From: Zymoseptoria tritici IPO323
Lineage: Eukaryota; Ascomycota; Dothideomycetes; Mycosphaerellales; Mycosphaerellaceae
DNA: 64,000 nucleotides
NCBI RefSeq assembly: GCF_000219625.1
Contig: NC_018215.1
Coordinates: 1,550,001-1,614,000, forward strand
Direction: 5' to 3'
The position numbers and the translations under genes were made by a program. The number at the start of each line of letters is the position of its first letter. Position 1 is the stretch's first letter. Below are positions 1 to 64,000 of the stretch, in pieces. The notes under the pieces were generated by a model that had not been told where the DNA came from, ran no database searches, and saw only the letters and a list, made by a program, of their open reading frames with translations.

Positions 1-1447
1 ATACTTTTGCCGTTCCTCTTATAGTAGCCTTTATCTACTAGTTCTAGGCGTAAATCGATACGTTATATAGTATATTAACGACCTTAAAACCCGCTACGGT
101 TAGATTGTTTATAATATAAACGTTCGAGCTACTATCTAGAAGCTAGCGATTCTTTTCGTCGTACGCTTCGGTCGACATTACTCTAAATTGTATTATAGCT
201 CTAATAGCGTAACTACTATACTACGTTTTCGGTTCGTTAGAGACGATTGTTCTACTTAAACTAGGTGTTCCGGACCTAGTCTATTCCTTCGGTATCTTAG
301 TAATCTTATAGTAATCCTTTAGTTTTATAGTAATAGGGTCTCTAAACTTTATCTATTAGAGGTACTTAGCCCTATCCTACTTTAGGACATTCCGGTAGTA
401 GTCGAGGAACTTCTTATCGTCCTTTGTTATATTAGCTTTATCGGGTCGAAGACGATAGTTAACGATAGGGCAATCCCTAGGTTTTATATACGCTTAATTG
501 CTATCTTTTCCTATATATAGTCGACAGGTCCTATCTTTATTATTAGGTCTGTTTACTCTACTTTAATTACCTAAATTAGTCGTTACGTTAAACTTTATAT
601 AACCTGTTCCGGTAATTTAAGTCTCTTCCGACCTAAACGTAGCGTTTATACGGAACTACTTAGCTAAGTTGTATCTCTACAAAGTAAAGCTTGTAGAAAG
701 ATCCTAGGCGTTTTCCGTACCGCCCTAAACGTCCTGTCCGAAGTAGAGTTAAATCTCTTCCCCCCGGATCTACGCCTAGAGAGATAGTTAATTTTATACT
801 CTCTACGTATAGTAAAGCTACCCGAAAACTACCCCGTAAGACTCGCTATCTAAAGCGCGCCTTCGGATACGCGAGAAGTCCGATACGAGGACTCGAGAGA
901 GATACTTCCGTAAAAACGATAGAGAATATAGATATAACTACTCTATTATCGACTCCGATAATATAAGCATTTCGTAGAACACGAGAGGGCTAACTACGCA
1001 AAAGACGATCTCTTTAGCGTCTAGAAAACCCGATACGAAATAGTAAGACAACGGGAGATTAATAAGGTACCTAGGAATATAAATAGCTACCTTAGTCGAT
1101 TTCTATAGAGCTCGCTAGGAAAATATAGAATAGGAGGAAGACGCGCTTTAACTAGTGCCTTCTATACTATCCTATTAGGACACGGATACCTAAAGTCCTA
1201 TCTCTATCGCTTTAAACACGTAACGACGCTAGACTGCCCTTGCGGACGACGAGAAACAGCAGAACACCTCGTATGTAGCTGCCCTATCTACGATGTACTT
1301 AGGCTACTACCGCTACGACAAGCACAATCTCTACTAGAAATAGTAGAAGATAAGGAACTCCGGAAACACCTTACTACCTTTCTCTCGGATACAAAGATTG
1401 CTTCTAGGTCCTAGCACCTAGCAAGAGGCGAAGACGAGACCGTCTAG
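1..1447 (+). pseudogene. LINE ORF2 C-terminal part (RNase H side and CCHC tail), RIP-decayed
   Basis: Decayed frame for the C-terminal part of a LINE ORF2 polyprotein. The clearest stretch starts at about 1,235 and reads CPCG.RETAEHLVCSCPIY, the cysteine/histidine motif found near the C terminus of Tad1/I-type LINE proteins after the reverse transcriptase and RNase H region. Many in-frame TAG/TAA codons sit where Gln or Trp would be expected. The reverse transcriptase core lies to the left of the window and is visible in the two full copies. It cannot be functional as it stands. Confidence 0.75.
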
Positions 1448-1658
1448 CCTACACTCCTTTTACCTTTCCTTATTTGTCTTTCTTTAAAGTCCTTCGATAC
1501 TAGCTAGCTACTATCCTAGGCACGGGTCTTTCCCTAAGGTTAAGAGATACGAGAGAACAACGATTGTACATAGATAGACTGCTGTCGCGAGACAGCCGTC
1601 CTATATAGTCATAGACTCCTACAGGACGTAAATGGAACAAACAAACAAACAAACAAAC
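1..1658 (+). mobile_element. LINE copy A (3' part, runs off window)
   Basis: This is the 3' part of a non-LTR retrotransposon in plus orientation. It ends in a simple tail of ACAA units at about 1,636-1,658. The same sequence occurs in reverse complement at 36,391 onward and 50,809 onward, where the element is full length (about 5.58 kb), so only the last third is visible here. It lies directly against a minus-strand Gag-like frame, which it probably interrupts. Its target duplication cannot be checked because the 5' end is outside the window. Heavy CpA-to-TpA change marks it as a RIP-decayed copy. Confidence 0.9.
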
Positions 1659-2490
1659 TTAGCTAAGTTACTAGGATCTCTATTAATAAACGTAGTTACG
1701 TCGTAAACATATTAACTAAGGTTATTCTTACTTACTAACAGTCTTCCTATTATAACATTAATCTTGTCTTCTACTATTCGTACGAAGTCGTCTTTAAGGA
1801 TGCTAGCGGCCGGATAGTGTCCTCTAATTATCTTCTTTTTAAGCTTAATCTACTTATGTAGGTACATAAGGATGTTTAACGACTTAGGTCTAGACAATAG
1901 GTCGTTATATTGCTTAGAAAGCATCCTTCTTCTCGTTACGTCGTCTGGCGCAAATGTCTTAGTTACGAAGTCTATCTAGCTTACTAGTGTCCTAGACTAA
2001 TCGTTAAGGTCGTCTAGGTACGTTAACGGAATAGTCCGGCTAAAGTATTTCTTAAAATCTTCCTTCTTCTTCCTAAACGTCTCGTAGACGATAGACTCTC
2101 TAGTATAGTTCTTTATTTTAGAATCGAAGATAGCCTTATTTTGCTACTACTTTATAAAGTTTTAGCTTTCTAGAAGTTAGGTGTCCGTAAGGCCTAAATC
2201 CGTCTTATTCGGCGTATTTAGGGCCTTTAGTTCTAGAGTCCGGTCTACGGCTATACCGTCTATAACCGTTAGGGTTGTCTCTCGTATATATTACTATATA
2301 TAGTTGTTAATCGCCGCCGACTTAGTGTTTAGGTACTATTCGTCGTACTTAGTTTAATCGGTACAAACGATTTCTCGACGCTTTAGTCCTATTACGGTTA
2401 GAAAACCTAACGAGTCTAGCTTAAGACCTTCTATTATTGCTTATTAATGCGAATTTGTCTTTAATCTTATTGTTTAAGTCGAAACCGGGC
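1659..2490 (-). pseudogene. Retrotransposon Gag-like frame, truncated by LINE copy A
   Basis: Read right to left, one minus-strand frame runs for about 270 codons, broken only by TAG/TAA at likely Gln/Trp sites. It contains stretches such as ALNTPNKTDLGLTDT and RRRMLSKQYNDLLSRPKS. The look is that of a Gag protein of an LTR element (Copia or Gypsy not settled): a helical, Trp-poor capsid-like region without a visible zinc knuckle. The frame stops exactly where LINE copy A begins, so the rest of the element is probably beyond the LINE. No LTR could be paired with it. Confidence 0.5.
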
Positions 2491-2995
2491 TTATAACTAT
2501 TAATTAAGTAGTATAATATAGGGGTGAACTTTAAGATTAAGAAAAACTATATGTTTCTTAAGGTTATCGACCTAAAGACTATATAGACGCCGTAATTCTA
2601 AATACCTAAAAGGGGTTAGTGTCTTATCGCTAATATCCTATAATATTATATAGGACACTAACTACGTAATTAAGCTATTAGAGTTAATATCCCTAGTCTT
2701 ACCCTGTTTTATAAGTTAACGCTAGTAGATTAATAATTAGTATAGGTTAGGTTAGCTTACGGGCTAAACCCTTAAGGGTGTTTTAACTTCTATGTCGTAG
2801 ACTAGGACTCCTCCTTATAAGACTATAGACTAGCTCGTACATACGCGAGATACTATAGCCTAATCTAGGTAGACATTAACGTTTTGTATAGATAAGATTA
2901 GTTCGGGAGCATTATAGGAGGCGGAGACTAATTTATACTTTAGCGACACCTTCTATATACTTAGTCTCCTATTACTTCCGCCGCTAATATATTCG
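2491..2995. other. RIP-affected sequence without recognisable gene
   Basis: TA-rich sequence between the start of the Gag-like frame and the target site of chromovirus I. It may be the leader or 5' LTR of the element carrying the Gag-like frame, because it lies upstream of it on the minus strand, but I see no second LTR copy to prove this. It is continuous with 14,493 onward once chromovirus I is removed. Confidence 0.4.
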
Positions 2996-3000
2996 ATTAC
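2996..3000 (+). repeat. Target site duplication of chromovirus I, left copy (attac)
   Basis: The 5-bp sequence attac directly before the left LTR matches 14,488-14,492 directly after the right LTR. Five bases is the normal Ty3/Gypsy duplication length. Confidence 0.85.
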
Positions 3001-3119
3001 TATTACGGATCCCCGGATACTTAGCACTCCGGCTCCTATATACCTTTACCGATAGCTCTATAGTTTTATAAACTAGCTTTTATATACTTAACTTTCCGGA
3101 CCCTAGGTTTTCCTTATTA
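3001..3119 (+). repeat. 5' LTR of chromovirus I
   Basis: 119-bp long terminal repeat matching 14,369-14,487 with a few differences, mostly C/T or G/A transitions at CpA/TpG. It is followed almost directly by tagtagctaagaagc, which could be a tRNA primer-binding site whose TGG became TAG by RIP. Confidence 0.9.
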
Positions 3120-4780
3120 ATTAGTAGCTAAGAAGCTTAAAGATCCCGAGACTTATTAGGACGAACGATTACCCGCTTAAACTATCGAGAATTACGCCCT
3201 CCGATACGGTCGTATTCCGCTCGACGTATACTTTTACGCTTACGCTCGCCTAGATTGCGACGACCGTAACCTATACCCGAGTACAACTATAAGAGAACGA
3301 TATAAGGCCCTCCGATATTAGACGCTTCCGTAAGGCTAGCCTAGAACAGGCCTTACCGCCGTAAGTTAGCCGCTCGAGCACGACCTAACCGATCCTCGGG
3401 CCTCCTTCCCTAAGTCCGAGTGTTTACCTAGTCTAGACTACCTACCTATAGCTACCCGGACTTACTATTGTAGCTACCCTACGCCTACCCGACGAAATTA
3501 TATACCTAGGATATAGCTTCCGCTACTTTGTTAGCTAGCCGAACAGGTTAAGGGTTATTATAAAGAGATACTCGGAGCTCCCTACCCTTATATACGAGTT
3601 AATACGCCGGCTACTAGCACTAGAGGTATACTACCTAGAAGACGCCGTGCTCCCCGACAATATATACTTATTAGGATTTCTAAACGATTAGATCGTAGAC
3701 AAGTCCTTAGTAATATAGGCCGCGAAGACCCTCTTAATAGCCCTAAGAAACGCTAATATAGTAGTTCCGGCTAACTCGTAGAGCCCGTCTAGTAGCGAGA
3801 CTAGTACAGACATAGTAATACGACAACTACCGCTATAGTAGGATTAACTACGCTAGACTACCCTCGCCGGTATTCCTATAGCGGACTTTAGACTACGCCT
3901 ACGTGCTCGACTAGTAACGATTATAGAACGTAGAGCCTAAGTAGGCCTATTAAGACTACCTCGTTAGACGATCGTACTAAGACAGGACCTACTAGCTTCG
4001 CCGGCTCTCTCGTATACGCTATCGTAGCCTACCTCGCCGGCCTCGTATAGACGGACCTAGAGCGAACCTTTCTAGTAGCCGCCTACGTTAGAGCGCGCTT
4101 CCTACTCGACCGAATCCTCGTCGACCTTCGAATCGCCCGCTAGTTCGCCGCTCGAGTAAGCCCGGTAAGTCTACCCTTTTACTAAACCTAAAGATCTAGT
4201 ACCGAACATCCCGTCGCCTCGTAGGCTAACTCTAGAGCCTTTGTCGCCCGAGATAGCTATAAACCTACTACGGGTAGCGGAAGACGTAAAGAACAACTAG
4301 TAAGGCGGGATCTAGCGTAAGTATACGCCGCGAGGTAACTAGCTACCCGTAGTTCTAGTAGTCGTAGACTAGTAGCGTTTCTAAGACTAGTAGGAACGCC
4401 GCTAGTAGCGTCGCCGAGACGATGTTCCTCCGCCGTAGCGACCGAACTATACTAAACTAGTAAACCTCGACGAGGGAGTACTACTAGCCGAGCAACTAGC
4501 CTAGCTTAATGCTAATTAGCTAAGGGACCTTATTACGCGTTTATATACTAATTAACAATATTCGTAGCCGGCCGCCTAACCGCTAGTATAGCCGCGCCGC
4601 GGAGTAGAGTAGATCGAAGACGAAGTATACCTAGAGCGTTAACTCGTATAAGGAAGAGCTCGTCGTCTAGCTACCGTAGGATTTAGAGAGCTAGTAATGT
4701 CCGGTAGCCTCTCCGGAGAGCTACGCTAATCCCGACATACTCGCCCGGTAGATAGTTACTACCCTAGCTCGCATCGCGAT
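3120..4780 (+). other. Long leader / possible N-terminal gag region of chromovirus I
   Basis: About 1.66 kb between the 5' LTR and the recognisable gag frame. It is GC-richer than its surroundings and has plus-strand coding character (Arg/Ala/Leu-rich stretches between TAG codons), but I recognise no domain. It may be an N-terminal extension of Gag or a separate small frame. Confidence 0.4.
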
Positions 4781-4789
4781 TTAAATAGT

Positions 4790-6110
4790 AACTCCTCGCC
4801 CTATAATCGTAGACGTAAGAAGGACTACCGTAAGAGGACCTTACGTAAGAAGGATCGGCGTAGGTTACCTAGTTTATTAAGCTCTTCGAGCGATTCGGAG
4901 TCCTCGTTATCCGAGGACGACTTCGTCTACGATAGCTACTCTTCTCGGCGTAGCCGTTCTCGCTACCGCGATCGTTACGATTACCGTTACCGCGAGCGGT
5001 TAGTCTCTTACGACGCTAAGTAGAAGATCCGCAACTTCGATCCGAAGGACATTAGTTTCTTTAACCCCTACCTAAAGGCCGAAGAGGGCGAACTAGATAA
5101 TATAATCGAGTAGGGCGGGAAGTGTTTCTTCCGCTCTATCTAGCTATTTATCGACTCCGCGAGGGACTACGCGGAGACTAGCTCGGCTATACTAGTACGC
5201 CGATACCTAAGCCGTTATCTTAAGGGCGAAGCCTTAGTTTAGTTTATACATTACCTAGATAGGAACACCCGCGAATAGGTACGCTACGGAAAACGTATCG
5301 ACCGGTAGGAGAAGCTTCTTTCGAAGAAGTACCGTATATTAGTTACCGATGCTTAGGAGCGTATTAACTACGAGAAGTTCGATAAGGAAGACGTCCGCGC
5401 GAATAGGCTAGTATAGTCCTTTGTAATAAACGTAGTCCGCTAGAGTAGGGAAGCCGTAGTACTAGACCTTTAAGCCTAGTTAACGTAAGCCTAGCTCCGC
5501 CTAGACCCGGACTTCTAGAATATAGTTAAGAAACCCTTAAGCCGAACCTCGATTAATAAGTTTATTCGTAGGCTAGATAACTACATCGACGCTTAGAAGC
5601 GTATATACTAGAAGAGTAAGTACCCCTAGAAGGACAACTCTAGCCGAGGGTAGCGAAGTAGTAATCGCGATCGAGATAGCACCCGCCGTTTAGATTACGG
5701 TAACCGTAACGCTAACTCGTACGGACGGTCGTACTACGACAACCCCCGAGCGGACACTTCTAACTAAGAGAAGAAGTCCGCGCTAAGAGAGTCCGATTTA
5801 GCTAACCGGCGTAACTACCGTCGCCGAAATAACCGTCTAAAGGATAACTACCGCCGGGACGATCGACTACTTAGCCGCGACGAATGCCGGGTATACCGAA
5901 AGGTTAGTTACTACGCTCGCTACTACCCGGACCGCCCTAAGAACTACTACGCGGAAGAAGGATCGTCTAGTAAGTTAGAGCGGGACGCCTACCGCCGTCG
6001 ACGATCTAGATCGAGGTTACGCTCCCCTAAACCTAATATAGCCGATAACCTTTTTAACGACGTAGTATACTACGGAGACGAGTTCGACACTCCGGTAAAC
6101 AACTACTAAG
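4790..6110 (+). pseudogene. gag: Chromovirus I gag, RIP-decayed
   Basis: Plus-strand frame that starts with a basic and acidic low-complexity part: Arg/Lys-rich, then an acidic Ser run, then repeated Tyr/Arg/Asp (about 4,800-5,000). It continues into a capsid-like region (KIRNFDPKDISFF at about 5,020) and then a second Arg/Asp-rich basic tail around 5,640-6,050. This is the order of fungal Gypsy Gag proteins, where the basic tail binds RNA. Gln/Trp codons are replaced by TAG/TAA throughout. I did not find an intact CCHC zinc knuckle; Cys and His codons are among those RIP erodes. Confidence 0.7.
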
Positions 6111-6379
6111 AGATCGTAGACTATTTCGTAGAGGTGTCTCCCCCTACCCCGTTTACCTTTATTAACTATGCTAAGAGCGTTACTAGGTATGTCCTAGCGG
6201 CTTCTCTCTCGCTAATTATATACTCCGGAGGCAGTACCTAATACAAATACTATTCGTACAACGAGACCTTCCTATCTAAGAATAACCTATACGAGTATCG
6301 TAGAGAGCGCTACCCTAGGTTAGAGCTAGGTCCGTCGAGGTCGGCGGACGAGCCGCTCCGCGTAGTACATTCTAAAGTT

Positions 6380-9300
6380 AATAGTACTAGTAAGGGTAGT
6401 TTCGTATTCCGGAGCTACTATTACTTAAGAGTGCCCGTAAGACTTAGCGTTAATTAATAGGATTACCCGGTTTACCTAGATACCGGTACGACGGTATTAT
6501 TAATCGATAGTAACTAGCTTCGCGGTTACTTACCGAACATTAAGATCTATAAGCTAGCGACGCCCTTCTAGGTTCGTAGGATCGGCGAGTCGCTCTATAC
6601 GGAGTACGTTAACCTAGAGTTCTAGATGCTAGCTACTATTCGAGGCGAGCGAGTACTTACTCGGATAAAGTACGAGATGTATCTAACTAGCGGACTACGT
6701 ACTAAGATGCTTATCGCTATAGATATTATCGGACCGGAAGAGATAAGAATCGACATTCCGCGTAAGCTCGTAACGATTAGCGCCTACTAGGGAGCCCTTA
6801 CGCCTCTCTTAATTAAGCGCCGAGACGACGTAAAATACCGATTAGGTATAGCATCCGTAGACGACCTTACCGTACTAGCATATACCGTTACCTACCTTCC
6901 GATTAACGTAGCGACCGAGTAGCTAAAGGATAGGGATTTCGAGTTTATCCCTAACTCGTAAGTGCCTACTAAGTTGTCCGTATACGCCTATATAGTAGAC
7001 GCTACTACGGATTTCGTATTAGTAAGAAACGATACCGACTAAGAGATCTACGTTCTAGGAGGCACTAGACTAGGCTAACTCTATAAGTGCGAGATCGAGG
7101 GGTGCTACGTAGCTAATCTAGTCGACTATAGTCTAGTAGTACTACTACTCCGACTATTTAAGATAGACCCTTCCTTAGAGAAGAAGCTCCCGAATAGAGT
7201 TACCGTATACGGCCTAAACAGCTTCTAAGCTAAGGTAGAGAAGCTAGTGCATTAGTACTAGGAAGTCTAGATTAACCGTAATAGTATCGTCGACGTACTA
7301 GAATCGGAGTATATAAGAATACCTCTTCGGCCGGATACCTATACTATAAAGATCTCGTCGAAGCCCTATCCGGCGAGCGCCCCCGATAAGGTAGTTATAG
7401 ATAAGACCCTCGATAAGCTACGAGACAGCACTATTACTAAGCTCGAGCGGTCTACCTAGCCTATAGTTTTTATATCCCCGGTATTCGTCGTCTAGAAGGA
7501 TGTCTTCGTAGATAAGAAACTAGTACGAGTAGGACATATAGTAGTTAACGTCCGAGGTCTAAACTACGCGGCCCTTAAGGATAGCTACCCCCTACTACTC
7601 TAGGCAGATATAATCGCGTAGCTCTAGGGTTGCACCTATATTACGGTTATCGACGCTATAGCTTTCTTCTACTAGTAGTTAGTAGCTAAGGAAGACCGCG
7701 AGAAGTTTACGATTAATATACACCGTAGATAGGAGCACCTAAACGTAGCTATAATAGGATACTCCGGCTCGGTTTAGTATGTTTAGCGTTAACTAGACCG
7801 TATCCTCCTAGACTTCCGTAAGTTCTACCGAGCTTATATTAACGACATCGTAATCTTCTTACGATCCGAGGACGAGCATCTCCGGCACCTCGAGATAGTG
7901 TTCGCTAAGCTAGAGTTAGTTAATGTTACCCTAAACCTATATAAGACCTTCCTTAGGTTTCCTTCCGCGACTTTACTAGGCTAGAAGGTTAGCGGTTTAG
8001 GCTATACTACCTACGAGGGAAAGGTTGCCGTAATTGTTAACCTTAAGTTCCCTACTACTTTAAAGGAGCTCGAATTAACCCTAAGGCGACCCTAATCTAA
8101 CCCTCCTAGCTAGTAAAGTAGTGCGCTTTCTATATGCCGACATCTAGGTCGTAATGTATCTAAGTAAGGCTCTCTTAGATACTAAAAAACGCTACCTAGC
8201 AACCGAGCTAGAAGTCGCAGGCTTAGTTTAGGTGCTCCGCAAGACCCGACACATAGTCTAGGCAACTCGTAAGGAAGTGTATATATTCTCTAACTACATC
8301 GCCGCCTTAGGATTAGTAACCTAGTACTCCCTAACTACGACTTCTTCGACCGATCGCCTTAATTTGCGCTTAGTAAGGGTAGCCTAGTACATCTCCTAAT
8401 ACCGCCTTACTATCCTATATCGTCCTAGGAAGTTACATACTATCCTAGATGCCCTTAGCCGACTAGTCGACGAGATAAGTCTACCGGACCCTTAGTAGGA
8501 CGAGCTAGATACGTACGTATACGAAGATACTAGTCCTATAGAGATAGTAGACGACCCGGTAGTGTTTTATACGATCTTAGTAGAGCTCTCCGACGATTTT
8601 AAGCGTCGTCTTAAAGCCGGTTACTAAGACAATGTAGGCTAGAAGAAGCGTCTTAACTAGCTAGAGCGTATAATCGAGGTAGCTCCGGCGCTAGATAATA
8701 AAAACGCTAGCACTACTAGCGAGCTAGAGTCTAGTCTACTTAACCTACGTTTCTTCCTCCGAGAGGGGTTAATCTACTTCTTAGATAAGAAGGACGGCCG
8801 CGAGCGCCTATACATTCTACCCGCCTTATATAAGGAAGTCTTCTATATAGTATACAATTAGTATTACTACGCTAGTTTCTACCGAGCGTACGCTAACGTA
8901 TATGCTAGCTTTTATATCCGTAGCCTCTCTAGAGAGCTTCGCCGGTATATCGAGTAGTGCCCTCCTTACTATAATACGCAAACGTTACGAGATAGGCCGC
9001 TAGGTAAGCTAGCTCTAATATATACGTTGCTAATCCCCTAGTACGTAGCAACTACGGACTAGGTTAAGGGCTTACTAGTAACATAGGAAGGTTTCGACGG
9101 CTTTCTAGCCGAGACTTATAAGTTCTCTAAGGACATCCTTCTAATACCGGTTAAGTCTACCTAGAGTGCTCGTAAGTAGGGTTATAACTACCTACTCGCG
9201 TATGTTAAGACCGAGCGTAACCTTCCGGCAATCCTTATCGGCGACAGGGACCTAATCTAGTTATCCGACTTCTTTAAAGGGGTCTTCGAGAAAATCGGTA

Positions 9301-10140
9301 CCTAGTTTCTCGCGACTACCGTATACTACCCGTAAGTAGACGGCTAGTCCGAACGTACTAACTAGATAGTCGAGATAGCTATCCGGTTCTACCTAACTTA
9401 TAATCTAGGCTCGTAATAGACTAAGGCCTTACTATATATATAGGCTTAGCTTAATAACGCGAAGAACGCTTCTACGGGTAAAGTGCCTAAGGTAATAATC
9501 TAGGGATTCCGCTCTAACTTAGATGCTCTTAATCTACTAGTAGAGCTACCGACCTAAGACTACGTCGACCTTCGATAGGAAGTACGCGATTAGGCTTATA
9601 ACGCTCTCGCGTAGGCGGCCGCCGCGATAAAGGACCGTTACGACGCATCCTATAACCCGGTTTTCTTCCGAGTAGGCTAGAAGGTAATGCTTAAGCTCTA
9701 TAAGGGGTACAAGATCCCGGGCTACACTAACCGTAAGTTCTCCTACTAGCGCACCGGTCCCTTTACGATTAAACGCTGCATTAGTAGTCTCGTATACGAG
9801 CTCGAGTTACTACTAACTATAAAGATCTACCCCGTAATCTTAGTAGCTTAGCTCTCGAAGTATCTACTTAGAGAAGACCCTTTCTACCGCGAGCTAACGA
9901 GACTAGGGCTAGTCTAGATGTAAGAGGAAGACTTAGATCTAGAGAACCCTTACTACGAGGTCGAGCGCCTACTCGGGAAGCGTGTCTACCGTAGTAAGAC
10001 TTAATATCTAGTTAAGTAGTTAGGCTACCCCGATAATAAGAACATATAGTACGATCTAGACGACCTAAGCGACTCTCTAGAATACGTCTACGAGTACGAC
10101 AGAACTTACCTAGAACTACTACTAGTCCTTAGACGCTAAG
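6380..10140 (+). pseudogene. pol: Chromovirus I pol (protease, RT, RNase H, integrase, chromodomain), RIP-decayed
   Basis: Decayed polyprotein. An aspartic protease site YLDTGTTVLLID lies at about 6,475. The reverse transcriptase covers about 7,430-8,060, with the catalytic box reading AYINDIVIF (YIND instead of the usual YVDD/YIDD) near 7,835. An RNase H end (MYLSKALLDTKKRYLATELE) follows from about 8,150. The integrase is near 8,990-9,420 with the C-terminal signature YYP.VDG.SERTN at about 9,330. A chromodomain (YYEVERLLGKRVYR, then YLVK.LGYPD) is at about 9,950-10,115. The chromodomain places it among chromoviruses, which target heterochromatin. The reading frame changes near 8,080-8,150 and the RT thumb/connection and start of RNase H seem missing, suggesting an internal deletion. 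Confidence 0.85.
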
Positions 10141-10329
10141 CTCGTCGCCGTATAGTAGTAGAGCAAACCGAGGATCGCGAGATTATATATACGAGGCGTC
10201 GTTAGCGGCATTAAGCCGACTAACTTGCCGACGCTAAGATCTAGAATACACTTACTTAGGCATTAACTTTTCTCTACTAAGCTAGAGCGCATTCTCCTTA
10301 TTATTGTTTTAATAAACCGCTATTTACTT

Positions 10330-13300
10330 CTAGCGCATTTACTAACGAAGCGCACATACGCTATATAAGCTTTACTAGTTTATCTTCCCTTCTAGAACAT
10401 CCTACCGCGCTAGACTACTATATCCGAATTCCTACGTAAGTACCTAGACTTACGTATACCGAGATAGCCCGGAAGTAGTCGAAGGACCGATATATAGCGA
10501 ACGCCTAGCGCCTACTAACGAAGGCCGAGTTAGATAAGGCTAAGGGTAAGGGTAGCTAGGAAGGAAATACGAGCACCGCGGGCGATAAGCCGGACAACAA
10601 TAGCCTCGACGGCCTCGGTTTAGAGAGTAACAACGCCGGCTCCCTAGAAGACAGTACTAGTATATTTGTCTAGTAGCCCTCGCCGTAGCGCGCGTAGGAA
10701 CCTACCTAATATACCCGAAACCGTACGCCGCTAGTTACGACTAAGACTACCTAAGAACTCTAGCTTAGTAGCTTAGCGCTTATTAAAAAGAAGAAGACGG
10801 GGGATAACGAGAACTAGGAGAAGCAAAAGGATATAGAAAAGAACTAAGATAACACTACCGTAGATTAGCTTAGCGACGAAGACCTAAAGGCGCTCTACTA
10901 ACCGATCCGCGATCTAGAGTCGCTACGCCGTTAGAAGCTAAGCGCGTATAGCGTCCTAATCGCGTTTAAAGGCTATACCCTAGTCGTATACAATAGCCCT
11001 ATTACTTAGGAGGCTAGGCAGACTTTGTCTAATACCTTCGGCTTACTACCGGACTACTTTAGCATTATCTACGTCGGTGTATTCCGAATAGTTAACAATA
11101 GCACCCTTATCGTACTACCTACCGCCTACGACCTACGGTAATTTAAGGCTACCGGCGAATAGCTACTAATAGCTATTTAGGGCAACGACTATATTATTAT
11201 CTTTAATTACCTCGCCGGATTAGAGGTCCTAAAGGAGACAGTCCGCTAAATCCTTTTCGATACCTACTACTTTACTCTAGAGGTAGTTAGCGGCTTGTTC
11301 GACGTAGTTGCCTTAATTAGGTAGGCCTCGCTAATAACCTTATACCTACGCGCCGCTACCTCGGTAGCACCCTCTATTATACTAATAGCTACACCGGAGG
11401 ACCTTCCCGGATACTCGGCTAACTATAAGTACATAGCGGAGGACTTAGTATACTAGAAGTTAGTAGTAGAGGACCCCGCCGAGTAGGGTAAGGAATACCG
11501 CTACATACCTTCTACGAAATTCTAGGCGTACTCGCGATACGACCCTCGGCGCACCGCGGTCGTCGACTACGGAGAAGCTTCCTATATAATCCGTACGTCC
11601 GATAACTACTAGGAGACCTATACTAGCTAGGGTAACGAGAAGATAAGGTTCGAGCCCCTCTACGAACTCGTAGACGGTGCATACGTTATAAAGGCTAAGC
11701 CTAAGTAAGCGTCTTCTCTACTGTCCGAGTAGCTACGCGAACTACTACCCCGCATTAACGTCGCGAAAGAGTTTATTCTAGCCTACGACGCCCTTATAGC
11801 CCTCCGAAAGGACCCTACTAAGAATATAGCGACCGTAGTTAAGGTAATGCAGTACTACGGCGATAGGGCTACCCTAGACAACGTCCGCAACCTATTTATC
11901 TATTAGAAAGGACTTATATATATGTAGCTACTAGCTTAAGGTATTCCGAGGCTTAGGCTACGCGGAGAAGAGCCTACTAAAGCCGATACGGAAGTGTATC
12001 GCTACCTAGAGTTACTATATAGCGACCCTCGCGCGTTTATCCGAAACGAGGCGAAGAAGGTCTTACCTTATTTTAAGTAAGTCTTTAACGAGACTACCGA
12101 CATTACCCGCGATAACTTAGTAGACTAGACTATCTACTAGGAAGGTTTTATAGAGCTAGTTAAGGAGACGGCACGGGCGCTAAGCTCGTCGCTAGAGACT
12201 TTACCGCTACCCCTACCGGAGTTACTATCTTCTAGTAAAGCACTATCCGGTAAAGCGCCTTCTAGAAAAGCGCCTAGCAAAGCGCTATCTAGCAAAGCAT
12301 CCTCGCTAGCTCGTAACACCGGATAGCTAATATTCCGTACTTCTAGACGTAGTAACTAGTAGAAGTATAGTATAATCCTAGAGGAGGCTATCGACAAGTT
12401 CTATATCGCTATCCGTCCGCTACTAGCTATAGGTAGTATACTACCTATAGGCACTAAACTAGAGGACGTTATAATCGGGATAATAACTAAACTTATAGAC
12501 CTTAGAGAGGTTACTCCGGAGGTCCTTAAGACGAACTACCCGAAGGAGTTTAGCTCTAGAGGGTACATCCCGGCAAACCGTCGACTATTTAGTAGGGCGT
12601 ACGAGGAGCGCGGAGACGACGCTCGTATATACTTCGGTAAGTAGAGTAGAATAATCGTACTAATAGGCGAGGACGTAGCGGAGAAGATCGATCTAGGATG
12701 TACTACCCGCGACGACGTAAACAACCTACTATAGTTAATACTATCGAAGGATATAAACGGTAAGAACTTTACGTTAACTACGGCGTATACTAAGGAGGGA
12801 CAGAAGACGGCACGTAACGGTCTATAGGTGCCGCGTCTAACCCTAACGGACAAGGTCTTCTCCGGCGCGGCCGAATACATACTACTAACGGAAGTAGACT
12901 AGGATACGATAACTCCCTCGGTAATAAAGGAGGTCTAATCTATAGTAGACGATAATACTATTACTACGGAGGACCGTAGCGCGCTCTAGTATATACTCGA
13001 CACCTACTCCTAGCTAACGAATACCGAGGTGCCCTACCGATTAAAGCGCTTAATAGTTAAGAACGAGGGCGCTGCGGACGCACCGCCGTACCTCTTTCTA
13101 GCGGCTACACTATTAAAGGCTTACTAGGAGCTACTTTATAAGGCTATACTAAACATTTATATGTTTCGGCTAAGATATAATAATCTTACGCTCGAGTAGA
13201 AGGCCCGTCTAGAGCTAACCTTACCGCCTAACCGCCGCGCCGCTAACCCTAGGCCGTAGACCTCCCTATCTAGTCCGTAGACCGGCACTACTTATACTAC

Positions 13301-14280
13301 CGCTTATCCTCCGCGCATCGATCCCTAGACCGCTTATCCTCCGTACATCGATCCCTAGACGTCGCTAGCTTAAGTTAAGACCCCCGCGATCCTACTACCT
13401 CTACTAGCGGATTCTATACTAGCACGCTAGGCTGCCGCGATGCGGATCCTACCGGGAGCGATCCTACTAGGAACGCTAAAACTACCTACGTATATAAGGT
13501 TTGTAGGAATACGCCTACCGAGTACGTAACCTATCCTTAGCCTAACTATACTAGCTTAGCTCGGCATAATAGGGTAGGCCCGCGTAGTTGTCTAGGGCTA
13601 AGGAGCGTTGTTGTAGCTTAAAGCATCCTTAGAAATAGTTATAGACTACGGAAGCTAGTTAGCTATAGACCTTACTAACGCCGGTATAGAGGTGCCGAAT
13701 GTTCTTAGGTACCGTATATCTTTGTTGCCGACTATAGATCTCTAGCGGGAGTTTGCCGCGATAGTAAACGTAGTCCGGACCCGTAAGGGCATCTAAGTGC
13801 TAGCTAACGCTCTCGGTTAATTAATCCGCTATATAGACACCTACGCCTCCGGCGTTATCGAACAGCTCTCTATATCCTCGTAGACCCTACTTAATAATAG
13901 CATTACGGTTACGGACAGCACTAACCCGGACCTATCTATTACTAACCTAAGCGGCTTACCTAATATTAACCTAGGCGGCCTAGCTATTACTAACCCTAGC
14001 GGCCCTAACATTATTATTAACCCGGGCGGCACCGATATTCCGACCTCTACTACCTACGTTAATAGTAGCCTACTACCGGTATTCGACCTAACCGGTCTAA
14101 GTAAGCGTAAGCGTACCGACTCGGTCGTAACCGGTATAGCTACGCTAATAGGTAAGTAGGAGAGTATAGAGACTATGCTAGCTATACTAGCCTCTTCTAG
14201 CGGCACTAGCCGCCGCTCTAAGCGTAAGAAGCTAGACGAGGCTACCTAGCCTATTAAGGGCGAGGAACACTAGGAGTAAG
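10330..14280 (+). pseudogene. Chromovirus I accessory frame after pol, unknown function
   Basis: A sense frame of roughly 1,300 codons continues from shortly after pol to the purine tract before the 3' LTR. Its only interruptions are TAG/TAA at probable Gln/Trp codons. I do not recognise a family. Visible parts: a Lys/Gly/Ser-rich N terminus (10,450-10,860), a globular middle (10,900-13,200), a Ser/Lys/Ala low-complexity repeat (about 12,220-12,310), a Pro-rich section (about 13,200-13,400), an Asn/Gly/Leu-rich stretch (about 13,900-14,040), and a basic C terminus with two clusters that look like nuclear localisation signals (SKRKR at about 14,100; RRSKRKK at about 14,212). It is far longer than an envelope gene and shows no signal peptide or membrane segments, so an env-like role is unlikely. 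It is sense, so it could be expressed from the genomic or a subgenomic RNA. Confidence 0.6.
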
Positions 14281-14368
14281 GAAAGGATAGGTAGGAATAA
14301 GGAGCGAGTTGTTTTTTTTTTTAATAGAGTTATATTTAGCGCGTTTTGTTTCTAAGGAGGGGGGGTAA

Positions 14369-14487
14369 TGTTACGGATCCCCGGATGCTTAGTACTCTAG
14401 CTCCGGTATACCTTTACCGATAGCTCTATAGTTTCATAAACTAGCTTTTATATACTTAACTTTCCGGACCCTAGGTTTCCCTTATTA
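14369..14487 (+). repeat. 3' LTR of chromovirus I
   Basis: Second 119-bp LTR, starting tgttacggatcc and ending in ttatta, preceded by the purine tract. It retains the TG start that RIP destroyed in the left LTR. It is followed by the attac duplication at 14,488-14,492. Confidence 0.9.
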
Positions 14488-14492
14488 ATTAC

Positions 14493-14924
14493 GCTACTCT
14501 TTATCTATAAGTTTAATGCTAACTACTTCTGCTTCTCTAGGTATGCATTTAACGACGATATTACGCCCCTTATAATATATAACGTCTTATTTCCTAGCGG
14601 TAGTATGCTTAGTCGGGTCTAGGACTATAGACGAGCTAACCGTAAGAATCCTTTAATAGTAATTATGCTAGAAACATAGTCGCGGTCTAATATACTCTTA
14701 GAGGTATAATATTGCGGCAATGTTATACCCCTAGGACGTTAATACGAGCCTTACAGACCCTTACTAATAGTTCGATAGGCGGTAACTATAGTATACGCCC
14801 TATAGCGCGGACAGGACGCGTCTTTGCTATAGTACGTCCCTTACGCGTAGGGATTTTTAGGATTATATAGGCCTTTTAATAAAATTTATGTCCGATCTAT
14901 AAACGGAACGGGCATATCGAGTAA
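14493..14924. other. Lightly RIP-affected spacer between chromovirus I and the Harbinger element
   Basis: No gene recognised. CpA/TpG are reduced but not absent, as expected for an old repeat remnant or for RIP leaking out of the neighbouring elements. It continues the sequence that ends at 3,000 once chromovirus I is removed. It ends with taa (14,922-14,924), the target duplication of the Harbinger element. Confidence 0.5.
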
Positions 14925-14971
14925 GGCTATGTTTACTTCGCCCTTATTAATCGATTAATAACTATAAGTCG
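14925..14971 (+). repeat. Left TIR of Harbinger A (RIP-mutated)
   Basis: 47-bp inverted repeat matching 45,020-45,066 in reverse complement with four differences, all of RIP type. Just inside it are short direct repeats of ataagtcg (about 14,965-14,990) and gttaataagg, possibly transposase-binding subterminal sites. Confidence 0.93.
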
Positions 14972-15151
14972 ATAAGTCGATAAGTCGTAGTTAATAAGGC
15001 TCGGTTAATAAGGTTCTATGTTTACCTATAATTAATTAGTTGCTCGTTAATCCGCTCTATACCTTCCTTAGTTAGTTACCTTAGCATAAGGTTACCTCGC
15101 GTTATCGTCGTCGTCGTAGTAGTAGTGTTGTTAATAATAATTCTTCTACTA

Positions 15152-15226
15152 TCGATTCTACTACCGTCGATTCTACTACCGTCGATTCTACTACCGTCGA
15201 TTCTACTATCGTCGATTCTACTACCG
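15152..15226 (+). repeat. 15-bp minisatellite, 5 units
   Basis: Five head-to-tail copies of tcgattctactaccg, one with a single change. It lies just before the recognisable accessory frame of Harbinger A. The unit length is a multiple of three, so it may have been part of the coding region, but the flanking frame does not clearly continue through it. Confidence 0.9.
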
Positions 15227-15244
15227 TCGTCTACCGCCTACTAT

Positions 15245-16560
15245 ACTACGTAAGCGAGCTGCCTCCGAGCCGGCGGACGACGAGAAAGAGAAGAAGTTTA
15301 ACTAGCTAAAGGAGATAATTAAGGAGCTGTTTAATGCCGCTATCGTTCTTAAAGACGACGGTAAGATAACTAAGGCGTATAGCTTTAAAAAGACGGATGT
15401 TAAGGACATTAGAGCGGCACTAAATAAGGAGCATCGCGTAGTAATATTCGCTTAGCTAAATAGAGGCTTGTCGTTTAAATAAGTGTCTAATAAGCTAGGT
15501 AATAGTAAGACCTAGTAGAAGGCGTATATAGCTTATTTAAGTTATATTAGTAGTTAGAGCGGTCCGGTTAATAGCGTACTACGGTCGTCGAAGGAGGTAG
15601 AAGATAAGCATTATAATGCGAACCCTCGCTATCGTCGCTTCCGGAAGAATCTTCCGCTCTACGCGAGGCAATACGAGTACCTATATAGCGACAATCTAGC
15701 GACTAGTAACGAGGCTTTTAAGCCGGACGAGCTTAGAGGTAATACACCGGTGCCTAAAGAAGACTAGCTACTAAGTAACGATAGTAGTAGGGATATAGAA
15801 GGGGACAACGATGTCGAAGAGGTAGCCTCTCGCTCGGTAAAGCGGCTAAAGGGCGGTAGTAGTAGTGCTTCGTCGCCGGCTCCTATAACACTATTAGCTT
15901 CGAAACGTATCTACCGGAAGAAGGAGCCGCCGTCTAATAATGTCGATAGCGAGAGCTAGGCATTAGTAACCTCCGTAGCGGCTATAGCGTTAAAGAGGGT
16001 AGTAGACTCTTATAGTGTTACTCGGACGCGCGTACCGTAGGCTCCTTAATCGGTATTAACGTAGTCGATTCTAAAGTGCTATAAATCGGCTACGTTTAAG
16101 AAGCTAAAGGATAAGGATCGCTTCTTGTTTATTAAGAAGATCCTTCCGCTAGATAAGAACGCCGAGACCGTTATAGGGTTGTCTAGTGCCGGTAATACCT
16201 TCTTTAAATACTAGATTAAATAGAAGGTAAAGTAAGAGAAGGAAGCTATATTGCCTCTACCGCCGGTTGTTTAGCGTACGCCTACACCTCTTAATCTACC
16301 TCTTTATAATTATTAGCCGCCGCACTACTACTAACTACTATCGATATCGGAGGGTTATAGCTAGTAGTAGCCGTATTCGTCGTAGGTAGATTACTAGCAC
16401 TAGTAGTCGTAGTCGTAGTCGTAGTATTAATAAGCGGTAGTCGGTAGTAATTAGTAACAGAGGTAGTGTTTAGTAATAGAGGTAGAAAAGGAGGCGGTTT
16501 TTAAGAAGCGGGGTAATCCGAGGTAGTAAAGTTCGGAGTAGGATAGCTATATACCTAATA
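15245..16560 (+). pseudogene. Harbinger A accessory protein (Gln-rich DNA-binding-type frame), RIP-decayed
   Basis: Plus-strand frame from about 15,245 (LRKRAASEPADDEKEKK) with regions rich in Lys/Asp, then Ser/Glu, then a C-terminal part where runs of TAG mark former CAG codons, that is a poly-Gln segment (about 16,310-16,480). PIF/Harbinger elements usually encode a second protein with a Myb/SANT-like or other helix-turn-helix domain that binds the ends and helps import the transposase. Position, convergent orientation and the early helical segment (TDVKDIRAALNKEHR, about 15,390) fit that role, but I cannot confirm the fold. Confidence 0.6.
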
Positions 16561-16639
16561 GGATGTACAAAAGTCCTAGTATAGTAATTTTAGTAAGGAT
16601 TAGAGTAATTTATTACCTAATTAGGAAGGTATAGTACTT

Positions 16640-17360
16640 TAGAATCTTAGAGCGTATTAGATCTGCCCGTGCCTTCCTCCTCTCTAATACCTCCGAATAC
16701 TAACTAATTACCGTACTATACGTTTTTCGAGCTACCTTTACTACCTCCTTTACTACCTCCTTTACTACCTTATTTACTACCTTATTCTTCTACGCGGTAA
16801 TCGACAGTTAGCTTATATTGCTCCTACATTGCCTCCGCTATCCGGTTACGTAGTAGCACTATCGCCGCGTTCTACTCCTTCTTACTCGACGGCTCGTTCT
16901 CGCCCTTATACTTCTCGAAGCCGATATCGATATCGCGATTCTACTACGATACGTCCGCATCTAGAGACTAGCTATTCGCATATATAAAGTTGTAGATAAC
17001 GTAGTAGCATACTACGAACCGCGAGTTTATACGGACACTATAGCCCTTATTAGGGCCCTTATCGAGACAACGCTAGCGTAGCTTATTAATACTAAAGATC
17101 CGTTCTATATAGTTACGGAACTACGTATAGCGTAGATTAAAGAGCTCCTCTTTAGTGCGAGGCTTCTACTTCGCGGCCTTAAACTTACGGAGGTAATATC
17201 GTATTTTCTAATAAGGTACTAGTACGCGGCGATTCTTCTTCGAATAACTACCGTCTACGAGGTAGTACCTACTAGCCGGCACCTTAAGGCCCTTCTTTAA
17301 CGCCGCATTAAGAACGGTAATGTCGTTCGCTAATCCTTTATAGCCTAGCAACATATATAC
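16640..17360 (-). pseudogene. Harbinger A transposase, C-terminal half
   Basis: Minus-strand frame with the DDE endonuclease signature of PIF/Harbinger: GLANDITVLNAALKKG, then a Y.LVDGSYS box (second acidic residue region), LVPY.KIRYYLRKF, KEELFNLRYT and the box RNYIERIF (Glu of the triad). It ends in a tail of low complexity near 16,640-16,800. The N-terminal half lies at 44,104-44,860. The LTR retrotransposon at 17,361-44,103 splits the gene. Joining the halves with one copy of the 4-bp duplication keeps the frame and gives the conserved rF.y...G..G..nD segment. RIP stops replace several Gln/Trp codons. Confidence 0.88.
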
Positions 17361-17615
17361 TATTGTAGGGCAAATAGTGCTAAATATAGTTTACGGTATA
17401 GCGTAGTTTTAGGTCTTAGCGATATATAGTAGTCGGATTCTTCCTTTTTTTAAGGATCTAACAACAATATTACTAGTCGTCGGTAGCACTTAATACACTT
17501 TATAGCTACTACTTATTTCTTAATATAATTCTACGCTCGATACCGCGCCCTTAAGGCACTTATATACTTACCTCTTAGTGCCTTAGGTTAGTAGTAGTCG
17601 ATTCTACCTACTACA
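17361..17615 (+). repeat. 5' LTR of element III
   Basis: 255-bp repeat matching 43,849-44,103. It starts tattgtagggcaaa (TG to TA by RIP) and ends ctaca. The sequence after it, ttttctagtagacgatg, could hold a RIP-altered primer-binding site. Taken alone it would look like a solo LTR; its partner is 26 kb away because of nested insertions. Confidence 0.9.
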
Positions 17616-17779
17616 TTTTCTAGTAGACGATGTAAAACTCTTTACGGCTCCTTTATACGAAGGAAAGGGCATGCTCGGTAAGTGTATAAGTCGTCTATAT
17701 TACATATAATAGTTATAGAAAAACTCGGATCTACGGACGTACCCCTTAAGGACTCGGATATATAGTACTAAGAAAGATA

Positions 17780-18445
17780 CGCGGCATATAGAAGCTTTAC
17801 TCGTACCGAAGACGGTAGTCGTATACTCGTTCGTACTATAGGCTATTAATAGGGCGAAGTAGAAGCACTTAAATTAAGGAAACCTAAGCGCATACCGAAT
17901 CTATAGCATAGCTTATATAAGGTTACTAGAAACATAGCACATTTAAGAATACTAGGCGCATAGTTACTCGTATTATAGCTTATTTAAGGCTTAAGGAAAC
18001 CTAAACGTATACCCGCTCGTAGTATAGTTTATATAAGGCTTATAGTTTACCTCTGCTCTAAAGACGGCGTATATATACCCGCTCGTACTATAGTGCGCTA
18101 ATATAGAGTACGAGGTAATCTCTTAATGTTTAAGGTTACGGTTACTAAACGTATAGTCGCTCGAATTATAGTTTATTTAAAGTTAAGGCTTAAGGACACC
18201 TCTAATTTAAAGACGGTGCATATATACCTGCTCGTACTATAGTACATTACTATAAATTATAAGGTGTAGACGGACGTATGCTCGTACGTAGTATAGTCTA
18301 CTCGAGATTAAGGAATTAAGGAAACCTAAATACGTACCGAATCTATAGTACGGTTTATATATTGTTACTATTACTAGAAAACCTAAATAGATGTCTACTC
18401 GTAGCGTAGTTTATGTACGGCTTAAGAATTATAGGAATTACGGAT
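17780..18445 (+). repeat. Degenerate tandem repeat in the leader of element III
   Basis: About ten diverged copies of a motif like gctcgtactatagtttata, followed by a variable ttaaggcttaaggaaacct part, spaced roughly 50-75 bp apart (for example near 17,826, 17,964, 18,016, 18,080, 18,151, 18,231, 18,283, 18,388). It lies between the 5' LTR and gag. Leader repeats in LTR elements can act in transcription or packaging; here that is only inference. Confidence 0.65.
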
Positions 18446-18462
18446 TAATAGTATACCTCGAA

Positions 18463-18764
18463 TGTAATAATAAGTAGTAGGGATGTATAAACAAGCGTAC
18501 TACTCGGGTGTGCAATAGTATAAGGATACCGTACTATCTAGTATAAGAGTAATTCTTGCCCCTTCGATCCGCCTACGGCGGCTACCTATTTAACCCTCGA
18601 GAGATAGATACGAGTCGGTGCGGAATAGGTACGGTACGCCTACGACTCGCTACGCGACATCTAACTCGCACCTATATATATATACCGTAACGATACCGTA
18701 GGGACTTCGTAACGACCTTTAGGTCCCTACGGTCCGCCTACGCTTAGCCTTAGCGCCTTTCATA
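18463..18764 (-). repeat. 3' LTR of chromovirus II
   Basis: 302-bp LTR, tgtaataataagtag at its left edge and ctttcata at its right edge. It pairs with 26,623-26,924. Single-base differences between the two are mostly RIP-type transitions. Confidence 0.92.
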
Positions 18765-19414
18765 CACGCCTCCCCCTTATGCTAATATCCTTAGCAGCAG
18801 AGGTTATAGCTATCCGCATGCGCATCCTTACGCTCTATAGTTCTAACTCTTATAGTATTTATTTTTTATTCCTCTCGGATCCCTTACGATCCGCTACCGT
18901 TTACGTGCCTTTAGTTATCTCGGTTTTAGTCGTTGCGGAGCGTCTACGTAGTAACGGTCGCTAGGCGTAGCCCCGCGTTGTTATTCCGAATTTTTATTAA
19001 TACTCTAGTTAATCCTCGGCGGAACGCCCGCGAATTTATACCTTAAATATTTTCCTTACGAACGACTTTTTCTCGATAGGACATCGTCTTTCTATACCGC
19101 ATTCGTAACCGAACCGCAACCGATCTACAACTAATATTACTAACTAACATTATTACCCGTACGTAAGCGTGCCGTACGCCTCTATAGCTATAGGCTACTA
19201 GAAGGGCGCTATAGCGGACTTCGTATATCTAACGGATCTGCTAGAAGAAGCCGTCTATAAGTAGAGCGTAGACGATATAGCTCCGGACGCTCCTACTACC
19301 TAGATCGATTATTATAGGTGCGCAAAGTCTATTACGGTTAGTAGGGAATATAATAAGCCGCTAAACAAGGCTTATAAGTTTTACAACTCTAACAACTATA
19401 AAGGTTGCTATTAG

Positions 19415-19465
19415 GTACGTATGCGCTTCGCTATAATTTGTTAACTTTAGCTAACTATATTGTAG
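19415..19465 (+). other. Spliceosomal intron 1 of the antisense gene
   Basis: Donor GTACGT, branch-like GCTAACTAT 15-20 bp before the acceptor TTGTAG, length 51 bp. This is a typical size for ascomycete introns. It contains an in-frame TAA, and the frame is phase 0 on both sides. Confidence 0.7.
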
Positions 19466-19849
19466 GTGCTCGGCGGTATGTAGGGTAGAGTTAATAAGAT
19501 CTATTCCCTCTTTAATATCTACCGCGAGGAAATTAACCGTATCCGTCGCGAGATAGAGGAAGAGAACATCCCCCTAGATAACTTAGAGGAGTGTGTCCGC
19601 GAGGATAACGTAGCTTTTACAGCCGGCCTTAACCTGTCTCTAGCTACAAAGACGTATAACTCTAAGATCTAGTAGATAGAGGCGAATGCGTCTCGCTAGG
19701 GACACTAGTTGTTTAGCCTAACTTTAAAACCTCGCTCTAATATAGAGGCTACTCTCCTCGCTAACGAGGCTACTACGCGCCTTAATAGTATATACGCCTC
19801 GTAGGTAGCTAGCATGTTTTCTTCTAGCGCGTCGCGCGTATATTGTCCC

Positions 19850-19895
19850 GTAACTATACCGTAACGACCTTTTACTAACTTTTCGATTTCTTTAG
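19850..19895 (+). other. Spliceosomal intron 2 of the antisense gene
   Basis: Donor GTAACT, perfect TACTAAC branch sequence, polypyrimidine tract and acceptor TTTAG, length 46 bp. Removing it restores one continuous frame, because the length is one more than a multiple of three. Confidence 0.78.
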
Positions 19896-21409
19896 ACTCC
19901 CCGCTCTAACGGAGTAATCGAACTATATCTCGCTATACGCCCCTTTGCCTCTAACGAACAGGGTGCTATTACCTTTAGCTCCGGCCCTACCGATATACGT
20001 CTCCTATCTAACCGTAAGGCCCCTAGCACCCCTTCGACCCGCGTTAACGACCGTAGCGTATCTAGCGTAACCGCGGCTACTAGTAGCGACTCGGAGGATA
20101 AGGGCGATAGAGACTATAATAAGGACGCTAGCTTAAGTAAGGTTTCCGACACCGAGGAGTCGTCTAAGGACGAAGAAGAGGAAGACGTTATATACTCCCC
20201 TACGGTCCGCCGTAGTCGCCGTCGCGGCTCTTCTAATAACGGTAGGGCTTCTAGTAGCTACGTACTAAAGAGCAAGTCGCCTCGTAAGGGCGGTAGTACT
20301 CTCCGCCTCGCGAAGGAGAAGCGTACGAAAGTAGCGCGTAAGGCGGCTCGCTAGGAGTAGCGTGCCCGTTATAATAAGTAGCGCCGTACTATCCGCTCGG
20401 CTAATAAGCGTAACCGCTCTCGTAGTAGAGGTGTTTCTGTTCCTACTACGTAAGGTAGCCGCACCGGTGCCGCCGGCGACGACTTTATTCGTAACTACTC
20501 TATTAACCGCATTACCTTCGATAAGAACACCCTTCTAGGTAGCCCGAAGGGTACTCCTACTCGCGATAACCGTAGTCGCTAGCCTCTCGCTAAGATCGAT
20601 CCCGTAATAATAAGTAGCGCTCTTCCTAACTCGGTAACTAAGTAGGACCGTCTTCGCCGCTAGATCGCCGACAACTAAGCTAAAGCTCTACGCCTCGATT
20701 AATAGCTTACGGAGCGCACCTAAGAGGACCTCGATCGTAAGGCTAGAATATTTAATAGTACCGCCGGTGGCCGTCCCGCTACTCTATTTAACGCTAGCTC
20801 GGCTAATCTACCTCTAAACCTTACTACGCCTACGGCTCGCACTAACTCTACATTAACTCCCTAATCTGCTCGTCTTACCCTCCTTCGCGAGCGCTAGCGT
20901 ATCCGCGAGGAGCAAGTCTAAGAGGCTCGCTAGCGTAAGATTAAGCGTACCGCTATAATCTAGCGCGAGCGCGACTAGCGCTAAGTACGAGAGGAGCAGG
21001 CCTATATAGCGGAGGAGGAGTCCCGCGAGATTACCTATACTACTATCGCTAATGTAGTTCTTCGTATTAAGGCTAACCGCAACGCCCCCGCAGGCACTCC
21101 GCTAAGTAGCAACTATATCCTCGGAGGTCTTTAGACTCCTAGGACTCGTAGCGACCCGACGGCGGTAAACCCTAACCTACTACCTTGCTCCGTTCGAGAG
21201 GAGGTGTACCTTTAGTTCCCTACTAATCCTAACTACCGTAATTAAATTATATAGGCTTGTCTAGCGGATTACCTAGAGGATCTAGTGCGTAAGAACGACG
21301 CTCTATAAAGAGTAGATCTCCGCACCGACTCCGCACCTATCTCGCAACGACTTATTATCGTAACTACAACTCGTAGTTACTACTATAATAACTTCTCTTC
21401 TTTAATATA

Positions 21410-24400
21410 GCGCATTTTCCGGGCGCGGGTAATTAGTTAGATTAGAGTCTCGAATGCGATACGTATAGGACGATACCGATTCGGTAGTTCGACAATACTA
21501 ATATATTTAATCGTAATCTATGTTTTCCTAGTCTTTCGCCGTAACTTCGTAGTAACTTCCTATTCTTATAACAGCTCGTCTATATATTTAAAGTTATCGG
21601 CGGTTTGCTATATATTACAAGTCTTATTATAGTCTTTCTATCTTAATCGATACTACACCTCGCCGCCGCGAGTCCGCTAGTCTACGATTCTTTTAACCTC
21701 GTATATCTCGTTGCTATCCGTAGTAACGTCCGGTAGCTTAACATTCTTTAGCTCGAAGCTAGGTCTAATATAGTACGGTTGTAGCAGTAAGATATAGAAG
21801 ACGTTATAGATCTACTATAACGAAGGCAGCACTAGGCGGTACGCCTACGCCTTCTCTCTAATTACATCGTCTACTCGGAAAGGTCCTACGAATCTAGGTA
21901 ATAGCTTCCGGCTTAGCTTCTTTAACTTTAGATTTTTCGCACTTAGTAATACTAAGTCGCCCCTACGGAACGTATAGTTACGATGCTTCTTATCGTACGC
22001 TCTTTGCTAGTACTTCTAAGAGTTCTTAAGCTTCTTCGCAGCCGATTCGCGTACGCTTTATATCTCCTTAAACCGCTCGATTGCTACCGGCGCCTCCCTT
22101 TTATAATAAACGGCCTCGTTTATATCGTTCTATCGCGGATTCTCTCTATATACTAGGAAAAAAGGTGTTTTCCTAGTACTTAAATAGTCCGAGTTGTTAT
22201 AAGCGAATTTAGCGTATAGTAACAACTTAGCCTAGTTATTCTGTTTCTTATTATAGAATGCTCTTAGGAATCCTTCTAGCGTCTAGTTCTAACGCTTAGT
22301 TTAACTATCCGTTTACGGATAGTACGCGGTACTTAGTCTTCTTCTTATCTAGTATTAAAAACATAGCTCTATCTAAAATATAGATGTAAAGAGTATACTA
22401 CGGTCGGATATAATACCTTTAGGGAAACTAAACTTAGACGCTACTCGATCTATAAATACTTTAGCGAAGTCTAAAGCTTTCTAAGTTTCTTTTCCTAGAA
22501 TATATAATACTATCTTTAATCGTCTGTCTACGATTATAAGTATAGAATCGAATATATTATCGTTACGCTTCGACGGCGGCAACTTTACAATAAAATCTAG
22601 GGTAATTTCTTCCTAATTCTTTCCTAGAATTAGTAGGCTAGACAATTTGCCTAAGGGTAACAATCTCGGAGCCTTTATTCGTTAGTAGACATTATATATC
22701 TTTACGAAGTGCTTAACATCCGCGTCTAGTTCGGGCTAGTATAAGGACCTCGTAATAAGCTTAATAGTCTTGTTAGGGCCGAAATGTCCTATAAGCTTAG
22801 AGTCGTAGTAAACCGCTATAACTTCGTTTCTTACGGCCGGTTTATTCGGTATATATAACTTACCGTACCTACGGAGCAAGTTATCGTCTCCTAAGCTCTA
22901 TACTTAACTCCCGCGCTTCTTTCGACTCTCTATCTATACCTCTTCGCTAGATCTCTATCGCTTAATAAAGTCGTCGCGATCCTATAGCGAAGATACTAGC
23001 TCGAGGAAAGGTTTTAAATCTTCCGAAGATGCGGTTACGCTAGTAAGTAGGACTTTTGCTATATAGCGTAGCACGATCTATATACATTTAGAAGTGCTAG
23101 CGACGGGGGATTTTATAAAGACTACGTCGCTTTAGTCCGGGAGGTCGTTGCGATCTCCCTACGGTATATTACCGTAATCGGGTCCCTAATCCTTTTTAGT
23201 TACGATTCTAGCGAACGTAACCCTTACGCTCTAACTTACTAACTTTAGCTTGTTCTATAGAGTTAGAAGTAGTTCGTTTATAGCCGAATTTTTAGTCTAG
23301 TAATCCGGTCTGCGAGATAGTCTATCTACTAGGTTCGATTTCCCTACTTAATAGAAAATCTCGAAGTCGAATAAGCCTAGGTATAGTACGTACCGCGCTT
23401 GCCTCGTATTTAACTTCTAGATAGTCTAAATGCCTTTTAGATTGTTATAGTCCGTATAAACCTAGACCGGGTTTTCCGAACTACTAAAATAGTGCCTCTA
23501 TACCTTAAAGTAGTGTACTATTGCTAACAACTCCTAATCGTACGTCTAGTAGTTGCGCTCCGTAGGCTATATCTTTCGAGACGTAAACGCAACGGGGTGC
23601 TATTTACTATCTAGATGCAGCTGCGATATAATACCTAAGATACTAAAGTTAGAGGCATCCGTTTCTAGCTTAATCTTTAGTTTCGGATCGAAGTGCCTAA
23701 GAACGATATCGCTAGTAAACACCTCCTTTAGCCTTCTAAAAGCCGCGTTAGCTTCGCTACCCTATACGAACTCCTTATCTTTCTAGAGCAGGTCGGTAAT
23801 CGGGCTACTAATCTTTACAAATCCTAATATAAAGCGTCGGTAGAAGTTTACAAAACCTAGGAAGACCTAAACGTCGTAGACGCTATTCGGTTACGGCTAT
23901 TCCTAGATCGTTGCGATCTTTTTAGGGTCGGTAGTTATACCTTTAGTCGTAATACGGAACCCTAAATACGAAACCTCCTATACCGCGAAGGTACACTTCT
24001 TAAGGTTAACGTACAATTCTACGATACGCAAGCGGTCTAGGACCTTACGGACCGTAGCCTAATAGTCTTCGATGTCCTTACTATAGGTATAAATTAATAT
24101 GTCGTCGAGGTATACTATATAAAGGTTATCGAGAAGGCCCGCTAGGGTACGGTTAATATAGGCCTAGAATGTAGCCGGAGCATTAGTTAAGCTAAAGGGC
24201 ATAACCTTATACTTATAATAGCTATACCGCGTACGGAACGTAGTCTTCTATTTATCGCCCTTACGAATGCGGATACGATAATAGGCTTCCTTAAGATCGA
24301 GGGTAGTAAAGAACTTCGCACCTATTAGGCGATCTAAGGTTTTATTAATTAAAGGTAGAGGGCATCTGTCTTTAACGGTAATAGAGTTAAGTGCTCGGTA

Positions 24401-25320
24401 GTCGACGTATAAACGTAGCTCGCCGCCCTTCTTTAGAACAAAGATAACTAGTGTACCCGTAGGGCTAATACTATATTATATACGACCCGAGGCTAACTCC
24501 TTCTCTAGGTAATCCTAAAGGATACCTAACTCTTTCTCCGAGAGATTATATAGGGAGCTATATAGTAGTTCCCGGCCCTCGACTAGGTTAATAGTATAGT
24601 CGGTAGCTCGATGCGTTAGTAACGTAGAAGCGGAGTTAGAGTTAAATACGTCGGTATAGTCTAAGAGAGCCGTAGGGATTTTAACTACCTTTACTTCAGC
24701 TAAGCCGATAGTGTATACGAGGCGTATAGATCCCGTAGGCGTTACTATAATCTACCCGACGACGATAAGCGGAGTCTTATCGTTCCTTAACTCCTTCTTT
24801 AATCTTTTATACGAGATCCTACTAATAGTTTCGGTCCCTAGACTCTATCGCTAGGTTCCCGTACCGACCTAGATATTAATTCCTTTCGTCGTTATAGTAT
24901 ATTGTCTAAAGAGGATCTCTAGTCTATCCTTGTCTACCCTATACATAAGTATAGTATGTTCTTTAATAATACTATTGTCGTCTATTATCCGAATAGGAAC
25001 ATTATACGCGCTATAACAGGTTATGCTTTAATCTTAAAGCTAAACTAGAGATAGGAGTTCGGCCTCGACCGTTGCGAGGTCGTAGCGAACTATAAACTTC
25101 TAGTCGATTAGGGTAATTTGCGACCCTATATTAAACGTAGCGGAGACTATGCGATGTCCCTACGACAATATAATATCGAACTATCGAGTAATAACCTGTC
25201 TAGCTTCGATAGGCCGTACTAATTTCGGCTTCGTTATACTTTATACGGTTGCGACGAAGCCTATCCTTTTCCTAAACTAATTAGAGCTCGGTTTAGATTT
25301 CTACCTCCCTATCCTTTCTA
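21410..25320 (-). pseudogene. pol: Chromovirus II pol (protease, RT, RNase H, integrase, chromodomain), RIP-decayed
   Basis: Read right to left after gag. The catalytic reverse transcriptase box is YLDDILIY, with the YLDD codons at 24,101-24,112, so the active-site Asp residues survive in this copy. RNase H and integrase follow toward 21,900. The C-terminal chromodomain (EIYEVKRIVD.RTRGGEV.YRLR.KDY) lies at about 21,560-21,720. Gln and Trp codons are replaced by TAA/TAG, so it cannot be translated as it stands. The chromodomain would direct integration to heterochromatin marked by H3K9 methylation, a known property of chromoviruses. Confidence 0.85.
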
Positions 25321-26577
25321 GGGACAGGTAGTTAAGACATAACTAGCCTTTCCGCATGTCTAGCAGCTAATAGTAGAGGATAAATCGGTAGGGCGCGAAG
25401 GGAGATTAGAGCCTCCTCTAAAGCCTCTACGATTTCCTCTACTACGATTATTACCGTTGCCTCTCTAGCCTCCTCTACGGTAATTCCTATTAGAGTTTCG
25501 GCCCTAGCTGTTACTTCTTAGCTTACGACTACAAGGCGCTAGCGTCTTAGAAGGTTCTAGAGGTCTCTAACTAGTGCTCGTAGAGGGAGCTTTTGTATCC
25601 TTAATGTTCTTCTCTATGCGAGACGCGAGGTCTATAAGCTCTATACGAGTAGTTAGTATTATATTGTAATCTATAATCTTAATGCGAATATCCTTACGAA
25701 GTCGCATATAAAACATATATAACAACTATTCCTCCGAAGGCAATAGTAGAAGCTAAGCTTCGATGCTTTCTAAGTATATAAGGAACGAGCGCGCGGACTA
25801 ATCCTTGCCTTATACCGCGACGCGATGCTTCTTAAAGGACTCGAGCTTATGAGCGTCCGGATCGTCTAGTAGGTTGTTAAGGAATTCTATAAATCCTACC
25901 TAAGTTACTACGGTACGTAGGTTAGGGTTATTAGCCTACTAGCTATACTAGCGTTCTCTCGGATTATAAGAGTAAGCTAGGTATTATATAGACTATATAA
26001 CCTTCTAAGAATTACTACGGAACGACTACGGTGCATTAGTAAATATAAGCTCGTATTCGAAGCGCTAGTTACGTAGCTCCTTTACGCTCTTACCCTTAAG
26101 GTCGAAAGGCTTCTTAATATTAATCTTAGCTCTTCTAACTCCGGCAAACTCTTTATCGGACCGCACCCTTTTATATCCGGTTACGCGACCGTAGGCGATA
26201 TCGTCCGCTAGGTTCTTATTAAGTTCCTTTATCTTTCTAAGCTTTTTCCGAAGGAAAGCTTTAGTAAGAGCCTCTTCCGCGGCGACGGTAGCCTAGAGAT
26301 CGACTATTTTGTCGATTTCGGTATTGTCGTCTTCGTTTCCCTCGGCGGGATCCGCCGGCGGAGTAGTTGCGTACTCTTCCGTAGAGAGTATCGAGGTAAT
26401 ATTGTTACCTTCCTCTTAGTCGGCAATAAGGTTATCTTAGTCGTTATTAACGACTTCCTTAATACGACCCGCATCGGTAGTAGCTTCGGTAGCGATGCCC
26501 TATTTATCGGGCATAGCGCTACTTATAAGTAGCTCGTCTCTTCCTATAGCGACCCTAGTAGTTCGCTTAGGTAGCAT
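25320..26577 (-). pseudogene. gag: Chromovirus II gag, RIP-decayed
   Basis: The frame starts at an intact ATG at 26,577 (MLPKRTTRVAIGRDELL), continues through a capsid-like region, then an Arg/Gly/Asn-rich basic section (about 25,400-25,500), and ends with a zinc knuckle at 25,324-25,375. There the pattern C-x2-C-x4-H-x4-C is kept except that His is now Tyr (CAT/CAC to TAT/TAC, a RIP change). Several TAG/TAA codons interrupt it. Length, about 420 codons to the knuckle, is normal for a fungal Gypsy Gag. Confidence 0.85.
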
Positions 26578-26622
26578 CCTCGGACTATTACCCTTATAGT
26601 AAAGGTTAAGGAAGAATTACTA

Positions 26623-26924
26623 TATAATAATAAGTAGTAGGGATATATAAATAAGCGTACTACTCGGGTATATAATAGTATAAGGATACCGTACTATCTA
26701 GTGCAAGAGTAATTCTTGCCCCTTCGATCCGCCTACGGCGGCTACCTATTTAACCCTTAAGAGATAGATACGAGTCGGTGCGGAATAGGTACGGTACGCC
26801 TACGACTCGCTACGCGACATCTAACTCGCACCCGTATATGTACACCGCAACGATACTATAGGGACTTCGTAACGACCTTTAGGTCCCTACGGTCCGCCTA
26901 CGCTTAGCCTTAGCGCCTTTTACA
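26623..26924 (-). repeat. 5' LTR of chromovirus II
   Basis: 302-bp LTR paired with 18,463-18,764. Its inner edge is followed (in the element's direction) by tagtaattcttcc, a candidate primer-binding site with TGG changed to TAG. It is followed outside by the tcgaa duplication at 26,925-26,929. Confidence 0.92.
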
Positions 26925-26929
26925 TCGAA

Positions 26930-27435
26930 GATACGAAGAAACTAGATAAAATCTAACTAGAATTACTAGATACCTAGAGCGTAGGCATACTAAAAACCCT
27001 AAAAACTAGATACCTTACGATCGATATAATACTTCTTCTCTAAGGAACCGGCGACTATAATCGTCGATTCCTATATTCCTCCGACACTTTCCGGCGATCG
27101 CTTATTGCTATACATTTTACTAGTAAGATTACTCCTCGATCTACAATACCTCGTTTGCTATTAAGGATCGAGTAGTCTAAGGGCCTAACTTAGTAAGGAT
27201 ATCGCTATTTAGAGCCGGCTCTTAATATTACGGTTTATAGATTACCCTCCGAGTAGGGAACGTACCGACTATATTAAAGAATCTTATAGAACCGAGCATT
27301 CGTACTTAAATACCTCCTTATATATGCCCGACATTTCGAGGAATTATCGCCTTCTATACTAATTAGTTAACGATACCTTAGCTCCCTTATTTCGTAGTTT
27401 ATACCCCCCCTTTTATTTTAAACCTTACCGATACT
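26930..27435 (+). other. Remaining leader of element III before gag
   Basis: Continuation of the leader of element III after the chromovirus II insertion. TA-rich and RIP-altered, with no frame recognised. It has no similarity to 34,320-34,760, which argues against gag-pol being a separate element with its own LTRs. Confidence 0.5.
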
Positions 27436-27439
27436 AATT

Positions 27440-29000
27440 GCTATATCTTTAGGCAACACTAACGACCCTACTAAGGCTACGGCTTCTTCTACTGCTCGTA
27501 CTAAAGCTAGCCCTTCCTTAAGTAAGAATAGCTCGGAGTCTTCTTAAGGTACTAATCCGACTATACCTAGCTAAGACGGTCTAGATTCGACTAAGCTTAC
27601 TAAAGGGACTAGCCCTAACTAGGTTATACGTAAACTAAAGAGCGACGTTACACTCTCGGACTCTACCGATAGGCTAGAGGTTACCTTTAAGAGTAGTAAT
27701 ATAGCCGACTATATATATAAGCCTATAGCCGCCGGAAGACGTAATACTATAGTACTATTCGTTCGTCTTACCCCTTTAATACTAATGCCCGGAAGTACCG
27801 ACGCTCCCCTCTTTAACGGTACCGATATAACTACCTTCTTCGAGAATGTCGAAGACCTCTTTAACTACGACCTATCTAAACTACCGGATCGTAAAAAGAT
27901 CCGTAAGACTATTAAGTACTATGTCCCTACGCTACGTTCGTAGTTTAAGTTATTCGACGCCTTTATTAATAGCGACTAGTCTACGTTTAAAATAGAGGCC
28001 CTTCTTACTTAGCGCTAGTTTAACTCTACGGCTAGAACTAAGGACCGGTCGTTTCTCGAACAGCTAGTAGCTCGACAATCTAGTCGTTACGAGACTACTA
28101 GTAATGAGGAGCTTCTTATATTCTATAGACACTTTAAAGCGATTGCTAGATGTCTATAACTAAACTAGCTCGATAATATCTCTTGTATAAAGATGTTCTT
28201 TAAGGGACTCCTAGCCCGAGTTTCTCGCTCTATTTATAGTCGCCTCGGTATTAACCTCCGTAATCCTACTACGTATACTAACTTTAGTACTATCTATAAG
28301 GCAGTTTTTACTAAGATTAAGGGTAAAGCTAGATTTAAGGAACTTAGCGGCGATGTAGGAGATAGCGTTGCGGCTAGTCTTGTTAGGGCATAAGAAATAT
28401 AGAAGCCGGTACTAATAGTAGAGCGTAGCTCGCATTCCCTATTTAGTCTATAGCGGTAATAAGAGCATAAACCGAGTGCCGCGATTAATAAGCTTAATCG
28501 ACGTATACGGGATCTTAAGATCTTTCGATCTTAGACTTAGTCTATATAGTAGCCTTAAGTGCCCGTAAATCCTCCGATTAACGTACCTACTTACCGCGCC
28601 CCTATAGAAGACCCTAGTTTCTAGAGTTATATATATGCGAACGCTAGTTTACTACCCCCTTAGCTTAGCCCTCTAGCACCCCGTCGTAATAGTATAGGAA
28701 GTGCTAGCGCGAATAGGTATAGAAGTAGTAGAGCCGGAACCAACCGTAACGAACTTATACGCTAAGGTCGGTGCCTTAACTATAGAATACCTAGTTATAT
28801 AGCCCGTAACTACTATTTTATAAACTTCCCTCTTAACTAGGGTTAGGCGCACTAAGATGCTACCTACTACTAGTATACTAGAAAACCCGGTAATCCGAAT
28901 AAGAGACTACTATAATTCCGAGGGATTAATTAGTAGCCGAGACTCTAGCTAATGCTACCGAAGCTAGAAGACGTATATAATATAAGGATTCCTTAGCTAG
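27440..29000 (+). pseudogene. gag: Element III gag, RIP-decayed
   Basis: Plus-strand frame with a Ser/Thr-rich N terminus, then MPGSTDAPLFNGTDITTFF and ENVEDLFNYDLSK (about 27,790-27,880), the start of the retrotransposon Gag capsid domain common in fungal Gypsy elements. A fairly well kept stretch runs to about 28,390. A Tyr-rich section around 28,840-28,960 could be the decayed zinc knuckle region (Cys and His codons changed). Stops are mainly TAG at Gln/Trp positions. Confidence 0.75.
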
Positions 29001-32000
29001 TAGCCTTTAACTTCCCTACCGTAGAGAGATCTTAGAGCTCTTATAATATAAGCTAGATTAGCGGTCCGATTACTAGTGCTCGTAAACTCGGCTAGAAGCC
29101 TATTAGAACACTTAAGTATAGTCGCCCTTCTAAGCTAGATCCGGATGCGGTTTCTTTAGCACCCCCGGTGCCCGCGCCTACGACTAGCTCTAATATAACC
29201 CCGGTTAGTAGCCGCTAAGGACAGACTTCGAGCTCCTGCTTTAATAACATCCTCTATATTAAAGAAGATAGGTGCCCTATTCTAGTGCCGGTTTATAATA
29301 CCGAGGTTCCGGTAAATGCCGCGGTAGTTCCTAAGAAGGCGAATCTAGTAGTCGGTAGTATCTTAAACTAATATAATAAAAACTACCGCGTACTAAAAGA
29401 GCGAGTTATCGTAGACTAGTCTACGGCTAAGATTAAGACCCTAAAGTCTTATACCGTAGATATAGTTCGTTCTTAGTCTATACTACCTACTAATAGCTAA
29501 ACGATCTAAGGAACGAACTCGCTATTATCCGTTCGCTTCTTAGAACCGCTAGTAGAATCTATTAAGCGAGATTCTTAGCGCTAACTAGCTACTAAAGACT
29601 ATATAGAAGACGTAGACTCGGATGCCGAAGTTAGGCTAGTAAACCCTCTAAAGGAGCTAGCTAAGAAGAGAAGGACCCCTTCTAAAACTTAGCGAGTAGA
29701 CAACTATATCCGCGACAGGTTAGATAGTAACGAAGTGCTAGTTAAGCGGATATAGAAGGCTCCGGTATCCCTTCTATTTAGCGAGCTTCTTAGACTCTCT
29801 AAGTTAATATCGTAGAAGCTCTTCGGGCGTATATAAAACACTCCGGTATTTGTAGATAAGCTAAGAGGCGGGCCGGTAGGTCTACTACTATCCGATAACG
29901 TAGTAAAACTAAACTCCGTTTAAGGGGATAATAAGGTCGAAGAGATACTAAGGAATAGCTTTACTATAGAAGTCCGCTCCGGTATACTATAATTTATAAC
30001 GATAGCGTTTCGAGCCGACCTTATAGAAGAAGGTATAATACCTCTTTCCGACCTATACGAGGATCTAGCTAAAGCCCAGTTTATATTTAACGACTACGAT
30101 TATATAACTATACCGTCGCTAAGAGTCTCGGCTATAATCGGCGATTTTAATTATAAAGAGCCTACCGCGGTAATTAATAAGGGCTCCGAGTCTTATATTA
30201 TATCTACCGCGGTAGCTCGCCGTACCGGCGTCCCGATCGGTATAGGAATTAAAGTCTTAATAAAGACGGCTTCTAGTATTCTACCTTTCCTTAGCCTATC
30301 TACTAGTATACGGGTATTAGTTTACGGTATTACGGTTTACGTTCCCTTCTTAGTTATAGACTCGGATGTACCGACTCTTCTTAGGCGACCGTAGTGTCGT
30401 TAGGTCCGCCTAACTTTAACTAACTACGATAATAGATCTTAGTAGGGTACGATTACGGCTATAAACGGTCGTAGGATTAATTTTATTAGAGTTTAACTAT
30501 ACGGTCTAACGCACCGAGTCCTTATACCTACTAGTACTTCGGGAAAAGCCGAGTTAAGCTACTAACTACCTCCTCGCTACTTAGTAGTCTATTAGAGGTC
30601 CTACTTCGAGCGATCTAGTATATGTTTCCGGAAGAGTTAAGTATAAAAAGGACTTCGAGTCGAGAATCCGCATTTAGTAGATAAGGTCGAAATAAAGCGG
30701 GCTGTCCTAAAACTTCGGCCGCTCCCGAAAATCTTAGCGCCTCGGGTTACCCCTAGGGTTAGGCCGGGGAAACTTCGGAAGAAAACTTAGCGAATTTACT
30801 TATCCCTGAAACTAGCTAATATCGCGATATTTAACCTTACCTTATATCGATACTAAGCCCTAGCTCCCTTCTATTCGAACTTAATAGTATCGATAATAAA
30901 TATAATAAGCTACTCGAGCTCGCGGCTACTACTTACTACCTCTGCTACTACGAAGAAAGAAAGAGATCGCTATACGGGGGGAGGAATTCGTAGTTTTCCG
31001 AATTTTCCGTCGACTACTATATACTATATAAGAGGAAAGCGGACAAAGTTAAGCTAGTAGAAGCTTTAGTTTATAATACGAAGAGCGTTACTAATAAGGT
31101 AGGGAATTAGAAAGAAGCTAGCCTTAAGTTCGAAGTATCTTTACCGCGGTCGGATCGCTAGTAGGATAATAAATACCTAATTTAGAAGTTCTCTAAGCTT
31201 AAGAGGGGGACGAGATTAATACCGGAAAGAATTAAGATACTAAATATTAGGATAGAGCTATTTAATAAAGAGCGTAAGCTTTTTATAGAATGCCTATATA
31301 ATAGGGAGGCTATACTTTCCTTCGATTTCTCTAAATACGGCTGCCTTAAACCCTCGGTCGTACTACTATAACGAATACGAACTATACCTTATATTCCCTA
31401 GTAATTAAAGGACTTCTATATTACTTATAGCCTTCGAGATATAGCATCTAAGATAATTAAGAAGCGACTAGATCGCGGAACCCTCGAACCCTACTATAGA
31501 GTATATAAGAATCCTTAGTTCTTAGTTAGTAAGAAGGATCTTAACAAGAAAGGACAAAAGTAGTACCGGCTTATTAATACAGTAATAGAAATTAACCGAG
31601 TTACTCTTAAAGACGTATATATGCCCCTAGACACTAATAGATTTTCTATAGACTTTACGGGCCTTTAAGTTATAATACTAATTAACCTTTTCTCTAGCTA
31701 CGACTAAATCCTACTAGACGAACGAGACCGAGATTTAACTAGATTCGATACGCCGATCGGCTACTTCCGCTAGACTAGCATTCTAATAGGAGCTACGAAC
31801 TCGGTAGCATAGTTTTAGCAAATTATATGCCGAGTTCTTAAGGATTATATGTTCTACGCGGCTCGACCGTATCTAGATAATGTTAGTATTAAAGGCCCTC
31901 GGTCTCGGTATAACAATAAAGAGGCTAAACCTAGCATTCGTCGATTCGTACTCGAGTATATTTAGAACCTTAACGGGGTTCTTACGGACATAGAAAGAGT

Positions 32001-34300
32001 AGGGCTAACTATTAATCTAAGTAAGACATTCTAGTTCTCGACTAGTATAAACATTATTAGCTACGTCTACGACTCGGCTAGTCGCTACCCGGATACCGCT
32101 AAGGTTATTAAGATTACTAAGTAGGGACTACCTATAGATACTACCGAAGCCCGCTTATTTATTAGAGTTATAGTATATTTCCGAATCTAGATTCCGGACT
32201 TCGCTATTCTGTCTCGCCCTATCTACGTAGTAGCTAAGCCGGGTAGTATCTTTATCTAGACGCCGCTCGAATAGTATACGATAGATTAGCTTAAGGAGGC
32301 ACTTATTATAGCACCGGCCCTTATTACGATTAATTACGTTAACGGAGGGACTATAATCGTAGTAGTAGATATATCTAGTCTTAGCTAGGGAGTAGTACTT
32401 ATATAGGTAGTAAAGGGCAACGACTACTATAAGTATCCGGTTCGATTTAAAAGTAGTTTATAGACTAAGGAAGAAGCTAAATACGATACTAGTAAGCGAG
32501 AGTGTCGTAGTATACTCTATGCTCTTAAGAAGCTTAAAGTATATATATTTAGTGTTTACTTCGTACTAGAAGTAGATGCGAACACGCTAGTTTACTAACT
32601 TAATATGCCGGCGAACGATCTTCCGACCTTAGTTATAGCTCGATAGATTACTTAGATTCGGCTCTTCGACTTTATAGTTAGGTATATGCCTAGCCGAAAG
32701 TATAGCGCCGCTAATAGCCTTTTACGGAAACCTTAGACTCCGTCTAATGCCGCGGATAAGGAACATAATATAGACCCGGATAATATAATTAACCGTAACT
32801 TCTTTTAGGTATAGGTGCATGCCGGTAATACTAATATTAAGGACATTATAGAAGGCGAGCTATCCGAATTCTACTAGAAGATTACGTACTACCTAGCTAT
32901 ACTTTTACGACCGCCCTTAGTAGATCTAACGGAGTTCTATGCCCTTAAGAAGAAGTTAAGGCGGTATCTTATTCGCGATAGGATTCTGTACCGCTAAAAG
33001 CGTATTAATACGCTACTAGCTCGAGTAATCGACAATAAGGATAAGCGTAAGACTATACTTTTATACTACGATAATTTCCCGGATGCTAGTTACCGCGGTC
33101 GCGAAGTAGTGTTCTATAAGCTCTCTAGTAGGTACTTCTAGAAGGGTATATATAAGGACGTATTACGATATATTAAAGGGTGCCTATAGTGCAACCTACG
33201 TAGTACGGGTAACTACGCGAATGCTCTACTATATATACCTAATCCGGAGCCTAGTACGATCTAGGCGATTAATACTATAAATGTCGACTTAACTATAAGC
33301 ATTATTATAGTAAGAGAGCTAGTTAGCGGCTTCCCGGAGGCGCGCATTATAAACAAAAGTAAGCTTATTAGTACTAACAGTATTAGCTCTACTATAATTG
33401 CTAGCTTTATATACGAGATGCTCTTTTATAGGTATAGTATTATAAAATTAATCCGGCTTAATAGTAGCTATAAAAACTTCGGTAAGGTGCTTACTCTACT
33501 CGTATAAATAGACGTACGACTTAGTCGCGTATCGCCCTATTACCCTTAAGGAAATAGAATAGTAGAGCGAGGGCACCCGAATATACTCGATATTCTTACT
33601 AAGTATACGAACGGAACTATAAAAGGATAGCGCTAGTATTTCTATACCGCGCTATAGGCTAATCGATCTACTGTTCGAAGAACTACCGGCTATATACCTT
33701 CTAAACTCTAGTATTCCTTTAATATTATCCTTCTAGTAGAGCTTAAGTTTTAGACTTAGAATACTACGGCTTAGAACAACATTCGTATAGAAGAAGATCT
33801 TATCGCCCTACGTACCGAGTAGATCCTTATAAGGGAAATAGATATTAAGGAAGCCTACCTTCGTAGCCTATAGCTTCGAGAGCTTACTAAGGAATACTAG
33901 GATAATACCTATAATACCGACGACATACTAATCCCTCTTAGTACTACTATTCTTATACGCCGCGGAGAAAGAAAGTTAACTACGGAAAAGCTATCGTTCC
34001 GATAGAAGGGACTATATCGCATATACTTATACCTAGAAGCTACGTCGACGTATAAGATTAAGGAATTTACTAGCGCCGTTCTTACTACGACCTTTCTACG
34101 CCGAATGCTCCGCCCTATGCCTAAGTAGGATTCTATACGCGTATTGCTACTAGAAGTCGGATCTACTATACCTCTAGAGGACAAGCTTAAAGAAGGGTAT
34201 AATCTAAGCGACGAAGACGATAGTCTACTACCGTCCCTATAGGTACGACTACCTAACCTAGCCTTACTAGACGTATCGTAGTACGAGCGCTTCGTATAAT
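29000..34300 (+). pseudogene. pol: Element III pol (protease, RT, RNase H, integrase), RIP-decayed
   Basis: Domains in order: a protease-like region ending with VIDSDVPTLLRRP (about 30,355); reverse transcriptase about 31,360-32,150, with its catalytic box reading YLDN (31,870-31,881), the second Asp lost by a G-to-A change; RNase H with VRFKSSL.TKEEAKYD and LEVDAN.LVY (about 32,440-32,600); integrase with a decayed zinc finger and the C-terminal signature SPYYP.GNRIVERGHP (about 33,535). I see no chromodomain, unlike chromoviruses I and II. Everything is in plus orientation, matching the LTRs. A G-rich tract at about 34,308-34,321 follows the end of the frame. Confidence 0.8.
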
Positions 34301-35085
34301 AGCCTTTAGGGGGGGGGAAGAGCACGCGGCGTTATTTGCTCGACCTCGTTATTTATATCTATACTAAGTATACTAATATAGATCGCCTAAAGTAGTAAAG
34401 TAAGCTCTTTTCGCCTATAACATCGCCGTCCCCGCCGCTAATTATCGCTACTAGAACACTACTATTAATTGTAAGGCGTAGTAAGGAAGAAGAGGAGAAA
34501 GAATAGTAAGTAGTAAGGCCTTTTAGGGGCTTAGCTACGCTTCCGGAACAATTATAAGCGCTTTTCTAACAATTAGAAGCGATTTACCTCTAATAGAAGG
34601 TTTATAAACATCTAGAATTTACTAACAAGTATTATAGCGACTAGTATTATTATATCGCGGCTACTGCCGCCGTCCCCGCTACCCCGTCCCGGTATTGCCC
34701 CGGGCTACCCCCGGGGGTAATCGAGGGAAAATAGCCGCATTAAGGTAGTAACTAGCACTAGCTCGACCGTCTAGAAATAGCGAACTATTAAACTAACTAC
34801 GCTCTTTAATGTACGCACTAAAGCGCAACTACTCGTACTTAACATCGACACTTATAGTAGGTATATATTAACTACTACTTTCCGCCTTAATCGGGAGTAG
34901 CCGGCTAGCCTTATTTTCTCCTACCGGTAGTTCTTATACATTTTCTCGAGTTACTTTTTACGACTATAACCCCCTTATTAACATCCTCGTTTACTACCCC
35001 CCTTTATAACCGGTATCGATAGCCGACTCGACTTTATAAGCGCTTACGCTTATACTATAAGGCGCGCTACTTACCCCTATCTAAT
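34300..35085 (+). other. Spacer between pol and the third frame of element III
   Basis: It begins with a purine-rich tract (tttaggggggggggaag-like, about 34,305-34,321) directly after pol and contains a GC-rich near-palindrome (ccccgggctacccccggggg, about 34,698-34,717). No coding frame recognised. It might hold a promoter for the following gene or be the scar of a former 3' end, but I found no LTR copy here. Confidence 0.45.
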
Positions 35086-36377
35086 ATAACGGTAATACCT
35101 TTAGTAGTATTAATAAAATTCGTGCCTACGTAGCAAACTTCGATAAGGAAGAAGCACTCTAGTTCTACGTAGACATAGCTAAGAAGCTTAAGGCTCTCGG
35201 CGTAGCTATAAAGGTAACTACTAATAATATGCGTATACTGTTCGATAAGGAGCTAGCGGTCTACTACCTAGTCGAGGTTAATCGCTTTAATCTGCTCGAT
35301 AGTAAAGTTAAGAACTACTCCGCTAATCTTTAAGTTTCTCGCGACTCGGTAAAGCGTAACGACTAGTATCGCCGTACGTTAAGTATAAACCTTTAAATTA
35401 AGGATGCCCCGAGCATAGTCGCATATCCGTACTTTATAATTAACAAAGTGCGCTCTAACGACTTTAATAAGTATATAAGCGTACTTATTAACTCCTCGAA
35501 GAAAGTAGAGTAAACAATTAATGCTCTTACTTATACTATAATTACTAATATTAGTAAAACCCGTACTACCCGTATAACCGAAATTACCGTTAGCGATATT
35601 AAGCTAGTAGTTTAGAATATTAAGAACGATCCGGACACTACTATGCGCGTAATTACGCGCTCGGAATTAGAAGAATTAGAAAAGGCTATTAATAACCGTA
35701 GTAATAAGATAAAGGCGAACCTACTCTTCTACTCTTAATACCGTATTAATATATAAGGTGCGCTTATTAGATTCTACCCTACTACCGCCCTTACTATCGA
35801 CTACCCTAAGAGCCCGGTTAATAGCCCTAAGCCTACTCGTACTTTATTACCTAACCTCGGCCGTACGCGCTCTAGCGCTAAATTTACGAATAAGTTCGAT
35901 ACTAGCGCGGTACGATAAGTTAAGGAAGACGAGCTCTTAGCCGAGGCCCTTTAAGATATCGATAACTAAGAAGTACGTCCTCTTAGTAAGGATGCGGCGA
36001 GTGCTCGGCCGACTATACGGCTACGCGTAGGTGCCTATACTACTACTACTACTACGCTTATAGCTACGCGCGGCGACAACGCCGAGGAAGATAATACGGA
36101 TAATACTAGCAACGACGACTTTAAGGATAAGCTAGGTCGTCGCAACCGCGGTATTAAGACTACGGCTATAAAGGCTAGAATTAAGGATAGCTATATATAC
36201 TTCCGCCCGAATACATTCGTAACTACTAACCTTTCGGATAGCACTGTTCGGAAAGCCGCCTTAAAGGCGGTTATTAAGAAAATTAAGAAGCTTACTCGCC
36301 TTAAGGACAAGGCTACAATTACCGTAGCTACTCGTACTAAAGTTAATACAGTTATAGCTCTTACTACTACCTACCTA

Positions 36378-36390
36378 AGCGACGGTTACT
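36378..36390 (+). repeat. Target site duplication of LINE B, left copy
   Basis: agcgacggttact (13 bp), repeated exactly at 41,970-41,982 on the other side of LINE B. Confidence 0.92.
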
Positions 36391-36599
36391 GTTTGTTTGT
36401 TTGTTTGTTTGTTCCATTTACGTCCTATAGGAGTCTATAACTATGTAGGACGGCTGTCTCGCGACAGCAGTCTATCTATGTACAATCGTTGTTCTCTTGT
36501 ATCTCTTAACCTTAGGGAAAGACCTGTGCCTAGGATAGTAGCAAGCTAGTATCGAAGGACTTTAAAGAAAGACAAATAAGGAAAAGTAAAAAGAGTATA

Positions 36600-39500
36600 G
36601 GCTAGACAGTCTCGTCTTCGCCTCTTACTAGGTGCTAGGACCTAGAAGCAATCTTTGTATCCGAGAGAAAGGTAGTAAGGTATTTCCGGAGTTCCTTATC
36701 TTCTACTATTTCTAATAGAGATTGTGCTTATCGCAGCGGTAGTAGCCTAAATACATCGTAGATAGGGCAGCTACATACGAGGTGTTCTGCTATTTCTCGT
36801 CGTCCGCAAGGGCAGTCTAGCGTCGTTACGTGTTTAAAGCGATAGAGATAGGACTTTAGGTATCCGTATCCTAATAGGATAGTATAGAAGGCACTAGTTA
36901 AAGCGCGTCTTCCTCCTATTCTATGTTTTCCTAGCGAGCTCTATAGAAATCGACTAAGGTAGCTATTTGTATTCCTAGGTACCTTATTAATCTCCCGTTG
37001 TCTTACTATTTCGTATTAGGTTTTCTAAACGCTAAAGAGATCGTCTTTTGCGTAGTTAGCCCTCTCGTGTTCTACGAAATGCTTATATTGTCGGAGTCGA
37101 TAATAGAGTAGTTATATCTATATTCTCTATCGTTTTTGCGGAAGTATCTCTCTTAAGTCCTTATATTAGACTTCTCGCGTATCCGAAGGCGCGCTTTAGA
37201 TAGCGAGTCTTATAGGGTAGTTTTCGGGTAGCTTTGCTATACGTAGAGAGTATAAAATTAACTATCTCTCTAAGCGTAGATCCGGGGGGAAGAGATTTGA
37301 CTCTACTTCGGACAGGACGTTTAGGGCGGTACGGAAAACGCCTAGGATCTTTCTATAAGCTTTACTTTATAAAGATACTAGAGGTTTTATACTCTTTTTC
37401 GACTGCTACTAAACTAAAACCCCGTAGTCTACTATTATAGTAACGTAGGCTAGGTAGATCTTTCTTAACGATATAGAAGATAGACTACGTTCGGTATTTG
37501 CTAGTCTTTCTAATTAATAGAATGCCGCTTGTGCTTATGCCGATCTTATTATAATATGCTCCTTAAAGGTAAGACCGGCGTCTAGCTAAATCCTAAGCTA
37601 CCTTATCGCTTTCTTTGCCGGGCGAATAATATCGCTATTTAGAAGAATTACCGGGCAATCGGACCTTTTCCCTTTTAAGAAGTGTACTAGGTCTATCTTT
37701 GCTAGGTCGAAAGCAATCGAGTTCTTCTTTCCTAGGTCTATTAGCCTTCTTACCTTACGTTCTAGTACCTTAGAGTTCTTCTTAAGGGACGTAGACGAGG
37801 TAGATAGTCTAATATCGTCGACATAGGAACTAGGAGTAACTCCTTATAGCAAGAAGAATATGTCGCGCGTATAGATAAGAAAGAGGATAGGAGATATCGG
37901 GCTACCTTACGGAACGCCGATCTCTACGTCCTAGAATTCCTATATCTGTCCGTCGAATACTATTCGTAAGCGTCTATTGCTTATAAACAACTAAACCTAA
38001 TGTATAAGGCTATATAGAAGCCTTAACTAGATTATTATTCTTAATAGTCGGTTCTTTGTAATATAGTCGTATGCTCCTTTTATATCGAGGAAGATAACTA
38101 AAGTCTTCTTTTTCTTTCTTCGATTCTCCTCGATTTCGTTTGTTAAGAGAAGTACTATATCGATAGCCGATTTCTTTTTTCGCCCTCCTAACTGCAAGTT
38201 ATATAGAAGGGGCTTCGTCTCTACGATAATCCTTAGGCGTTTTGCGAGTATTCTCTCGCTAATCTTACTAAGATAGTTTAGGAGAGAGATAACTCGGTAG
38301 GCCTTAGGGACCGAATAGTCTAGTTTTCCCGGCTTTGCTAGAACTACGCCTGTCGCAACTTTCTAGCATTGGGGGTAGTGTCCTTTGTCGAGTAGCCTAC
38401 TGTATATACGTAGAAAGGTAATAGGAATAGCGCCGTACGCTTTACTAATAATAGCTTATGTAATACCGTCTAGGCCCGGCGTTTTTCCTTTTACTATCTT
38501 CGTACTATAGGCGGTAGTAAGTTCCTCTTCGGTTAGCGTAGTCCAGCCCTAATCCCTAGCTATATACGCTTCCTAATAGCTAGGTAGAGGTTCCTCGGTA
38601 GGAGGGCGCGGAAATAAGGCTTCGGAGAAGGCCTTACATTTCCCCTCGAAAGAATCTTCGTTGTTTATCGTAAGTATCTGTCTTCGGCTGCTATTCCTAG
38701 TATAGGATATAGCTTTAAAGATAGATTTCGAGTCTTCTTTTTCGAGGAAAGCGTTCTAGTAGTTCTTCTTAGCTGTTTTAATAGCTTAGAAGTACTCGTT
38801 TCTCGCTTTCGTATACGCCTCTTTCTCGTCTAGCGTCGGCGTACGTCTATAGGTAAAGGTCTGTCTATATGTTCTAGATATTATACGGCGTAGTATACGT
38901 AGCTCTCTATTCTACTAAGGTTTTGCGTAGGCGTATACTACTTTCTCTAGGATTGCTCCCCGCATCGATTTAGTAATATACGAGGTAAAGGAGTCTACGA
39001 TGTCGTTAAGGGAGTTCGTATAGTTAATAGACGTTACCTTACTTATTAGGAGATCTGTAAACAGTTCCTAATCCGCGGAAGCTATATCTAGAACTACTTT
39101 CTTCTATTAGGCTCGATCTTGCGCGCTAATAAGGTCTATAGATATAGCGTTATAGTCTAAGCCTATCGGAATTGTTCTCTAGTCGATTTCTTTCGTAGAT
39201 AAGGATCCTCTTATAAACGTAAGGTCTAGGACCGACTCTACGTCTAGGTGCGGCCTATAGAAGGTCCCGACACCTATCGTATTATATAGAGTAAAGCCCT
39301 AGTCTTCTATCTACTCTATAAATTCGCGGGCACTAGTAGTATCCTTTCCCTTTAGATCCTAGGACGGGTATCTAAGGTTAAAGTCTCCTACTAGTAGAGT
39401 ATTTAGAAGGAACGTGTTACGTAGAGGGTAGAGGCTTCTCTCTATTATTCGTCGGTTTTGCGGGTTCTTAGTATCCCGAAGGTCCTTCTCGTTATAGAGA

Positions 39501-39950
39501 TTAACTATCTAGATCTTGTTGCCCTTTTTGTCTAAAATAACAAAGGAAAGTATGTCGCTATCGTCTAATAAAATAGGAGAGATATTAACGTTAAGTCTTA
39601 TACTAATATATAGTATTGTTCTTAGCCGGATCGTCGAATCCGTAGTCGTTAGGAATAGCTAGTTATAATCCTAGTATGCAATAGATCTTGTCTCTTTGTA
39701 GCCTATTATCGGGTCTTCTATAGTCTACGGTTCTTAGACTAGTAGAAGGTCGGCTTTCTGCTTAACCGCGACGTCTAAGGTAGACTCTATAGCCTCGATA
39801 GATTAGTTAAGATTAACGTAGAAAATCCGTAGAGAGTATTCTAATATATAGAACGTTCTAGGGGCCTCCCTTTCTATTATATACGATCCTTCGCCTTCTC
39901 GACTCTTAGGCTGTCTACGCCTACGTATAGACGGTTTTAAATAGCCCTTT
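36600..39950 (-). pseudogene. LINE B ORF2 (endonuclease, reverse transcriptase, RNase H), RIP-decayed
   Basis: Minus-strand polyprotein. The N-terminal apurinic-type endonuclease begins with RIFYVNLN and has the QEPW-type box (now V.EP. at 39,725-39,739). The reverse transcriptase has GVP.GSPISPILFLIY (about 37,870-37,920) and the catalytic YVDD at 37,814-37,825, still intact. The C-terminal part includes an RNase H region and a CPCG-type Cys/His motif near 36,800. This order is that of Tad1/I-group LINEs. TAG/TAA at Gln/Trp codons make it non-functional. Confidence 0.85.
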
Positions 39951-39959
39951 TTGCCTCCT

Positions 39960-41007
39960 CCTCGGTAGCAAAACCTACTAGAACTGTCGCCCTAGTAAGA
40001 GTCCTTCTTCTCTCTTTGTTTGTTAGCTAAATCGGAGTGCCTGCGAGTTTAAGACCTCTATTAAAGGTCTTAATTTCTTGTTAGATGTCCTATAGGCCTG
40101 TTAGCGTGTTAAAGTTAGCAGTCGAGACGCCGTAGACTACGACCTTATGCTAGAGAGAGTCCTCTATTACCTATGCCTCGCCTACGATATTAGTAACCTT
40201 AGTAAGGCTATTAATCGTTCGTTAGCGGGCTTTCTCTGTTGCAAAGTTTAGGATAATATTACCCCGAACTAATTTCTTTATCGCAAGGACAGCTAGCTCT
40301 TAGTCTTCGCCTTTAAGAGCGTCGTTAATTTTGTCTCGGGTTGCGATCTAGTTAAGTTCCTTCTCTTTATCCTTTAGTATAAGGATAAAAGGCATTAGTT
40401 CTGCTTATTCTTTCGGCTTGCTAGCCCTCCGGGAGACGGTCGTCTACTATTGTTATTATTATTATTATTATTATATTATCTTTGTTGTCGAGGAGGTAGA
40501 GGTAGAGGTAGCGGATCCGCTATCTCCCTTAATAACATCTGCGAAAGTAGGCTTCTTCGCCTATACTACTAGTTTCTTTATTATCGTTTTTAGGTTCGAG
40601 ACTTGCTTTACGAGGATTTAGGATGTTATCCTAAAGTTTATATGCTTAGTAAAGTGCCGAAAGACTTCGAGAAGGTTAAGAACCCGGGTTTGTTCTTCTA
40701 GAATCCTGCCTAGATCCCCTGCTACTTCGACTAGTAGCTATCGGGCTTGTAGGATCTTCTCGTTCGCAGGCGTATAAGAGAGTGTTTATTTCTTTCCGAG
40801 AGAAGGGCTACAAGTTAGGGAGCTACTAAATTCGAAGGGGTTTTACCTTTTCCTAGGTAGGAAAGGAATACTAGTTCTTTTTAGTAATTCCTTCGGCAAC
40901 GATAGGGTTTTAAGAGACTTAAACGTAACTTCCTCGTCCCCTCTAGCTGTAGCTTTTAGAGTCTAAGGGGCTAAGCTTATATCTGTTATTTCCGTCTTAG
41001 TAGACAT
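39960..41007 (-). pseudogene. LINE B ORF1, RIP-decayed
   Basis: Frame beginning at an ATG at 41,007 (MSTKTEITDISLAP) and followed by Leu/Lys-rich sequence. It includes a trinucleotide run (tta repeats at about 40,448-40,472). ORF1 proteins of this LINE group bind RNA and often carry CCHC knuckles; none is clear here. The same ATG exists in copy C at 55,432. Confidence 0.65.
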
Positions 41008-43848
41008 TATCTTATTATTATTGTTTGTTGTTTAAAAAGAGGCTTAGTAGTCTTATGCCGAGAGGGCTACTTGTTTGTCTTTATTTCTAATCGCGTTCGG
41101 GTCCTAGCCTACTTACGATACTAGGGTACTCTTCTCCCTACTATACAAAGTAGGAGTATAGAAGAAGGTATACTTTAAAGAGGAGAGAAGAGATATATAA
41201 ATATACCTCTACTTCTAGGAAGTACTCTAGCCTATAGTAATATACGTCTTTATAATAGGCTTTAAAGGCGTTCTACAGGTAGCCGTAGTAGGTTCGGGAT
41301 AACCTTTATCTTTAGGGAAAGGTAGGCCTATACTCTATATAAAGTATCTAGCTATATAGCTAGTACTACTACTCTTATCCTTAGAGGTGCAAATTCGTCC
41401 TTACTAAACTATACTACTCCTTTAGCTTCCTCTCTCGGCGGCGTAAGACAATAGGTAACTCTAGTGTAGAGAGAACTAAGTATATATATATATTTGTGTA
41501 TCCTAGGAATACTACTCTTATTTAGCCTTTAGCTCTTTTAAAATTCGACTTAATTAGGCGTTTAATAGCTAGAATAAAAGCTCTCGTCGAGGGCTTTTAA
41601 ACGGGCTACACGGCGTCCGAATCGGCGGCGTATTAGTTATGTTATAGTATATTAAAGTGTTGTAGTACAGGTTGTAAACCTTCCTTATGCAATACCCTAA
41701 ATAGGGAATCTTTCGAGTATAAGGGAGGTAAGGTCGGAATAAGGTTTCGGAGGTAGGGGCTAAATCCCGGAGTTTAGGGTTAAAATTTGCACCCTAAAGG
41801 GGGCAACAAGGTAAATCTTTGAACTCTAGTAGCGGCGTAGGTTTTAAGGGCAGCGGGGTAAATGCGGGTTCGTTAGAACGGCCTTGAAAAGGGCTTTCGA
41901 ATAGTGCGTGTTTAGTAATAATCGGGTCAATATTGGGTGTGCAATGGAAGTGCGGATGTCGATGTGTGTAGCGACGGTTACTATATCTACTTCGTATATT
42001 AGTATTAGCTTCTTAGAAAGGCTAGATATTACGTTAACGTACTTAGCTACGACACCGCTATATAGCGTATTATCGACTACGTAAATAATACCGGTAATCG
42101 TATTGCGGCTTTCTTATTAACTAATAAAGCCTACGCTAATATTAAGAAGTTTGCTCGGTCCCCTTATCCCCGCGACTCCTACCTTATATACTATAAGATC
42201 CCTAACAAATTAGTGTTCGAGGTTTCTATAATAAACGACGATTTCTCTATAGCCGCTAAAGCTATACTACCCGGAGTCTACGATTAGTTCTAGCTAGACG
42301 GCACGATCGCTATTAACATCTTCGGCTAGTAGAAGAACTTCGACCTTCTATATATCTTTAAGAGCGAGTTTAAGATGTATTACTATTATTTCCTTATACC
42401 TCCCGGTACTAACGATATTAGCTAGTTACGTAACTACTTCTACTCGCTAATATAGTAGAGTATGCGCTAAGACCTAATATACTACGCATTATACTACCTT
42501 CTCCGACTAGATAAGGCAATAAACCTCTACTTATACCCGTACTACGCTAAGCTTACGCTTCCGGGGGCGTTTACTACTTTTAAGTATATAGATTATAACC
42601 CTATCGATATGCTCGAGGGCAATAAGTTAATAGTAATAATAATTTAAGGTTTAGTTTCCCTTACCGATAAAGATAAGGAGAACTATACCCTAATTATCCC
42701 CGGTATGTACCTATACTAGAAGAAGTAGTATACTAATATAGAGGAGCGTACATAGGTACTTATCGACTCTAAAGTTGCTAAGGGTACGGATAAGGAGGCT
42801 ACTACGAAGGATGCTCGCTTTAAGCTTAGTCTACGTAATATAATAGTTCTAATAATTACCGATAAGATAATTACTACGGAGGATCTTTAGGAATTTAAGA
42901 CTAACTAGTATCTTTAGCTAGTAAAGGCCGGTGTTGCTCGTATCTCTTATCTACTACTTCTATATAGATCTACTAGACTAGTAACTAAGCTACGTATAAC
43001 TACTCTACTATAGTTTGTCGCCGGAAAACCCGGTAGTACTATTAAGAATGCCTTAGCTAGTACCGTCGCCGAGCTTACCTATTCCTACTCCGTACGTATA
43101 CCTAGCTTTAAGACTCCGTCCGGCAAGCCTAATAACTACGGTATACCGACTACGCCCTTCCTTACCTCGGTAGTTATCCGTACGTAGAGTACTCTATTAA
43201 ACGCTATTCTCGGTACTACTACCTACCTCGATACCGGTATTAAGGCTAACTAAGATGCCCTCTTCTCTAAGTCTAAGTTCTACTATAAGGAGTACGTTAC
43301 TAAGACTCGCGCTATATTAGTCGCTCGCGTCTTCCTTACTATAGCCGACTACATCTGTCCGTAAGAGTAAGAAGCCTTTAGATTTAATAATAGCTACTTC
43401 GGCGGTAGTAAGTACGAGAAGGTAAGCGTAAGCGATGCGGAGCGTACTAAGCGTATAGCTATACTAGCTAGGAATAAGAGCAAGCTATAGGTTAAGGAAA
43501 TAGCCTAGGAAATTAACGACCGTAATAATAGCAAGGGTTTAAAGGTAACTATTAATACTAAGGGCAACATAGTCGAGGAGAGTAAGGCTCGCAACCCCTT
43601 AGCTAAGACTAATACTAAGGATCTACCTGTTTTTAGTACCTCCGGTCGCGTTGCCGACGGATACGCGCCGACTATAGAGCAGGTTTACTAGTAATACCTA
43701 TAGTTCGGTAGTAAGGAAGAGGACTAGCTCGCTAAGAACTAGCTTAATAAGCTAGATCTTCGTAACGACGACATTAAGGAACTTAGTCGCTATTAAGTAG
43801 TGCTTATTATATCTATAGTATAGATATATAATAAGTAGGGGAGGAAAA

Positions 43849-44103
43849 TGTTATAGGGCAAATAGTACTAAATATAGTTTACGGTATAGCGTAGTTTTAG
43901 GTCTTAGCGATATATAGTAGTCGGATTCTTCCTTTTTTTAAGGATCTAACAACAACATTACTAGTCGTCGGTAGCACTTAATGCACTTTATAGCTACTAC
44001 TTATTTCTTAATATAATTCTACGCTCAATACCGCGCCCTTAAGGCACTTGTGCACTTACCTCTTAGTGCCTTAGGTTAGTAGTAGTCGATTCTACCTACT
44101 ATA
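43849..44103 (+). repeat. 3' LTR of element III
   Basis: 255-bp LTR beginning tgttatagggcaaa right after the purine tract and ending ctata (CA to TA). It pairs with 17,361-17,615. Immediately after comes atac, then the N-terminal half of the Harbinger transposase. Confidence 0.92.
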
Positions 44104-44860
44104 ATACGAATCGTATATAGAAGTTATAGACTACTAGTACGTTCTAAGAGACTCTAGCCTTCCGGTTACGGTAGTTGTTAGCATTAGTACTAAGGACCTT
44201 CTAAATCGGAACGTACGAGCTATCTAGTATACTAAGGTAGTCCTTAAAGAAGGGTATAAACTTATCGTCGTTTAGTAGGTAGTATAGAAGGTCCGGCACT
44301 ATTAGCACCTCTACGTATTTACTAGCTATTTAATAGAGCAGCTTACTAATCTTCTTAATATAGCGATAGAAGCCGTTAATAGAATACTAGAAGATCTACC
44401 TTAAGAGACGATAAGGGCTATTATAAGTAATATAATAAAGAAATATAACAACCTACTCTTTAGGCCTTACCTCTACGCCGGTAAGTCCTTAGTTTTTAAG
44501 AGCCCTTATTAGCTTCTATAACACCTTCTTATTTAGGCGTATTACGTCCTTAGCTATAGTACTATAAAGGACGTCTTAGATTATTCGAGGGCCTCTAAAT
44601 CGATCGGTTAATATAGTACGAATGCCTAGCAGACGATATCGCTCGTAAACTAGCCGTTCTACTATCCTCGGAGGCAATAACGCATTATTTAGCTCTTAAA
44701 GAATCGCTCCGTCTACTACCTCTTTAATTATCTTATCTACCGCTGTCTCTACCGCCGCCTCTACCGCCGCCTCCGATTCTACCGCTATATCCGGATCTAT
44801 AGACGAGAACGCGATATTGCTACGATACGTACATAGCGCGCTAACGACCTTATTAATCTC
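44104..44860 (-). pseudogene. Harbinger A transposase, N-terminal half
   Basis: Minus-strand frame from about 44,860 to the junction at 44,104. It has a helical N-terminal region, then the segment KFIPFFKDYLSILDSSYVPI (first acidic motif, usually IDGTH.P) and NNYRNRKARVS.NVLVVYNF, a standard part of PIF/Harbinger transposases just after the first Asp. The Gly and His of the IDGTH box are changed. It continues in frame at 17,360 on the other side of element III. Confidence 0.85.
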
Positions 44861-44929
44861 GAGATTAATAAGGTCGAGTGCGCTTATTCGAAGGATCGAC
44901 GATTAATCGCTTAAAGAAGGAATCCGATG

Positions 44930-45066
44930 GCTATCTACGATAATCAGGTTAATCAGACTAATTAATCTGATTATGGTAGTGAACAGCAATTGCCCTCTAA
45001 TTAATCTACCTGATTAATCCGACTTATGGTCATTAATCGATTAATGAGGGCGAAGTAAACATGGCC
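44930..45066 (-). repeat. Right subterminal region and TIR of Harbinger A, not RIP-mutated
   Basis: 45,020-45,066 is the intact right TIR. Just inside, 44,945-45,020 contains several taatc/gattaat motifs in both orientations, possible transposase-binding sites. CpA and TpG are normal from about 44,930 on, so RIP stopped inside the element. Confidence 0.85.
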
Positions 45067-45069
45067 TAA

Positions 45070-45316
45070 GAACCTGACCGCCTTTGAATCAAGGTCCACT
45101 GTCACATCGGCTGTTATTACCACTTGGACTATTACACAGGTGCCTGGACGACTGAGAAGAAGAAATGTCTGGACGGAATTCGAAATCGCCGGCCGTGCCG
45201 TCCTGAGCCGTGGGCAATACCGCTGAACGAGGCGACTTCAAGTCATACCACATGCCACATCTGGTTAAAATTTCGAACCGTAAGCGCTACTTCTGTACGC
45301 ACGGAACTGTGCCCTC
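45070..45316. other. Host sequence island between Harbinger A and the MULE
   Basis: About 250 bp of normal composition. It joins 48,820 onward when the MULE is removed. No gene recognised; a 79-codon open frame here ends inside the MULE TIR and looks accidental. Confidence 0.6.
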
Positions 45317-45325
45317 GGTGCAACG

Positions 45326-45386
45326 CCTCGTCGATAATTGACGCTTTTGATTTCCGTAATTGACGCTTTTGCCAGTCACGTGCACG
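45326..45386 (+). repeat. Left TIR of the MULE
   Basis: 61 bp, perfect inverted match to 48,750-48,810, with an internal direct repeat of aattgacgcttttg. Confidence 0.97.
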
Positions 45387-45539
45387 CACCGAATTTCACC
45401 AAGATCCTCACTTTGCCCTCGACGTTAACAACACTACAACTACAACAGTGAACGCAATAAAACATAGTGCATGTAACAGGAGAGCATCGTGCGATGAAGC
45501 TCGTATAATTAATATGTGAATATATAGTGTGGTGTTAGT

Positions 45540-46430
45540 GCAAGAGGTAGTGGAAGGAAACCTAAGGCTAGAAAGTCCTTAGAACGCCGGCGTAGATCTT
45601 GGACTTCGCTAAACGACTCGCAGGATTCTTAAATATCACAATAAGCATATATTTAGTAAATCTCGGTAAGCCAATTAGAGCCCTAAGAACTCCCTTCAGT
45701 TTTAATAACTAAGGCTGCTAGTTTATGCGTTGAAAAGGGCGTAGTTAAAGGCTCCGCGGTGGATATAGGTCTGGCGGCTTAGGCTATTGCTAGTTAGGGA
45801 GCTAAGAGCGATTCTACTACTGTTCTTAGTAAGGCTAATGCTAAGGATGCCTATGGTAGTATAGTTGTTGCTGCTATTGTTGTATAGACGGCGGAGGCAT
45901 GCTGTATTAACCGGACGGTAGTAGCATTATCTAAGAGCCCTACTGCTAGTGATATTGCGGCTAAGGCTGGCGGTAGTGTTGTTGTTGTTACAATAATGCT
46001 ACAAGGTCTGCCCTTACCGTCGCCGCTACGCGTTAAGCGAAGAGTTCTTTATCTAGCACCGGCGCTAGCTTGTTGCTACATAGTCTACCGCCATAGCAAT
46101 GCTCCGTGCATTGTGCACTAGTCTTGACACAGCGGTAGAGTCGCTTCTAAGGGTTGCAGCCTGTCGTGTATCTATAACCGAGTCGTTGCGAGGCGGTCGG
46201 CTAAGGCAGTCTTAATAAAGGATCGCTAGGCTCCTCGTTGCGGCGGTTAATAGACGTTTGCGGTAGTCTAAGCAGCGACATTGCTTCTCGGTCTGCTTAC
46301 TAAGTAAGTCGTTCAGGCCCTGTTAATTTACGTGTATTGCTGCTAATAGCATGCTGCATCTACGCCGCCTTGCGCTTGTTCGTTCGCATAATAGGGTCGT
46401 AAAGGACTGCCTGCTCTAGCGGTAGCTAGC
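45540..46430. other. MULE interior downstream of the transposase
   Basis: About 0.9 kb with moderate RIP and Ala/Ser/Val-rich possible coding sequence on the plus strand (for example NAKDAYGSIVVAAIVV near 45,840-45,885). I cannot tell whether this is a second gene of the element. Confidence 0.3.
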
Positions 46431-48050
46431 TATTTGGCACAAGCCATGCCGTGTCGAATTTAATGTGCGTCAGCTTAACGACTGTACTAAAGGGGCTACT
46501 ATTGATATATGGCCTAAGCTCGTGCGAGCAAGCGCAGCTATGTTGTTGTCTAAAGTCACCGGTGCACACCGGTACGTTCTTAGGCTTCATTTTCTTATGC
46601 TGCTTGTATAGCTGGATCTACTAAATAATTAATTTAAGGGCGTCCTTATGCACTACCTTCCGCACCCTCCGCTAGAAGGGGTTCGTTCTAAACGGATTAG
46701 ACGACGTCTGTTGCACCTTTGTAAGTGAATGTCTGTAGCGGTCGAGCTAGTGCTCGTAATAGGGCTCTATAGTGTTAAAGAAGCTAAAGAGGTCCTTGCG
46801 TGCAGACCGGAGCTACGCCTTTAAGCAGCTATGCGAGCCCTTACATAGTAAGGTTGTTGTGATGCCATATGTCCGGTAACCCTTCGTCTACGCCTTTACG
46901 TAGTACTTCTTATGTAGCTACTATTGCTCGACGAGATACACGTTGTAGAGGTAGAGCCATATCCCCTTCTTAGCTAGTGTTAGTAGCGTGCGCTCGTCCG
47001 TAAAGGGGTTAATAATATCCTTGTTAGCTCTAGCCCTGTGAGCAATATAAGCCTCGTCGAACGCCTTTGGTATGTTAGCTCGGATACACGCTCTATAGCC
47101 ATCTAGCCACTTCTTAGTTACCTTCTTGCGTGCAGTCGTCGCCTTCTCGTTGCTTCTAGGCGGTGGAGGTATAGCAAGCCTGCTAAACTTAGTATCTGCG
47201 TAGCTCTGAACGGCGGTGTTTATGTGCTATATACATAGATAATGCGGCACACGAGGGAATACAGACTCGAAGGAATTTATCAGGGCTCTGTTACGGTCGT
47301 AAACGACTATTAAGGGCTTATTAATGCTATTCTCTTCTATGCAACGCTTAATCTGCTGCTATGCCTATAGATATCCTTCCTTAGTCTCGCTCGGCATAAA
47401 CACATAGAGCACAGGGAGGTATATGCCGGTGCGAGTCCGCACTACGAGAGCGAGCAATAGTATACCGTAGACGATAACCTTATAGGTGCAGTCTACGAGC
47501 TATACGTCGTTGTTCTTCTTCTATATCGCTAGCATCTCCGGATGAGCGAATACTAGTACATCGAGCGTCTTAGTAACCGGATTCTTAAGCGGTTTATGCT
47601 AGAAGCGTTCGTCCTTTAGAGTCTAAATAACCCTCTATGTTGCGGTTAAGTTTACGAGCTTGTTACTACGCACCTTCCGCTATACGTTGTATATGTCGGT
47701 GAGGACGATGTCGTAGTGTTAGCCGTCTTGTAGAAGAAACCTCCGCTTATATTAATATCGCACTTCCTTAGCTAATAAACTAGCCTTCCGTAAGTCTGTA
47801 AGAAAGTCGATAAGCTCCTTACTACGAGTACGGTAGCGGTGTTAAGGCAGTCCTATTACATCGGCACTAGGGTAGTTGTAAACTAGCTTCCTTCCAAGAC
47901 TGATCTTCTACTTAGTTAGCGACTCCTTGTTTACTATAGCGACTGTTATTGCTATAGAGCAGCCTGTCTTCTTTAACCCCCTTGTACGCTAAGGATCGAT
48001 GCCAGCCGCCTTCTGTTTCTCCTTCCTTTGTACTATATGCCGGTTACTAG
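46430..48050 (-). pseudogene. MULE transposase, RIP-damaged
   Basis: Minus-strand frame with the MULE transposase core: VDCTYKVIVYGILLLALVV (first Asp region, about 47,440-47,500), MPSETKEGYL, then INKPLIVVYDRNRAL (second Asp region, about 47,290-47,330) and FPRVPHYLCI.HI (about 47,220-47,260), which matches the conserved FP...h.lC.WHi block of MURA proteins. Both acidic positions visible here are kept. TAG codons mark lost Trp/Gln. The N terminus near 48,050 is uncertain. The C-terminal part reaches about 46,600 with Lys/Arg/Tyr-rich sequence; a SWIM zinc finger was not recognised. Confidence 0.85.
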
Positions 48051-48749
48051 CGCCCTTAGAGCAGATCTAGCGCTAAGCGATATCGACACTATTGTGCTTT
48101 ACGGGCCCGCTCGGTCTGGAGACCTCGTAGCTATGCTGCTTAGCATGGCTAATAAGGTATTCCTCGGCCTTGTTTATAGTAGGAAAGAGTCGACTAATAT
48201 CCGGTGTAGGAATAGTATTAAAATAAGCTATGTTGGGCTGATTTTTACCGTCCAAAACCCTCCTTGTTACATTAACTTCTCGTCTACCGGCGGCGTTAGC
48301 TATTACCGCGACATTAACCTTACGCATACCGGCAGCGGTGTCTATTACTTCGACATTATTAGCCGCTCTAGCGCTATTAACACTATTACTTCTATCATCT
48401 TTAACACGCTAACTAAGACCTTTGTAGATACTAGCCGCGCGCGCGCGATCCTTACGCTCCTTTAACACCTCTTCCTTCTCCTATAGCTCTAGCATATCGA
48501 ACTCCTCCTGCGGCATATTACTATTATCCTTATCCTTATCCTTATTAAGAAACGCGCGTTCGTAGGTGGACGGCGGCGCGGCGGTGGAGCTAGCTATGGC
48601 GGTAGAGCTAGCGGTGGCGGCGGATACAGCGGAAATAATAGGAGGCATAGTATACCACGGCGACGACGAGGGCGTAGGACAGCGATCAGAAACTGTCTAT
48701 TATCACTGCAAAAACAGGTGAGGAACGCGACACGCGTGGATGCCAGTCC

Positions 48750-48810
48750 CGTGCACGTGACTGGCAAAAGCGTCAATTACGGAAATCAAAAGCGTCAATT
48801 ATCGACGAGG
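48750..48810 (-). repeat. Right TIR of the MULE
   Basis: 61-bp inverted partner of 45,326-45,386, followed by the ggtgcaacg duplication at 48,811-48,819. Confidence 0.97.
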
Positions 48811-48819
48811 GGTGCAACG

Positions 48820-49939
48820 TTCGATGAGCTTCAATGTCTCATCTCGGCTGGCTGAAGGTCCGGTCACCGCCTTGCACACGACAGCCAAAGGTCTTCATCC
48901 CGCTGGCGTGCTCCCCATCGCCTGATGAACATGGACCATATCGGTGACAGGAGGTACTCAGGCAATGGCATTGCAGGGCAGGAATGGCGGAGGGATCTAC
49001 GCCTGGGGGAAGGAAATTCGTCTTACCATCAGGCACATCCGCATGGCCTCTCGTTGGTGGAGAATCTGCCCACCTTCAGATTGTGACTCGTTGTCAGACA
49101 GTCACGCCAGACAGTCACGCGCATCGGGGACAGTCACACCATCGGGCACCGTCAAAGCTTACATCCTGCGACGTGTGCAAACCATATTCATTGGAGCGCA
49201 TCAAGACTGGGGTTGCTGAAGATATGCATTCCCGGAACCGTACGTGCTCGAAGATCTGTAGCCGCTGAAGAGAGCATCGAATGGATCCCGTGTATTCAGC
49301 GCTGCAGATGGACACTACGTCCCAATGGCATGAATTGACGGTCCGACGAACAGCCCAGGGTCGTGAGACAACCTCTCCGAGTCGCAGAACCTAGCGATTT
49401 GCACGTACCATCATCGACCAGGTACAGAGATGGATGGATCGAAAGCTCGGTCTATGAGTTCACTCTACGAAGGAGAGTTCCTAACAAGCTTGGATGCGTT
49501 GAATTGAAGCTTGTTAAACTACGAGCAGCATAACCCTGCGCTGTCAAATGACAGCGCAGGAAGATGAGGAAGATGCCCAACATAGTGACTCACCCAGGCA
49601 GAACAGACACGTTGGCAGGACCATACCATGTCCGCTGTTCCCCAGAACGCGGAGGTGATCCTCCATGAAGCAATATAGTCGGATTGAAATCGAGGGACTC
49701 GCCATGATCTCGCCAGGAGTCGTTCGAGCGTATACCACAGATTCCCGTATGTATGAGACAGTCCCTCTCAGCACTCCGGGATGTCGACAAAGTCCAGATC
49801 TCTCGCACATCAGAAAGGTCGTCGGTGGAATAATAGAACATATTTATCGTCTCATTTCCTGTCCGAATCGACACAAGGTGGTTAGCGTAGTGATTAAACC
49901 TCCGGTCCATGAATGGCGTGAACTCACCTTATTTGACGC
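48820..49939. other. Host sequence without recognised gene
   Basis: Normal base composition, no RIP. Several overlapping open frames of 65-106 codons occur on both strands, but none has a recognisable domain or clear coding advantage. It may be intergenic DNA. Confidence 0.5.
49535..49560. other. Perfect 11-bp hairpin in host DNA
   Basis: cctgcgctgtc and its exact inverted copy gacagcgcagg around a 4-base aaat loop. It could be a terminator-like RNA hairpin, a protein-binding palindrome or chance; no gene ends just before it. Confidence 0.7.
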
Positions 49940-50795
49940 TTAACCTCGTGTGGTAATCCGGTGCGGTGATCTAGTAACACCTCTAACTACGCTAGTCGGA
50001 CGACTAACTAGCTCGTTAGCGCCGCAATAGGAATAGTAGATGTTGTTGCCGCTAGAGCCGGAAGGTTGTATGTATGTCGTATCGTTTACGCGTTACGTTA
50101 GCGTTCTCGTACACCCTTACTAATACTAATACTAGTACTACTATGTGCTCGCAATACAATTAGTTCGGCCCTTAAGCGGCTTACTATAGCGACTCGTTAT
50201 TATAAGGGCAGCGGACGATACTACTATTGCCCCCCTCGGTCTACTACGGCGACGTCCTTATTAGTAATACGTTTACCGGCTCGAGCCCTTTAGAGCGGCG
50301 TTAGCAAGGGCAGCAACACTATACCCTCGAGCAGCAGCGCGCCTTCGAGCAGCAGCGCGCCTTCGAGCAATAGCGGCAATAGTAAGGATATCGCTACGAG
50401 TAGCTACGGCCGAGCTATTATAAATACTATTAAGTCTAGTATATGCTATTACGCTATAAGGAGCATAATAGCGTTATAACACTAGTAGGGCCTACGATTC
50501 GTATAGACTCGAGTCTATTGCTATAGCCGCGACACTAATACTAGCCTATCGCTTACTAGCCTATCGCTTACCGGCTAGTCGTAGAGCTAGTCGTAGTGCC
50601 GGTTAAAGGAAGCTCGGCTAAGCTAGTAGTGCTTATGTCGGATAATTCCTAGGTAATAATAACGCCGGGTCCGAGGTAGAAGTAGGAGGTAGAGGTAATA
50701 GATACGAGCAATCCGGACGAGGAAGATAATAGCAATAGATTACTAGTTAAAATGCCGAAGATTAGTTAACGTAGAGCGGTGCTTAAGAAGCTAGA

Positions 50796-50808
50796 GTAGT
50801 AGCGTATT
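50796..50808 (+). repeat. Target site duplication of LINE C, left copy
   Basis: gtagtagcgtatt, repeated at 56,391-56,403. The first two bases may belong to the LINE 5' end, so the duplication is 11-13 bp. Confidence 0.88.
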
Positions 50809-51019
50809 GTTTGTTGTTTGTTTGTTTGTTTGTTTGTTCCATTTACGTCCTATAGGAGTCTATAACTATGTAGGACGGCTGTCTCGCGATAGCAGTCTAT
50901 CTATGTACAATCGTTGTTCTCTTGTATCTCTTAACCTTAGGGAAAGACCCGTGCCTAGGATAGTAGTAAGCTAGTATCGAAGGACTTTAAAGAAAGACAA
51001 ATAAGGAAAAGTAAAAGGA

Positions 51020-54000
51020 GTGTAGGCTAGACGGTCTCGTCTTCGCCTCTTGCTAGGTGCTAGGACCTAGAAGCAATCTTTATATCCGAGAGAAAGGTAG
51101 TAAGGTGTTTCCGGAGTTCCTTATCTTCTACTATTTCTAGTAGAGATTGTGCTTATCGTAGCGGTAGTAGCCTAAATACATCGTAGATAGAGTAGCTACA
51201 TACGAGGTGTTCTGCTGTTTCTCGTCGTCCGCAAGGGTAGTCTAGCGTCGTTACGTGTCTAAAGCGATAGAGATAGGACTTTAGGTATCCGTGTCCTAAT
51301 AGGATAGTATAGAAGGCACTAGTTAAAGCGCGTCTTCCTCCTATTCTATATTTTCCTAGCGAGCTCTATAGAAATCGACTAAGGTAGCTATTTATATTCC
51401 TAGGTACCTTATTAATCTCCCGTTGTCTTACTATTTCGTATCGGGTTTTCTAGACGCTAAAGAGATCGTCTTTTGCGTAGTTAGCCCTCTCGTATTCTAC
51501 GAAATGCTTGTATTGTCGGAGTCGATAATAGAGTAGTTGTATCTATATTCTCTATCGTTTTTACGGAAGTATCTCTCTCGAGTCCTCGTATCGGACTTCT
51601 CGCGTATCCGAAGGCGCGCTTTAGATAGCGAGTCTTACGGGGTAGTTTTCGGGTAGCTTTACTATACGTAGAGAGTATAAAATTAACTATCTCTCTAGGC
51701 GTAGATCCGGGGGGAAGAGATTTAACTCTACTTCGGATAGGACGTTTAGGGCGGTACGGAAAACGCCTAGGATCTTTCTATAAGCTTTACTTTATAGAGA
51801 TACTAGAGGTTTTATGCTCTTTTTCGACTGCTACTAAACCGGGGCCCCGTAGTCTACTATTATAGTAATGTAGGCTAGGTAGATCTTTCTTAACGATATA
51901 GAAGATAGACCGCGTTTAGTATTTACTAGTCTTTCTAATTAATAGAATGCTGCTTATGCTTATGCCGATCTTATTATAATATACTCCTTAAAAGTAAGAC
52001 CGGCGTCTAGCTAAATCCTAAGCTACCTTATCGCTTTCTTTACTAGGCGAATAATATTGCTATTTAGAAGAATTACTAGGCAATCGGACCCTTTCCCTTT
52101 CGAGAAGTGTACTAGGTCTGTCTTTGCTAGGTCGAAAGTAATTAAGTTCTTCTTTCCTAGGTCTATTAGCCTTCTTACCTTACGTTCTAGTACCTTAGAG
52201 TTCTTCTTAAGGGACGTAGACGAGGTAGATAGTCTAATATCGTCGACGTAGGAACTAGGAGTAACTCCTTATAGCGAGAAGAATATGTCGCGCGTATAAA
52301 TAAAAAAGAGGATAGGAGATATCGGGCTACCTTACGAAACGCCGATCTCTACATCCTAGAATTCCTATATCTATCCGTCGAATACTATTCATAGGCGTCT
52401 ATTACTTATAAACAACTAAACCTAATATATAAGGCTATACAGAAGCCTTAACTAGATTATTATTCTTAATAGTCGGTTCTTTATAACGTAGTCGTATGCT
52501 CCTCTTACGTCGAGGAAGATAACCGAAGTCTTCTTTTTCTTTCTTCGATTCTCCTCGATTTCATTTATTAAGAGAAGTACCGTATCGATAGCCGATTTCT
52601 TCTTTCGCCCTCCTAACTACGAGTTATATAGAAGGGGCTTCGTCTCTACGATAATCCCTAGGCGTTTTGCGAGTATTCTCTCGCTAATCTTACTAAGATA
52701 GTTTAGGAGAGAGATAACTTAGTAGGCCTTAAGGACCGAATAGTCTAGTTTTCCCGACTTTGCTAGAACTACGCCTGTCGCAACTTTCTAGTATCGGGGG
52801 TAGTGTCCTTCGTCGAGTAGCCTACTATATATACGTAGAAAGGTAATAGGAATAGCGCTGTACGCTTTACTAATAATAGCTTACGTAATACCGTCTAGGC
52901 CCGGCGTTTTTCCTTTTACTATCTTCGTACTATAGGCGGTAGTAAGTTCCTCTTCGGTTAGCGTAGTCTAGCCCTAATCCCTAGCTATATACGCTTCCTA
53001 ATAGCTAGGTAGAGGTTCCTCGGTAGGAGGGCGCGGAAATAAGGCTTCGGAGAAGGCCTTACATTTCCCCTCGAAAGAATCTTCGTTATTTATTATAGGT
53101 ATCTATCTTCGGCTGCTATTCCTAGTATAGGATATAGCTTTAAAGATAGATTTCGAGTCTTCTTTTTTGAGGAAAGCGTTCTAGTAGTTCTTCTTAGCTG
53201 TTTTAATAGCTTAGAAGTACTCGTTTCTCACTTTCGTATACGCCTCTTTCTCGTCTAGCGTCGGCGTACGTCTATAGGTAAAGGTCTGTCTATATGTTCT
53301 AGACATTGTACGGCGTAGTGTACGTAGCTTTCTATTCTACTAAGGTTTTGCGTAGGCGTATACTACTTTCTCTAGGATTGCTCCCCGCATCGATTTGGTA
53401 ATATACGAGGTAAAGGAGTCTACAATGTCGTTAAGGGAGTTCGTATAGTTAATAGACGTTACCTTGCTTATTAGGAGATCTGTAAACAGTTCCTAATCCG
53501 CGGAAGCTATATCTAGAACTACTTTCTTCTATTAGGCTCGATCTTGCGCGCTAATAAGGTCTATAGATATAGCCTTATAGTCTAAGCCTATCGGAATTGT
53601 TCTCTAGTCGATTTCTTTCGTAGATAAGGATCCTCTTATAAACGTAAGGTCTAGGACCGACTCTGCGTCTAGGTGCGGCCTATAGAAGGTCCCGACACCT
53701 ATTGTATTATATAGAGTAAAGCCCTAGTCTTCTATCTACTTTATAAATTCGCGGGCACTAGTAGTATCCTTTCCCTTTAGATCCTAGGACGGGTATCTAA
53801 GGTTAAAGTCTCCTACTAGTAGAGTGTTTAGAAGGAACGTGTTACGTAGAGGGTAGAGGCTTCTCTCTATTATTCGTCGGTTTTGCGGGTTCTTAGTATC
53901 CCGAAGGTCCTTCTCGTTATAGAGATTAACTATCTAGATCTTATTGCCCTTTTTGTCTAAAATAACAAAGGAAAGTATGTCGCTATCGTCTAATAAAATA

Positions 54001-54370
54001 GGAGAGATATTAACGTTAAGTCTTATACTAATATATAGTATTGTTCTTAGCCGGATCGTCGAATCCGTAGTCGTTAGGAATAGCTAGTTATAATCCCGGT
54101 ATGCGATAGATCTTGTCTCTTTGTAGCCTATTATCGGGTCTTCTATAGTCTACGGTTCTTAGACTAGTAGAAGGTCGGCTTTCTACTTAACCGCGACGTC
54201 TAAGGTAGACTCTATAGCCTCGATAGATTAGTTAAGATTAACGTAGAAAATCCGTAGAGAGTATTCTAATATATAGAACGTTCTAGGGGCCTCCCTTTCT
54301 ATTATATACGATCCTTCGCCTTCTCGACTCTTAGGCTGTCTACGCCTACGTATAGACGGTTTTAAATAGC
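51020..54370 (-). pseudogene. LINE C ORF2 (endonuclease, reverse transcriptase, RNase H), RIP-decayed
   Basis: Same domain order as in LINE B: endonuclease region from about 54,250 (the QEPW-type box at about 54,142-54,156, altered), reverse transcriptase with GVP.GSPISP near 52,330-52,355 and the intact YVDD at 52,239-52,250, RNase H region and a Cys/His tail near 51,200. Gln and Trp codons are replaced by stops. Confidence 0.82.
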
Positions 54371-54379
54371 CCTTTTTGC

Positions 54380-55432
54380 CTCCTCCTCGGTAGCAAAACC
54401 TACTAGAACTGTCGCCTTAGTAAGAGTCCTTCTTCTCTTTTTGTTTGTTAGCTAAATCGGGGTGCCTGCGAGTTTAAGACCTCTATTAAAGGTCTTAATT
54501 TCTTGTTAAATATCCTATAGGCCCGTTAGTGTATTAAAGTTCGCAGTCGAGACGCTATAGACTACGACCTTATACTAGAGAGAGTCCTCTATTACCTATA
54601 CCTCGCCTACGATATCGGTAACCTTAATAAGGCTATCGATCGTTTGTTAGCGGGCTTTCTCTGTTACAAAGTTTAGGACAATATTACCCTAAACTAATTT
54701 CTTTATCGTAAGGATAGCTAGCTCTTAGTCTTCGCCTTTAAGAGCGTTGTTAATTTTGTCTCGGGTTGCGATCTAGTCGAGTTCCTTCTCTTTATCCTTT
54801 AGTACAAGGATAAGAGGTATCGGTTCTACTTGTTCTTTCGGCTTGCTAGCCCTCTAGGAGACGGTCGTCTACTATTGTTATTATTATTATTATTATTATA
54901 TTGTCTTTATTATCGAGGAGGTAGAGGTAAAGGTAGCGGATCCGCTATCTCCCTTAATAACGTCTACGAAAGTAGGCTTCTTCGCCTATGCTACTAGTTT
55001 CTTTATTATCGTTTCTAGGTTCGAGACTTACTTTGCGAGGATTTAGGCCGTTATCCTAAAGTCTATATGCTTAGTAAAGTGCTAAAAGACTTCGAGAAGG
55101 TCGAGAACCTAGGTTTGTTCTTCTAGAATCCTGCCTAGATCCCCTGCTACTTCGATTAGTAGCTGTCGGGCTTGTAGGATCTTCTCGTTTACGGGTGTAT
55201 AAGAGAGTATTTATTTCTTTCCGAGAGAAGGGCTACGAGTTAGGGAGCTATTAAATTCGAAGGGGTTTTGCCTTTTCCTAGGTAGGAAAGGAATGCTAGT
55301 TCTTTTTAGTAATTCCTTCGGCAACGATAGGGTTTTAAGAGACTTAAACGTAACTTCCTCGTCCCCTCTAGCCGTAGCTTTTAGAGTCTAAGGGGCTAAG
55401 CTTACGTCTGTTATTTCCGTCTTAGTCGACAT
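54380..55432 (-). pseudogene. LINE C ORF1, RIP-decayed
   Basis: Counterpart of LINE B ORF1, starting at the ATG at 55,432 and followed by the same Leu/Lys-rich sequence and the tta run (about 54,878-54,898). No zinc knuckle seen. Confidence 0.62.
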
Positions 55433-57649
55433 TGTCTTATTATTATTGTTTGTTATTTAAAAAGAGGCTTAGTAGTCTTACGCCGAGAGGGCTACTTGTT
55501 CGTCTCTATTTCTAATCGCGTTCGGGTCCTAGCCTACTTACGATACTAGGGCACTCTTCTCCCTACTATACAAAGTAGGAGTATAAAAGAAGGTATACTT
55601 TAAAGAGGAGAGAAGAGATATATAAATATACCTCTACTTCTAGGAAGTACTCTAGCCTATAGTAATATACGTCTTTATAATAGGCTTTAAAGGCGTTCTA
55701 TAGGTAGCCGTAGTAGGTTCGGGATAACCTTTATCTCTAGGGAAAGGTAGGCCTATACTCTATATAGAGTATCTAGCTATATAGCTAGTATTACTACTCT
55801 TATCCCTAGAGGTGCAAATTCGTCCTTACTAAACTATACTACTCCTTTAGCTTCCTCTCTCGGCGGCGTAGGATAATAGGTAACTCTAGTATAGAGAGAA
55901 CTAAGTATATATATATGTTTATATATCCTAGGAATACTGCTCTTATTTAGCCTTTAGCTCTTTTAAAATTCGACTAAATTAGGCGTTTAATAGCTAGAAT
56001 AAAAGCTCTCGTCGAGGGCTTTTAAACGGGCTACACGGCGTCCGAATCGGCGGCGTATTAGTTGTATTGTAGTATATTAAAGTGTTATAGTATAGGTTAT
56101 AAACCTTCCTTATATAATGCCCTAAATAGGGAATATTTCGAGTATAGGGGAGGTAAGGTCGGAATAAGGTTTCGGAGGTAGGGGCCAAATCCCGGAGTTT
56201 AGGGTCCAAATTTGCACCCTAAAGGGGGCAACAAGGTAAATCTTTAAACTCTAATAGCGGCGTAGGTTTTAAGGGCAGCGGGGTAAATGCGGGTTCGTTA
56301 GAACGGCCTTAATAAGGGCTTTCGAATAGTGCGTGTTTGGTAATAATCGGGTCAATATTAGGTGTGCAATAGAAGTGCGGATGTCGATGTGTAGTAGCGT
56401 ATTAACTATACGTACGATAAGCAGATTATAGTATAGTAGACGATCTTTAATTACATAGAAGCTACTATTAAAGAGACTACTATTACTAAGTTCTTTAAGA
56501 CTATTAAGCTAGCTCTTATACGGTAGACTAATCCGCCGCATAAGACTAAAGTCTTACAAAGAACGGTGCTCGGTAACGCTACTCGTAAGGGCTAGGTCCG
56601 AGAGTATAAGGATCTTATAAAGCGCTATGTTATCGGCACTAGTAGGCTAGAGTCTTAGGCTTACTAGTTTTGTAGCTAGTAGATCGAGCTTATAAAGCGA
56701 CGGAAGGAGTATTAGGACCGGAAGTCGAAGAGCGAACAGTAGCTAAAGGAGGAAGACGAGTATAAGGAGCGTTACCGGACGCGGTCGTTAAAGAGGGCTC
56801 GCGATCGAGTAGATAGTAGGGATAAGGCCGGCGAGGCTAAGGATAGTAAGGATCGTAAGAAGTCTACTAAGGTTTAGTTAATACCGGATAGTCGCCCTAG
56901 AGGTAAACGTAAGTTAGTAAAGAAGGCTAAAGAAGAAGACCGTCGAATCCGAGCTAATGCTACTACTACTATTAATAGCGTAAACGCGTAGATAGCTAAG
57001 GATCGTAAGGCTAATACTAAGGCATAGAAGAACATAATAGAGGTACTAAATAGGCTCGTAACGATGCCGGCGAACGACGCTACTGTTAAAGGCTTATCGA
57101 AGAAGGTAGATATATTAATAGAAGTAGTAAGTAAGCTCGTCGAGAAGGAAGTAAGGTAAGGTACGCGGTTACTTAATTTGTAAGTAATATTAGTCGAGTG
57201 TTGCTAGAGATTTGGACGTTATAGTAGTTTTTTAGCTATTACGAGGAGGAGTTCGGAAATCTAGCGTTTAAAAACACCTTTACTAAAATTTATAGTATAG
57301 CTACTAAAAACAGCGCTAAGAACTTAAACTTTAGACTTACCGACTCCTCTACGCAACTCGAATGCAATTAAATATAAAAAAGTGCAATATATCGTTCTCT
57401 ACCTATCCTTTTAGACCCCTAAATATACTAAAAGTCGAATATTCCTTTCTACCGCGGAGAACCTCCTTTTTTAATATAACAACGACGATACTACTACCCC
57501 TTCTACCGCCCCTTCTACCGCCGCCCTTAGTCCTATCGATATGCACCGAGGTAATCTTTAAGAGACGGAGGTGCGTATATAAACGTAGCCTAATATACGC
57601 TCTTAGCTCCGTCCTCGTATCTTATATATTAGATGTAGTTCTACAATAA

Positions 57650-58850
57650 CATCGATACTAAGCGGTAGGCTAAGTAAGGCTAGCACTCGCTTCTAATATT
57701 AGAGCCCTCGTTTACGTATCCGAAGAGCTTCTAATTCGTACTAAAAGTATACTCTACGTATATCCGAGCCTACGAGTATAGGAAGTTAGCGCGCTACTAA
57801 TTGCGACTTAGATAGATATAGCTACCTACTACTGCCGCCTATAGCTCGATAATAGTATAACAACTACGGTATGCACTATTACTATATATGTATATCTCGC
57901 CCTCCGCTCGGCCCTCGAATAACCTCCTTAACCTCCTTTCTACGCCGGAATCTACGAACATCTAGAAGTTATTCTTAGGCCTAAGGAACGGCTAAGAGGC
58001 ATGCACAATTAGACTATCCGGTGCTACTATTGCTTAGAACTTCTTGCTATAGTCCTTGTAATAGCTAGTATAACACTCCCTCTGTCGCTAATAGTTACTA
58101 GGCCGTACGAAGTCGAAGAACGTACTATTAATAAAGGCCTATACGTCCTTAAACCCTACACCTCTATAATACCGCTTATACCTCTTTAGCGTAGCGATGT
58201 TACGTAGCGGCGGCTACTACTCTAGCATCTTACCGAATGTTTCTAATAATAGCTCTACCGTACTATTAAAGACTTAAGATATCTACGAATAAGTACGACC
58301 TATAGATAGGGCAGTATATCGAGTAGGAAACGCTATTCGAGCTAACATAAGATATAGAGCTTACTCTAGCTCTACAACATATCTATATAATCTAGAGCTA
58401 ACAAAACGTAGGCGTTTATAGCTAAGGAGCAATAGTGCTAGTCTACGTAGTTCTGCCTTCGACAGCCTTATCTTAATATAGACATTGTCGTCCTTAATAG
58501 CGTCTATCGTCTAGTAGAAATAGCTATACTTATATGTCTTCCTTTTGCTATATACCCTTACGCTACGCTATGCTCTTACGAGTGCTAATGCCTTATTCTT
58601 AGCCGCTCTTATTATAGCTAGTATAGTCTACAACAACCTCCTTCTGCGAGCCCTCGCGCGAGCCCTATACATCTACATCTACAATACTACAACCGCAATA
58701 GCTAGCCGACGTCGATTATCTATAGATCTAGTGAATTTACGACTCTACGAGCGACAACGCGAGCGACAACATAACCTTAAGGACGACGCGACGAATACAC
58801 GCTACTACCGGCATTACTATATCGAGCAAGCGTAAACGACAACCGAGGCA
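57650..58850 (-). pseudogene. Transposase of DNA transposon B, RIP-decayed
   Basis: Minus-strand frame with a helical N-terminal region, then TFFDFVRPSN (normally a DGT...RP block; the leading Asp is now Asn), a QR.CY..YYKDY block, FAIVAPDSLIVHA-like sequence, SGVERRLRRLFEGRAE (about 57,920-57,960) and IYIYSNSAY, which corresponds to a ylYGDPAY box with Asp changed to Asn. This is the DDE_Tnp_4-type endonuclease seen in Harbinger/ISL2EU-like fungal transposons. Both recognisable catalytic Asp positions have been changed to Asn by G-to-A RIP changes, so the enzyme is dead even apart from its stops. Confidence 0.72.
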
Positions 58851-58893
58851 ATAAATAAGGTTAACGACTAATAGTAAGCCGGCACCCCCTTAA

Positions 58894-59100
58894 GCATAAA
58901 CTCCACCTTTGAGAGCGCACGAGCCATGAACATAGTGTTGGAATCGGAGCGATAAATATGTTCTAATGGAGATCCATGGAGGTCCTCTTTGCATCCGGGA
59001 ACACCGCGGACCCAGCAAAGTCAAACCAAGCCAATGAGAGCCCCGGTCTGGATTGGGTCCGATGTTCGCCTTCGCTGGACGCTGCCGGCGCTCTACCAGC
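58894..59100. other. Host DNA, no gene seen
   Basis: Normal composition, directly right of transposon B. The open frames here overlap on both strands and have no recognisable domain. Confidence 0.5.
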
Positions 59101-59600
59101 AAAGGGATGATCCCGATGAGTCGACAAGGATCGCAATTCTCGCACAGTGTCAGGAACACTGTCAACAGTAAAAGCTTGCTACCGGAAGTGGTAAAAATTT
59201 ACGTCGTCAACCATGATCCCGAGCAGTCGACGACAACGTTTCGGACTGTCGCACAGAGTCAATCGCCATCAGATTTGCACCGCCAGTGCGACCACCAGCC
59301 CCGGAAACGGCATTCAGACTTCAACCGTGGAGGACTCCGTCGATGATAGTTGCTCGAAGTCGACAGGGTTCTCAGCATTGTTCCGTCGAGTCAGAACCGC
59401 TGTCAGTAAGCTTGCCACCGAAAATGGTATTCAGACTCCCGACGTAATTCATCGCTGTTGATCCCAAGCAGTCGAGAAGGCCCGGAACTCTCGATGAGTC
59501 TCAGAACCCTTCCGCCGAATCAGGAGCGTTGTCAGCCAGCTCACCACTCGAAGCGGTGAGCATTCCGTCGCCGATGATCCCGTGGATGCGACAACAAGAT
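59100..59600. repeat. Degenerate tandem repeat, about five units of 110-125 bp
   Basis: The phrase gatgatcccgagcagtcgac recurs in diverged form near 59,105, 59,213, 59,337, 59,458 and 59,572. It is followed by a tcgcacagagtcagaa-like part and a cttgccaccggaaatggt-like part. The copies share the same order of blocks but differ at many sites that are not RIP-type. No frame spans all the copies, so it is probably non-coding minisatellite DNA or a decayed repeat protein. Confidence 0.65.
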
Positions 59601-59663
59601 TCACAGAACTCTGGCTCGTTGTGGATGAAGGTTAGAGCTCCGACGCCAATAGAAAGATTACAG

Positions 59664-60513
59664 TCACCTTGTACAGCATGAGAAGGAAGTGGCAGGAGAG
59701 GGACTCGCGGTCTTCGCTACGTTTGTCTCGAGACTTGTAAACGCACAGTCCGCTTCAAGGAGATTGACTTCCTGCTCGACATCCATCACGACTTCTCGTG
59801 TGGCGCAAGGTAGGAGAGTCAGCATTTGCAGAGTCCCAGGAAGGACGTTGGCAAGATGATGCTCATTTTCAGGGCCAAAAAGCAAAATCCAAGGTGTGGC
59901 TTCCAGATCCAAGAGCTGAGCAAGATCTCTCAGACTTCCAGTCCCACTGATCAAAGCACCTCTTTGCATTTGATGTCGAAGTCTCTCCTCATTGCCGTGC
60001 CAGCTATCACCGGCATCGATAGCCAGACGTCGTAGACGACGACCATGTCCGCGGAGTGAGTGGCCGTAATTTTGCACGTAATCGAGCTCGATACCGGAAG
60101 CTGATCTCAATTCCAGCGAGAGCAGATTGGGACAGAATCGCAGAAGCCGACCTGTCGCGCGAGGAGACATCTTGCAGTATTTGAGGACAAGACTTCTGAG
60201 GCCAGGCCAAGTAATGGTTTGCTCGCCTGCTTTGTTGTACTGGCTTATGGCCTGAACGCAAAAGGTACTCAAGTCAGCGATACCCAGACGAGGGCGCAAG
60301 CCGCGCAACGACAAAGCTGGAGAAATCGCCAGAGCCTCGAAAGGCAGTCTCGGATTGCACTATAGCCCAGGTACCCTTTAAGAACTTACAAACTGCTTTA
60401 GATTGTTATTCACAACGTGGAGTGCGTTGACATTCCGCCTTTCCGACATTGCGGCCAGCGTACCGACAGCACTAAGATACGTCCACTCGTCTCGAGCGCC
60501 TTGTCGCTGCAGG
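59664..60513 (-). pseudogene. F-box/LRR-like protein, fragment (probable pseudogene)
   Basis: The main block, 59,664-60,359, reads as leucine-rich-repeat-like sequence: LPFEALAISPALSLRGLRP, LRSLVLKYCKMSPRATGRLL and LLSLELRS, then an acidic C-terminal part. It has no ATG in frame. Just upstream, 60,390-60,513 holds another coding-like block (EWTYLSAVGTLAAMSERRNV, ALHVVNNNLKQF) ending at a good donor GTAAGT (60,389-60,384). The first block begins right after an acceptor-like CTATAG (60,365-60,360). The gap is only 30 nt, too short for a normal fungal intron. Fungal F-box proteins with this kind of LRR recruit substrates to SCF ubiquitin ligase; no F-box is visible here, and the 5' end is missing against the next gene. 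I read it as a truncated gene copy, though a very short intron is possible. Confidence 0.5.
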
Positions 60514-60620
60514 CTGACCCTAGCTATTTTGAAGGCTCAAGTCAATGCAAAAGGTCGTAGCGTAGTGGGTGAGTCAGACTATTATTACGTCGCTCGCGCT
60601 CCTCCCTCGTAGGCAGAGAG

Positions 60621-61688
60621 TCAAGTGCCATCCTTTCGCTTCAGATCTTCACCTCCCACGCTCTTTCCGGCTTGGCGCCATCGGTTTGCTTCATCGAGCG
60701 CTTTCGAAAGCATGTACAACAGCTCAAGCCTCGGAACAGCTATCCCCAGTCGTCTTGCTGTTCTCGTTGGATTCCCAAGAATCACCTCGACCTCCATCCG
60801 CCTCTGCTCCAATGCATCGACCAGCATGCTCGGCTCGATCCCTTGACCACCGACCCTCGCTTTCGCAATCTGCATGACTCTGACCGCCGCCTCTCGGTTT
60901 ACAGAAGTGTAGCCAAGTGCCTGTGAGATCTCGACAACCTCATTCATGACTGCTCGCACTGTGTCCTCCGCAAAATCTGGATCCTCCGTGGTCGCGGTAC
61001 TCGCCAGCAATGCCACATCACGGCTCATCGTCAATGCGCACATTGGATTCCAGGAAGCGTTGAGCAGGAGCTTTTGCCATCTTCTCTCTTGAATGTTGTC
61101 GTGATACGCGGCATTGCCACCAGCAGACCGCAGCAATTCGACTAATCGCTCGGCTGACCCTCTGGCCTCCAACTTCTCATGATCGGATGATGGACACAGA
61201 CCGACCTCTAGCTTTTCCATGTTTCCCATGGAAATGTGCCCTGGCGATGTTTGTGTGACGGGTAGATAAGCCACACAACTTACCAGCGTGTTGTTTGGAA
61301 ATCGATCATTGTATTCTTTCTCGATGTCAATTCCATTCTGAATCAGGACGATCGCGGTCTGTCCGTCCACAATGACGGGAGCAATGATTTCTGCGGTATG
61401 TGTCTCTGGTAACGCCTTACAGCACACTAGCACATAGTCGAATGTTTGTCGTGTCGATGCGGCTTCGTCTGGCGAGCGGACGACTGTGGGTTGGATGTGG
61501 ATGTCGTTGCCATAGAGAGCCGAGGATATGTGGAAACCGGCTTTCTTGGCCACTTGATAATTTGAACGGCAGACAGCGGCGACCTCGCAGCCTGCCTTGA
61601 GCAGTAAGTATGCGTAAATTGACCCGATTGCTCCGGAGCCGTGTACCAGAACTTTGGGAGCCATTGAGACTCCGACTTCGGTCTTCAT
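60621..61688 (-). CDS. Ketopantoate reductase-family protein (2-dehydropantoate 2-reductase, ApbA/PanE fold)
   Basis: An uninterrupted 355-codon frame with no introns. The N terminus has the Rossmann NADPH motif HGSGAIGSIYAYLLLKAG (residues 16-33). In the middle, RRWQKLLLNASWNPMCALT carries the Lys/Asn block of the active site. In the C-terminal helical domain, PSMLVDALEQRRMEVEVILG gives the Ser-Met...Glu region that binds ketopantoate. The second Met (residue 9, just before the Rossmann strand) is a likely alternative start. The family reduces 2-dehydropantoate to pantoate in coenzyme A synthesis, but fungi have several paralogues of unknown substrate, so the exact reaction is not certain. 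It lies divergent to the aquaporin gene, with a 1.29-kb gap. Base use is normal, with no RIP. Confidence 0.93.
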   Translation of the reverse strand: MKTEVGVSMAPKVLVHGSGAIGSIYAYLLLKAGCEVAAVCRSNYQVAKKAGFHISSALYGNDIHIQPTVVRSPDEAASTRQTFDYVLVCCKALPETHTAEIIAPVIVDGQTAIVLIQNGIDIEKEYNDRFPNNTLVSCVAYLPVTQTSPGHISMGNMEKLEVGLCPSSDHEKLEARGSAERLVELLRSAGGNAAYHDNIQERRWQKLLLNASWNPMCALTMSRDVALLASTATTEDPDFAEDTVRAVMNEVVEISQALGYTSVNREAAVRVMQIAKARVGGQGIEPSMLVDALEQRRMEVEVILGNPTRTARRLGIAVPRLELLYMLSKALDEANRWRQAGKSVGGEDLKRKDGT

Positions 61689-62977
61689 GGTTGAAAGCGA
61701 CCCGCACGAGGGCGACCTGCTATCAATTTTACCGGTGACGCCTCAAAACAATCTTCCCGAGCGTGGTTGTGGGCGGCATTGTTGGACTGAAAGGGCGGGA
61801 GGTGGCCGCTGACGTAAGGAACGATCGGAGACAGGTCCGCAGGCAAGCTAGAGACGGCCATGGCCAGACTTCACCTCCATCTCCCTATGGACAATTCATA
61901 CGAAATTTTCACACCGCACTCACATCTCACGGAAGCTGGCCGTCTACTCGTGCGGCTCAGAACGTAGACATTCTGAAAACCACACGCGATGTTCCAGATC
62001 CGGCGGCAGCGAACAGTTTGGAAGTCGTCGGCACCGCAGTTTTGCTTCATGCCGAAATCCCATCGGCCCCACTGCAGACTTCGCCACCCCACCTATGGGG
62101 TGCGGCATTGATCTGCAGTGGAGGGTCAACTCAGAGTAACTCTTCGGTCGCTTGATCTTTCTGCCTCAAAGCATCGGATTTTGCTGCGTCTCAACGCGAC
62201 TTGCTCGGGACCTGTGTTGCTGTGCTGAGGCTGGCAGACCAGACAGCGATGGGCGGTATGCCGCAGACTTGTGCTCGCCATTCGCCATGCCCATAGTCAA
62301 AACACGATCGACTTCCACCTCGTAACAGCCGATGTCCTTGCCAATGCACGGCCGAATACTCTGCTTGCATAAACTGGGAACATGAACAGGGCCAACCACC
62401 TGCTCGCCGATCCGAAGACACAAGCTAAAGACTAAGCTCCACTGAAAGCTTAGCGAGGGCGAGCAGCACCGCACTGCACGTGGCCATGACGACTACCTGG
62501 ATAGCGCACAATTCTCATGCGGCTGTCGAAGCAACTATGTAGACTCCGTAGAGCTGGGGTGCCTTGCACGCATTCCTCACCATCCACTTGCGTGGATCGT
62601 CGGAGCCCGCAGTACAAAGCAAGACATCGACACTGACAACGTCCGATTCACCCGCTCGCGTCCCGGACAGTGCGTCGCCACAAATGCAGGTCGCATAAAT
62701 CCTTCTTCGAAGCGGCGGAACGACCGGCTTCGGTTGGCATTCTGCTCAGCAATCATGAATCCTACCCGGACATTCTATCGCCCAACCCGCCTCGCAGCTT
62801 GATCCGTCTTTCCGGATGTAGAAGGTGCCACGCATACGACCCTTATGCTCTAGTGCAAGAGGATCAGATCAGGCATAAGTAAACCCCAGTTCCCGCTGTT
62901 CGTGGGGTACCCCAACATCAACCCTGCGCCCATATTTCTTGGTCCACAGCAAAGAGCTCCCGGTAACGTCAGCCAAC
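61689..62977. other. Intergenic region between divergent genes
   Basis: About 1.3 kb of normal composition between the starts of the ketopantoate-reductase-family gene (minus) and the aquaporin-like gene (plus), so it must hold both promoters. Open frames up to 130 codons occur on both strands but overlap each other and show no domain. I see no convincing regulatory motif. Confidence 0.6.
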
Positions 62978-64000
62978 ATGGCAGACGGCTCGCGAATCGA
63001 ACGTGTGAGTCGTTCAGACGACGGACCCGTACTGACTCAGGCGCAAACTGACATCTACTCCAGCTCCACACTCACGACCTTGAACTCGGAGCCACCGAAG
63101 TCCTCCAGAAGCACGTATCTCGCCATGTCGTCGCCGAGAAACGAGTCTCGCAACGCAAGTTGGACTTTGAACGATCACGACCCCGCTGGCTGCGAGAATG
63201 CATCGCTGAAGCGACTGGTGTTTTCTTCTACGTCTTTCCCGGCATAGCGGCAATCACGGCCTTTACCATCAACAAGGAGGATGCCGCATTTGGCAGTCTC
63301 TTCTCGGTCGGAATGGCGTTCGCGTTCGGCATCGCCTTTGCTATCATTACCTGCGGACCAACATCGGGTGGACACTTCAACCCGGCGGTCACAATCTCTC
63401 TTGCCATCTATCAAGGCTTCCCGTGGAAAAAAGTCCCATACTACATCTTCTCTCAAGTGTTTGGGAGTTTCATGGCGGGTCTGTTGTTGATGGGTATGTA
63501 CCACGAGCAGATCCAGAGCTACACGGCGGGACTTCTTGCGGACGGCGGGCGAGAGGTGATGAATGGTGGTCCGGCGAGTTTCCTGGTTTCATTCCCGACG
63601 GAAGACCAACAAAACCTTGGGTACCTGTTCCTGATCGAATTCTTCGTCTGCAGTTACTTGGTAAGCACTTCCAGCAGATGCCTTTGATCTATCAGCTGAT
63701 CATGTCTAGGGCATCGTGATCTGGGCAGTCTTGGATCCAGCAAATCCCTTCGTATCGCCAGCTGGAGCACCCTTTGTCATCGGTCTTGCGTACGCAACGA
63801 TGGTCTGGGCCTTTGCAGATATCACCATCGGCACGAACATGGCGAGGGACCTTGGCGCTCGGTTGGTTGCATTGATCTTCTATGGAAGAGAAGCCTTCAC
63901 CTACCGCAGCTACTCGTGGATCCCGATCCTTGTCAACATTCCGGCAACGGTCCTGGCGGCATCTTTCTACGAATTAATCATGCGCGATTCGCTGCAAGTC
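62978..64000 (+). CDS. Aquaglyceroporin-like MIP channel, three exons visible, 3' end beyond window
   Basis: Proposed model: exon 1 62,978-63,004 (ATG, MADGSRIER), intron 63,005-63,063 (GTGAGT, CTGAC branch, CCAG), exon 2 63,064-63,660, intron 63,661-63,709 (GTAAGC, CTGAT, CTAG), exon 3 63,710 onward. All junctions are phase 0. The product has a hydrophilic N terminus of about 45 residues, then membrane segments starting with AEATGVFFYVFPGIAAITAF. The first pore motif is SGGHFNPAVT (about 63,368-63,394); the second is GTNMARDLGARL (about 63,833-63,868). The Asp after Arg in the second motif is typical of glycerol-transporting members. The second NPA box reads NMA, an unusual but tolerated change. 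These channels pass water or glycerol-like solutes across the plasma membrane. 305 residues are in view. Confidence 0.9.

What the first reader, a model, noticed from the sequence alone, without database searches (positions are those of the whole stretch)
19150..21400. Antisense, intron-containing gene carried by chromovirus II
A gene on the strand opposite to gag-pol has two introns with full donor, branch and acceptor signals, and the 46-bp intron must be spliced for the frame to continue. Sense introns would be lost in each replication cycle through genomic RNA; antisense ones are kept. The arrangement therefore suggests a functional gene that has travelled with the element (or been captured from the host) with its own promoter, perhaps in 18,780-19,150. 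Antisense accessory genes are known in a few plant Gypsy lineages; I know of no described fungal case with introns.
Basis: partly seen in the sequence, partly recalled or inferred. Interest (0 to 1): 0.88.

Follow-up and report, generated by a model that had tools for sequence, protein, structure and literature searches.

The report
Spliced antisense gene in fungal retrotransposon
A jumping element in a wheat-infecting fungus carries a protein gene on its opposite strand whose introns survive copying through RNA, and the gene seems to have been kept working by selection until the fungus's repeat-mutating defence broke the copies seen here; antisense genes of this kind are known in a few elements, one of them fungal.

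Summary
Window 18463-26924 is a Ty3/gypsy LTR element with gag-pol on the minus strand, in a genome consistent with Zymoseptoria tritici. Between pol and the 3' LTR lies a plus-strand gene of three exons: about 19190-19414, 19466-19837, 19896-21440. All 13 LTR-paired copies found carry it; 10 of 13 have exact 5-bp target duplications. Intron 1 is right. Every copy is broken by RIP-type stops (33 in 707 codons here). Earlier the protein was under purifying selection: 13 of 15 transversions shared by at least two rows fall on antisense third codon positions (p = 3e-5), against 17 of 40 singletons. An un-RIPped fragment on contig C6 keeps intron 2, and a database protein matches it with exactly that intron removed. 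The N-terminus has six clustered cysteines; no family matches over its cut-off. Host capture is not supported. Antisense genes at this position are known (fungal brtn), so this is an intron-bearing variant of a known kind. Transcription and function are untested.

The parts
18463..26924 (-). Ty3/gypsy LTR retrotransposon copy (gag-pol read on the minus strand), RIP-inactivated
   Evidence: LTR pair, RT/RNase H/integrase zinc-binding domains, TG...CA-type ends and 5-bp TSD TCGAA on both sides, RIP indices
18463..18764 (-). 3' LTR of the element (about 302 nt)
   Evidence: 17 transitions and 0 transversions against the other LTR
26623..26924 (-). 5' LTR of the element
21437..26600 (-). gag-pol region; the pol frame ends at TAA 21439-21437 (tentative)
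   Evidence: start of gag not determined
18765..19189 (+). stretch upstream of the antisense gene; putative promoter/5' UTR (inferred only)
   Evidence: 13 transversion-variable sites in 389 columns of 18761-19149, 11 shared by at least two rows; in-frame TAA at 19145 in 12 of 13 rows
19190..19414 (+). exon 1 of the antisense gene (start codon probable)
   Evidence: 0 transversion sites at codon positions 1 and 2 in exons 1-2
19310..19408 (+). six-cysteine cluster C-X2-C-X9-C-X7-C-X2-C-X7-C (Cys codons at 19310, 19319, 19349, 19373, 19382, 19406)
   Evidence: in 13 rows these six are only Cys or Tyr (TG->TA, RIP type)
19415..19465 (+). intron 1, 51 nt, GTACGT...CTAAC...TAG
   Evidence: GT and AG in 13 of 13 rows
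19466..19837 (+). exon 2
19838..19895 (+). intron 2, 58 nt, GTATAT (GTATGT in most copies and in the un-RIPped relative)...CTAAC...TAG
   Evidence: GT 12 of 13, AG 13 of 13 rows; same intron in the C6 relative and spliced out in P0001
19896..21440 (+). exon 3, fast-evolving tail, by eye rich in Arg/Ser/Lys/Glu; TAG 21438-21440 in 13 of 13 rows, overlapping the pol stop by 2 nt

Best explanation
This is an accessory protein gene of a Z. tritici Ty3/gypsy retrotransposon family, encoded antisense between pol and the 3' LTR, with two spliceosomal introns. Shown: it is part of the transposed unit, its splice signals are kept in the copies, its codon-position pattern of older changes is that of a constrained protein, and every copy found here is now broken by RIP-type mutation. 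Inferred: it was transcribed from a promoter in or near the 3' LTR or 18765-19189 and spliced. The sense genomic RNA carries the introns in reverse complement, so the spliceosome does not see them and they pass through reverse transcription. The product, a six-cysteine (probably zinc-binding) N-terminus plus a basic low-complexity tail, most likely worked in the nucleus as a regulator or cofactor of the element (transcription, silencing escape, or integration).
For: All 13 LTR-paired copies found hold the segment at the same place, 11 uninterrupted and 2 split; TSDs are exact in 10 of 13 (9 by script, C14a read by eye from the same output), one mismatch in 2, unmatched in 1. Splice sites are conserved. 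Selection: 13 of 15 shared transversions at antisense codon position 3, against 17 of 40 singletons (Fisher p = 0.005); window versus C3 copy 7 of 7 transversions at position 3; exons 1-2 have 0, 0 and 3 transversion sites at positions 1, 2 and 3. Frame: the one exonic indel among copies is 6 nt, the two 1-nt indels lie in the introns; the four internal indels against the un-RIPped relative are 21, 3, 3 and 3 nt (a 9-nt gap at the ragged edge not counted). Of 43 codons with a stop in any row, 33 are sense in another row, 25 of these most often CAG or CAA, and there is no TGA; CCA/TGG is 0.3 per kb in the window copy against 37.8 in host DNA. P0001, a database protein, matches the C6 fragment with exactly intron 2 removed.
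Against: No transcript evidence was available. Ten of 43 stop codons are stops in every row, so RIP is inferred there; in 8 of the other 33 the usual sense codon is not CAG or CAA (AAG 2, CTA 2, CGG, AAA, TTA, CGA 1 each). CCA/TGG is not gone from all copies (0.0 to 14.9 per kb in the other rows). Two TAGs are shared with the un-RIPped C6 fragment and one with the weak C11 match. Single pairs are weak: window versus C9 copy has 3 of 8 transversions at position 3, and pol in window versus C3 copy, a control, 5 of 11. Third-position excess in fixed transversions against the C6 relative is not significant (13 of 27, p = 0.08). No homologue outside Z. tritici and no Pfam family over its cut-off was found. 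Chromodomain not called by Pfam. The function is inference from composition.
Confidence: 0.8

Rival explanations
1. Host gene captured recently by the element; the C6 locus is the remains of the donor.
For: The C6 locus is un-RIPped, in DNA of normal dinucleotide make-up, keeps intron 2 and matches an annotated protein.
Against: C6 matches only mid exon 2 to mid exon 3, with flanks that do not match the element and two in-frame TAGs upstream of the annotated start; no full-length host homologue. This fits a fragment of the element gene landing in host DNA.
Confidence: 0.1
2. Antisense transcript with regulatory (dsRNA or long non-coding RNA) function only; the open frame is incidental.
For: Antisense transcripts as regulators are discussed in PMC7264820 (passages); PMC10648671 reports long non-coding RNAs from transposon-derived antisense sequences in Blumeria (title and start of abstract in the listing).
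Against: Codon-position bias of shared transversions, frame-keeping indels and clustered cysteines point to selection on protein.
Confidence: 0.06
3. A nested insertion or chance open frames in one copy, with introns imagined in RIP-mutated sequence.
Against: All 13 copies found carry the segment; intron 2 is in an un-RIPped relative and removed in P0001.
Confidence: 0.03

Closest known systems
brtn antisense gene of Boty-like Gypsy retrotransposons, Botrytis cinerea (Zhao et al. 2011 Virology 417:248; not held, known here only through passages of citing papers PMC8365987, PMC7264820, PMC4227169)
   Same: Fungal Gypsy element; additional gene antisense to gag-pol between pol and 3' LTR
   Different: Sequence relation and introns of brtn could not be tested; Boty gag-pol is described as having a CHROMO domain, which Pfam did not call here
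Plant aORF-3R genes (maize Grande gene23, rice RIRE2, Silene Retand, PvRetro13; review PMC7264820, passages seen)
   Same: Antisense gene between pol and 3' LTR, present in most copies, conserved, product proposed nuclear, own upstream promoter reported for Grande
   Different: No sequence match found to any known family; the word intron does not occur in the main text of that review, while introns are conserved here
Retroviral antisense transcription units such as HTLV (as mentioned in PMC7264820)
   Same: Retroelement with antisense transcription; the review places the HTLV antisense promoter inside the 3' LTR
   Different: Cellular retrotransposon, gene placed after pol, no homology shown, promoter unknown

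Membership tests
Ty3/gypsy LTR retrotransposon | Paired LTRs with TG...CA-type ends and short target duplication | tested here: met
Ty3/gypsy LTR retrotransposon | RT and RNase H upstream of integrase in pol | tested here: met
   RVT_1, RT_RNaseH, Integrase_H2C2, SH3_Tf2-1 in that order; integrase core not called
Chromovirus | Chromodomain at integrase C-terminus | tested here: inconclusive
   No Pfam chromodomain at E <= 1; a chromodomain-like end is visible by eye only
[quoted passage not shown]
   13 of 13 LTR-paired copies found
Antisense additional ORF (aORF-3R) class | Transcribed from its own promoter | not testable with these tools
   no RNA data
BRTN family | Sequence homology to BRTN | not tested
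   BRTN sequence not available; protein searches gave only P0001
DUF3716 (PF12511) | Profile match | tested here: not met
   16 genome matches, none at the element copies (best candidates only); hhalign probability 0.0 and 0.2 percent
Fungal Zn2Cys6 domain | Profile match | tested here: not met
   No such Pfam match in the copies tried at E <= 10 (filters drop most weak matches); the only weak match confined to the cysteines is Zn_ribbon_19, E 0.11, 13.1 bits against a cut-off of 30.8. Spacing resemblance is recalled

The most novel reading that the evidence does not exclude
A retrotransposon that is coded on both strands: its antisense strand holds a spliced, selected gene for a Cys-cluster nuclear regulator of the element itself, analogous to the antisense accessory proteins of some retroviruses, with antisense orientation the device that lets an RNA-copied element keep spliceosomal introns.
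Probability: 0.35. Interest if true: 0.7.

Novelty: new variant of a known kind. Interest (0 to 1): 0.48.

Why it matters
LTR elements lose sense introns when copied through spliced RNA. A gene that keeps introns by lying antisense, in many independent insertions and with a signature of protein-level selection, shows that retroelements can carry spliced genes. It gives a case in which the function of antisense accessory genes, described as unknown in the review PMC7264820, could be tested in a fungus with many sequenced genomes.

Tried and rejected
Rejected: intron 2 donor at 19850, GC in 8 of 13 rows and in the relative. Rejected: host homologue at C6:1942459 (36%, E 0.03); L049 has no tblastx or blastn match to the element. 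C11:376247 (43% over 47 aa, E 0.0095) is kept only as a possible relic. Rejected: DUF3716 membership. Led nowhere: Pfam on window exons (where the gag-pol piece was also given in a wrong frame; repeated), N-terminal protein searches, solved structures. Papers: ten searches; among the titles and abstract beginnings listed (searches listed only 25 of 131, 20 of 62 and 20 of 27) I saw none on an antisense gene in a Z. tritici element. PMC4522978, PMC8759822 and PMC3248453 have 0 occurrences of 'antisense' in their main text, of which I saw passages only. PMC5987419 (passage) reports a Monilinia transcript similar to BRTN.

Full report
Setting. The window is C4:1550001-1614000 of a 39,686,251-base, 21-contig genome. 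The only database protein found related to the gene comes from Zymoseptoria tritici, and the size fits the reference isolate IPO323 (recalled). Most of the first 58 kb is RIP-mutated, except about 45-50 kb: TA/AT is about 1.7 to 3.3 and (CA+TG)/(AC+GT) about 0.1 to 0.4, against 0.3 to 0.7 and about 1.2 to 1.4 from 59 kb on.

Element. LTRs at 18463-18764 and 26623-26924 (94% identical, 17 transitions and 0 transversions) bound an element with RT, RNase H, integrase zinc-binding and Tf2-like SH3 domains on the minus strand. TSD TCGAA lies on both sides. Twenty-seven LTR matches in the genome make 13 pairs, as I paired them by position, and one solo LTR on C20. Ten of 13 pairs have exact 5-bp TSDs (9 scored by the script, C14a by eye from its output), 2 have one mismatch and 1 (C9) does not match.

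The gene is in every copy found. The DNA of 19130-21420 gave 17 matches: 11 that span the segment (L028-L038, L029 to position 2261 of 2291), two copies split in two parts (L039+L042, L040+L041), one fragment L043 at 76%, and one short piece (L044, the far end of the C9 copy). Thus all 13 LTR-paired copies carry it and none lacks it. Counts are lower bounds by the tool's own statement.

Introns. In 13 aligned rows each, intron 1 has GT and AG in 13 of 13. Intron 2 has GT at 19838 in 12 of 13 and AG in 13 of 13; both have a CTAAC or CTGAC branch-like word in all rows. So intron 2 is 58 nt. Since the copies are separate insertions by their TSDs, the introns passed through retrotransposition; this follows directly if they lie antisense to the genomic RNA.

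Coding and selection. In a RIP-mutated sequence transitions are uninformative, so I used transversions only. Among 14 aligned rows (L040 and L041 left out as partly misaligned; L029 counts as two rows, and L039 and L042 are parts of one copy), 55 of 2120 exonic columns vary by transversion: 16, 9 and 30 at codon positions 1, 2 and 3. Where the rarer class is in at least two rows, 13 of 15 sites are third positions (p = 3e-5). Singletons are 15, 8 and 17, not biased (p = 0.14), as expected for changes after the copies died; the contrast has Fisher p = 0.005. Exons 1-2 have 0, 0 and 3. Single pairs have little power: window against the C3 copy gives 7 of 7 at position 3, against the C9 copy 3 of 8, and the pol control against the C3 copy 5 of 11 (2, 4 and 5), so pol shows no bias in that pair. 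Against the un-RIPped relative, fixed transversions are 5, 9 and 13, suggestive only (p = 0.08), while its internal indels are 21, 3, 3 and 3 nt.

Death by RIP. The window copy has 33 stops (24 TAG, 9 TAA, no TGA) in 707 codons; the ten other copies whose segment is complete or nearly so have 21 to 34, and the parts of the two split copies have stops too. Of 43 codons that are a stop in any of the 14 rows, 33 are sense in another row: most often CAG or CAA in 25, another codon in 8. Ten are stops in all rows. CCA/TGG words are 0.3 per kb in the window copy, 0.0 to 14.9 in the other rows and 37.8 in host DNA, so fixed TAGs at former TGG sites are plausible, not proved.

The un-RIPped relative. 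C6:646690-647664 (minus) lies in DNA with normal dinucleotides. It matches from mid exon 2 (about 19664) to mid exon 3 (20668), keeps intron 2 as GTATGT...CTGAC...CAG, and has two in-frame TAGs in exon 2 at places where the window copy has TAG as well. Protein P0001 (322 aa, Z. tritici ST99CH_3D1) matches its translation, begins in this exon 2 and continues across exactly this intron. It is an annotation; whether RNA reads support it is not known to me.

Protein. Eight codons of 707 are Cys, or Cys/Tyr without Arg, among rows; six of them lie within 33 residues with spacing C-X2-C-X9-C-X7-C-X2-C-X7-C (one further codon, the first of the stretch examined, is Cys, Tyr or Arg and not counted). 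This resembles fungal Cys6 zinc clusters in spacing only (recalled): no Pfam family over its cut-off (weak Zn_ribbon_19, E 0.11, over the cysteines in copy L036), and DUF3716 tested and not met. Exon 3 is by eye rich in Arg, Ser, Lys and Glu. No homologue other than P0001 appeared in about 5.8 billion proteins; only the candidates sharing most words were scored, so remote ones may be missed.

Ends. The pol frame's last stop (TAA, 21439-21437 minus) and the antisense TAG (21438-21440) overlap by two bases, the TAG in 13 of 13 rows. Both lie in words that RIP could make, so this neat junction is tentative.

What is known. [quoted passage not shown] PMC8365987 and PMC4227169 cite the same work (passages). 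So an antisense gene in a fungal Gypsy element is known. What I did not find in the ten searches named in Tried and rejected is one with demonstrated conserved introns, but the lists were partly cut and the primary brtn paper is not held, so I do not claim it is absent there.

On rereading the calls I added the pol control, the C9 pair, the non-CAG/CAA stop codons and the range of CCA/TGG counts, and replaced 'gene-rich' for the C6 locus by what one search shows.

Noticed in passing
L045 4191-5165 (C6:646690-647664, minus): A 1-kb unmutated fragment of the element's antisense gene sits in host DNA of normal dinucleotide make-up and matches a protein annotated in another isolate (P0001): possible co-option or a spurious gene call.
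   Followed up: partly
L053-L055 (C8:2200924, C2:1983830, C5:174832) and C13:943093: A repeated family with in-frame stops encodes DUF3716; in L053 it lies beside a weak, below cut-off DUF6589 match; perhaps another transposon with a Cys-rich protein.
   Followed up: partly
window 18462-21900 and copies L029-L042: RIP context: CCA and TCA words (both strands) are almost gone in the window copy and strongly reduced in the others, while GCA and ACA are partly spared.
   Followed up: partly
window 21437-21440: Stops of pol (minus) and of the antisense gene (plus) overlap by two bases, tail to tail.
   Followed up: partly
L048 1948-2088 (C11:376247-376387, minus): Weak un-RIPped match (43% over 47 aa, one TAG inside) to the Cys-cluster exon, perhaps an old relic.
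   Followed up: partly
window 671-1658, 36391-37378, 50816-51803: Another repeat of about 1 kb occurs three times in the window, one copy inverted to the other two (96-98% alike).
   Followed up: no
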